NCBI GenBank assembly: GCA_027382625.1
Contig: JAJKFJ010020991.1
Location: 1 to 64,000 of the forward strand
From: Tetmemena sp. SeJ-2015
Lineage: Eukaryota > Ciliophora > Spirotrichea > Sporadotrichida > Oxytrichidae
Direction of reading: 5' to 3'
Length of the DNA: 64,000 nt
Made by a program: the position numbers and the translations under genes. Shown piece by piece: positions 1 through 64,000 of the stretch (positions are counted from its first letter, which is position 1; every line of letters starts with the position of its first letter). The notes below the pieces were generated by a model. That model saw only the letters and a program-made list of their open reading frames with translations. It was not told the origin of the DNA and made no database searches.

Positions 1-2047
1 AATAATGATTTCCCTATTATTTCTTAATACTTGAATTAATGTATTTTAATATGATTTATATTTGGGATTAAAAATCTAGAAAATAGTTTAGCGCAAGAGT
101 TTTAATTGGAGAAAGAGAAAGAACCAGACAAACCGCTGCGTTCGATCTCGATTGCAGAGCCAAGGTTATCAACAGATACAACGATCACTACTGGGCAATT
201 TCTTGGTACGCTAACACCGAGAACCAACACTACAGAAGACTTGGCAACTGCATGCATCTCTGAGAAAAAACTTACCCTTGAGGAAAAATCCTCATCCACA
301 TTAAAACCTAAATCCCTTAGTTTCAATAAAATTTAGACCCTAAGTGTTGTGTATATCTCAAACTAATGCTCTAACTTTATAAGAACTAAGCGTATTATTA
401 TTGCTGTTAAAATAAAAATTTATAATACTAATATTGAATTCCAAAAAATAAGCAATAATTAGTTTTTCAGATACTAAAAATTAAGTTTAAATATATATAT
501 AGACACCCAGTCCTTACTTAAAATATAATTTCATAATTAAGCCCTTAAAACAGTTTTAATATTCTATATGGAAAATGAAATGTCATTATTTATTCTTGAG
601 CGAGATTTTCAAACAATAAAAAATTTAATATCATCAGTGGAACTAAAAGTTAAGTTTCTTAATCTGTTTATAGACTTACCTTAATAATTGTGTTCGGGCA
701 GCTTTTTTCCGATTGATAATCGTCATCTTTTTTTTTCTACTACTTTCTCTTCTCATCAGCTTCAAAACAAGGTTTTTGTAATAAAATGGCTTAATGAAAT
801 TTATAGCTCAATTTTTCAAGATTGTTAATCTTGAAACATATTAATACCAAATAATTTGTTGAAAATCTCTTATGAAAATTCTTTCATGTCTGAATTAGCA
901 ATTAAAGATATTCCTAATTAAATAGAACTTAGCTATATTTAAGATTTTTTGAATAAGAGAGTCTATCATTCCTAGTAAGAAGTGATGCCAAGAAAATCCA
1001 GAGGAAAAATCTAGAAAAAGCACCAAAGCAATCCTAGAAATGCTGCAAAAATAATGAAATCTCTGCTAAAAAATTTTGCTATTTTATAAATCTATAAAAT
1101 ATAAACAATATATAATAAATTATTAAAATAAAACATTGGCACCTTTAATTAATGGTGGAAATTGCAAATAATTTTGAAAAATTAATATTTATTAAAAAAT
1201 TGCTATTTAGAAAGAAATAATTACTGCCTATTAAATTTTTCATATGAGTCTTTAAATTAGTTCCAAATGAGCATATTAAAAGTTAAATTATGATAAAACA
1301 CTTACAAATATATTTAAAATCAAATTAAAAATACTTAATATTTCATTTTCCAGTAGCAACATAAGAATAATGCATCGCCATATGATTTGTCTCAAATATA
1401 GTCATTAACTTTTCTCACTCTTTTTCATAGTCTACTTCCATATCTTTGTTCTTGTCTATTTCGGATAATATAACATTTTTAGAATTTCTTATAAAAAATT
1501 TTAGTAAATAATTTTATTAGCATTTCTCATTCCAGGATCTATGAATTTTGAGAAATTTATCAAGATAAATAGCTTGAAGACCTCATTTTCGACTTTTACA
1601 AATAATTTTTCCTTATAAAATAATCTTTAAATTTCGCACTACAAACTCTTTTTTATGAAAATAAAAATCGCAATGCTACATTAATTAGAATTTTTTATGA
1701 AGAATATAGGATAAATCAATGAAATGAGCACATTAATAAAATTTTTCTTTTAAAGATTAAAAAGTATTTTTTTTAATTCTTTTTTAAAATCGATAATTTA
1801 AGCATGATACACACCTTGAAATTGTTTTATATTTAAAAAGTTTAAGAGAATTCTATTTATGTAAAGTTTTGGGAATCCTTTTTCTTAGTTCAGGAGAATA
1901 TCTCGCTTTTATTAGATTTACTCGAATTATATATCAAATTTTTGCCATTTTATGCATTTATTAGCAATAAAGATAACAATCATAAAAAATGGAAATTAAT
2001 TAAAAGTTATTTAAGCTATAACTGCTGATGTTTCAGATTTTTCTTGC
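1..2047. other. AT-rich germline-limited DNA with one base-balanced island
   Basis: Mostly AT-rich, with TGA in all frames and no recognisable gene. The exception is about 105-330, which is clearly richer in GC and open in more than one frame on both strands (74 and 76 codons on the - and + strands in the standard code). That composition fits an isolated MDS or a relic of one, but I cannot choose a frame or a product. Confidence 0.4.
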
Positions 2048-2062
2048 AGCACCAAAGTTTAA
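2048..2062 (+). repeat. Left copy of 15-bp target-site duplication
   Basis: AGCACCAAAGTTTAA occurs here and again at 2613-2627, exactly flanking the GC-rich element. The bases outside and inside the two copies differ, so the repeat is 15 bp. Confidence 0.75.
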
Positions 2063-2612
2063 AATTAATAATAATAATAATAATTAAAGGGAATTAAAGG
2101 GCCCCCGGCATAAATAAGATAGGCCGTGACGTCAATGATATTGCTGTGACGCACTTATCTGACGCACACAAACCTCCCAGCCGAATAGGGATATTAAACA
2201 CGTGGCACCCCGCCACCTCACACTCTGAGCAGAAGCCCCGGCTTCTGCAGACCATCCAAAAAAAACCTAAAAGGAGAAAAAAAATCCGGTAGCTTCGACG
2301 AGAGCAAGTCGCTGCTCCGTAGCGTCTGGCTTCGCTGTCCAGCTGCATGACTGAGTGTTTGCCCATAGATCACATCCCTCCACGCCTACAAGGATTAGGA
2401 GGGTGAGTGGGAACCACTCACCTTTGATTATCTCTCCAGTGAGCAGCTCACCACCTTCCCCAGGGCTTCGGCTGCCATTATCCCTTGCCTCTTTTAAGCA
2501 CTCACCCACCAGCCAACGGATTACCAAACCAGAAAGCCTTCAGGGAAAGGGCGACCGGTGCCTAGTGCCGGTCGTGTGCGTCCTGATTTTAACTTTCTAA
2601 TTTAATAATTTT
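2063..2612. mobile_element. 550-bp GC-rich, hairpin-rich inserted element
   Basis: A GC-rich block in an AT-rich background, bounded on both sides by the same 15-bp sequence (see the flanking repeats). The left end carries an ATA/TAA microsatellite (about 2063-2083), as at the tail of many non-LTR retroelements, which would put the element's sense on the - strand. Four strong hairpins lie inside: 2229-2248 (9-bp stem), 2402-2422 (9-bp stem, 3-nt loop), 2439-2451 (6-bp stem) and 2552-2574 (7-bp stem, 9-nt loop). No long ORF is convincing. The best guess is a SINE-like or other non-autonomous retroposon. A structured RNA retrocopy is possible. I do not recognise a tRNA or 5S head. Confidence 0.6.
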
Positions 2613-2627
2613 AGCACCAAAGTTTAA
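2613..2627 (+). repeat. Right copy of 15-bp target-site duplication
   Basis: Perfect match to 2048-2062. Length and placement fit target-primed insertion of a retroelement. Confidence 0.75.
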
Positions 2628-4340
2628 TTTTGTAAAATAATCAAATCCGATTATTTAGTTTCTTGGAAGCCTACTTTCCTTATCACGAAGCATTTTTAGC
2701 ATTAGAGTTGAAAAATATGTAGGACTTAAGGATTTAGAAAAAATCATATCTAATTTAAATTAAATTAAATTTTCAAAATTACTCTGATCTTAAGAGATAA
2801 AATAAACACACATTTATACAATTCTTATTTTTAAAAAAATTGTTCATTTAAGAGCGAGAAATAATTAAATTGAAGTTATGACTCGGCCTAATCCTGATTA
2901 TAAATTCTGTTTATCTTTTAAGATTCTTTTACACTTTATTAACAATTCCATTTAATGTATTTATTTGAATATGTTATCACAATTATGAGAAGCATATTTT
3001 TCTTCCCTCACATCTTTTTATTTCTCTGAATATGAATGTGTTATCGGAGTTGAAAATAATAAATTTAATAATCGAAATGCTTTCATTATTATATTTAGAA
3101 ATTTAAAATATTTTATTTCCATCTTTTTAAACTAGATATTCTAGTGAAACCCCAAAACCTGTAAAATGAGAGTAATGAAGTTACTCATTTATTAGTATGA
3201 ATAATTATGATTTAATTATTTGAATTTTTCCAGGACCTGTAGCGCTAACCAGTCTGACCACTGGTTTTCCTGAGTGCTGAAGCCTCAAATTGTGCAAAAA
3301 TGAAACTATTAGTTTGACCTGTTAGCTTTTGACCAATGCTGCTCGATGTGAAGGGTTACCCTATAATTATGTTGAGGGTAGTATTAATCTGAGGAGTCAG
3401 CTTGATAAATTGACGCGACATCTATAAATTAGGACCTACTTTCAATATTAAATGGCATGCCCCTCAGTTTTAGTGGAGGCTACCCTCGATTTATGGTAGG
3501 TCCCTCAGTTTTAGTGGTGGGCACTTGATTTTTTGTAGAGACCTCGACAAAATGAATATTGTGTCAAGTTTTATAAGTACCTGCTTTGTTTCGATGAAAA
3601 AATTGTAATAATTCTGAAAGAGTGTGATAAAATTACCAAAACACCATAATATTAAAAGAGAATGAGAAAAGTTGTATCAATTAATTTCTTTATATTATAT
3701 ATGATAAGTAATGAATTTAATATTATCCTTAATTATTCTATATTACATTAAGCAATTCAGTTTCATAGTTTAAAATGCTTTCATTTAAAAAAATAGATAA
3801 TAAATTGAGAAAATAAAAACAATGTGAGAGCTAATTAAGTGTACTTGCATTAAAATTGGATTATATAAATAATAAAACTTAATGTCTTTCAAATATTAAT
3901 GTTTGCTATTTATTGTTATTAGCCTTATTAAATCTAAAAAATTTAATGTTTATGATATCTCAGCTTGAGCTTATAATAATCATTGGCTACAGATAAAAAA
4001 ATGAGCATCATTAAAATTTGTGAAACCCAGATTAAGATTACATAATACTAAGCATTTTTACAGAGAGACAAGCTTAGACAATAAAAGATATGTGTAGAAA
4101 GGCTAACCTTAAGTTAGTAGAAAATTCAATGCCTTTTGTGTCAAAAAAAATATATGGCTACTCTTTTGAAAATATAGGAAGAATACGAATACTTTACAGT
4201 GAATTATTTGTCTTCTAAAATAACAGCTGTTTCATTACTTATCTTAATTATAATTTTGGGTATCAGTAGATAAATATAAATTTGAAAGTTTCCTTAATAC
4301 ATAATTAGAGCAATACAAGAAATACAGCACCCTATTCTCA
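2628..4340. other. AT-rich non-genic DNA
   Basis: No gene is visible. A more balanced patch at 3230-3560 contains an inverted repeat near 3247-3266 (AACCAG/CTGGTT) and a 16-bp direct repeat, CCCTCAGTTTTAGTGG, at 3461-3476 and 3502-3517. The rest is low-complexity AT. Confidence 0.4.
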
Positions 4341-4349
4341 ACGACTTAT

Positions 4350-5960
4350 CTTCCTTTGTACTATTTTTTGGACCTTTCACAGTTCTATATTAGCAAAGGT
4401 AGTAGCTATTTATCAGAATCAAATTTGGAAAGGCACTAACAAATGTCCATCAATTTTTCGAAGAAAAAAGTGGAGAATTTTTACTTTAACTCTGAGGTGC
4501 TCTCAAACTAGCTCATTGTTATTGTCAAGAGTAAGCTCTATAGCGTAATATAAAAGGGCCAACTACCTTCTTCAATGGAAGCTTACGAAAATGACCTTAA
4601 CTGCTGTCCTTTATATGGCAATGAGGGTAAGATATTGGGCCTTGGAAAGGAGGTCTTTTCAGAAGTGGTATATGAAGCGGCAGAAAAATTATCACAGCAG
4701 GAACATAACCCTTCTGGCTTGGTTGAATGAGGTGTTTGTTAGAGCATTACTCTTCACCAGAGTGAATTCTTCTCGTAATATTGAACTTAGAGACAGAAGG
4801 ATGGTTGAGAGTCATCAATAGGGAATAGATTGGAGTAAGAGTCAGAGAAAATATTTAATTAACACATTTTACCATTAATTTGACCAAAGAACTCAACAAT
4901 TATCTCCAATCTAATTGAGTCCTAATGCTAAATGAAATTGTTAATAGTGAGAGGACTACTCCTTAATAGTTTGCATCAAGCCTAAGAGAGTTCCCTGCCT
5001 CTTGCAAGAAAAAGGAAGGCTCTATTCAAACTGCAGATCTGGTAAATATTTTGATTAGAAAATCGAGAAAGTTGATATTTGTCGAAGCACTGAAAAAAGG
5101 AGATTTATCAACTCATAATAAAAAGTTAATAAGGGCAGCTAGCAAAGCTCTTAATAAAGCAATGGGGGGGGTGGAATTTGCTATATAGAAGCCAAGACTC
5201 TCAAAGGACTCAAACAAAGGTAATGTATACGTAGATGAGTAGTTCAAGGAGCCAGCTAATTTTAAGATAGGCTCTGACTACAAGCATTGTAGTTTGAATT
5301 GATGCTGGTAGCCAAAGCCTATTTCAAAAATTATTGGAGCAGGTACGCCTATACGTATTTGAAAGGAGTTTTGATTGAAGAAGGGTACACGTACAACAAG
5401 TTATATTGAGGCTAGTCTGAAGCATGTCCAGAAAGTAAGTACCTCGATTATTCGGGGAACCTAAAAATCATCTGAGTAAAATTTTGATAATTGGCGAGGT
5501 AGAGGGTGCGAATAGGTGAAGGACCTTCTGCGAACCTTTGAATTTCATTAAAAAATGTTCTATCTCCTCAGAACCCATTCTTTAATGCCTAGTTTAGCTA
5601 ATGCTAATTTTAGATTTGAAAGAGAGCTGAGATCTGAAGCACAAACAACTGAATTGTGAGCAATTTATATAAAAACATATGAAACTTTGTGAAGGGATCG
5701 AAGCGGTAAACATTTATATTATTCAAAGATTAAAAGAGCAAAACGTAGATAGCTGATTAGAGAGCAACGTGTTTTTATTTCCAAGAAGGCTAAAAGAGTT
5801 TTAGATAAGTCAAACTCGAAGACTCTAAAGAGGACAAAGTTTCCTTACATGCTTAATAAAAAATATGGTTATAGAAATGAAAATGATATTATTAAACCTA
5901 ATTATAGCTAGAGTTAAATATTGACAGTTATTTTTAGAGGGAAAAAAATTCTAAAACATC
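4350..5960 (+). pseudogene. Decayed protein-coding relic, possibly a germline transposon
   Basis: Several adjacent + strand segments read well in the ciliate code but change frame and meet TGA repeatedly. About 4591-4942 is one open stretch. About 4960-5300 is a Lys-rich stretch of roughly 110 codons ending in TGA. About 5305-5480 reads as a Tyr-rich piece followed by one containing CPESKYLDYSGNLKII, which recalls a degenerate zinc finger. About 5690-5960 is very basic. No pointer-flanked removal I tried rejoins them, unlike the nearby genes. A relic of a germline-limited mobile element is the best explanation; an unresolved scrambled gene is the alternative. Confidence 0.35.
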
Positions 5961-7185
5961 ATTAATTTTCATCCTATATTTCAATTTAGAAATAAGTTAA
6001 ATTAGTTGAAAATGGGAGTCAATGCAAGATCTTCTTCTACTCCTGCTCATCCACATCATAACAATCAAACAAATTCGCATTATATGTGAGAATTTAAATG
6101 ATACTAAAATATATTAGGAATTTGAAATAAATAGTTATATAATTTATTTAAAACTATAATTAAAGCCCTTGCATTTCATTAGTCTGAATCACCCACTGCT
6201 GGATAATTAGTGATTCAACTAGAATAACTATAATGTGAGAAGTACATGAGTAAGAGAAATATTAGTCATATAATCAATAATTATGAAACTTCATTCATGG
6301 TCAAATAAAATAAATGAAAAATGCACAAAAAAATTATTTTAAAAGCTAAATCTGATTACATAGTTTTTAAAATATAGAATTATAAAATTGATTCTCTTAT
6401 TAGGGTTTATTCAAAGGACTTAAATCATTTTTTAGAAAAGTAGCTCACTCATCTATATCCAAATTTCGCTGTAAAAATTATTAATAAAAAGAGTCAAGCC
6501 AGTATTGATAGCATTTTAATATATTAATTTTCTTAATCAAACAAATTGTTGAGTATAAATCGTTGAAAGAGAGTGCCAAATTACAAGCAATGAGCTCTTT
6601 GAGAAAGAGTCATCAATACAAATATCAAAATGCTCAAAGAAATAGCAGAAATAAGACATCTTATATTATAATGATGAATTATTTACCCGTCTAATTATGA
6701 ATTCCATTTTATCAACAATTTTAAAGGCCATAACTTTAATTAGCTTTAGAGAAATTTTTTTTTCCCAATTTATTAAAATTTTATTAAAAATTTATTCAAA
6801 AATTAAAAAAAAAATTTTTTAAAAATTTTAGTCTTTAAAAAAATTTAATTTTTGAAAAAGAAACCTAAAATATAATAAATAATTAAAAAAGTTGCTTTGC
6901 AGATGAGAAAGTTAGGAGTTGCAGTTTCCTCATCGCACTTCAAAGTTTGTGCAATCAATTATTGATTGATCCTCAAACTCTTCGCACTAAGCGCACTTAG
7001 TTTTTGAGTAGCGCGCGAAGATTTTCCCAAGATATTTTACTTTTCTCAAGATTCTCCGTAGACGTACAAACATCTTCGTTGAAAGGGCATAACTAAAACT
7101 GGAATGAGTGAAGCGCGTTATAGACTTCAAAAGCCATTTTATTATAATGAAATAATTTAAACTGCTCAGGTGTGAGAGGGATAGC
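5961..7185. other. AT-rich non-genic DNA
   Basis: Extremely AT-rich, particularly 6750-6870 with long A and T runs. A more balanced patch begins near 6960, with a small palindrome near 6955-6972. No gene is supported. Confidence 0.4.
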
Positions 7186-7482
7186 GTGAAGTTTGTATGT
7201 GCGACGAAGTGTGTTACACACAACACCTTCATGAAGAAGAGTTGGTACAAGAAGCAAAAACATAGAAGTTTACGAGAGAAAGAAAAATATAACTACAATG
7301 CGTTACTGCAGGAATCACGAAGACTCGGGCTTAGAACCCTATTCCCTTCACCCTCGCTCTATCAAGCAGAGCAGTATTTGCTTTCCCTTAAAGAAGCTAG
7401 AGAAAAATTTCACAACGGTGAGATCGTTCTACTGTTGACAACCCGCGAACACAAGACAAAGGAAGCGAAAAGGATACGCTGA
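7186..7482 (+). CDS. Unassigned small ORF, about 98 codons, TGA-terminated
   Basis: Open from GTG 7186 (or ATG further in) to TGA 7480-7482 without needing TAA/TAG readthrough. The product is basic and hydrophilic, with a segment reading RTLFPSPSLYQAEQYL. Base composition is higher in GC than the surroundings, and the next 400 bases (to about 7960) are also GC-rich but not clearly coding. No family is recognised. It could be a lone MDS, part of a mobile element, or chance; no upstream or downstream continuation was found. Confidence 0.25.
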   Translation: MKFVCATKCVTHNTFMKKSWYKKQKHRSLREKEKYNYNALLQESRRLGLRTLFPSPSLYQAEQYLLSLKEAREKFHNGEIVLLLTTREHKTKEAKRIR

Positions 7483-7489
7483 GTTAACA

Positions 7490-8470
7490 TCACCCTGTTT
7501 TTTTCCTTTCCTCCCAGAGTTAAACGGCATTGGTTTTACTAAAAACTTATTTAAGGGACACTATAAGAAGCTCTGCCATCATTTGATGATGATTAAGCTT
7601 CGATACAGAGGATGTAGATTGTAAGAAGTGGAAGAAGAAAGCAAATTATTGCGAGATAAGGTAGGTGAATATTTGGGAAAAAGTATTTAATTTAAACTTA
7701 ATGATTAAGTTTTTTGCTTATCTGGGAAAAGGGGATTCTTAAGAGGTTCCCTTTTTCCTTCTTTGGGGCCCGCACATGGACCTAGCTTCCTCATCTTTGA
7801 ACCCGCTCCCGCATCTATGTGCATTCGGGCGTCCCCTAAATTTGTATGTATAGAAAGCTTGCTCACCCGATGTTGTATTTTGCTTTTCGTGCTCCGAAAA
7901 CCCTTTTTCTCCCCTTATTAAGTAGATGCCAGTGCCAGGTTTCTCTACACAGTTAAACTCAAAACTTACTAAGAAGTAGGGATACTTCTAAACTGTCAAA
8001 CCATTCGTCGTGATAATATTCCTTGCTTTTTTGGGTCGTTCTCCTCTCTTTGAAACCCCTTATTAAAATAAAAATAAGATTATCTTTTATTTTTTTGTAA
8101 TCCTTTTATTATATTTTGCCTTTTTTGATTTAAAAAGGTTTAAAAAATTTAAAATTTTATTTTTGGGAATAAAATTTTTTATTAATCTTTAATAAATATT
8201 TTAATAAATTGTATACGAAATAAAATGAAAATTTTTTTTCAAACTTTAGCATTATGTATTGAAATAACTTAAGTTAAAAATAAATTATTAATGTCAGTAA
8301 AAACTTTGTTTATATTAGAACGAGAAAACTAAAAACCAAACAAGTGTAAGTATTTGCAAAAAGCAATTCAATTTACTCAAATATATAAGACTACTCCTCA
8401 AAAATGATATTTAAGAATAAGTAGTATTTCCCTTTTCTGTAAAGCGGGAATAATTGATAAATTTATTAGC
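7490..8470. other. Non-genic spacer
   Basis: Contains a GC-richer patch (7740-7960) without a clear ORF, then an AT-rich run to the next gene. I see no tRNA or rRNA in it. Confidence 0.35.
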
Positions 8471-8477
8471 AGCATAA

Positions 8478-10897
8478 ATGTCTGTTGCAACTGACTCACA
8501 ATAGAAATATGGTGATATTTCTGGTGATGTAGGGTCTTCAAACGATTCCAAGATATTCAAAAACGAACAGCAAAATCTATTCTACGAAAAATTAATCGAG
8601 AAACTCTTGCAGCTATTTAAATATATAAGGTGTAATTACTTAAGCTCTTTTAGAAAAGACTTTTGAATTTCTTCAAGGGAGAATAATTGATCGATGACAA
8701 AACCTGGGCACGACAGTTAAGAAAGGTTTAAAAGTGCATGAGTATTTTGGATAAGGCAAAATTAAGTTCACCTTGGTATTCTCGCACGATTGAGCCACTT
8801 TGTATTTATTTGAAGGATAAGTTTGTAAGTAAATAATACTGCTGCTACTTTCTTACTGGAGTCTTTATAATAGTTTGTTTTAGGATCCTTAGGGGAGCAC
8901 AGTTGGGAGCAGTGAATTCTCCTTCACAGTAAATGCAAGCAGCAAGTCTGATATGTCTACCAAAATAAACTCAACTAACTCTTACCTCCCTTCTCCTCTT
9001 AAATAAATTTAAATTAGCTCATTCTAAGGTGAAAGCAGATCTTAAAGTTAATTCCGAAGATTAGAACTCAACAAAAAACGTAGATTCTTCAAAGAGATAA
9101 GTGAGTCCGAGATAGTAAGTCAAACCTTAAGGAGATCTCAAACTTAATATAATCAATATAAAACACATTAATTACTTTAATAAACAAAGAGAAGAAAGAT
9201 GTTAGAGCTAATTCAAAGCTACTAAGAAAGTTAGAGCTAGTAAAGGGAGCTTGCCAAAAGACTAATAAGAAGATAAGAAGGGGATACAATTTGAGTCAGT
9301 CTGCCATGCTACTTCTGAATGAGGGCAATCGAGAGCTCTCAAACTATTCTTAAAGAAACTTAAGTAACTCAAAAGATAGATGAAGCCAACGATGAAGAGG
9401 AGAATGAGAATTCTCAAGGCTAACTCAAAGGAAATATTTTTTTACCTAATGTTTATTAAACAAGGAGTTTTAAGTTAAGCTAAGAATTAGAAGGTCACTT
9501 ACAAAAGACCTCTTGGCCACTTCGAAGTTGAGTGATCTTAACTCTAACATCGATATATTTCTAACTCTAAGTCTTATTACAAATTAAATAAGATATCTAG
9601 CATGTTCAGACTTCTCAGATGACAACCTCCAAAGAACCTCTTTAAATGAAGAAGCTTATAAAAATATATTAAATATCTTTAGGAGAGTAGGTGACTAGAC
9701 TAAGAGAAAGAAAACAAGGGTAGGTTGGTACTAAGTTCAAAAAGAAACTTCGGTTCTTAGCCCAGAGGGTCTCGAATGCTTTTGTCTAATCAGCCATATC
9801 AAATTTAAATCCTGCCTGCCATAAAAGATGCATAGCAAATCCATGAGTAGCCAATTTAGAATAGATCATCTTCCTAGGTTCTTGGAATAGCAAGTTCTAA
9901 ATCCAACTTACATATCTTCATAACTTTATTCTATGGCCTTAATAAAGAGAGATCAGTAATTAGGAAGACACAAGAAAGTCATTTAAAAGAAGTGACTCTT
10001 CAGTTTCCTTAAACTCTTTTGATTTCTTTACTTTAAACTCAGCCTCTGAGTAATAAATCTTCGAAATCTGGTTTTAAGAACCATAGATCAACTAGCAGTT
10101 AGAGTAAGAAGCAAAGTGAGGGAGGAGAGGTACATAGTAGTTTCGAGTAGTTTAATGACAGCTACCAGAATCATGACATAGTCAAGTAGATTTCATTTTA
10201 AGATACTTTTATATTAACTTATTAGCTGAAGAGAAAGAGACAACGAATGAGGTCTGACTAAATACTGTCCTTAGAGTAAGGAGTAAATCTCGCAGTTGCA
10301 GTAGGAGGAGGAGGCAGGACTAAGCTACAAAATGGGTCTGCAAGAAGCATCTCTCAGTTCATGCTAAACAACAGCCACCACATCTCAAACCCCAAGTACT
10401 TCAAGAACTTCATCAACATCAATCATACATCTATGAATAAGAGACTGTAAAGTTAATTATTAAATTCTATCATGAAGCTGAGGTAAAAGAGTATGGAGAT
10501 TAAAATCGACAGATAGCAAATAATCTGAGCTCTAGTAATGTGAAATCTAGTGACTCCCTCGTCAGGATCAATCCCTCAGAATCTCAAATTATTCCCAACT
10601 CTGGTCTATATTTAATTAGAGATAAATAATAACTTTTACATTGATTATAGTCTCAGCAAGCAAAAGTAAAGAGAAGATGCTTTTGAAAGCGATTAAAGCC
10701 AGCAGCTGACTTTTATGCTTCCACCTTCCAAGAAAAAGAAAAAGCATTTGAAGAAGAAATTATCTAAATTGTTATCTTTAATTTTTCATGAAATTCAAGG
10801 ATTGGGAACTCTGACAAAATAATTTAACAAAAGTATTCACCAATTTCAATTAACTTCCATAAGTAGTGAGTAGTTGGTTTAGGAAGAATTTAAATGA
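8478..10897 (+). CDS. Low-complexity Ser/Asn/Lys-rich protein of unknown function, IES-interrupted
   Basis: Unrecognised. The first block starts at ATG 8478 (MSVATDSQQKYGDISG) and reaches a segment containing DDKTWARQLRKV near 8690-8820. This is followed by a GTAAGT...TTTTAG intron (about 8825-8883) and further Ser-rich, Gln-rich coding. A long clean block at about 10040-10530 includes GGGGRTKLQNGSARSIS. The C-terminal block ends at TGA 10895-10897. Between blocks the frame changes and TGA appears, as expected for undeleted IESs. One likely junction near 8600-8660 uses a TTG pointer. TAA/TAG are used often as Gln. Boundaries are fairly sure, the internal structure is not. Confidence 0.5.
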
Positions 10898-10927
10898 ATT
10901 GAAAGAAAAATAAAGAAAGTTTTGAAT

Positions 10928-13900
10928 ATGAGTCAGTCAGTTAATCCTAATAATTTTAGCATGCTTCAACATCACTCCTTTGTGTCTCCTATGAGAGGCG
11001 GAGGCAGAGACCACCTCAAAGGAAATAACCTCATCGCTGGCAGTTTACTGGGAGCAAACAGCGGCAACGCCCTAATGAATCTTTCATCAGCAGCTGCTGT
11101 GCCTCACAACCACAATTTGACTACTCTCAACCATGCACCTGCAAATGTCTCTCTGGGTCATCATAATATCCTCAGAAGAGATATGAGCAGCTCTCCCTAC
11201 GCTCACAAGTCCAAGCAATACGCTACAGTAAGACAATCTCACTTTTAACAAGCCTTTTAGAAACAAGGAGGGGGATTATATGCTAACTTGTATGGTGCTG
11301 GGTCTAACAATAACTTCGATGAGGACCTTAACAATCGAATGATCTCTTTCAACCTTGTTAAGTAAGTAAGAGATTCTCTTCCTTGATTAGATTTCTACTT
11401 TATGAAGAATTTAAAGTTTAATTCTCAGTCCTGGGATAATCCTAATTTTCAAATTTTCTCTCTAAATACTATCTTACATATATTTTCTAAGTTTGAGTAT
11501 GCTAATAAGTTTATTTCAGCATGGAGGAGCAAGATAGAAAGCTTCAAGAGGTATTTGAGAACGAGAAATTTCACTATAAGAAGAAAGAACAGGCTTCCAA
11601 GGAGATCATTGCAGATATTTCAAAGAGACTTAAGGTAATCTTTAAGCTCCTACTATGTCTATTCTCATTCACTCCTTCGTTTCTCTTGAATAAAATTACT
11701 AAATAATAGCAGTTGATTATTAACCTACTTTGAATAGTTGAGCCAGAAGCGAATAGCTGAGGAGTCGAAGGTGGCGATAGAGTTGAAGAAGCGTTACGAC
11801 ATGATGAAAAAGAAGATGGAGAAGGCATCCAAGGATAAACAAGAGAACCAGTCTTAGCTCAAAAGTCTCTTCACTCTCTTCCAACAGCAACGCAAAGCCC
11901 TCGAGATATCCATCGCCAAGAATAAGACACTGGAAGCTGAAGCCAAAGGCAGAGATGAAGAAAAGAAGCAGCAGGCAGATCAGGTTAGACTGCTTAAAGA
12001 GAGAGTCGACAAACTTACATTGTATAAGTGCTTAATTAACTTGAAGCTGAGAGAGATCAGCAAGCAGCCAGGCATAGAAGAGATAGAGAACAGCTGGAAT
12101 AAGACCTTGAGGACAAACGCTTGCACACAAAACGGATTGAGAATGAGTTGAAGGAAGCTGGGCGTGAAAAGCACACAGTCAAGAAGTAGCTGGAAGAGTA
12201 CGAGAATAAAGTCAAGTAACTTATCTCTGAGTTGGAGCACTCCAGCAAGCAGCACATCCAAGAACTCAACAGCCTTCATTAGGAGTATCGACAGTATAAG
12301 GTCACCTCTCAAGACTTCCAGTAGCGAATAACTCAATACAAGGAAGACCAGCAGAGAGCTTTGCACAGTGAACGAGAGGCCAAGAAGGAAGTGCATAGAC
12401 TGTCTTTGGAGAATGACGAATTGAGGGAGAAGTTTAAGTTCTTCAAACTCAGGTACGAGAAACTAGTAAAGAGGATGGGGGCATCACAGGAGGATCTGCA
12501 AGCCATTGACGATCAAATTATAAACATACTAAGTGATTGATTATGTATGGGCAGCATGACATTGAGTTGGAAGATGAAGAGGCGCATGTGGTTCAATAGA
12601 AAGGCAAGAAGGCAAAGCCTTAAAATGCTACCCAAATTTTTGGAATATTGTAGAAGAAACTGGAGGAGCGTAGCACCCTTTCTAAAAGGTGGTGGACTTG
12701 AGGCAGATTAAAAACGATTCAATTTAGATAGAAGATTATGAGGATAACCAGCATCACTCCAATTTAAATCACAAAAGACTTTGGATTAGGTTTTAATTTT
12801 TGTGAATGACTTGAGCAGAGGAGGTGTGAATTCGGAAGGCAGGTCTGAGAGCAGACTTGATCGCAGAAGAGACGTTCATCACTAAGCCTGATAGTAGTTA
12901 GGTTGCGATAGTAGCTCACAACGAAATAGTGGACAGTTTATTTAAATAATAGTCAACATTGGTAATTAGTTATGAGTATTATGGAGACAACTTCGATGAT
13001 GCAGATAGTGATGCCAACAAGCGAGGCTCCTCAAGCAGCGGAGTTTAAGTTCAGTAAAGAGACAAATCTAGAGACAAGGGCAAGAAGGGAAACAGTGCCA
13101 AGAAGACCAATATCGAGGTGCTTGATGATGAACGACCTCTCGAACAGTAATCCATTCATCATACTTGCTAAAAGTTTGAATATTTTTTCTTGGTTTTACT
13201 ATGAAATGAAGAACCAGAAGCACAAGAGTTCATGCTTATCTTTTGTATATAGTTAAAGTCAGCATCGTGACTCTCAGATATCTTAGTCCGGAGATTTATT
13301 GTCTAAGTTGATAGAGAACATAAATGGCAATCCCTCCCTGTAGAACGAATACATAAGGCAGCAGTTCCAACTCAACCTCATCAAGAGCGAAAGTGACTTG
13401 CACGAATACAAGAACCTTCTCAACTCCATGGCTGCTCTCTTCTACACCAACCACAGAATGAATGATGTCTCCAACTTGTTCGAGCTATGGCGCAAAGCTG
13501 CACTCGCCAAGATGTAGAGAGAGGCATCAGCTTCTATATAATGCAATATTTGATTTTTCTAAACAGGATAAGACTAAGTCTAGTGTCAACAATACTTCCC
13601 AGTCCAACAAGAAAGGCAGCAGCAAGAAGCAGGCAGACGCCAAGAAGAAACCACTCCCACCTGTGGGCATCTAGATTGACACAGACCTCGCCAACTAGGA
13701 AGTTTACGACAACTACAACCATCAATTTAAATATATAGTAATCAATTTGGAGCTGCAAACAATGAAAACGAAAGCCAGGATGAGGATGGCATCTACATGA
13801 TGGGAGGCGATGAGGAGGACGATGAACTCATCAACCAGATGTTGGATAAGGACCAGATCAAGGATCTACAGGCCAAGCAATTCTTAGAGGATCTGAAAGC

Positions 13901-14500
13901 AAGTGGGCCCCTACTCTAAGTAGATCCTCAACTACACCTACCCTCCACTTCTCTACCAGAGAGGCGAAGATGATGATGACAATGAGGGGGAGGACGAAGG
14001 GGACCTTGAACAGCCCCAAGATGAAGAAGAAGAGAATGCACATGAGATACAGTAGATCATCTCATTTAATTTATTGTTACTCAGGAGCAGGCGCAGGTGG
14101 TATTAAGAACGAGGAGTTGTTCAAGAAGCTATCTCAGGTAGTGAGAGACAAAGAGGCCTAGCAGTATGTCGAACAGGTTGACGAAGATGGAAATGTCTAT
14201 CTCGTGGAGGCTTTCGAGAACGAAGATGATGAGGACGGTGAGGGCGATGATGAAGAGGATGGAAAAACTATATGGCCTTTTTATCTTAAATGGCGAAGGG
14301 CAGTATGTATTTTAGGACGATGGAGAGAACGAGTACGATGACCAAGGACATGGATGGCTTAAAATGTTAGTAATTGAATTTAGAATGGGTTTGCTGAGCA
14401 GCAGATAATGATGGACGGAGAGGACATGGAGGACGAAGAGTTCCTCTAAATGATGGAGCAGCAAGCACTTAACCACAAACTGAGATACGGCCAGATCTGA
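10928..14500 (+). CDS. Coiled-coil protein with acidic C-terminal half, unknown function
   Basis: Starts at ATG 10928. An Asn/His/Ser-rich N-terminus leads (after introns at about 11362-11520 and 11635-11738) into a long charged coiled coil rich in Lys, Glu and Gln up to about 12510. It is followed by an Asp/Glu-rich region with short Lys-rich stretches, ending LRYGQI at TGA 14498-14500. Read literally, the coiled coil stops at TGA 12538 and a new ORF starts 2 nt later. A pointer-flanked IES at 12517-12539 removes that stop and fuses both parts in frame, so I call one gene. Other clear IESs are listed separately. Coiled coils of this type are common in ciliary and cytoskeletal proteins; no specific family is assigned. 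Confidence 0.65.
12012..12037. other. IES, 26 bp, pointer AACTT
   Basis: AACTT at 12012-12016 is repeated at 12038-12042. Removing one copy and the AT-rich segment joins ...VDKL to EAERDQQ in the coiled-coil frame. Without removal the frame runs into TGA. Confidence 0.8.
12517..12539. other. IES, 23 bp, pointer ATTAT, carrying an in-frame TGA
   Basis: ATTAT at 12517-12521 is repeated at 12540-12544. Removal gives ...DDQIMYGQHDIELED in frame and deletes the apparent stop, merging two ORFs into one gene. Confidence 0.65.
13721..13740. other. IES, 20 bp, pointer ATCAATTT
   Basis: An 8-bp perfect repeat at 13721-13728 and 13741-13748. Removal joins YNYNHQ to FGAANNENES in frame. Confidence 0.8.
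14259..14289. other. IES, 31 bp, pointer ATGG
   Basis: ATGG at 14259-14262 and 14290-14293. Removal joins an acidic stretch (DDEEDG) to EGQYVFQDDG in frame; unremoved, the frame reaches TGA soon after. Confidence 0.75.
14350..14384. other. IES, 35 bp, pointer ATGG
   Basis: ATGG at 14350-14353 and 14385-14388. Removal gives DDQGHGFAEQQIMMDG in frame. Confidence 0.75.
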
Positions 14501-14750
14501 TCATAAGATTAAGAGATTGAGACTGTGATGATCAACTTTTCTTGAAACTCCTGGGCTGATTTAATCAGCAGCTCAAGGATTACTATAAAGCAACTGCAGG
14601 TTGCTTCTTAGTTATAAAAACCTTCAACTTTATGAATGAATAGAAGTAGATAACAACAACTCACTTCAGTTTCTTCTTTCACTTTACTTTATTAATCGAT
14701 TTTTTGTTAAACCTAATCTTGCACTAAAGTATGCAAATTATTTTTTGTGG

Positions 14751-14864
14751 CTAACACCAAAAGACCTGCTTAATTTTATGTAGTAAGTTTCATCTCTAGT
14801 GATGAGCAAATTGACTAATCTTTTCAATAGAGACAACGCTATTGACACCGCAGATGAGTTTGAT
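14751..14864 (+). other. EF-hand gene MDS 2
   Basis: Begins with the 12-bp pointer shared with 16960-16971 and ends with AGATGAGTTTGAT (14852-14864), shared with 16988-17000. It encodes DLLNF...FNRDNAIDTADEFD. An extra internal IES of about 50 bp near 14770-14825 is likely because the family has no insertion there, but the frame is open either way. Confidence 0.82.
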
Positions 14865-17863
14865 AGTGATAAAAATACTTTGACGCCTCAGGAGAGGGAA
14901 GATTGTTCTACACAGAGTAAGTATTTCATGGGAGCATCACCGCTCAAGCATTTTCCCCTAATTTTGGAGCGATTAGAGCTCCTTGCTAATTATCTTCGAA
15001 TTTCATGGTTTAATTTTAACGGCTAGTTACTTGCAAATCTTGCTTCCCTGCGATCAACCTTACCTCAGAGCTGTCAGCACTCAGAAACTAATTCTTCCAT
15101 TTATATAATTCATTATTTGCAGAGACCTACTTACCCTGTGTCTCCGACAGAATTCCTGCCTTTTGAGGTGGAGAGGCTGCTAGCGAAACTGTTACAGAGA
15201 GAACTCAAGCTCAGCAGAGAATCTGAAAGAATCAAGCAGGAGCTCGCATCCAGATACGACTACAGCCTCGAAAAGCTCTACAAAGATGTCGACGACATCA
15301 ACTATGGCTATGTGGACTCCTCAAATTTGAAGAGATTCTTGATAAGATGCGGAATCCTGCCTAGTGAGGGGTGCTTGGTTTCCATTTTGCGTAGGTTCGA
15401 CCTCGATGCAGATGCCAAGCTAAGCAAGAAGGAATTCATAGAGGGAGTCAAGCCATCTGCTGATGACTTTTCCAAAAGAGCCATCAAGGAACAAAAGGCA
15501 ATTGCTCAATATATTTCATGATGTAAATAAAGATAGCATGATTTCATTTACTCAGAGTAGCATGAGTTAAAGCTCAAGGGTACTATCACCAAGAGGAGGT
15601 AATAACTCACAAAGTGCTGTTAAATCTCAGAGAAGCTACAGTAGAAGTCACACTGCAGACATAACTTCTCCTAATACAAGAGGAAAGAGCTCAAGCTATT
15701 GATATATGCCAATATGGTAAGGGCAATTTGGATTCTAGTAATCTCAAAAACGAGGATCCTCAGCTAGCTTCCATTCTGAAATCTCCTTCCACTCAAGATA
15801 TGAGAGCAAGCTACGATAGATAGAATCATTCACCCTTGAGAATAAATTTTAGGATATGATCCTTAGAACAAGAGCTTGTTGCAAAACCAAGGGTAGTGTA
15901 AATATTGTTGATCAGTCAGAGATAGAAATGGAGACGATGATTCAATAAAGTTTCGTTAATTAATATTAATGTTTAATGGATGATAAAGAAGGATCCCTGA
16001 TATATTTGATTAGAAACTGCTTCAGAGACATCATTGCAATTGAGAATAGTTTGGAGTTGCAAAAGAGAGAGCTTGCCTTGAGAGGAGATTTCACTTTGGC
16101 TGGTGCTTTCAATCTATTCACTGGCTACAGCTAAGATAGACTAAGTGCTGATGATATTCGGTCTGCTTTCGACAGACTAGGAGTGATAGTATTGATGTGA
16201 TGTGGTGTAAGTTGTTCGTGGAAAGGTATGATGCTGACAGAGATGGAAGACTAGGATTCTGGGAATTCGCAAACTCTCTCCTTCCAGTTGAAACCTTAGT
16301 GAGAGATGATCTTGAGCGCAGAAGAGCTCAGTTTGACTTGAGCTACGAAACTAATGAACTACTCAGAAGAACTTTCAGAAAGCTTGTTGATTCAGAATCC
16401 ATGGTTGAAAATCATCAAAAAAATTTTTTGCTTGGTTTTAGTTTCAAGCGAGCATTTGAAAGCTATGGACATAGAATATATAACTATATGCTAGATTTTT
16501 TAAGAATGTCAAGTGCAACCATTCATTTCTACTATGTTAAATCTGCTCAAGCAAGATCCAGTCGAGCTTGAATGCTTTATTAGAAGATTAGCCCTTTGTT
16601 TCATTTCGCACTATTCACAAATAGAGTTAGTTGAAATTGATAGCATTAAATAAAGTTAACAGTAGAGTGTATCAGTTGGAGAGTGTTTTAAATTTTAAAT
16701 GGCTTTATTTATAATTTAAAATTACCCAGCTTAAAAAGGGCTGCCCTACCACTCCTTAACTTATCTATATTGATTCCTGTACCTTCAAATGCAGCGACAG
16801 AGTTCCTCAATGTCCACTCAGAAGAAGTTGGCGAAGCTTTTCCACTACACGGGGGAGTCAGAGCTCCAACTTGAAAACATGAGGCAGAACTTGTGTAAAG
16901 CTAGTGCCTTCGAGCCCTATGCCTCCTTCCAAAGACTAGATAGACTCAGCAAGGGCTACCTAACACCAAAACATTAATATGCGCTCTAGATGAGTTTGAT
17001 GCCAAACTGCTTATCAAATACTTTGGAAATTCAAGCTACAAAATATGAAGGTCTATATGACTTGCAATTAAGAGCTCAAGCAAAAAAGCGTCTTTAATGA
17101 AGTCTAATAAAAAGAACAGCATTTTATTTTTAGCGATCCCCTTGCCTCTGAATATAAAACTTTCCAATAGAACGACAATTTAAATCATTCTCTCAACTAA
17201 TTACCCCTTGAGAATGAAAAGTCTTGCTTCATAAAATAACCTGCTCTCAGCAGGATATGATGCAATCAAAATGATCAAAGCCAGGGAAAGAATCCACTTA
17301 GTCCTAGGGGTGGAGCATCTGTAGCTGATCTGAGCAGAAGCGAGTTAAATAAGAGCAATGGTGATCACAGATCAAGTATGGACAAGAGCAGCTACTCTAG
17401 GACGCAGCTCAATGAATCCCAAATGAGACAATCAGCCAGAGATAGAACACGTTTTCTCCATTAATTCATCTCATTATATGATAAGCTTAATCTGATTATA
17501 AATAAACTTCACATATCTAGCTTCATCAAATATATCTGCCTTAAATTTTCAGGTTATCTTAACGTGAGATCAGGAGAATGGTCAATAGTTTTTAGCTTGT
17601 GCTTTGGGAGTGAGCTCCTCAAAGAACTCTGGGAGTGAAACTCTGCCATTGAGTTTGTCCTTGTTGAATCTTCTATTTTCAGGGTAATTTTAGACTTGAG
17701 CAGAATGGAGGAATGAATGGTTATCTAAGTTGTTTAAATAAACAGTTCGCTTGAACTCATTGTTTGTGAGGAATCCTCTGCCAAGCCAGTCCAAAGCGTC
17801 AAAGCCCTTTCTGAGGGAGACTGAACTCTCTCTTTAAATTCTCTATCTCAGGTTTTCAACCAT
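14751..17863 (+). CDS. Scrambled EF-hand repeat protein gene, nine MDSs, odd-even order, last MDS inverted
   Basis: Encodes a protist-type multi-EF-hand protein with paired EF-hand-like units. Recognisable stretches are FEPYASFQRLDR (unit 1), RRFDLDADAKLSKKEF (unit 2), RYDADRDGRLGFWEF (unit 3) and RFNKDKLNGRVSLPEF with terminal EELTPK (unit 4). Ser-rich linkers join the units. Family order is 1-2-linker-3-4, but on the germline DNA units 2, linker parts and 3 come first, then unit 1 and other linker parts, then unit 4 on the - strand. Eight pointers (12, 13, 8, 12, 6, 11, 11 and 11 bp) link the nine pieces and every junction is in frame, giving one protein of very roughly 650-700 residues. 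Start is ATG 16789; stop is TGA at 17584-17582 (- strand). Several units have canonical Asp/Glu calcium ligands, so calcium binding is likely; the cellular role is unknown. Strand is given as that of eight of nine MDSs. Confidence 0.88.
15029..15696 (+). other. EF-hand gene MDS 4
   Basis: Carries unit 2 and the first Ser-rich linker. The join to MDS 3 reads YDLQILLPCDQPYLRAV. Internal IESs: 15082-15119 (pointer CAGA) and 15513-15540 (pointer ATTTCAT). Ends with AAGAGCTCAAGC (15685-15696), shared with 17070-17081. Confidence 0.88.
15724..15843 (+). other. EF-hand gene MDS 6
   Basis: Encodes a linker from NLDSSNLKNEDPQLAS to NHSPLR. Its 6-bp left pointer (CAATTT) is the shortest in the gene; its right pointer is CCCTTGAGAAT (15833-15843), shared with 17205-17215. 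Separated from MDS 4 by 27 bp and from MDS 8 by 73 bp. Confidence 0.8.
15917..16411 (+). other. EF-hand gene MDS 8
   Basis: Encodes unit 3. Internal IESs: 15936-15978 (pointer GATGAT) and 16183-16196 (pointer GTGAT, 14 bp). Ends with ATGGTTGAAAA (16401-16411), whose reverse complement lies at 17853-17863. Confidence 0.88.
16412..16788. other. Spacer between the even and odd MDS clusters
   Basis: Starts AT-rich just after the MDS 8 pointer but has an open, partly plausible frame in its first 240 bases (about 16430-16660). Since the EF-hand gene does not need it, this may be eliminated sequence that still resembles coding DNA, or an extra piece I could not place. Confidence 0.35.
16789..16971 (+). 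other. EF-hand gene MDS 1
   Basis: Starts at ATG and covers the N-terminus to GYLTP. Ends with pointer CTAACACCAAAA (16960-16971), which also begins MDS 2 at 14751. The join reads KGYLTPKDLLNF, a normal EF-hand exit helix. Confidence 0.85.
16988..17067 (+). other. EF-hand gene MDS 3
   Basis: Begins with the 13-bp pointer of MDS 2 and ends with ACTTGCAA (17060-17067), shared with 15029-15036. An internal 25-bp IES at 17016-17040 (pointer AAATA, repeated at 17041-17045) must go to give DEFDAKLLIKYEGLYDLQ. Confidence 0.82.
17070..17181 (+). other. EF-hand gene MDS 5
   Basis: Starts only 2 bp after MDS 3 ends. Encodes linker KSSSKKASLMKSNKKNSDP after removal of a 14-bp IES at 17118-17131 (pointer AGC). 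Ends with CAATTT (17176-17181), shared with 15724-15729. Confidence 0.8.
17205..17447 (+). other. EF-hand gene MDS 7
   Basis: Encodes a Ser/Arg-rich linker containing NPLSPRGGASVADLSRSE. Internal 14-bp IES at 17257-17270 (pointer ATGAT). Ends with CAGAGATAGAA (17437-17447), shared with 15917-15927. Confidence 0.85.
17582..17863 (-). other. EF-hand gene MDS 9, inverted
   Basis: Read on the - strand from 17863. The join with MDS 8 reads SESMVENLRQRIQRESS in frame. Encodes unit 4 to EELTPKAQAKNY and TGA at 17584-17582. A further IES may lie within about 17660-17740, where the reading departs from the family. Confidence 0.85.
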
Positions 17864-18006
17864 TTCAAAGCATTATTCTAAGAACAACTTGACATCTTCG
17901 ATATCGCAAACCACTCCTAGTCAGGATAAATTTACTTTAAATTAATGTGTGTCGGGTGTTAAAGGGATAAAGATAGAACTAAAATTAGTCTTATATTTCA
18001 GAAAAA

Positions 18007-18734
18007 ATGGTAAGAATCAGACTTATTATTATGCCTAATTTTTGTCATTGCTCATTACACTATTCATAAATTTAATATCAAAAGCTTGAAATAGTACTTA
18101 TGAATTTATACTTTTAGCTATATTCTGATTGTTGCTGTAAATTTAACATATGATTTGTAGTACCAACAGAATCAGAATAACGCGTACCTGACTCAGCTAA
18201 AGCAAATGCAGATTCAGTAGCTTAAGTCCTTCTTTTATTAAGAATATTTTATTAAGGACTTATTATATGCTGCCTCTCTTCTTGAGAATGTAAGCAACCA
18301 AATTTGGTATATTCTTCTTTCCTTATCTACTTTCTCTTTATTTTAAATGGTTAGAACCCTTGCTTACTTTTCTTTGTTGAGTGTCTAAATATCATTATAG
18401 TGATTTACTGAATAGTTTTCCACAGTCTGCGCCTATGATTCAAGTGCTGGCCAGAGTCTTGCATCCAGATTTGCACCCACAATCAAAACTCTATATGGGT
18501 CCTTTGGTCAAAGATTGGGGCTATAGTAGCTCCCTAACCAATTCAATATATCAATATCGATTTCATAAGTTAAAGAAAGCAAAGCTTTAAATCAAAGGCC
18601 AATTTTAATGAATGTGATTAGGAATTTGCAAGTTGAGTTCAACAGGGTTCCTCCAGTCCCAGATTAAATTATTTATCCTTAAAACCAAGTTCAAGGTGGT
18701 GGAGTAGCTTAAAATGGGCCACAGAGTTAAATGC
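18007..18734 (+). other. VPS37 gene MDS 1 (UEV-like half)
   Basis: ATG 18007-18009 is followed at once by a GT-AG intron (18010-18160), then YQQNQNNAYLTQLKQ. A second interruption lies between about 18290 and 18381; its exact edges do not fit a simple intron or pointer. The UEV part is 18383-18660 and the 3' end is the pointer at 18726-18734. Confidence 0.75.
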
Positions 18735-19535
18735 TTCTTATAATTCAATATAAACTATCTGAAAATATCTAGATGAAACATTAAAATAGATTGAAAGTGA
18801 TAAGATAGATAATATCAGGTCAACAAGACTATATTCCAAACTCATATGGGCATGGCCTTAAGTCTGTTTGCAATAATTTGTTGCTCGTAGTATTTAGCTC
18901 TAAGCTCAAGAAACTGCTCTTAGAAGTCCTTGGCAGGAATCTTACCCTTCTTGTACTCTTTACTAAGCAGGTCACTCTCACCTGATAACTGCTTGGCCTC
19001 TGCCAATGCTTATTGAGCGAGCATAATTGATGAAGAACTGCTCTTCAGCTCATTCATGCGGTTGATGTTTCGTTGTAGTCTCTCCTTCTCCCTCTCATAG
19101 TCAGACTCAAGTTTAGGAGAGTCAATATACATTAAGTGATAAGTTTGGTGTGCTATTCCATAAGCTGTTGGACCTTCTCATACTCCTTTATGTTAAGCTC
19201 TGATAAGGTGTTTGCCTTGTCAGCGATGCTATCACTCTAAAGTTGGTATATCTTGATCTCCTCTCTGTCCAAGATGAAATCTCTCAAATGAGTGCCCCCT
19301 CTATCCATGCTCTCTAGCTCCTCCAAGCCAAGCTTATCAAACACGTCAAGGATCTTGGATTTGTCGGGAAGTTGGGCATACTCTCTGATTTTTTCGTTGA
19401 CGTCAATGATTGATTGCATTTTGTGGAGCTTAGCTGAGATTATCTAATTAATATATTAATGTAAAAAGGATGAGTCCTGAGGAGTGATGTTTTGTTGATT
19501 AGCTGCAGCTCCAAACTGATTCTGCTGCATTTAAC
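18007..19535 (+). CDS. VPS37-like ESCRT-I subunit, scrambled with inverted C-terminal half
   Basis: ESCRT-I sorts ubiquitinated membrane cargo at endosomes; VPS37 proteins combine (in VPS37A) an N-terminal UEV-like domain with a C-terminal Mod(r) coiled-coil domain. The + strand piece 18007-18734 encodes a UEV-like segment (YSDLLNSFPQSAPMIQV, KDWGYSSSLTNSI, VEFNRVPP). The - strand piece 19535 down to about 18842 encodes Mod(r)-like sequence (GLEELESM, LQRNINRMNELKSSSS, LLSKEYKKGKIPAKDF). A 9-bp sequence, GTTAAATGC, ends the first piece (18726-18734) and in inverse begins the second (19527-19535). The join, GPQSQMQQNQFGAA, is in frame. Stop is the TGA read at 18844-18842 on the - strand. The two pieces overlap nothing. 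Family assignment is good rather than certain. Confidence 0.78.
18842..19535 (-). other. VPS37 gene MDS 2 (Mod(r) half), inverted
   Basis: Read from 19535. The frame is open through several TAA/TAG codons from MQQNQFGAAANQQ to the Mod(r) region, with one probable IES near 19105-19140. It ends LKAMPI then TGA. It lies tail to tail with MDS 1, with germline-only bases 18735-18841 between. Confidence 0.78.
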
Positions 19536-19796
19536 CGTCACTCGCATTTCAATCTTGAGCTGGGTGATTTACACTTGACTCTGGGACTGATATTGATTAA
19601 TGGAATTGATTCAATACATTCTAAGAAGAGAGGGTTCCTAGAGACAGCGATCTGCATAGGAAACTTCAACTGAGTTTTCTGAGCAGAGTCTTCAACTACT
19701 TCCACTCCTTAGAAGAAGGACTTAACCTAGAGATCAGTTTGATAGTCAAGAGTGAAGAATAAAGAATAGAAAGGGTGAATTAAAGATAGAAAATCT

Positions 19797-22096
19797 TCAC
19801 AGCTTGGGGCCATTTTTAAAGTCGAACATAGCTCCTGCTGCATGTGAGTTCTCAGGATCACTCTAAGCATTGAAAGCTACATAGTCTCTAGCGATAGGAG
19901 CATTTAAAATCCCTTGAATACAGTAAATTCAAAGCAAATTTCGTAAATAATTGAGCTCAGGGATGTGTGGATATTCATAAGCCTCAACTATGTTAAACTT
20001 AACTTTCTAGAAGAAAAAATACAGTTTAATGTTGTTTAGGTGAGGAACTAGGTCCTTAACTGCTGTCTGGAAATCAATGTCAAGGGACTTAGCTGCCTTA
20101 GAGTTGATTACTCCGTTCATAAGGTACCAGCCCATGTTATCTCTAACGTATTGAAGACAGTGCAGACGGATCATCTTGGTAAGGGGGTCTTTAACCTTAA
20201 CATTAGAAGTAGCTTGAAGCTTTGCTAGAGCGGACTCAAGGCAGATTCTCTCTCCAAAGGCTAAGGCAAGGGATTGAATTTCGTCTGACACCTCGTACAT
20301 CCACACATCGAAGAAGGGCTTGCCCTCGTCCATGATTTTCTTTTTCATAGTATCAGTGAGGTTTTTAATCTCCGCCACTTCTTTGTAGAACATCAAGTTG
20401 GTCAGAGTCTCTTGATCTGATACAGAGAAATTAGAGAATTTTAAGGTTTAAAGATAATTTCAAGAGTCTTAGGTGGGAATTTATCTCTTAGGGCACTTGG
20501 TGAGAGTAGGCATGCGATGGATCTTCTTCTGTAAGTCAGTTAGGATATCTTTAACCACTTTCTACATGAGAACTCTATTATCTCCCTCAGCTGTCATTCT
20601 CAAACATCATTATAATTAGCATTCCAGAGTGAGCACCAGCAATAGCTTCATGCAGCTTAGCATGGCCAGTGTAACCACCTCCACCGCATCTTTCTCTGCA
20701 GACAGTGGAAACATGGCTCAAGTTCCAACTTATCATAGTCTTGACAGAGCAGAAGTACCTGTTAAAAAACCTATTAATATATGACACCTGATGATCTCAT
20801 GTTCTCTACCTGCTTAGTTTGCAAAGAGATCTTTTGCGTCATTGTAGCCGAAGTTGAGCACTGCAGTTCTTGCAATGAGCGGGAGAAGGGCGTTTTACTG
20901 CAGCTGGTAGGCCATGATGGGAGTGTCTGAGTTTCCAGAGACACCTACTCCCAACCTCTGCTGAGAGTATTTAACAGTAGTCATGAGAGCAAACTTAGTA
21001 GCTGAGAGAGTCATAGCTGCGATACAGAGTCTGCCAGATAGTAGGCGGTCAAACTTAATACATAAGATATATTAAAAGCAGTCAGCTACTTTGAAAAAGC
21101 GGTTTGTGACCTTAGCGATGGGAGATTTGAATTCTCCCTCTGCAGTAACGTCATTCAACTTGTTGAGCATGTTCTCTCTAGGTATCTTGACATGGTTGAA
21201 TAAATAATCATTTAAATCATACGAATCTAGTTGAAAGCCAGCTTTGCGTTATCTACTCCGTTGAGTCCCATCTTGAAACCCATGTCTTCAATAGTAACTC
21301 CTTGGCATGGCTTCATCTCTTTGTCTCTGATCTGCACGATGAATGGATTCACTCCTTCGTTCTTTCCCTTCACTAGAGTTTGAGCGAACACAATCACTAT
21401 AAACTTCACTATTATTATAAGACACACTAGTTCTTTATTTTTGAATGGCGTAGTTTGCATGGCAAGCTCCGTTAGTGATCCAATACTTTTGAGATAGTGG
21501 GGTAGGCGAGTGAATTTCAAATGTCTTAGTTTTATCGCAGTAGGTCGCAGTTGTCTCCATCTTGATAGCGTTGTTGCCGTAACCTAGCTCTGTGAAGCAG
21601 AAGCAGCCCATGTTAGTGAGATCATCCACCTGCTTTAAGAATGGAAGATGTCTGTCAGTGTGCATCGCAATTAGGGTGCCTCCGAACAGATTGAACTCTC
21701 AAGCAATTAAAGGTGTATATGACTTATCTATTTGAACTGCACTGTGAACTTGGTAGCGAGAGATGCATCGACAAAGCCTAGCATCTCGTGAGCTGTGAAC
21801 AGATTCTTAGGGTCGTTATTGAAGTCCCAGATCGAGAATAGCTTGGCGTCAGTCACCTTCTTCAGACGGTTGTAAGCAATTTGCCTCAACTCATCTAAAG
21901 GCACGTTGTACCTTGGAAGGAAGACTGGATCCTCAAAGAGCTTGTGCCACTTGGCGAGCTTTGCAGGATCGTCATTGAAGAACAGAGATCTTAGACCGCT
22001 TGAAACTTCGGGGTCAAAGCTTCTCAGTTGTTCCAAGATAGGTTAAATAAATAATATATTGACTTATAATAAGATGGCTCTTGATTGTTCGACCAT
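19797..22096 (-). CDS. Peroxisomal acyl-CoA oxidase
   Basis: Catalyses the first, FAD-dependent and peroxide-forming step of peroxisomal fatty-acid beta-oxidation. The family signature GCFCFTELGYGNNA followed by ETTATY and QKYWITNGACHANYA is present, then the middle domain (IEDMGFKMGLNG, LSGRLCIAAMT, RLGVGVSG) and the C-terminal domain. The C-terminus is GPKL before TGA 19797-19799, a possible variant PTS1. ATG is at 22096. The segment 22040-22075, flanked by ATCTT (AAGAT on the + strand), is an IES, and joining gives MVEQSRAILEQLRSFDP. Several other short IESs or introns interrupt the gene (for example about 21190-21225, 21690-21725 and 20400-20480). MDS order is linear. Confidence 0.88.
22040..22075. 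other. IES, 36 bp, pointer ATCTT (- strand)
   Basis: AAGAT at 22035-22039 and 22071-22075 on the + strand. Removal joins the start-codon segment to the acyl-CoA oxidase N-terminus in frame. Confidence 0.7.
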
Positions 22097-22578
22097 TAGA
22101 GTTAGAATATGGATGATGGGTAAGAAATGGATTGATTATCTTTAAATTTATTAGATATCTCATATCTTAATATCAATGAGAATTTTTAAAAAAGGTCCAG
22201 TTTAATGAATTTAAATAAAAAATATCATTACTTATAGCTCTTAAATAACCCAATAATTTTAAATAAGTTAAATAATATAGGTTGAAAGAAATATTTATCA
22301 ACTTAGTAAAACAATACAAGAATTGTTAAAAAAAATCAGTGATTGAATTATACTGCGACTATAAGTTAATACGTCAGGAGTTGGCTCTCTTGATTCTAGC
22401 AAGAATGATTAAGCAGCTATTATTAGATATCAATTTGATTTAGATGGCCTATTCCTTATATTCATGAGTTTTAGCACAATCAAATCTATAAATTGCAACT
22501 AAAGCTTAATGAAATTAAGATATTTTTTCATCATTTTAAATCCCTTTGGAATAAAATCCATACGCAGAAAGCTAGTTC
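22097..22578. other. AT-rich spacer
   Basis: Between the acyl-CoA oxidase start and the next gene's stop codon; no gene seen. Confidence 0.5.
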
Positions 22579-24015
22579 TCACTGATCTGAAATATCAGCG
22601 AGATCTTCTACAAATTTCTCCAGCTCTTCATCTTCCTCTTGCTCTTGGCTTTTTAAATTCCTCTTTTTGTTAAACTCATCTAAAAGGAACTTGTTAGTTA
22701 GCACTCTTTCCTCATGAACTCCTTCTTTGTATCTCTCTTGGTCCTCCTACTCTAGGGTAATTTGATGTTCAAAGTCAGTTTTAATATCTTGCTCATCTGT
22801 TCTAATGTTCTTTGAAGGGCTCCTTTAACCCGGACTCTCACAAAGCTAATTACTGCCCTCAATAACAAATACCTCAGAGATAATATATTTAAGTAACATC
22901 GCGATAAATGTGAGGATGGAGAGCTCCGGTGTTACAGTGCAAGCAGTTCTGATTAGAGTGGTAGGCGTCAAGTCTCAAAGTAAAGTCAATGCGAGGCATC
23001 TTTCTCTAGTTTTGCTTTATCTGCTGTAACCTCTTCCTGATTTTAATCATGTTAGGTTGGTTCTTAAGTTGCATCTTCAGGCATTCTTCGTTTTGAATCT
23101 GCTTATAGATCTCTGGAGTGATCAGAAACTTAGCCCTCATTGGCTACTCTGTCAGTTGTTGATTATCTTATTCTCTATATAGATTTAGGTCAGTTTGATG
23201 TCCCTTAAGAGCACCTCTCATCTTTTAAGTATCTGGGGATTGTTCAGCTAAGTTTGAATTGCTACTTTATCTTGAACCCAAATTAAGTTGATTTCTTTGC
23301 CCCTTAGAGTTGTATCTTTCCATATCGAAATGTTGCTATGGAGAGGTATCATGCTTATGCAAGTCATCAATTTGCTTGTCAGGAATTCTATTACTTACTT
23401 TAACCTTAAATATAGTAAGTCATTTTGCAATATAAAACTACCTTCTCTTATTGATTGTCATTATTAATCTTAATGCTTTATCTTTGAGACTTTGGATCCC
23501 TCCTAATGTTCTTTTGAAAAGCTATCTCCTCTGAAATCTAATTCTCCCTCTAAGCTGCATCTTTGATTGAGTGGTGCTCATCAGCAAAGGAACTGATTGC
23601 TACTGTCTGACTAAGAGATCTTTAAGAGCTCTAGGTCGGTAAAAGTCGTTTAGGTTATTCAAGTCTTGTTTCTGGTTGCGTCGCAGAGAATCACCCAGCT
23701 TCAAATAGTCAGTCATGGGATAGTCCTGTGATGCTGAGTTAGGGACAGATCGACATATTGGTTCTGCTTCGTGCAGAGCATGTACTAACCATTTTAATTC
23801 TAGACCACTCCTACTGCTGAGATTTTTGAGATTTTTCTTCCCTAGGAGCATTTGACTGGACCTGAGAATGCCACTGAGCTATTGGTACTACTATTGGGGC
23901 TCCTAAGAAATGACTAGCCCATTTTTAAGTGGACTTCCCTCCTGATAGTACAGCTAGCTTGATCTCTATCACTGTTTTATAGATACATCATGTTTTGGGC
24001 TTAAGAAGTCATCAT
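22579..24015 (-). CDS. Conserved-looking protein of unknown function
   Basis: Start ATG 24015 (MMTSQAQNMMYL), stop TGA 22579-22581. Visible blocks: a Ser-rich N-terminus; a segment with RSVPNSASQDYPMTDYLKL (about 23640-23760); a basic middle with a Cys/His-bearing stretch NCLHCNTGALHPHIY (about 22930-22990); and a very acidic, coiled C-terminus ending EKFVEDLADISDQ. The Cys pair plus His residues could bind metal, but it is a single cluster. Frame changes between blocks (about 23850, 23460, 22880) indicate IESs or introns. I do not recognise the family. Confidence 0.6.
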
Positions 24016-24181
24016 CTGCACTCCTCCAGATCAATAAGAAAAATAAATTTTTATTCCTTAAATTCAAATAAAGATTGTCTTCAAGGTAAATTTATGGTCT
24101 CTTTAAGACACCCGACTTATAAATTAATTATTTAAATTCTAAAATAGCATTTTAAAAATGATCCAGAGCTATTGTAATTCA

Positions 24182-24573
24182 AATACTGATAAGCTTCCTC
24201 TTGTTGTTAGAGTCGCTGAGTTTACAGATTACGTAGTGCTTCACTACTTGGATTCTGCAGGCCCAATTGTTCTTGGATATCGTTATTTAAAAATTGTCTA
24301 TGACTCCTCACTCTCTGATCCTTATTACCCACACCACTTCTTCTCTAAATGAACTACTTTTGGAATATCAACAAATAAAATGCTTCTAAGAGAAAGAATT
24401 TTGGAAATCTGTGTATTGCTGCTATTATAAGTAAGGGTGAGGTCGCTTGCTGGCTGAGTTCTGTGTTGACTAAACTTGGAGTAGATTACCCCCCACTCCA
24501 CCTTTTTGTCCAAGTATTTGCGAATGTATCCTGGCAGAAGAATTAAATTAAATCTAGGCTGTAATTCTGCCAT
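24182..24573 (-). CDS. Small two-MDS gene with inversion, unknown product
   Basis: Two neighbouring ORFs on opposite strands appear to be halves of one gene. The - strand piece runs from ATG 24573 (MAELQPRFNLILLPGYI) to a point near 24413. The + strand piece runs from 24182 (TDKLPLVVRVAEFTDY) to TGA 24350-24352. AATAC at 24182-24186 and its reverse complement at 24413-24417 form a 5-bp inverted pointer, and the join YNSSNTDKLPLVV is in frame in both. The product is about 110 residues, globular and unrecognised. A 5-bp pointer is weak evidence; two separate small genes remain possible. Confidence 0.5.
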
Positions 24574-24624
24574 GCTGAAGAGGTGAGGGAAGCAGCTGAC
24601 TAGAAGCATTTTAGCTCATAGAGC

Positions 24625-25410
24625 TCATGATCTAGTGTTGTCCTCCATATGCACTGATGATGACTCTAGTAAAGAAGCCTGCTGCTGAACAAAGAGCTAT
24701 TAGTTAGAGGACTAGTGGGGGTTTCTAGAATTGTTTGAGGAGGTGGTCTTCATATTTTAGAGCAAGAGATTAACTTATTGATGCGTCCCTTAGGGATTGT
24801 ATTTGAACATCAAGTTACCCTAGCTATTCGGCTTGCCCTTGAGGCTGATAGAGTAGGATTCTAAGCCTGTGATAAAAAATTGAAAAGAGTGACAGTCATT
24901 TCCTTCATCTCCGATCCAGAGCTCCTTACATTAAGTAGATTGGGAATAGCATCCTTGCTTTATTTCTTTTGAGGTTGCGTTCTTTTCTAAAGGAAGTTAC
25001 CAGAGTTTGGTGGCATTTGGTGGTTCTTTGGATTGGGACTTTAGTTCACACTTCGAGAAGGATTTATTGCGGAGTGTGAATTGGCTAAGGGATAATTATT
25101 TTGCTAGAATGGCTTTAAGTTAATGATGTTCGCTGCTGATTGCTCATTTCTGAAGAGGTTTATTTCATTTGAAGGCGCAGTTGAGAGCTGCTAACCTACT
25201 TGTGGAGTGGAGGAGTTTTAGGACTGAAGTAGAATGCCCTAGCGAGAATTTGCAATTTTATTTGCCATCAAAATCAGCTTTAGATTTAATTTTAAGAAAA
25301 TTGTTATAGAATCCTCCAATTTGAAATAATACTTTTATTGCTGAGCTGTTTTCAAGTTCATCAATTCTCCTATAAAAGGCTTAGACTATCTATTTATATG
25401 CCATATTCAT
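24625..25410 (-). CDS. Asn/Gln/Ser-rich protein of unknown function
   Basis: Start ATG 25410 (MNMAYKQIVQAFYRRIDELE), stop TGA 24625-24627. An 88-bp segment (25254-25341, pointer GCAA on the - strand) must be removed to join ELENSSA to NSRQGILLQSQN. The rest is polar with many TAA/TAG-encoded Gln. A one-base frame change near 24800 marks another interruption. The frame upstream of the ATG is also open back into the next gene, so the two could be one gene. Confidence 0.55.
25254..25341. other. IES, 88 bp, pointer GCAA (- strand)
   Basis: TTGC at 25250-25253 and 25338-25341 on the + strand. Removal restores the frame of the Asn/Gln-rich gene. Confidence 0.6.
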
Positions 25411-25559
25411 TTTGTGTTCTTTACATAGGATAATAGTACAGTTTCTTTTCTAGTACTAAATAAGTGCTGAGATTTGAAATAGATTATTAATTATATTCCC
25501 TTAATTTTACTTCACTATACTTTACTTTACATTGTGTGTTCTGTCTCTTTTAAATCTGT

Positions 25560-27254
25560 GAACTTACAATATCTAGACTTGAGAACCTTTAAAGCTTGAA
25601 ACCTTGGGATCTCTCTAGGTTTGCTATTTAGCCTGCCTCTAACTTGAGTTGGGGAGAGTATTTATTGAGTTAGGAATTTATCTTCGCTTGTTGAAAGCAT
25701 CAATCCTCTACTAGGCCCTTTTGTTATTGATCAAAGACTCGCAATAATCTCTCACATCTTTCTCAGAAGCTGCCTTTCCAAGAGCAGTTGAGCCTGGCAA
25801 CCTTAAGCGCTTCAAAGTAACCCCTTGTAGCTGAGATTAATCACCTTCAGCTTAAACTTGGCTAGCTAATAGAGGTGATTCGTTTTTCTCATTCAAAAAG
25901 AAATGGATGGCTCAAATTAGATACTATGATAAAAGCTGATGCCAACTTAATCATTCTTCTCTTCGCCTTTAGAGTCAAAGGTAAAACCTTTAAGTTGTTT
26001 CTGAAGGACTTCAGTCGAAGTGAGGAACTTAGTCCTCTTCAGATTTCCTCTCTCGTCGTACTCAAGGTCTAAAATAATGTGAGCCTCAAGAAAAGCTCTA
26101 CTTACAGATCTAATCAAGCTGATCGTGATCTCGCTTCCTCTTTACCTTGAGAATGCAAACGCCATTAATCAACATCTGCTGAATTCCTTCACTTTGCATT
26201 GAGTCTTGGGCTTATGAAATAATATAATAGCTACAGTCGTATCAAGCTGAGAGGAAAGGTCTTTTCTTGCAGTAAATTTGCGGACAGCCTTCCTTTGCTA
26301 AGAATTCTAAAGGCTAGAATTTTCATCATCTTCAAAATAAAATTAAGGATTGATATCATCCATATCCTGAGAAGGCTCTTTAGAAGTTTGATTGAAGCCA
26401 ATAGCATCTCCAGGAGATATCTGCACAGATAATTAGCATAAAAATTTATTACCAAAGAGCTGATCAAGTTTGATCCTTTCAATTGGTTTTAAGAGATATA
26501 TCTGGACTGTTGATCATTGAAAAGAGAAGCTTGACCTTAATTGACTTAGTTCTTTGAGTCTTAGTTGTCATTAGAGGTGATTTTTTGTGGCACTTAATTT
26601 TACCTCTCTTGCATCTCCTCATCGTATTAAGCTATAACCTTATTGCTGGAGGGTTCATTAGCAGCAGCAACAGTCTTTGGTTTTACCTTCGGAATCTTTG
26701 GAACAAACCTTAGACTAGGCTTGCCATCATCCTAGTCCTGCTATGATTATGTAGAGTGAATTGGAGGTTTCTTGGAGACAGTGCCTGCTGAAAAATTATT
26801 ATTGATCTGAGAGGAATCGGCTTTGCTTGAGCTTTATTGTGGACGACCATTTTAGGATTTGAAAGGGTTCTATCTTGAATAGTTGGCCTCATTTGGCATT
26901 TTAAAGTCAGGGTATTTTTTCTATAACAATATAAGGCTTCAAGGGTTGATTACAGATGGAGAAGAGTCGCTTAGTTCGCTTTGCATCTGAGAGAAGCGAG
27001 CTGATGCTTAAGCGTCATCCACGTCAGGAATGTAGCCCCCAATCGTCTCTTCCTCCTCATGTCGAGTTAAGACGGACTAAAATTCAATCATTAAATGCAA
27101 TTAGGCTTGTAAGAATACTTACCTGTGCTTAATCCTAACCCTCCATCACAGTATCTGCTTCATTGATAGTTGTTTTAGAGAATCTAGATGCTGATTCTTT
27201 TGGAGAGAACCTGCTTGTTGAATTTGAAGTTTACTATGAGAGGAATTATTTCAT
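25560..27254 (-). CDS. Unknown protein with disordered N-terminal half and conserved-looking basic C-terminal half
   Basis: Start ATG 27254 (MKQFLSQQTSNSTSRFSP). A GTAAGT...TTTTAG intron lies at about 27074-27123, and exon 2 opens SVLTRHEEEETIGGYIP. The middle is Ser/Asn/Lys-rich with a basic PSLRFVPKIPKVKPKT stretch. Later blocks include NGVCILKVKRKRDH, ILDLEYDERGNLKRTKF and GVTLKRLRLPGSTALGK. IESs or introns sit between them (about 26930, 26200-26480, 25860-25930). The stop is not resolved because no in-frame TGA appears before the next gene's ATG. A transcription-related role (RNA polymerase III RPC4-like) crossed my mind from the basic motif, but I cannot support it. Confidence 0.5.
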
Positions 27255-27262
27255 TAATTAAG

Positions 27263-28790
27263 TATTATAGAACTAATTAATATTTAAAAAATTTGCGAGG
27301 AAAAATATAACTATAAGGGTAACATATATCTATAGCTATCTAAGGTTCATTAGCATGGATGCGATGAAGGAAATGTAGAGACTCAATGCATCATTATCAC
27401 TACAGAAGCAATAAGCAAGTGCGCTCTCACATCTCACGCTGAGTAATGTTGAATTGCATCGAGAGCGCGCATCGAAACTTCAACTGCGATAGAGTGTGAA
27501 GTGCTAGCAAGCATATACTCTTTATATACTGTGTATTTACTCTATGTCACTCACTTATCTCTATACACTCTAAGTAGAAATGATGATTATAGACTTGATA
27601 TGATAAGTGATGAAGAGTGTAAATGCATTTTCCACTTGATAGCGTAACTTACTTGAGTGCGCTCAATGTGCGATATGTGCGCCGTGAAACGCTCTCTCGA
27701 ATGATGCTACTTGCGCACTTGTTGCATATCGGAAAAGTAGAGAGGAGAGGCTTGCACTGAAAAGTGCGATAGTGATTTTCACTCCACCATACTTAAGTTT
27801 GCACTTGTTTGCACTTGTATCGTAATGTACACATATGCAATGAGTGCGCATACTAGTGATTCATGTTTGCACATGATGTATGAATGATGTTAGCATGCAG
27901 GAGCAGTGATGCACTTCGCGCACATAGAGTTTGCAGTGAAAGAGTGCGCTCTCAATCAAAGTGCGATAGAGTACTTAACTCCATTAATAATGATATAACC
28001 AATAATCGCTTTAACTTAATAATCATATACTTATAATTGATCATAACTTTAATCGATCATTATTAATGGAGTTAAGTACTCTATCGCACTTTGATTGAGA
28101 GCGCACTCTTTCACTGCAAACTCTATGTGCGCGAAGTGCATCACTGCTCCTGCATGCTAACATCATTCATACATCATGTGCAAACATGAATCACTAGTAT
28201 GCGCACTCATTGCATATGTGTACATTACGATACAAGTGCAAACAAGTGCAAACTTAAGTATGGTGGAGTGAAAATCACTATCGCACTTTTCAGTGCAAGC
28301 CTCTCCTCTCTACTTTTCCGATATGCAACAAGTGCGCAAGTAGCATCATTCGAGAGAGCGTTTCACGGCGCACATATCGCACATTGAGCGCACTCAAGTA
28401 AGTTACGCTATCAAGTGGAAAATGCATTTACACTCTTCATCACTTATCATATCAAGTATATAATCATCATTTCTACTTAGAGTGTATAGAGATAAGTGAG
28501 TGACATAGAGTAAATACACAGTATATAAAGAGTATATGCTTGCTAGCACTTCACACTCTATCGCAGTTGAAGTTTCGATGCGCGCTCTCGATGCAATTCA
28601 ACATTACTCAGCGTGAGATGTGAGAGCGCACTTGCTTATTGCTTCTGTAGTGATAATGATGCGATTGAGTCTCTACATTTCCTTCATCGCATCCATGCTA
28701 ATGAAACCCTTAGATAGCTATAGATATATGTTACCCTTATAGTTATATTTTTCCTCGCAAATTTTTTAAATATTAATTAGTTCTATAATA
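27263..28790. repeat. 1.53-kb near-perfect palindrome (foldback or MITE-like element)
   Basis: Two arms of about 733 bp (27263-27995 and 28054-28790) are reverse complements with only a handful of substitutions and 1-2 nt indels, around a centre of about 58 bp. Outer ends read TATTATAGAAC...GTTCTATAATA. Each arm holds the same 62-codon ORF (27663-27851 - strand; 28199-28387 + strand) and many copies of short GTGCGC/AGTGCG-type motifs. It fills the spacer between the 3' end of the GPCR-PIPK gene and the 5' end of the 25560-27254 gene, 9 bp from that gene's ATG. No transposase is seen, so a non-autonomous long-inverted-repeat element is most likely. Confidence 0.85.
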
Positions 28791-28921
28791 TAATATTTGT
28801 GCCAATAATTGCTCAATCATCGTGTATTTAATGTTGAAGATATAAGTCTGCAAATTTAAAATCTTAACTTATCTTTAATAGAATTCATAATTACCTTCCC
28901 GCATTCTCATCATTCAAGCTC

Positions 28922-31900
28922 TCAATCGTTTTTATTATGATCATCGCTCATTTTCCTTGCAGCTTCGTTGCTTTAATAGAAGTCATAGCTTGTAGTTGCA
29001 TCCTCTTCCTCTTATTTTTCATCTTCGAAAATGATCTGGTGTCTACTGTTTGTGACTCCCCCGAGGGTCTGTTTGTAATTGTTCATCAATGACCCGTAGT
29101 TCAAATTTTGGGCAGACAAGGAATGGGCTGGAGGGTTGTGGCCTCTTCCCAGAGTATTTAAAGCACAATATTTAAACTTATCTTAGTAGGGTTACGTTGC
29201 TGATATTAAGAGCCTGCAGTTATCATGCTGTCACCCAGAGAGTGAGGCACACCTCCGGCCAGACTAGCGAATCTAGGGTTCTAGTCCACAGCTGTCAGAT
29301 TGGAAGAGGAGTGATTCTGGAAGGGCATGTGGCTCATACGAGGTTAAGAGCTGGCTACATTCTAATGAATAGGTTGATGAAGAGAGTTAATGTCGCCTGA
29401 AACGAATTGACCCAGCTAGTTTTGGTAAGAAAGACTGCTCTAACCTTTAGATTTAAATTCATCATACAATGGATAATAGATTGAGCTGAAGATTTTTAAA
29501 CTCTGAAGACTCTCTTGACTTTCTTAAGGAATCTGCGAGCGAATTCGTGAGGCGGCTTGACTGAGAAATCAGTGTTTTATCTGATGAAGTGAGCGAGAAT
29601 GCTCTTTCCGTACATCTCCAGGCGCTTGTTCATGTTCCACTTACCCAGGTAGTCAATCAGACCCATTAAATACACGAATCTCTTGGAAGGGGAGAACATC
29701 ACAAACCTCCCGCACCTAATGAGCTCATCTAAACGGTTGAAGAGTTCCTCATCTTTCTTTCTGAGTTCAGGATCTATGATGTTCATGAGTGAGTTGCGTT
29801 GCTCTTAGAAGAGTTGTTCATCTGTCATCTCATTTCCATTAAGCATAAATAGTGTGAATATAGATTTCCATCTTTATCAGCCTTCTTGGCGTTCATGTGA
29901 TCTTCGTAGCGAGGGACCTCGAGCACTATCAGAAAGAGTGAGTAGTCCATAATCCTCAGACCCTCTAAGAAGCGTACATCGCTCTCTATGATGCGGATGA
30001 ACTCCTCGACTGTCTCCATGTCGTCTATAGTCACAGGCAGTTTACGATCGTGCATGACTTTGAAGTCAGAATCTTTGAGGAGTCCTAACTTGGACATGAG
30101 CTGTGCTTTGAGGATGGGGTTCTCCTTCAGGTTTACAAATAGCATCATTAACTCAATATTTGGTTGATCATCTGGTCTTGGTTCCACATGCGCTGCTGCT
30201 TGTAGAGGTACTTCTGTTCTCTGTAAACCAGCTGCTCCTCATAATCCAGCTGCTTGAACTTTTCATCATTCTTACAAATAATATCTACCAGATTGAGTAT
30301 GTTAATTCTCGATGTCGTCATCGATATCGTCGTCGTTGAGGATCTGGTTGTCCTCGCTCTCATCCTCGTCGTCCGAGTCATCCCTCTCCCCAGAGCCTGA
30401 GTTGGTATTAGTGCCAGTCTTGCTCTTTGTCTTGTTCTCTCCTGACTCAATCCCATAATAAAGCATAGATATATTATTTAATTATGGGTTTGGTAAATAG
30501 ACTTGGCTTTCTTACTGAGTCCGCCAATCTTGCTTCTGGTTTTGGTATCACGAGAGCGAGTGTCTGATCCGTTGGAGCTGGCCAGTTTCTTAGCAGCTAG
30601 GTTGTTCTTGTCGATCTCGTGGAGCATAGTCAGGTCCTTCTTCTTGGGGAAAAGCTCCTCCAAGTTGGGATTGTTCTCAAGCAGCTCGTCCCTCACGACC
30701 TTCACTTCCTACCTGCTCTTGTACTCTCTTCGGTTGACAGTGGAGAACTTAAGGTCGTACTTGAAACGGATGTGGCTATCTTCTATTGGGTCGAGGGATT
30801 CCATTAACACATGGAAGACTTTGTCCTTGTCTGCTATGCGGATGGCATAGATACCTACTATCTTAGCAAGTAGAGAGTTGGGGTGGCGCTTAAGATGCGA
30901 GTGATATTTAGGAAGTATGGACATCAGAAAGTCTCTCTCCTCTTTCTTTACTTCCTTGATTAGGAATCTCTTATCATGAGTCTTATTGACTATTTAAAAT
31001 CAGCCTATTGTAAGAAAAGAAGGTTACTTTTGATATAATGAGAGGCTTGCCGCCCTTAGCACTTGTCTTTTCGAAACTCTTGACTAGAGTTCGAGTGTTG
31101 TTGAATGGAAGGAGCGAGTCTCTGAACATGTCCTGGCTCATCTTCTATCTGAGGCGAAGGTTTTGGAAGATGAGGGTGCTATACTCTGTGATCTTGAAGC
31201 ATAGCGACTTATTGAAGTTCTTCTCTAAGTCAGGAGGGAAGATGTGCTTGCCTTCGAAATTGTATTTCTGTTGCAAGTTCTCGAGAGAATAGACTCGTTT
31301 CACTTTCTTATTGAAGACCTCCTCTGATAACAATTCGTTCTAAGCAAGCATATCCACTATTTCTGTGGTAAGCTAATTCTGGAAATAGAGATCGTAAACA
31401 TCGTCCATCAGCATGCAGATGCCGCTGAAGGTGGACAGTAGATTATTCAGAGTCTCAGTTTAAGTAAGCTTGTCATAAATCTACTGAGAATTGCGATGGG
31501 ATTTATCCCCTCCATTGTTGGAGGCTATGGCTGCTCCCAGTGTCTTTGCGTTTGAATTCATAGTCCAATAGAGAAATAAAAAGTTATATAGTCATATCTG
31601 CTCCGTTATGACTGGCACTTAAGCCATCTCCCAACTTGTCCATGTCAATCAGATGTTCCATCAATTGCGAGTGGTCCTTGGATTTCTAAAGCATTTAAGT
31701 CTTAAAGATAGGTATTACAGATTTAGAGCGAGAGCAGAAGATCTTTTGCTTAAGAGAAGGATCGCAGAAGATCCTAGTGAGTGTGTTCAGTAGAGGAGTG
31801 AGGGCTATTAAAGACAGGAACACAGTTTTAACAACCACATTCTACTGCAAATTATCTAGCTTGAGAGTGAAGTTTAGTAGGTGCACTATTATGTAAGGTA

Positions 31901-32671
31901 CCCATGTGCAAGTGAAGATAACGATATTCAGGATGTGGCATATGTACAGTTATTTCTAAGATAAGATTATAAGGTCAGATTCAATACATACCTGGTCTTT
32001 GAGTATGCGCTGATTAGTGCGCATCTTGTTGAAGCATTTGACTGCAGACCAAACACAGAAAGGCCAAACGAAGATAAGGATGTAACTGTAGAAGAACTCC
32101 ATCATCGAGCCTCTAGCTGTTCCACAGGAGTCATAGCACTATGCAAACAAGGATAAACGATTTTGAGAGTGTTCTTACAGTAATTCCAATATCCTCAATT
32201 ATGATGGAGATGAGAGAGGCTATGAGACCGCTTATAATTGCGTATATGTGGTACTTCAGGTGACTCAGGTCCTTAGGGTTGAACACCTTGGAGAGGGAGT
32301 TTATTAACTCTGATAAATAGTAGTGATAGAAGGCACAAGCAAATGTCGCAAAGACTCCAATCAGCCCTACCAGCTAGCAACCTACTAAATTGCGTTTGGA
32401 CATTTGAAGTATAGAGAAGACCAAGTGGATCACCATGATTTCGTCTACTATAACGATACCCATAAGCAGCAAATTATCTAAAGAATTCATTAACTTCTCT
32501 TTCAACGTGGATGGGGATCATAAGTCTTTAAAGTAACTAGATCAAGGTCTTCTTTCGATACTTACAAGGGTTCTTGTGGAGTTTTCTATTGAAAAGGTGA
32601 AAGAGAAAGATGAATAAGCCAGAGAGCAATGACACCCCGCTTATTGAGAATATTATGATGTTCGGATCCAT
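28922..32671 (-). CDS. GPCR fused to phosphatidylinositol-phosphate kinase (GPCR-PIPK)
   Basis: Start ATG 32671. The N-terminal part has hydrophobic segments including IIIFSISGVSLLSGLFIF, LLLMGIVIVDEIMVIHLVF, LVGLIGVFATFACAFYHYY, YAIISGLIASLISIII and FFYSYILIFVWPFCVW, a seven-helix receptor layout. The C-terminal part is a PIP kinase: SFEKTSAKGGKPL and DKRFLIKEVKKEERDFL (N-lobe), SLLAKIVGIYAIRI, then LRIMDYSLFLIVLEV (the conserved MDYSL motif), VYLMGLIDYLGKWNMNKRLE and a terminal helix HEFARRFLKKVKRVF. This architecture is known from Dictyostelium RpkA and oomycete GPCR-PIPKs; it would couple a receptor to PIP2 synthesis at a membrane. A polar tail follows, ending in DDHNKND before TGA 28922-28924. 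IESs at 29404-29501 and 29157-29188 interrupt the tail; others interrupt the receptor part. Confidence 0.85.
29157..29188. other. IES, 32 bp, pointer TACT (- strand)
   Basis: AGTA at 29153-29156 and 29185-29188 on the + strand. Removal joins QYQQRNPT to LGRGHNPPAHS in frame. Confidence 0.65.
29404..29501. other. IES, 98 bp, pointer GTTT (- strand)
   Basis: AAAC at 29400-29403 and 29498-29501 on the + strand. Removal joins the kinase terminal helix (KRVFRV) to SGDINSLHQPIHQN in frame. Without it the tail looks like a separate gene. Confidence 0.65.
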
Positions 32672-32819
32672 TTCCAACTATCTTAATTTATACTATAAAT
32701 GATAATAAATTCATACAATGGATTCTTCATAGTCATCTGTGATTACTTTAGTCCAGTTTAGGTATATTTTGGGTATTATTAAATAATAGAATAAACATCC
32801 CCTAACCAGTCAAAATAAA

Positions 32820-33900
32820 ATGGTAAGTCTAGCATATGTGCTATACTCATTCTGATTAAGTAGCTAGAGCCTGCATGCTTACTTGTGAATTGTATTTCTT
32901 GGAGACTTGCAATTTTATAATTCCTGAAATTTTCATTTGATCTTATTCCAACATTTAGGAATCAAAGCAGAAGAAGGTTCAACTAGAAGAGACTAAAGTC
33001 CCTATCAATAAGTTTTTAAATTTCTCTTTCTTTTTTAAATAAGGATTCAAAGAACGAAGAGAGCACTGAAAACACAAATGATGCCACCTTCGCTGGAGTG
33101 GATGAGGAGATGGAGCTCAACCAAGAAGATCAAGATGAACTCATGAACTTCGAAACTGTCAGCAAAAATAAGAGTTCGAATTCGATAAGGTCAAGCTAGC
33201 AGATGTAAGTGCTTGCAAATAATCAGACTTGCAATACTATATTTGTCTCTCTGTCGCAATTTATTGAACCCTCTATTGAAATTAATAGTCTGAACTTATA
33301 TATAGTTGAGTGTGAAGAATGAGTATCGCAGGATCCCAGTGCCTCGCCACAGATATACTCCCATGAAGTAAAACTGGGACTCAATTTTGAAAACTCTAGT
33401 CGAGCATATGAAGCTGCAAGTTAGAATGAACACTAAGCGTAGATGCGTTGAAATTAGAACTTCTGCAAATTTTATAACCCATATTCATATAACTTCAATT
33501 ATTTGCAAAGACTGAGGACATTGGAGCAGTATAGAAGTCAGCTGATTTTTTGAAGGCGTTCATGTTGGGATTTGAGATTCAGGACTCCGTGGCAATTTTG
33601 AGATTGGATGATCTCTACTTGGAGACTTTTGAAATAAAGGATGTGAAGACCCTCCATGGTGATCATTTAAGTAGATGCATCGGCAGAATCTGCGGAGAGA
33701 AGGGTAAGACCAAGTACGCAATTGAAAACGCAACTAGAACTAGAATTGTAGTGGCAGACAGCAAAATTCACATTCTTGGCTGCTTCAATAATATTCAGTT
33801 CGCAAGAGATGCAGTCTGCAATCTAATTCTCGGAAGCCCCCCAGGCAAGGTCTACTCTAAGCTAAGAACTGTTAGTAAGAGACTTGCAGAGAGGTTCTGA
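32820..33900 (+). CDS. PNO1: PNO1/DIM2, KH-domain 40S ribosome assembly factor
   Basis: Binds pre-40S particles and the 3' end of pre-18S rRNA. The C-terminal block 33550-33900 is highly typical: [55 protein letters not shown] and [11 protein letters not shown], ending at TGA 33898-33900. Upstream blocks give [14 protein letters not shown] and [11 protein letters not shown], also family-typical. ATG 32820-32822 is followed directly by a GT-AG intron (32823-32958), then [11 protein letters not shown]. The N-terminus is acidic, as in homologues. Further introns or IESs lie at about 33007-33050, 33204-33303 and 33460-33505. Confidence 0.93.
32823..32958 (+). other. Intron directly after the start codon of PNO1
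   Basis: The sequence ATG|GTAAGT...ATTTAG|GAA places the splice donor immediately after the ATG. The same design occurs in the VPS37 gene (18010-18160). Confidence 0.65.
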
Positions 33901-33969
33901 AATATAAATGCACTCGCTCGCTTAACTTAATTAAATGTTTGTTCTTGCTTCTTCAGTTAAATTTTAAGA

Positions 33970-35041
33970 AAATTAATGGTAGATAAACAAAGAAAAAGGT
34001 TTTATCTTGCTCTTATACTTCTGACTTCCATAAATGTTCCAATTAGAGCAGTCAGGTTTACTTTCTCATTTCCTCCTTGAGAGAGTCTGTACTAAATCTC
34101 TGCTATTCTCTAATACTATGTACATTTTTTGAAGGTCATCATATTTAGTCTTCATAACTGCTGCGTGGATTTCATTGACTACATCATCCATCGCAAGTGA
34201 ATGAAGTGCTCATAAGTTCCTTAATGCACTTTAGGGACTTGTTTACTTTATCTTGGTTCAGCCATTCATAATATCTAGGTGATCTACTGTGGTGATGGCC
34301 TGCCTGTTACCTTATAGACATCTTCTGTGGTTATATTTTAGTGAGCCAGGGAGCAAGATTCCAAGATATTAAGTACTTTTCTCATGTCTCCCTCCTGATA
34401 AGAAGATAATCGCTTTTGCTGCCTCAGCATTTAGGTTGATATTTTCTAGTACTGCTATTTCATTTAATCTTGTGAGAACTTAAGTGTTTTCAAGTGGCCC
34501 AAATCTGAAGCGAGTGCATCTAGATTGAAGAGCAGGAATGATCTTTGAAACGTAGTTGCAGATGAAGCAAGAATCTAGTGTTTGTGGTGTATTTCTCAAC
34601 TATGCGTCTGAGTGCGAACTGAGCTGGGTAAGGTCATTGCATCACACTCATCTAAGATCACAAACTTGATGCCCTTATTCATCAGCTGCTTGAGTGGAGC
34701 AGAAACTCTTAATCTGCTCTCTAACTACTTGAATACCTCTGTCATCTGAGGCATTCAACTCCAAGACCATGTTTCTGTACTTATCGGGCCCATAAATCTT
34801 GCTTAGCAATAGCTATCATGCATGATGTCTTTCCAGTACCAGGTGGGCCATGGAAGAGAAGGTGAGGCACTTTCTTTACCTTTATGAACTACTGAATCAC
34901 TTGAACTATGTCTTGATGAGAGATAATCGAATCGAGATCTGGAGGTCGATATTTCTCTACGAAAGGTAAATTTTTCTCTGTGTTGAATTTTGTAACGTTC
35001 GTAACTGTGATTGGCTAATCTCCGATTTGATCTACTTCCAT
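33970..35041 (-). CDS. RFC5: Replication factor C small subunit, RFC5-like
   Basis: AAA+ clamp-loader subunit that helps load PCNA. Start ATG 35041 ([13 protein letters not shown]), then [13 protein letters not shown], Walker [22 protein letters not shown], Walker [11 protein letters not shown], sensor [13 protein letters not shown] and the RFC5-characteristic [20 protein letters not shown]. The C-terminus reads [20 protein letters not shown]. Several small interruptions shift the frame (about 34790, 34630, 34570, 34380). The exact stop is not resolved because the frame stays open past 33990. The gene converges on PNO1, whose stop is at 33900, leaving a very short spacer. Confidence 0.88.
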
Positions 35042-35298
35042 AATTTTATAAATCCTATATTTATTTTCTATTCTGAAAAACTTGAAGTCATTAAATGAAA
35101 GTATTCATTAGTTCTAATATTCAAATTAAAACAAGAGTGAGTGATTTGAGAGTTATTAAATCAATTAAGGGTAATAAAGTATTCCTAAGAGCATAAGTTG
35201 TCTAAATTAATTATAAGTCTTCATTTATTATAATTCCTCAATTTAAAGATTAAACTTTAGAGGCAACTTTAATCCTTCCTATGATCAAAGTGTCTCAA

Positions 35299-36303
35299 TC
35301 AATACATTCTCCTATCTCCATCTCTTTCATCGCCATCCGACTCCATGATCTCATACTGAATGTTTGTGAAATCTGGGCTTTTATCAATCCCTTAATCTTT
35401 ATTAGATGCTGTGGGCCTGCCATTCCTGATCACCCCCTTGCCTTAATTCTAGAATCTGGAAAGCAAGTCATTCCTCAGATTATTCTAGGGCTTGCTTTGA
35501 TGAGGCTTTCCTGAGTTGTTGAAAGTGAAATCGGTGCCATCCTCATCACTGTCTCTCATTTTAGTGTGGTCTACAAATCCTCTCAAGTCTCTTATTTCCT
35601 AACCCTCACCTGTTGTCTCAAACAAGAAAAAATTATGATCTCAAACTGACCGCTACCGAAATTTGGAGTTGCTATTTGTTAAAGCTAACTCACTCCATAG
35701 GGATCTATCTGTTCATTATCTGAAGACTCTTCATCATCTTCTCCCTTCAAACCTTTAGATGTTTAGTACTTTTTGAATTTTCCTCCATCATCTGCTTCTA
35801 ATTCATCCTCGTCAAATGATGATCGTTCCTCAGGGTACTCATTCTCTGACTTGCCCTCACAATTTGAATCCTCAGAATCATTCTCACTCAACTATTCTTG
35901 AGCAAGATTCCTTCTCTGAGTACTGGAATCAGCCACAAAGTACTAAGCCAAATCCTCAACCACAAAGTAATCATGCTCATCGTCTTCTTGTTCGTTTTCC
36001 CCCTCGCCTAAGTTAGCTGTCAAACTAAGAGCTCTGCCTTGAGGGTCTCTAAACTACCTCTATCTTTCTCGCTCCGTGTATCGAGTCTCCACCTCAGCCA
36101 TAGACTTCAACTCCTCTTCGCCGAACTTTTGAGCTTAGAGGATCTGATTGAAGTTTTACTGAAAGTTTTTTAAGTACTCTGAGGCGTCCTCAATTTTCTA
36201 ACCTCCCTCTGAGCTGTTTTTGAATATTCTATCTTGAGTTAATATAGGTAAATGAGATAATGCTGAGAAGTAATGATAATGAAATTAAGAATTTGGGTTG
36301 CAT
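35299..36303 (-). CDS. Acidic, low-complexity protein of unknown function
   Basis: Stop TGA 35299-35301. The last block, from about 35600, reads EIRDLRGFVDHTKMRDSDEDG and ends GDERDGDRRMY. Upstream blocks are very acidic (EDDEESSDNEQIDPYG) with Tyr/Arg-containing ETRYTERE and an N-terminal ASEYLKNFQQNFNQILQAQKF. ATG 36303 is a tentative start, since the AT-rich DNA between 36303 and 36240 may be partly an IES. No family recognised. Confidence 0.5.
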
Positions 36304-36403
36304 TCTACTAAATGAGTGAGTGTTGGGATATAAATAGGCGTGAGTGATTGGTATAATTTCTTTTTGATTAATTCTTAACTAACTCACAAACTCAAGTACG
36401 ACC

Positions 36404-38214
36404 ATGAACTCCCAAGATCTTAATATATTTAGCTTCACCCACTCTTCTCATTCCTCTTCTCTCAAACTACCCTCTCTTCCTTATTTCCAAAAATAATCCA
36501 CAAATTGAAAATATGCACTTTCAACATATTGAAAGCAATATAACTGTGAAGCTGTTAATAAATATACCACATAATTCTTGCCCACTCAACAGCAGCACGA
36601 AGAGGAACTAAACATTTAAGTGTGAGAGAGAAATTTTAGGATTATTGATGATTGTGTTTGGGTTTATTCTTTTTGGCAGAACTAGAAGAGCAAATGGTGC
36701 AACACTCAGAGGGACGGGATCTCTCCACGGAATCACTCACCCACCATGATCTAGAAAATCATCATCTTCACGACACTTCTCTTCAACCCTTCGATGAGAG
36801 AGAGCTAGAAGCACTACTGGCACTCGAATAAAAAGGGAACTAGTACTTTGGACGATAGAGTTTTCTCGCTGAATGCTCAGCGCGTTGATTCACAAAGTGT
36901 CAGAAGCAACTAATTTGAGGAAAGGAAAGAGCCGGAATTCAAATCTTAGACACCAGCGATGGAATCTAAAGTGCAACTCCAAGACTAGGAGAAAAAGCAC
37001 AAGCTTCAATAATTAATGAATGCAAATGTATTTTCCTCTTTATATTAAAATTTAAAGTTTAAAGGGAATTTTTTAAAAAGAGGAATTAATTTTAATTTTT
37101 TTATTAAATTAAAAAAAGGGGGAATTTAAACTAATCATGGAATTAAAAATGACAGTGTGATTAGTTCCGAGGGGTACCCTTAATGTTATAATTTAATAAA
37201 TTAACCCCAATTTGCCTCCAAATTAATTCCCCAAAAGGGAACTTTTCCCCCAATCTTCCAATTTTTGTTGGGAAAATGTTTTTTTTTCAAATTTAAAGAT
37301 TATAAGCGAATCAACCAAAAAAAAAAAAAAAAAAAAATTTTAATAAATGACGTACGTGATAGAGCGTCTGACATTTCCGCTCTGGAGGTTTGAAAGGGTA
37401 AAAAACTCTATTAATTTTTTTTAAGTACGCAAGTGAAACGGGGTAAAACTGCATTTATTCAATTAACTTCATTTATTATTTTAATCAACATTTAATAAAA
37501 TTAAATAAAACCATTTAATCTATATTTCTTAAGCCCAAACAAGCCCCAAATCTTCTCCAATTGCAAAAAAAGGGCAAGAGAAGAATTCTATATGCTCAGC
37601 TTTCTCAACAGCTTCGGAACTTTCCACAAATCTTTGCTCTACATTCATTGTTCAATTATTTCTACATATTTTCTTTTTGCTCCGGATTTGAGAGTGGCAG
37701 TATTTCGATGGGTTCGAAGTCGCTGCAGAGCGGCGTAAACCCCGACTTCCAGGCAACTCTTATCTCCACCACCGACAGTCTGTCGAAAATAGATTCCTAA
37801 CAGTCAATTTAATAAGAGACCATCATCTTCACTCTAAACCTCTCCCCCGAGTTGCAAGCACAAGAGCAAAAGTTTTTCGAGGTCATTAAACTCAACAGCA
37901 GCTTCAAGAGAGGGCTTGGTTAAATGGAGTGCGATAGAATGCAGCGTGCTGAGAGAATAAAGCAGAGTGAGCAGGAGCGACTCCTTTAATTGCAATAATA
38001 AATTATTGAGGGTGAGTCCAAGGATTCTCACCCCTGCTAAACATATGATTAAGGCCACTGCAATAATTATAATTTATCACTCTCAGCAATAACTCACTCA
38101 GAAGCTGATTTGGATTCTTACTAAAATTAAAAAGATCCTCTCTCACCACCACTCACTACCTTAGAATAATAATTAGGGGAGCTCATTCAATTAAATCGCA
38201 AGCGATAAAGATGA
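36404..38214 (+). CDS. Unknown Gln/Glu-rich protein split by a roughly 650-bp insertion
   Basis: ATG 36404 (MNSQDLNIFSFTHSSHSSS). Coding resumes at 36676-36870 (AELEEQMVQHSEGRD) and, after a frame change, to about 37018. A long clean block 37690-38214 (GSISMGSKSLQSGVNPDFQ ... LGELIQLNRKRQR) ends in TGA 38212-38214 and uses more than a dozen TAA/TAG codons as Gln. The interval 37020-37680 is AT-rich and clearly not coding, so it is either one long IES or a mobile insertion. The protein looks partly coiled; no domain recognised. Confidence 0.6.
37020..37680. mobile_element. Long IES or insertion with A-tract and tRNA-like remnant
   Basis: Interrupts the 36404-38214 gene. It contains a run of 21 A (37317-37337), followed at about 37355-37400 by a stretch resembling part of a tRNA (AGAGCGTCTGAC followed by a degenerate GGTTTGAA B-box-like motif). 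The fold cannot be completed, so a degraded tRNA-derived retroposon inside an IES is only a possibility. Confidence 0.35.
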
Positions 38215-38727
38215 GTTCCAATAAGAGGAGGAGTAACTGCTTAGTGAAATTCTCCTTTTGAGGAAAAAAAAAAAGTTTGAAGGGCACTTGGAAGTCTCAA
38301 GTTGTGAAAAATAGGATGAGATGAGGGAGAGGAGGAGCGGATAACTCAGCTTTCTCTCTCTCTATTATCAAATAAGGTATACGACAGTAAATAATAGATA
38401 AACTCCATAAATATCTTAGCTCTATAGGAGGAGCGTTGTGAACAAACTAAATACCATATACTTTATCAAAGCACTAATAAATTTTAAGACGATCATATCA
38501 ATTCAGCTAACTCTTAAATCTCCAATTCTTTTCCTCTTTCTCACTTCATTTCTAAAATTTATTAAGTCATGGTCGGAACAGATCATCTAAAAGGGTGGAA
38601 GGGAAATATGTCATAATTTAAGTTTTTATTATGAATCCATAAAGGTAGTGAAAAATAAGCTTTCATAAAGATGATTTGAGGAAGATGAATGTCTAAAATA
38701 CTCTTTAGACTTCAGAATGATGTGTTT
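38215..38727. other. Spacer
   Basis: Between two gene ends. Includes purine-rich, partly open stretches (38215-38345) that might be a 3' continuation of the upstream gene; otherwise AT-rich. Confidence 0.4.
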
Positions 38728-40737
38728 TCATATGGGTCTAGTGTCTCCTTTGTTATCAAACGATTCTCTGTAGTTGATAGATGGGAAATCTGCTTTCTGG
38801 TGCTTTGCCGCCTTCTCCTCTAAGAGTCTCTTCTTCTCTTCATCTTTCTCTCTTCTCTTTCTATCAGCCTCGTCGTCTCTTGCATTCATAAATAGTACGA
38901 TGGGCATAAAAATGTTTCAAAGCTTTATCTCTGATTGTGTTCAGAGAGTCTCTCCTTTCTCTTAGCTAGCCACTTCTTGTAAAGAATAACTCCAATTGTA
39001 GCTAAGGCGACAAGAATCATAAAGGCGAGGAATGCATAAGCGGAGATGGTCCATCGCTCTGCCAATTTCTGCTCCTCAATTTACTTCTGTTGGTTGCTGA
39101 TATCTAGAGTCAATCCAACTCTGTGATTATCATAAATTCACTTTTACCCTTATCTATAACACTAACTTTAATAGGTTTATCATAGTCGAAGATGGTGTAG
39201 AAGTTCTTTAGGAAGACATTTCCGAGCACAATTTTGTTTTCACTTTCTGGAACTGTACCTACAAGACCGAGTTGGCAGTAGGTAGGCTTTCCATTGGATT
39301 TGAGTTGCACTAGGTAATTTTCAGGAGGCACTTCGTAAAAGAGCCCGTAACCATTTCAATAAGAACATATTAAGATTCGAGATGATATTGAGCTGAGTTT
39401 ACTAAGACTTGTCGCTACCTTGGAGTTTGAGTCCCAAGGTTATCTCTGTGATGTCAGAGCACTCTCCTTTACGAACGCAGAAGATTGTAGAGTTGGTTGG
39501 GTCGCAGATGAAATCAGCAGCTGCCAAATCTTTCACATAGATCTTTGCTAATGTTGTGTACATCGACAAGGGCAGGGCAATCAATTGTATTCTCTCAAAC
39601 AATAAATCCAAGATGACAAAGGGAAATATTTGAATGAAAGGCTCTGCTGGATTAATCTCAGCAGTATAAGTTGCGCCACTTGAGAAAAAGGACTCAGTGC
39701 CAAGCTTAGCATCGATCAAGTTCAAGCTCCAAGAGTTATTGCTAATTAACGGCCACCACACAATCTGAACTCAATTCTTAGTTTAAACTATAGTTAAAGA
39801 TTCTATGAATGCTCGAATCACCATCTCCACCCATCAGATCTGAATTGTAGCCTCCTATCCTGAGTTAACTTTTATAGCTGCTGTCGAGCTCATCCTCGAT
39901 ATAAAGGCCTGCCATGCCTTGAGAGATCACATTTGAATCTTTCATCATCTCGACAATATTTGATCTGTCAGCAGAAATCTTAAGGCCGAGGATTCCACTT
40001 GCCTCGTCAAAACCTGGATCTGCAGAAGCTCCGAAGAACTAGCCTTGCACGGCGCAATGGTTCTTATCAGAGTCGAGACAAAACCAATCGTAATATAATA
40101 AAAGAGTAAAAGATTAGAGGTAAAACATTGCTCTTCTTGATTAAATAATAGTACTGGCCTGTGAATATAAAGCGATTGAGTTTTGGGTAGTATATCTCCT
40201 CATATTCAGTAATGGAATTTTTCTTTGGATCCTTATACTTGAGGGTAGTAGAAGCTGATCTGAAGAACTTCTGATACTTGCAAGATGAGCACTCATCAGT
40301 TGAGACATAGGTAAATAGCATATGCCAATTATTTTGTTTCCATTTTTTATTTCAGCTTTATTAGAAATGCTTCCATCGATAATGACGTCTATGTTTTTGC
40401 TGTTGGAACCTAGGTAGATAGTAGTCTGATAATACATGTTCCTTCTATTGGTTAGGGTAACTGAAAATGCATCGCTACTCTTTTAGAGGAAAGGCTTCTC
40501 ATTTATTGATTGCAGTGATGGCGATTAGGATACAGGCTCTTTCTTTATAGTTTAACTTAACTTGAAGTCAAAAATTTAGGCAGAGCTCATTCCACACATA
40601 GAAACTTAATATATTCTTATAGTGTTATATTTAACTAATGCTAATGAGGAGAGTGCAAGCATGTGAAGTGAATTCTTGCTTTTTGGAATGTGAGTTCTTG
40701 TTTGTGACTGCCCACTCTGGAATCCTGTGTCTTTCAT
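38728..40737 (-). CDS. Pepsin-like (A1) aspartic-protease-fold membrane protein, possibly inactive
   Basis: Start ATG 40737, with a hydrophobic MLALSSLAL stretch soon after. The N-lobe begins MYYQTTIYLGSNSKNIDVIID; later blocks match the A1 fold: ASGILGLKIS, WWPLISNNSWSLNL and the near-terminal ENKIVLGNVFLKNFYTIFDY. A transmembrane helix (ISAYAFLAFMILVALATIG) and a short basic cytoplasmic tail follow, ending at TGA 38728-38730. Family members need two DTG/DSG motifs. Here the first reads IID followed by GS across an interruption, and the second reads ILD followed by hydrophobic residues across another, so the catalytic loops are either rebuilt by IES removal that I could not fix exactly, or lost. 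Confidence 0.72.
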
Positions 40738-40996
40738 TTTGTAAATAAATATAATGATTAAGATCTACTAGATATTTTATACACACACTACATCATCGCT
40801 ATAGACTCTAGCAGCAGCAATTAATTTCAAACTCTAGCCTCTCTCGGAATTTAGTAGAGATAAATATTTAAAGTTAATGAAATTAATATCAAAATCAATT
40901 CAGCTATCGCTAACCACCCGCAAATGAATAGCTCATCAAATAAGTTTAGTTCAATTATATTGAATAAACTACATTTAACATTTTATTTAAGTTTAA
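40738..40996. other. AT-rich divergent spacer
   Basis: Lies between the starts of two divergent genes (aspartic-protease-like, - and oligoribonuclease, +). AT-rich; presumably contains both promoters, but no motif is identified. Confidence 0.4.
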
Positions 40997-41785
40997 ATGA
41001 ACTATTTTGAATTTAGCTCTGGACAAGGAAAAACTTGCTTCACGATATCTGACGACCCAATCGTGTGGATAGACCTAGAGATGACTGGTCTTGATATCTA
41101 CAGAGAATAAATTTTAGAAGATTGGGATCGTTCTAACTGACTCCGACCTGGCTAATAAAATCATCGGACCGAATCTTATCCTTTCTTGCAACGAATAGAC
41201 TCTCTCCAACATGGATGACTGGAATCAATAATATTCGTAGTAGTTTTTGATAATTTGATCAAACTCATCACAACCAAAGTGGGTTAATTGCTCAGGTGAG
41301 AGCGTCAACCTTGACTGTGGAGGAAGCAGAGTAATAGATCTTGGATTTCCTGAAAGAAAAAGGAGTGAGGGAGGAAGCTGCTCCACTTGCAGGCAATTGC
41401 ATCCACACAGATAGGAAGTTCCTCTGCAAATAAAGACAAATTAAAATATTAAAGTATTTAACATTTAATGTAATATTTAATCTATAGCACTTACGATAAT
41501 TTTGATCGAGTAAACATCTTTCAGATTTGGGTTTTACATGCCTAAAGTAAAAATGGATAAATAACTATTTTTTATTATAAAGATAGCCTAGACTAATGGA
41601 GTTCTTGAGCTATAAAATTATTGATGTGACTACTTTCAAGTAGCTTTGTTGGCGGTGGAATTAAAATGTCTTTTAAGAAAAGACCCAAAAAGCACGGGGG
41701 TCACAGAGCACTAGACGATATCCTGGAGAGCATTGATGAAATGGAGTACTATAAAAATAATTTCATCCAAAAAGGACAAAAATGA
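40997..41785 (+). CDS. Oligoribonuclease, DEDDh 3'-5' exonuclease (REXO2/Orn type)
   Basis: Degrades very short RNAs in mitochondria and/or cytosol. ATG 40997. The DEDD motifs are visible in order: Exo[13 protein letters not shown] (Asp, Glu), Exo[15 protein letters not shown] (Asp) and Exo[17 protein letters not shown] (His, Asp). Family segments TDSDL and [17 protein letters not shown] are present. Stop TGA 41783-41785. Frame breaks at about 41117, 41230-41270, 41425-41580 and 41660 mark introns or IESs, one of them AT-rich and over 100 bp. Catalytic residues appear intact. Confidence 0.9.
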
Positions 41786-41915
41786 AAGAGAGGAGTAGTT
41801 TCATTCCCTAATTTTCTAAAATTTATCTAAATTCTTCTTTTCTCCTTTAAAATTGTGAATGACTATTCATTTCTTGGAAGGGAAGAAAAATAATTAAATT
41901 AGTCGATTAAGAAAA

Positions 41916-43026
41916 ATGCAATTCGGTGGAGGCTACAACATAAATCAAAATGCAAGGCCAGCTGGTCCCAGAGCAGGTAAAATTAGACCATCTTGAAACT
42001 ATGCATAGGGCTTGGAGGACAGAGAATATAAACTGATCCGTTTGCAAGCTACAACAAAGGTTCAGGTAGTGTCGGCATGTCAGCCATTGAAGAAACTATA
42101 GGTAATTTTAGAATAATAGACACGCATTAAACTTCTTAACATCATCTAATGAATAATTCTATAGCTTCTTAAATGAACTCTGTGGCTGGACAGTTGATTA
42201 AGAATCAAATATAGGGTCACATCAGTTAAGTGTAAGTTAAAATGTTGGCCTACAAACTTTTGTAGGGTAGGGGAAGTGCCTAAGTCCTGGCTGACACTAG
42301 AAAGCATCAAAGATTATTTTGACGTGGACAATTTGTACGTCCTCAGGAAACTCAAACTCATTCTTTTCCCTGTCATTATCCAAAAAGAACACTATTATCA
42401 TTTTATATGACCACCCAGGCGATCCATGGAGAAGATATATTTTCTTAAATACTTTATATTTTTAAGATAAGTAGGTGGCTATGAATTCAACAACATCGAG
42501 TTACCTCCAAGAGAAGACGTGCAGGCCCCAGATCTTTACATTCCAATTATGTCGTTCGTGACCTTCATTCTCATCACAGGACTCTACCTCGGCAACACTC
42601 AAGCGTAAGCTGATTTCACACTCACGTCATTCTTTGTTTAGTTTTAACCCAGAGATGCTTGGCTATATTTACTCAAAGTCTATGTTCTTCTGGTGTCTTG
42701 AATCTCTAATTCTCAAAGGCTGTTTCTACTTCCTTGGTTTCGGCAATCCATCCTTTTTTGAAGTCTTGAGTTACACTGGCTACAAATTCGTGGACTTGGT
42801 ACTGATAGTAATAGTCCAACTGACTTTGGGCTATACCGCCTCATACATAGCATTTGGAATATTGGGATTATCTTTCGGCCTATTCTTCTACAAAACAATG
42901 GGAAGATTCGCTAGTGGAAATACTCTCGCTGCTCATATAAATGACGGCAATATGAGCAAAAAGACTTTCATTTTGGTATGCGCAGTCTTATAAGTAGTCA
43001 TGATATGGATTATCAGTTCTAATTGA
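41916..43026 (+). CDS. YIF1-family Golgi/ER membrane protein
   Basis: YIF1 partners YIP1 in ER-Golgi vesicle transport. ATG 41916 ([18 protein letters not shown]). A short cytosolic N-terminus includes [18 protein letters not shown] and [19 protein letters not shown]. Four to five membrane spans follow, including [18 protein letters not shown] and [19 protein letters not shown], as in YIF1. Stop TGA 43024-43026. Interruptions lie at about 41980-42005, 42105-42165, 42235-42285 and 42380-42475. Confidence 0.82.
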
Positions 43027-43229
43027 AAGCAGAGGAAGAAGAAATGATCATTTTTTACTGTACATAAATTAGCATTTTTCAGTTAAACAGTCTCTCAAGA
43101 AATGAAGAGATAAATTTCATGAAATAAAATTATTGATACAGTTTGAAGCTTTAAAATCATTAGCCATTTCTCAGATCTGGGATTGCTACTATCCCTTGCC
43201 TAACTTGATTCTAATCCAATAAATAAGTT

Positions 43230-44734
43230 ATGTGATTAATTCATATAGGACTTCAAGTATTGCTCGAGCTGTGAAATTTCCTAGAGATCTCCTTGTAGTT
43301 CATTTTATCTTTATTTCTCTATTTTGGAAACCTCCCGCTTCGCCTCGTTTAACCTATTGAATTCATTCCAATATAGAAATAGGATATCTCATATTGAGCT
43401 AGGTTTTAGTTTGAGACTGCAGCTGCTTTAGTAATTCTTAGCTTTCCAGCTTATCATACCTCCTAGCTTCAATTTGAGCTTCAGTCTGTTCTCTGAGTTT
43501 TTGATAGTGCTCCTAGTACTGCTTATCTTTCAGCTCTCTCTGTTTCCTGTCGCTCCTCAATTGATTCAGCTCTTGCATCGCTCAAACTTAATTTCAAAAT
43601 ATGTCATCGAATTCTCCTTTTGAGCTTTGAGTTCCTGCAAATACTACTGCTGCTTCTTGTACTCTCTCTTTGTTTGCTTCTTTTGCTCTTTAATAAAGAC
43701 TGCGGATTGCAGCCATGTAAGTTACTCCTTTACATTTGCAAGTCTTTCCTCCCTCTCCTCAAGCTTTGCACTTTCTCTTTAAACTTAGTTCTCCCCCTCT
43801 TCCAGAGTTTGGGTGCAGATATTTAGCTCCTCTGCAAGCAGCTCTCTTTCCTCTTTCAAACTTGCAGGGGAGCGAACTTGTTAAGATTTAAGATCTTCTA
43901 TGTCATAAGTTGTCTGCTAGTTTTTATGTTCTAATGCATTAAGCTCAGCAAGGAGTGCTTCTTCCTCAGCAGCTAAATCTCTGTCCTCTTTTTACTCCTA
44001 CTACAGAATTATAGCTAACTACTCTCTTTGAATCTTGAGCTCGTTAATCTCAAAGCACAGACTTTCTTAAATTAGCTTAAACTATATGATGATGTATGGG
44101 CATGTGAGTATCTTCCTCTTTGAGCATTTGCTTTTTCTTTGCTTCCACCTCAGTCCTCTATCTAATTAGGGCCTCTAGATCTTCCGTCAGCTTGACAATT
44201 TAAACGTTATTTGCTTCTACTTCACTCACTAGAGCCTGGTGCTGCATCTGATAGGTAGACTTGATTCTGTAGAAGTCCACCATCAAGCACAGAATAGTCT
44301 TCCACTCCTGCACGAATTGAGCTGGCTTCAACATCATTTCAAAGTCAAGTTTAACAACACTTATTTCTAAGAATGATGAAATTAGCAAAGTCATAAACGA
44401 CGTGCTAATTGAGTTTACTGAGGATTTGATAGAAGACCAGATTAGCATTTATCACTCGCAGAGTTTCATCCAGTCTTTCAAAATGGGGAATCAACCCACT
44501 CGAGAAGTATTCCTCGTAATAGTTCTCAAACAAAATCTGAGTTGGATCTAAATCCAAAGCACAACGCAAGAAGGACTCGATAAGTTGGATTATGTTGCTT
44601 TGAGTCAGAGTTTTTAGATCCTATTCAGATTACACGAAAAAGCCGAAGTCGCTATTCAAGTGGTTTCGAAGTTGAGTAAGTTTTAGATTGGGAATCTTGT
44701 TGAGAGTGTGTTGTAAAAGCTGTTCAGAACTCAT
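43230..44734 (-). CDS. Coiled-coil protein, possibly kinetochore NUF2
   Basis: ATG 44734 (MSSEQLLQHTLNKIPNLKL). A globular N-terminal region is followed by EMMLKPAQFVQEWKTILCL and VDFYRIKSTYQMQHQALV, which resembles the end of the NUF2 calponin-homology domain entering its coiled coil. The remainder is charged coiled coil (for example ELNQLRSDRKQRELKDKQY) to the end near 43230. The stop is not resolved because of IESs. NUF2 binds NDC80 at kinetochore-microtubule attachments. A generic coiled-coil protein is the alternative. Confidence 0.5.
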
Positions 44735-44927
44735 AAATTAGGAAGGGTTATGATGCGAAGTTTAGTGATTTTATGGAAGAATACTTCCGCCATATGGTCT
44801 TTAGTGAGCCATTAAAGTCTAATGATTTTATATTTAAATTTAAATTCTTCCGGTATAAAGAAACAATTGCAATTTAAGAGAATGAATGTGAAAACTGGAC
44901 AAATTAAGAGTAAGAAATAATTTCAAT

Positions 44928-45774
44928 TCACTTGTCTATTTTGATTGGACCCATCTCTATGTCCTTAGATTTGCTGTAAAGTTATTTATTATGTTTTCTG
45001 TCCCTTTAAATAAAAATAAAAATCTACAAATTATTATCAATCCTTGGCTGATCTTATTCGTCAGAGTCGTAGCTATTTCTACTAAGATATTCGTAAAGTT
45101 GATTCTTATTCTTCTTTTTTTATTTATTTTATTGCAAACTAGGAGTATTTTGGACTTCATCTTGGATTAACTTTCTTTCCTCCTCAAAAGCTTCTTAGTC
45201 TTCTAATGCTTTAGTACTTCTGCTGTTTTATAATTCTTTATCAATGTGGATTTCAATCCAACTAAAAACTCAATGTCTTTAATATATGATATAAACTAGT
45301 GGAGCAGTGAAGAACTAGTTGCATTTGAATATAAGATCGTCCATCCTCCTCCATATACTTGTTAAATCTGTTTATTACTTTCTAGGCTGCTTCTCTTGCA
45401 TCGTTGATGCAGATAAACTCCCAATCAAAGTTAAGCTTACTAGAATTTATTTTAAATGGTTTAGTAGGAAAGATAAAGGACAAGCCAGCTGTGAGTGGAC
45501 AACACAAATAACCAAAACAAAGACAAAAAGTGCAGGGGAAGTAAGCATACAATGTGTCGTTTATTTTATCCAGTACCTCCAGATACTCATTTATAAAAAA
45601 TGTCATTTTATAATGTTCCTCATTCTTGGATAGATGTCCTTTGAATAGGAAAGGATCGTATTCTTCATCATACTGCTGTGCAAGTCCATTCACAAACGTC
45701 TTCCCATAGGGCCTTATAATGAATACTTTGTTAGTAGGTTCAGGAACCATCTTGTTAAAGAAATATTCGCACAT
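44928..45774 (-). CDS. ERF4/Golgin-A7-like protein with acidic tail
   Basis: ATG 45774, stop TGA 44928-44930. The core (about 130 residues) has FIIRPYGKTFVNGLAQQY, a helix EYLEVLDKINDTLYAYFPC, a Cys-rich hydrophobic CFGYLCCPLTAGLSFIF stretch and REAAQKVINRFNKYMEEDG. That order is like ERF4/GOLGA7, cofactors of DHHC palmitoyltransferases, which are themselves palmitoylated on Cys. The tail is charged and ends DIEMGPIKIDK. An interruption near 45260-45300 separates core and tail. The assignment is tentative. Confidence 0.5.
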
Positions 45775-45921
45775 TTTGTAGTTATAATTATACTTCAGAT
45801 TTGAAATATCTAAATCTGATATTCATTCTTAATACTCATTTTCTAGATAAGTAAGCATGCAATTTAGTAAGTAGCTGTTATTTAGTCTAAATTAATTTAG
45901 ATATAAATTTTAATTGCAGCT

Positions 45922-47619
45922 ATGGAAAACCAAAAAGTAGTGAACTCTCTCCCCAAATACAATTCAAGTCTAAAACCCTCAGTCAAGAAAACTCTAATTT
46001 CAAAGCAAATTACTCAAATTGGAGATATGAAAGCTTAGATACCTGCAAATGAGCATCTTGCTAAATGCTTAAGGTGCCAAAAGAAATATCTTGAAGAGAT
46101 TGAGTAAAGTAAAGTAAAATTTGAGGAATGTAATTAATAATCAATTTCAAAACCAGCACTTATTCAGTACTAGTTAAGAAACCGAAATTATTATCCTATG
46201 TAAGATTGAGTAAAGTAAAATTAAGCAACAAATTGGTGGAAAAGCATCTGCTAAAATTTCAGCATTAAAACTCAAGAGGAAAGTAGTGCATTTTTAGCTT
46301 CTATTGTTTTAAATGAAGCATGGCTAAGGCTAAAATTTAAATGGCTTAGAAAGCAATCTACCTATGAATATGCAAGATAATGAAAAGTTAGGAGATGAGG
46401 GCTGCAATCACAGTGAGGTCGAAGATGAATGCATGGACTCTGACAAATACTTCGCCCTATTAGAAAAAGAATACTTGTGCGATAGAATGATATTAGACTA
46501 TGAATCACCTTGCTAACACTATGAAGCCACTGAATAAGTTGGCTATTCAAATGAGTTTTGCGATCTTCTAGAGTCTCAAACAACAACCAAGAAGAGAATC
46601 AAGTTGCAGCATTTTACTCCTGCTCAAAGTTTAAAAATCTCTGGAGATTCATTTGAGATCAAAGAAGCCAAAGATATTCAAGCTATCAATAAAACGCTTG
46701 TTATCAAAGATAAGAAGACCTTGAAATAAACTTTGGATTTCCTCTCACCTGTTTCGAGCAAGAAGTTTAACTTTGAAGAGGATCTCGAAGATGAGGAGGG
46801 AAATATAAATGATGAAGAGTCGCTTTTCTATTCAGTTAGGAAGTGCTCATTCAATTTCATGGTGTATTTTTAACTTTCTAGAAGTTAAGGATTGAGAGTA
46901 GTGAAGGAGGGAAAAATATTTTAGACAACATAAGCGACAGCAGTTAAATTCAGCTGAGAGAGACTTCAAATTTTATAGGGGAGGATTTAAGGTCAATCTA
47001 CTCAAATAAATCATCTCGACAGTTTGACAAAGATAATTTATAGAGCATCCAGCAAGCTATTCAAAATACCATTCTGAAGAAGAGTAAAGGGAAGGAGATA
47101 ACAATTAGGTAGCCATCTTCTCTTTTAGAGACTTTGAGGATTATTCCTCATCTCGATCAAAGTGAAAAACTAGCTTTGCTAACAGATTTTTAATTGAACA
47201 TCCCTCAAGATAACTGTCTCAAGAGAAAGAGGGATCTATAGTCGGATATTATGAGTCAGGCTTCGTTTTCTATGAATGGGGACTTCTCCACGATGAGAGG
47301 ATAGATAGAGTGGGAAGATGGCGATGATAACAGAAGTGAGATTATAGAATCTGCTTTCCCATCAGGGGCAGATTGTGACTCTTCTATGCAAGTTATAGTA
47401 AAGAAGAACAAAAAACTGGACCAAGCTGTTATTCTTGATAACACTTAAATCAGCATAATGGAAAATTTCACTACTACATCAGCTAAAGAGAGATCTTATT
47501 TCACTTATGACAAAGAAAATTCAATCTCAGGACTATCTTAGAATTTCACAAACTAAGTATAAGAGCCCTACAGTCAACATATTTAAACAAATTAAAGAGA
47601 AATTACCCAGCTAAGATGA
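45922..47619 (+). CDS. Unknown acidic/Ser-rich protein
   Basis: ATG 45922 (MENQKVVNSLPKYNSSLK), a CLRCQKKY Cys pair early, then interruptions around 46140-46345. A long clean block 46360-46870 contains EVEDECMDSDKYFALLEKEY, and later polar blocks end at TGA 47617-47619. Many TAA/TAG-encoded Gln. No family recognised. Confidence 0.6.
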
Positions 47620-47698
47620 CTATAGATTGCATAATAACTTTAAGTTTGATTAGTATTTAAGTTAAATTAATGACCTTAATTTATTAATAATAAGCTTA

Positions 47699-48690
47699 AT
47701 GACAGAAAACGTGTCACCTTCATCCGATTTAACACTTAGTTTCACAGAGCCTACTTCCCAAAGTATTTAAGATTCAGCAACTTCCCCATTTAAGATATCT
47801 TTGTCAATTTGGAGCAACCCCTACATCTTAAATTCTAATGTGAGATCATTTTTCCTGATGAGTGGATTCTTTATGGGCATTACTGTTTTGAGATGGCTAT
47901 TTAGATCTTATAAGCGCTCAGAATTTAATGATTACCCTGAGGAAGAGATGATCTAGATTTGCAAATTCTGCCAAATTAACATGAAATTTCTAAATGAGTA
48001 AGTATTACTAAAGTATAGCATAGTTTATAAAAGACTAGAGAGAGGTGCTGTACTTAGATGATTAAATTTGCGCTTTCAGAGATGTGAGGCCTCTCTCCCA
48101 CAATCACATTCTGGTAGTGCCAATCAAGCACTTAAGAAATATAAACACTCTCAAAAATGATCAGGACACATTTAGAGTTTTGAATGAGCATTAAATTTAC
48201 ATGTTAACATTAGACCTAGTTAAGAAAATGCGGGATATTGCAGAGAGATTGATCAAAGAAGCTCACAGCAATGACTTCTTAGCGAGAGAGCAATATTTTG
48301 AACACCATAAATGTTTAGATGGTGAAATAATTTATTCTTTATCATAAAGCTTAAATAGACCAAAAAGATGCTAGAAAAGTTGGGAAGGGAGAGTATATCA
48401 TAGGATTTCAAAATTAATAATATAATATATTTATATTTAGGTATATATTTCACAGATCCTTTGCAACAAGCATAGATCACCTTCACATGCATGCTTTTGA
48501 ATTGCCGTTCAAAAGCACTAAGACTTACTATTTCAAAACTAATAGGTTCTTCTTTATGGAAGCAAATAAGCTTGTAACCTATCTTTTAAAAAAAATTATT
48601 TAATTTGCTTTTATTTAACTTATCTTGAAAAGAACCTTGCGAAGCAACCAATTTGAATAGAATTAACTTATATCATTAACAAATAATTGA
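47699..48690 (+). CDS. HIT-domain protein (HINT3-like) with N-terminal hydrophobic segment
   Basis: HIT proteins are nucleotide hydrolases or transferases. ATG 47699. A hydrophobic segment (FFLMSGFFMGITVLRWLF) suggests membrane anchoring, followed by CKFCQINMKF with a Cys-x2-Cys pair. Then FRDVRPLSHNHILVVPIKH, typical of the HIT N-terminal half, and after two AT-rich interruptions (about 48280-48440) the catalytic SIDHLHMHAFELPF, matching the His-x-His-x-His signature. The tail carries several TAA-encoded Gln and an apparent stop at TGA 48688-48690; the true stop may be earlier. Confidence 0.78.
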
Positions 48691-48745
48691 AAATCTTGAT
48701 TCATAATCACTCTATAAACTAATTTGACTAAGATTGTAAAATTCT

Positions 48746-51700
48746 TCACTCGTTCATGTTGTATCTTCTTTCGTTCTTTAGGATAACTAGCTCTCTAAGC
48801 CTGGCTGAGATCTCGGCAAGTTGACTCTTCTCAAGATTATGAATGTACTAGAAGTATCACAATAATCCATACTTGTAAATATTTTTTTCTCTTAAAATGT
48901 TATTGATTAATAGTCAATCTTTTCAAAGCAATTATCCATAAATTTAAACCTAGGATCGCCTTCTTTGCCTTGAGAACGTTCTTTGAGCATCACCGTCTTC
49001 ATAAAATCTGCCTCGAATACTACCTCGTCTAGCATCTTTTTGTAGCTAACACTATCGTACTCTCTCTTAATATCTTCTAAGGATTGCTGAATCTGAGCTA
49101 ATTGGGCTTTCTTTATTGAATTTTTCCTCTTCATAGCTAAACTAGTTCGTGCCTTTTGAGGGGACACATTTTGTGAACGCGCTTTCAATGCTTCAACATA
49201 TCAAAGTTAAATTTTTAATAAAAGCTGCATACTTGCTGAAACCTAATTAGCTAGATGCAGCAAAATTACTGCTCGTCTCATTCAAGGATGGCTTCTGTTT
49301 CTTTTTCTCCTCTGTTTATGGTTGTTGAAATGACCTGCCTTTTTCATCAGACCAGCCATTATCTGATTAATGCTACTGGGACACCTTCTTCCATCTACTC
49401 AAAATTAATTCATGATAGTCTTGCTCCTCTCCCGCCTGTTCAGGATTAAGTTTAAGCTTTCTCAATGTCGTAGTATCGTTCTGATCGATCATATTCTTCG
49501 TCTTATTCTCTTCATGGAATGAAAAAAAACTTAAGCTTCTACTTATGAAGATGATGATGGAATTTTTCTATCTCTTGAAGGTGCTTCTAAATTTTCTTCT
49601 TCTCTTTGAGAGTTGTGATGTATGCCAAGGAATCTAGGGCATCTTTTTCCAAGACTTCTAAAGATTTCTTTAGATACTTATGTGGATGCTAGATAGTGCT
49701 AATAGCTCGCTCCCTCATTCTGTGGTGGATAGTATTTGTAAGTGATGTGCTATCGAGTCGTGAGGAGTACATTTGAGTCATAGTTTACTAGCTATAATCC
49801 AAGGAGGATTACTCTCCCAGTGAGTATTTGCCATTTAAACTGCTGTGCTTATTCTTTAAGATCTATGGAGTAAAGTTGTATTGATAAAAGAAGAAGAGGG
49901 AAATGAAATAGATTGCTTCTATTTTGATGTGCTTAAGTATTTCTGAACTGATTTGCTCCAGCTTTGGGACTTGATTTCCCCTAAGTATAGGAGTACTTAT
50001 TATGAGGTGCCATACTTACACTCGCAGTCCTTGCAGAGTACTCGCCTGAGATAAGTGCACTTTGATTCTTGGATTGTCTTAGGACTGAAATAGCAGATGG
50101 TCTCATGTTGTTATTATGGGTAGATCTGAAAGTAGAAAGCTCATTTATAGGAGGGAGAAGCATAAGTTGCTAGATAGACTCATCAAAGTCCACACCCCCA
50201 TAAATCTATCTCGATTTCAAAACGCTATCTTTAGTTCCAAATGAAATCTTCTCTAGTTTGTTCTACTACTGATCAATTCCAAAAGCAAAGTTCAAGGACT
50301 TTTGAAGCTGCAAACTGTGCTTGACATCTAACTCATTCATTAAGACTAGTGAGGCCTTATCCTTTATATGCTCTTGCGAGCCATGGTCGAATGACTAGTC
50401 TATGAAGTCAGCGACATCTCCTATTATTGAGCCATCATTCATCATAGAGTGGTCTTTGAAAGTCAAATTAAAAGATCCTTTTCCTTGGTTATTGAGTTGA
50501 TGAAATTGAGAGCCATTTTTCTTCTGGTTAAAGTTATGAGGCTAGTTATTGAAATTACTCTAAGTTGCATCAAGAGTTTAATTGAGCCTTTACTTGATGG
50601 ATTCCTTGGGCTTAGATTGACTTTGCTAGTCTTATTGATGGTTGTCTGTGAATCTTTCGTAGTATTAGTACCTGACTGGATGGTCATTCATCTCCATGAA
50701 GTTCAAAGCCATTAAAAATAGCTTTCTATAAAGGAGAGTATTTAACTATTCATTCTGTTTCTTTGTAAGCTTGAAAGTTTCTTCTGACTTGGGTCCTCCT
50801 ATTCAGCGTAGTCAATTTACTTGAGAGCAGTTTCTATTCCGTGTAGTGCTATTTTACTACAAACCTCAACTTGATTGTTAAGCATCAACCCTCTCGGTCC
50901 TACTTTGTCCTTAATTTCCTAAGTTTACAGTTTGAGCTTAAGTTAATGCTCTCCCAGCTTTGGCACATTCTTTTTAAGATGAGTGATCTTATCATATAGA
51001 CGAGTCTTAATCTTCTATTCAGGGTTTGTAGGTTTGTTGTCGCGCTTTATCATTTAATTGATGAAGTCGAGAGCTTCTTAGGCAGCCGATTCATCTACCT
51101 TCTACTTCACAAAGTGATTTGAGCTAAATTAAATTTCAGAAAAACAAAGTGAGAAGTTTTATTTCATACTAGACAAATAATATTCTTAATTCAGTTTGAT
51201 TTTAAAATCTCATTGATTTGGCTACTAGTTGATCTTGCTTTTAACCTCTGAAAGAATGCTAACTTTACGGCCTGAGCTGTACCCGCTTTTATCCCCGTAA
51301 TCTCCTGGTCTAGCCAGAGAATTAAATAAAATTACTATACTAATGAATTTAATAAGAACTACTGGAAGAGTCTTTTCTCTTGAGTCTGCCTTTGGCCTTA
51401 GCTTGCACTTCTAGCAATTTCTTTTACCTCATCTCCTCCTGAATCTCAGCAAGTTTAGCGCCTGTTCCTTTTTTTGAGCCTCAGTTTCTGCCTCCATCAC
51501 ACTAGTTCTTGCTGTATTTTTCTTCAGCTCAAGCAGATTCCTCAGCTTGGATACTTTGCTTTGCCTCTGTTACTTAGAAGGGCTGCCATTATAATAATAT
51601 CATATCTCACCAATAACTTTTTAAGTCATTTCTGCTATCATCATTTACGATACTCACTTGCTCATATGATTTTTTTAAATATCTAGGATGAATTTTGTGT

Positions 51701-52143
51701 TCATTGACATCTATGTTTGAGAGAGTGTTGGTGTGAGATAGCAGTGACTGCGCGCCTGAAATGAAGTTGAAATCTCTCTGCTGTTTCCTTTAATTAAGCT
51801 AGACAAGAAATGCAAGTTAAGAAGTAAGTAAGTATTTCAGTTTTAGCTTGATGGGGGAGATAGTTTGAGCAGCTGTAGTTGGGGAATCCGATTCCCCCAG
51901 AGAGGAGTGTCTTGCAACTTTGCCTCTAGAGGATTAATTTCTGAGGTCCAAGAACGACACTCGATTTTAGTTACCTGCGTGGAACTTCATCTGAGTCCTG
52001 GCAGGAGTCTCATATTGATTTAGCTAATTTTTTAAAAAGACAGGTAAAATCATTTTATGATTAGACATCAAGGGCTTCCTATCAGGTGAAGAGAGCGAGG
52101 ATTCTTAAAAATTTAAGTCTACATTTTCTAGTGTAACTTGCAT
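48746..52143 (-). CDS. Large Lys/Ser-rich protein, unknown function
   Basis: ATG 52143 (MQVTLENVDLNFQESSLSSP), TGA 48746-48748 (terminal RLRELVILKNERRYNMNE). It contains Ser/Thr-rich stretches, coiled segments (QEEMRQKKLLEVQAKAKG), a well-formed helical block at 50740-51130 (QEALDFINQMIKRDNKP ... QIDYAEQEDPSQKK), and a Gln/His-rich C-terminal part (RMRERAISTIQHPHKYLKK). At least six frame changes mark IESs or introns, for example around 51140-51330, 50720, 49200-49260 and 48760-48910. It might be more than one gene, but no TGA-plus-ATG boundary was found. Cytoskeletal role possible, unsupported. Confidence 0.55.
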
Positions 52144-52384
52144 CCTTGATCTATTATAATAAAATTTAAGAAAATATGCCTCACTGTAAAAAAGAGAAGT
52201 AGCCAAGCTGTATCTATACTGCAAATTATGTAATTAAACAAGTAAATATTTTCCAAACACTAGAATACTGCTGTTTTCTACTCTAGAGTTGGATATTTTC
52301 AAAATGACAAATAAAACAATACATAAGATACAAAGAGGAAAACAAAAGCCACTCCTTTCTAACTTATTAAAGAGTTTGAAGCAA

Positions 52385-53858
52385 TCAAATTGATAATATT
52401 TATAAATCAATGATGTATAAATTGTTATAGCTGTAGGGCATATAGTTTTCTAAGCAGTTAAGTTGCTTTGAGCTTTGGCTGAAACTCCAGTACTCCTTTT
52501 GCGTTTTATATCTTATGTAATCTTTGAGAGTTGAGCCAGATCCTACGCCGCACTCGAACTGTGCAAATATATTGTAGCGATCAAGAGCGTGGCAATTGGA
52601 TGAATTTCCCCCTAATATGTAGGAATCGTACTATGTGAAATTAGCCATTAAGTTGTTATTGGGCAAAGGGCAATAGCCAATCGATCCATCTGCATAATTA
52701 AATTTAAGATAATGATCTGCGGAGCAATAGCACCGAGTTTTGAAACTTTGAGAACTATTATAGTAGTAGTTACAGTAGCTGCCTTTATTAGCGGATAAAT
52801 AACAATACAATAATATAGAAAATTGTTCATAAGAAAATGGTTTATACATTTTGGTACTGTATCAGTGAAGTTAGAATAAGTTCCCTAATCTGAAATCACA
52901 GAAGTTACATTTACGCAAACTGCCATTGGTCTAATGATCGTAGAATTTTCATATATTGGTATAGCAAGTCCAGTTTTGCAAAATTAACCGTTCCAGAAAA
53001 TATCTGGGACTGGATCATAAAACTTTGGAGCCCATCCAAAAGATGAATTAGTCTCGAGGAAATACTTTAGCATGCACTTTGTGGAATTAGTATAGTAGTC
53101 ATCTCTTGAGGAGTACCAGCATCGCATATTTGACTAGCAGTCCTCATCAGTAGTGCAAAAGTCATTAAGTTTTTTTGGAGCGGTGCAAGATGTAGTAAAT
53201 GGATAAGATTTCTAGGGAAGGCAAGAAAGACCTATGTCGCACTTTATAAAAATATAATATGCTTCTTAGATATCACTAATGATGTGCAGAGCAGAGAACT
53301 CCACTCCCCAGTCCTTTACATACGGTATCAGTGCAGTTGAAAGAAAGGCATTCATAGTTGCTTTCACAATACCTTCCTGGCAGCAAATTTTACCTGAGTC
53401 TGTACTTCAACTCGCATCTGCTTTTGGTGAGCTTGTCGTGAGATGAGGATTCCAACAATTCATTTGACCACAAGTTTGCTTATTTCTGCAGATCATACCA
53501 TGCAAAATTTAAAATGAGCGCACTTTAAGTATCTTTCTTTATTTATAGAAATCTCGAGAGCTCTGACACCTTTAGCCAGAGTGGCAGTTGGCTAGTTTTA
53601 TCCATTCAATAGGGTTGGTTTAAGAATGCATAAAACACACTCCTAGGTCTAATTATTTAAATATTAGCTTTAATTTTCTAAGTTTATTAGGCCTAGATCT
53701 TCAGAGCAAGTAAGTTTGGGACAAGTAACTAAGTCAGATGTGACAGTTTGATTAGATAGTCAGCTCTGCAAACAAATGCAAATCAATAATGCAAAGAAGT
53801 AAAAAGCATTCTTGGATTTCCTTATTTCACAATTTTGACTATAACTATTCTTTTCCAT
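52385..53858 (-). CDS. Secreted Cys-rich protein with signal peptide
   Basis: ATG 53858 (MEKNSYSQNCEIRKSKN), a hydrophobic AFYFFALLICICLQS signal segment, then after an in-frame TGA the same frame continues SNQTVTSDLVTCPKLTC. Downstream, many Cys are spaced like small disulphide modules: RYCESNYECLSFNCTD, DFCTTDEDC and RCYCSADHY. A hydrophobic or AT-rich interruption follows near 52800. C-terminus ENYMPYSYNNLYIIDL, stop TGA 52385-52387. Asn-x-Ser/Thr sites are common. Probably an extracellular or cell-surface protein; no family assigned. Confidence 0.6.
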
Positions 53859-53897
53859 GTTTTATTGTTCAATTAGAATATCTAAATTTCTTATTTT

Positions 53898-55657
53898 ATG
53901 TTAGCTGAAGTTGAATAAATAAATTAGGGAGTAGAATTATTTAAATTAGATAAAATGTTCAAGGATAAGAAGTTGGAGTTTCAGCGAGAGCTGGAGGAAT
54001 ACTTGGAAGATCAGAAGCTTTATGATATCTTCGAGGATATGATGAAGAGCCTCATTATGGAGCAGCCACCTAACCCAGTTGAATTCCTCATCAATAAACT
54101 CAACTCTCCTTCAAAAAATATTCCAGTTATAGTGATCATAATAAAAAAAATGCATTTCTCCTGTTGGTAAGTGAAAATAATATACAAACAAGGAATACTC
54201 TTTTAATTCAATACGAACTATAATAATGGTTTGCTAAAGTAAAACGGTTCATCATCGTGGGACCTCCAGGCTCAAACCGCAAGGAAATCGCTTTACAGTT
54301 GAATGAGTATCTGTAAGAGACCATGAATCTTTCATGCATCTCTGTGGGAGATTTGCTAAACAAAGAAATTCAAAAGAAGTCAGAACTCGGACAAGAGATA
54401 GTCGAGTCACGCAAGACCTACTCCTATGTTAAGGATGAAACAGTCATCAAATTTAAAAGTTATAACACATTTGAGGTTTGCTTAAGTTTGAAATTGGTAA
54501 AAGGGCACATCGAAGCACTAGAGAAGGAGAGAAAAAGCTGGATCATAGAGGGTTTCCCTAGGACCAGAAAGCAGGCACTCGCTCTTCAAAAGATGGGTTT
54601 CATTTTGGACAAGTTCATTCTTCTTGAGGTTGAGAAGGAGCAGAGTATTGAAAAGGTAAAGAGGAATTTGCAAAGTGAAGAAGCTATCATCCACTACAGA
54701 GAAGATGTTATCGATAAATACGCTTTGAATGCACTCACTGAGTATCAAATGTAAGTTGTATTTACAAAGGAACTAATTAAAATACAGATAAATCCAAGGA
54801 GTCAAGGAAACTTGTAAGGGATCCATCATTGAAATCAACGGAAACAGATCTGAGAGTGTCATTCTTGAAGAGATTGTGAGGACTCTCAAACTCACTAGAT
54901 CTTCCGGACCTCGCAGACCTCCCAGAATTTTCATAATGGGACCTCCAGGATGCGGCAAAGGAGAGTATGCAAAGCAAATTGCTCAAAGATTCTAGCTTCA
55001 ATATGTAAAGGTCAAACATATCGTCAAGGACCTTATAAGATCTGACCCTAAGGATCCTAGATCTAAGGAATTGAGACAGAATTTACTTCATGGAGAGCAA
55101 GGTAAATCTACTTAATCTTTTAAATATGTATTTAGTGAGTGATGACTTGGTTATTGATCTCATTAGAACAAGACTTAGCAAGCCTGATTGTGAGATCAAT
55201 GGATTTATTTTGGATGGATGCCCCACAACTGCAGAGTAGATAAACCGACTGAGCGAGCTAGGAATTTATCCTTCTCTCGTAGTTGCACTTGACTAAAACG
55301 ACCAAGTGACTTTCGATAAGCTAGAGCCTCTGAGATTTGACCCCATCGATGAGAGATTCTATCACCTAGAAAATGACAAAAAGAAGCTAGAGCAAAACCC
55401 TCAAATCTCAAAGAGACTAATTCAGCAGCAAGAGCACACTTAGTCAGTGTTAAGGGCGAGACTTGAGGACTACAACAATTTCCTTGCTACGATCGAGAAT
55501 GATTATCAGAGTCTTCTAATTAGGATATTTCATAAGCCCTGGAATATTTATTATATAAGTAAGGATAAACGCCACAGACGAGCCTGCTCAAGTATTTCAG
55601 AGCTTGGTAGAGGCTGTCGAAAAGCCCGTAAATGTGGAACTGCAGCAAGCATAATGA
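53898..55657 (+). CDS. AK8: Adenylate kinase 8 (tandem AK domains)
   Basis: Phosphoryl transfer between ATP and AMP; AK8 is a cilia/flagella-associated isoform in animals. ATG 53898. An N-terminal DPY30-like segment ([21 protein letters not shown]) precedes AK domain 1 ([30 protein letters not shown]) and AK domain 2 ([40 protein letters not shown]), followed by a C-terminal helix, as in AK8. Stop TGA 55655-55657. Domain 1's P-loop lacks the GKT/GKG core (GSNRK instead), suggesting weak or no catalysis there. Interruptions lie at about 54110-54240, 54450-54495, 54750-54790, 55105-55135 and 55520-55565. Confidence 0.9.
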
Positions 55658-55864
55658 GATGGTGATGATATTTTAGTATTTAAGGATTAAATGTTTTTCA
55701 GAATGCCTTCTTCTTGTTGTTGTTATTCAAAGTATTATTAATTAAATTATAATTTGAAATCTCTAAAATTCTATAACTTATAATTATTCAAACAAGATAA
55801 CTAAGAAGTCTAAAGCACAATCCTTTGATTATACTAGCATCGAATCTTGTTTTTCTATCAGTCT

Positions 55865-63894
<8,030 letters not shown>

Positions 63895-64000
63895 GTCAAT
63901 GTTAAGCATTGAATTTAAATTTTTTCATAGATAGAGAACCCATACTGAAATTCAAATAAATATATTTAATTGCATGCTCTCTCACTCCTTTATCATGTTT

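What the first reader, a model, noticed from the sequence alone, without database searches (positions are those of the whole stretch)
14751..17863. Odd-even scrambled EF-hand gene solvable from pointers: nine MDSs, the last inverted
The germline order is 2-4-6-8 / 1-3-5-7 / inverted 9. Shared pointers: 1-2 CTAACACCAAAA (16960/14751), 2-3 AGATGAGTTTGAT (14852/16988), 3-4 ACTTGCAA (17060/15029), 4-5 AAGAGCTCAAGC (15685/17070), 5-6 CAATTT (17176/15724), 6-7 CCCTTGAGAAT (15833/17205), 7-8 CAGAGATAGAA (17437/15917), 8-9 ATGGTTGAAAA (16401, and reverse complement 17853-17863). Every junction keeps the frame and gives the family's EF-hand order. Read linearly the region is nonsense. This is direct evidence of germline DNA that must be reordered, with a hairpin-like inverted end.
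Basis: partly seen in the sequence, partly recalled or inferred. Interest (0 to 1): 0.96.

Follow-up and report, generated by a model that had tools for sequence, protein, structure and literature searches.

The report
Fifteen-piece odd-even scrambled ciliate EF-hand gene
In this stretch of likely ciliate germline DNA, one gene for a predicted calcium-binding (EF-hand) protein lies in fifteen out-of-order pieces, four of them backwards, whose matching end tags join them on paper into one intact 682-codon reading frame; the cell would have to cut and rejoin the DNA this way to use the gene, as related ciliates are known to do for thousands of genes.

Summary
The finding is real, but its map is incomplete and one junction is wrong. 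All 8 of 8 stated pointers exist at the stated places. The nine-piece join does not stay in frame. Guided by a Stylonychia lemnae homologue, I find 15 scrambled blocks: evens 2-4-6-8-10-12-14 (14751-16589), odds 1-3-5-7 (start codon 16789; to 17447), and odds 15-13-11-9 inverted (stop 17582, to 17922). They are tied by 14 pointers of 6-13 nt. With six conventional IESs and two introns removed they give one 682-codon open frame, 61.5% identical to the homologue over 681 columns. The pointer order is exactly 1..14, 1..7, 14..8, a repeat word plus a return word, a published Oxytricha pattern (PMC5940158). Ten of 12 multi-match contigs of this family in the same genome are colinear; the closest paralogue shares both intron positions. 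Replaced-MDS and IES lengths correlate (rho 0.70), but decayed MDS sequence is not detectable. No macronuclear sequence was available. New member of a known kind.

The parts
16740..16971 (+). Block (MDS) 1; start codon at 16789; 5' limit arbitrary (telomere addition site unknown); ends with pointer 1|2 CTAACACCAAAA (16960-16971)
   Evidence: homologue residues 1-54 at 16810-16971
14751..14864 (+). Block 2; pointers CTAACACCAAAA (14751) and AGATGAGTTTGAT (14852-14864); contains intron 1
14783..14830 (+). Intron 1 (48 nt, GTAAG..TAG)
   Evidence: same position and phase as a 31-nt intron in the colinear paralogue L014
16988..17025 (+). Block 3; pointers AGATGAGTTTGAT and AAATACTTTG (17016-17025)
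14873..15696 (+). Block 4; pointers AAATACTTTG (14873-14882) and AAGAGCTCAAGC (15685-15696); holds intron 2 and conventional IESs
14917..15026 (+). Intron 2 (110 nt in germline DNA, GTAAG..CTAG)
   Evidence: paralogue L014 has a 29-nt intron at the same position
14923..14999 (+). Likely conventional IES (77 nt, pointer ATTTCATGG) inside intron 2; its removal leaves a 33-nt intron; not needed for the reading frame
15082..15119 (+). Conventional IES, 38 nt, pointer CAGA
15513..15540 (+). Conventional IES, 28 nt, pointer ATTTCAT
17070..17181 (+). Block 5; pointers AAGAGCTCAAGC and CAATTT (17176-17181; 5|6 position ambiguous)
17118..17131 (+). Conventional IES, 14 nt, pointer AGC
15724..15843 (+). 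Block 6; pointers CAATTT and CCCTTGAGAAT (15833-15843)
17205..17447 (+). Block 7; pointers CCCTTGAGAAT and CAGAGATAGAA (17437-17447)
17257..17270 (+). Conventional IES, 14 nt, pointer ATGAT
15917..16185 (+). Block 8; pointers CAGAGATAGAA and GACTAGGAGTG (16175-16185)
15936..15978 (+). Conventional IES, 43 nt, pointer GATGAT
17882..17922 (-).
16209..16411 (+). Block 10; pointers AAGTTGTTC and ATGGTTGAAAA (16401-16411)
17747..17863 (-).
16443..16527 (+).
16473..16502 (+). Conventional IES, 30 nt, pointer AGAAT; frame-neutral, so supported by homology only
17695..17722 (-).
16542..16589 (+).
17540..17675 (-).

Best explanation
This is a scrambled, likely germline (micronuclear) gene of what is likely a hypotrich ciliate: fifteen blocks lie in the order 2-4-6-8-10-12-14 / 1-3-5-7 / inverted 15-13-11-9, 14 shared pointer repeats tie them into one open 682-codon EF-hand reading frame, and the cell likely recombines the DNA at those pointers during macronuclear development. 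Shown by sequence: block order, pointers, open frame, full-length homology and two intron positions shared with a paralogue. Inferred from published ciliate biology: about seven conventional IESs are deleted first, then template-guided joining alternates between the even cluster and the two odd clusters, switching strand at the seven junctions 8|9 to 14|15, and yields a somatic chromosome of roughly 2.1-2.5 kb without telomeres. Inferred origin: duplication of an unscrambled gene, inversion of the 3' half of one copy, then reciprocal decay of alternate segments.
For: The homologue's segments map to the window out of order and on both strands. The 15-block join gives a single frame from 16789 to a TGA ending at 17582 on the minus strand, 682 aa, 61.5% identity and 772 BLASTP bits to P0001; the eleven-block models scored 747-751 by the same program. 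EF-hand_7 rises from 43.4 bits and 2 stretches (nine blocks plus seven IESs) to 79.4 bits and 4 stretches. All 14 pointers are maximal, and 13 of 14 occur exactly twice in 14601-18000, both strands counted. 13 of 14 are the single longest in-frame open shared word within 45 nt (frame carried over without allowing for nearby conventional IESs). The pointer order 1..14, 1..7, 14..8 has no exception. Gaps are AT-rich: GC 0.29 in the 12 scrambled gaps and 0.20 in the six conventional IESs, against 0.43 in coding sequence. Scrambled pointers average 10.4 nt; the six conventional coding ones are 3-7 nt, in line with the published statement that scrambled pointers are longer (PMC9797194, passages read). 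The closest paralogue in the same genome (C2240) is colinear and has introns at both positions. C4A4 telomere repeats occur in the assembly (67 overlapping matches; the tool's reversed-pattern control is uninformative because the pattern reads the same backwards).
Against: No macronuclear, cDNA or developmental data exist here; a 25-nt unscrambled 1|2 junction was not found in the held assembly with up to 2 mismatches, as expected of a germline assembly but no confirmation. The 5|6 junction is tied among three 6-nt words. Residues from about 260 to 450 are poorly conserved, so the IESs at 15513, 17118 and 17257 rest mainly on frame and pointer. For the duplication origin: 0 of 12 scrambled gaps show a significant remnant of the block they replace (smallest P 0.18 anchored against shuffles, 0.136 local).
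Confidence: 0.95

Rival explanations
1. One reading: 2-4-6-8 / 1-3-5-7 / inverted 9, with pointer 3-4 ACTTGCAA.
For: All eight words are present and seven of them are junctions in the larger map.
Against: The join has stops in all three frames; it leaves homologous segments at 14876-14917, 16443-16589 and 17882-17922 unused.
Confidence: 0.01
2. A rearranged, decayed pseudogene or a misassembled contig, not a gene that the cell reassembles.
For: No unscrambled 1|2 junction was found in the held assembly; a paralogue in the same assembly shows apparent single-base frame breaks (read by eye), so assembly errors may exist.
Against: Decay or misassembly would not be expected to leave 14 maximal repeats at the in-frame joins, 13 of 14 the longest in frame, nor one 682-codon frame with 61.5% identity end to end.
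Confidence: 0.03
3. Two or three separate colinear EF-hand genes (evens, odds, minus-strand odds), each a working unit.
For: Parts of each cluster encode recognisable EF-hand stretches.
Against: Each cluster lacks the segments that the others hold; the longest linear stop-to-stop frame is 272 codons within 14701-17960, 293 if followed upstream to 14640; other family members are colinear in 10 of 12 contigs with two or more matches.
Confidence: 0.01
4. Same scrambled gene, but the odd-even order arose by stepwise recombination between short AT-rich repeats in MDSs and IESs (Chang et al. 2005, as described in PMC9797194), not by duplication and decay.
For: No replaced-MDS sequence is detectable in 12 of 12 gaps; in-register identity beside the pointers is 88 of 336, null mean 88.8.
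Against: Lengths of the 12 replaced blocks and their gaps correlate, Spearman 0.70, P 0.011, which duplication and decay predicts.
Confidence: 0.4

Closest known systems
Odd-even scrambled genes of Oxytricha trifallax, repeat and return words (PMC5940158, passages read; it cites Burns et al. 2016)
   Same: The pointer word here is A B A B-reversed with A=1..7 and B=8..14, the same type as their worked example 12341243; they state that 96% of scrambled O. trifallax chromosomes are explained by such words. Their Table 3 also lists a scrambled two-gene chromosome with EF-hand domain pairs (Contig19385.0, among the loci that do not fully reduce).
   Different: Different gene and map, and a species not named here; no macronuclear chromosome is in hand.
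Scrambled loci of Tetmemena sp., Oxytricha and Euplotes woodruffi (Feng et al. 2022, PMC9797194, passages read)
   Same: Odd-even clusters, MDS/IES pairs flanked by the same pointers, longer pointers at scrambled junctions, length correlation of replaced pairs.
   Different: No residual sequence similarity between the pairs here; the paper reads weaker similarity as a sign of an older locus.
Actin I of Stylonychia lemnae (PMC2394655, passages read)
   Same: Mix of conventional IESs, permuted order and inverted segments; pointers of 3-19 bp in the genes of that study.
   Different: Ten MDSs with three scrambled junctions there; 15 blocks with 14 scrambled junctions here.
EF-hand family protein of Stylonychia lemnae (P0001)
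   Same: Full-length homologue, 61.5% identity over 681 aligned columns.
   Different: Known here only as a protein record; its germline order was not available.

Membership tests
Scrambled germline gene of a spirotrich (hypotrich) ciliate | Coding segments out of order and/or inverted relative to the product | tested here: met
[quoted passage not shown]
   14 of 14 junctions, 6-13 nt; 13 of 14 the single longest in-frame word, 5|6 tied
Scrambled germline gene of a spirotrich (hypotrich) ciliate | Joined segments give one complete frame in the ciliate code (TAA/TAG=Q, TGA stop) | tested here: met
   682 codons, start to TGA
Scrambled germline gene of a spirotrich (hypotrich) ciliate | AT-rich IESs between segments | tested here: met
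   GC 0.29 and 0.20 against 0.43 coding; exception: the 77-nt candidate in intron 2 has GC 0.43
Scrambled germline gene of a spirotrich (hypotrich) ciliate | A macronuclear chromosome with the joined order, capped by C4A4 telomeres | not testable with these tools
   No macronuclear data; one unscrambled junction absent from the held assembly; C4A4 repeats exist in it
Odd-even pattern (repeat and return words) | Pointer list reduces fully to repeat and return words | tested here: met
   1..14 1..7 14..8
Duplication-and-decay origin | Lengths of replaced MDS and replacing IES correlate | tested here: met
   Spearman 0.70, P 0.011, n=12
Duplication-and-decay origin | Replacing IES retains sequence of the replaced MDS | tested here: not met
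   0 of 12 gaps significant; expected of an old locus, but no support
EF-hand protein | EF-hand domains above the Pfam gathering score | tested here: met
   EF-hand_7 79.4 bits against cut-off 30, 4 stretches

The most novel reading that the evidence does not exclude
The locus is a readable fossil of how scrambling begins: one gene was duplicated in tandem, the 3' half of one copy flipped exactly once, and the two copies then eroded in strict alternation, leaving seven direct and seven inverted junctions with no exception, while its sister gene in the same genome stayed in order. Blocks have been shaved to as little as 7 nt between pointers, so assembly must rely on long templates and not on the blocks themselves.
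Probability: 0.4. Interest if true: 0.5.

Novelty: new member of a known kind. Interest (0 to 1): 0.38.

Why it matters
It gives a nucleotide-level map of a heavily scrambled gene, solved from germline sequence plus a homologue alone, with an unscrambled sister gene in the same genome. That makes it a clean test case for how odd-even order arises, and a warning that pointer-only reading of germline DNA misses small blocks: five of fifteen here, two of them only 28 and 41 nt long.

Tried and rejected
Nine-piece join as written: rejected, stops in all frames. Nine pieces plus seven small IESs and one intron: gave an open 668-codon frame but misfitted the homologue around residues 80-100 and near the C terminus; its 7-nt TA IES at 17037-17043 and its 14-nt GTGAT IES at 16183-16196 were dropped in the final model. 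Eleven-block models: open in the 2-, 5- and 14-nt variants, closed at 515 codons without any of them, and gapped against the homologue; the 7-nt AT IES at 16534-16540 was dropped once block 13 was seen. Decayed copies of the replaced blocks inside the gaps: looked likely by eye, not supported (in-register flanks). A gapped flank test gave z 3.0 in favour of such remnants; its four highest scores lie beside the very short blocks 3 and 13, where a neighbouring pointer enters the 30-nt flank. I did not rerun it without them, so I call it inconclusive. The figure of about 1e-26 for the pointer set is not used as a P value, because words and windows were chosen after looking. Papers PMC1805493 (passages) and the rest of the listings were not used further.
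Full report
Observation. The eight pointer words of the finding are all in the window at the stated coordinates. Joined as nine pieces they do not give an open frame under the ciliate code (TAA and TAG read as glutamine): stops occur in every frame.

Guide protein. A search with a provisional joined protein found 5 proteins at E 0.001 or better among the 7,994 candidates scored: a Stylonychia lemnae EF-hand family protein (P0001; 57% identity over 99% of the query), three homologues at 30-45% over 96-100% (P0002-P0004), and one at 34% over 27%. Searching P0001 against the window with tblastn gave segments out of order on both strands: residues 1-54 at 16810-16971, 50-73 at 14748-14867, 69-80 at 16989-17024, 79-92 at 14876-14917, 97-225 at 15120-15506, 462-578 beginning at 16194, and 531-630 at 17863-17585 on the minus strand.

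Final map. Filling the remaining gaps against the homologue, partly by eye, located blocks 9, 12, 13, 14 and 15. The 15 blocks and 14 pointers were then checked by script: all pointers are maximal, and 13 of 14 occur exactly twice in 14601-18000 counting both strands (CAATTT occurs four times). The germline order is 2-4-6-8-10-12-14, then 1-3-5-7, then 15-13-11-9 inverted. Read along the plus strand the pointers run 1..14, 1..7, 14..8. After removal of six conventional IESs and two introns the product is 682 codons from 16789 to a TGA that ends at 17582 on the minus strand, 61.5% identical to P0001 over 681 aligned columns, 772 bits. EF-hand_7 is matched in 4 stretches at 79.4 bits, against 2 stretches and 43.4 bits for the nine-block version with seven IESs. 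Of the six conventional IESs, five have lengths not divisible by three and are needed for the frame; the sixth (16473-16502, 30 nt) is frame-neutral and rests on homology.

Chance. Random 40-nt window pairs from the 64-kb window share a word of 9 nt or more in 0.8% of 19,881 pairs; 13 of 14 junctions do. Enumerating in-frame, locally open shared words of 4 nt or more within 45 nt of each junction, the chosen pointer is the single longest at 13 of 14; at 5|6 three 6-nt words tie, so that join is placed only to within about 15 nt either way. The pointers were found by looking, so I quote no P value for the set.

Introns and the sister gene. The whole-genome search of the 146-Mb assembly found 47 matches to P0001 (a lower bound by the tool's own note). 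Twelve contigs hold two or more matches. At the resolution of these matches ten are colinear on one strand (C2939, C2361, C4173, C2240, C2146, C2744, C2601, C2900, C1288, C1983), this locus is scrambled, and C2645 has one match on each strand 7.5 kb apart and was not followed up. Only C2240 was examined closely. It (L014) is colinear over nearly the whole protein and has GT..AG segments of 31 and 29 nt at exactly the positions of the 48-nt and 110-nt segments that I call introns here. The 110-nt one contains a 77-nt stretch bounded by two copies of ATTTCATGG; removing it leaves a 33-nt intron, close to the paralogue's 29 nt, so it is likely a seventh conventional IES, though its GC content (0.43) is high for one.

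Mechanism. Shown: order, pointers, frame, homology, shared intron positions. Inferred from published ciliate biology: conventional IESs are usually removed first, and permutation and inversion follow (PMC2394655, abstract and passages read); joining is programmed by long non-coding template RNAs (PMC9797194, passage read). The gene would then be assembled by alternating between the even cluster and the odd clusters; the seven junctions 8|9 to 14|15 each switch strand. Chromosome ends are unknown. If the clusters do not overlap, the 3' end lies within the 134 nt of 17448-17581 and the 5' end within 16590-16788. Coding sequence with stop (2,049 nt) and introns of 48 and 33 nt make 2,130 nt, so the predicted somatic chromosome is about 2.1-2.5 kb without telomeres.

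Origin. [quoted passage not shown] Here the 12 testable pairs correlate in length (Spearman 0.70, P 0.011; one-sided permutation P 0.007 in 5,000 shuffles), but 0 of 12 gaps retain detectable sequence of the replaced block and in-register identity beside the pointers is 88 of 336 against a null mean of 88.8. A gapped version of the flank test was raised (z 3.0) but is confounded by neighbouring pointers. The length result favours duplication and decay; the sequence result neither supports nor excludes it.

Comparison and novelty. The pointer word is a repeat word plus a return word, the kind stated to account for 96% of scrambled Oxytricha chromosomes (PMC5940158, passages read). That paper also lists a scrambled chromosome with EF-hand domain pairs. 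Five searches of the paper library showed no listing that I could match to this locus; I saw titles and abstract starts, so I make no claim that it is unpublished. Ciliate code, C4A4 repeats and the Stylonychia homologue point to a hypotrich; the best S. lemnae protein is only about 61% identical, so it is likely another species. Verdict: a correct and striking reading, a new member of a known kind, with a substantially corrected map.

Noticed in passing
L014 (G000:C2240:60500-65000), 941-3108: Colinear paralogue of the same EF-hand gene with what look like conventional IESs only; at least two apparent single-base frame breaks (read by eye), which could be assembly errors or very short IESs; its likely last codons (TPKCPEKPY) lie about 1 kb further on at 4166-4204.
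   Followed up: partly
window 14923-14999: 77-nt segment between ATTTCATGG repeats inside intron 2, with GC 0.43, unlike the AT-rich IESs of this gene; likely an IES nested in an intron.
   Followed up: partly
G000 contigs C2361/C4173 and C2146/C2744: Two pairs of contigs give nearly identical match profiles to P0001, perhaps alleles or recent duplicates, whereas a 301-base piece of the present locus matched only once.
   Followed up: no
G000 contigs C298, C586, C672, C739, C770, C1030, C1301, C4311, C4966 at base 1; C2828:3805-4156: C4A4 repeats at contig starts (telomere-capped contigs or telomere-bearing elements) and a long internal set of C4A4 repeats in C2828.
   Followed up: no
G000:C2645:6656-7147 (-) and 14692-14982 (+): Two family matches on opposite strands 7.5 kb apart; either two genes or another scrambled member.
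   Followed up: no
window 13826-14341: Open frame of 171 codons rich in Asp and Glu just upstream of block 2; perhaps part of another germline gene with IESs.
   Followed up: no
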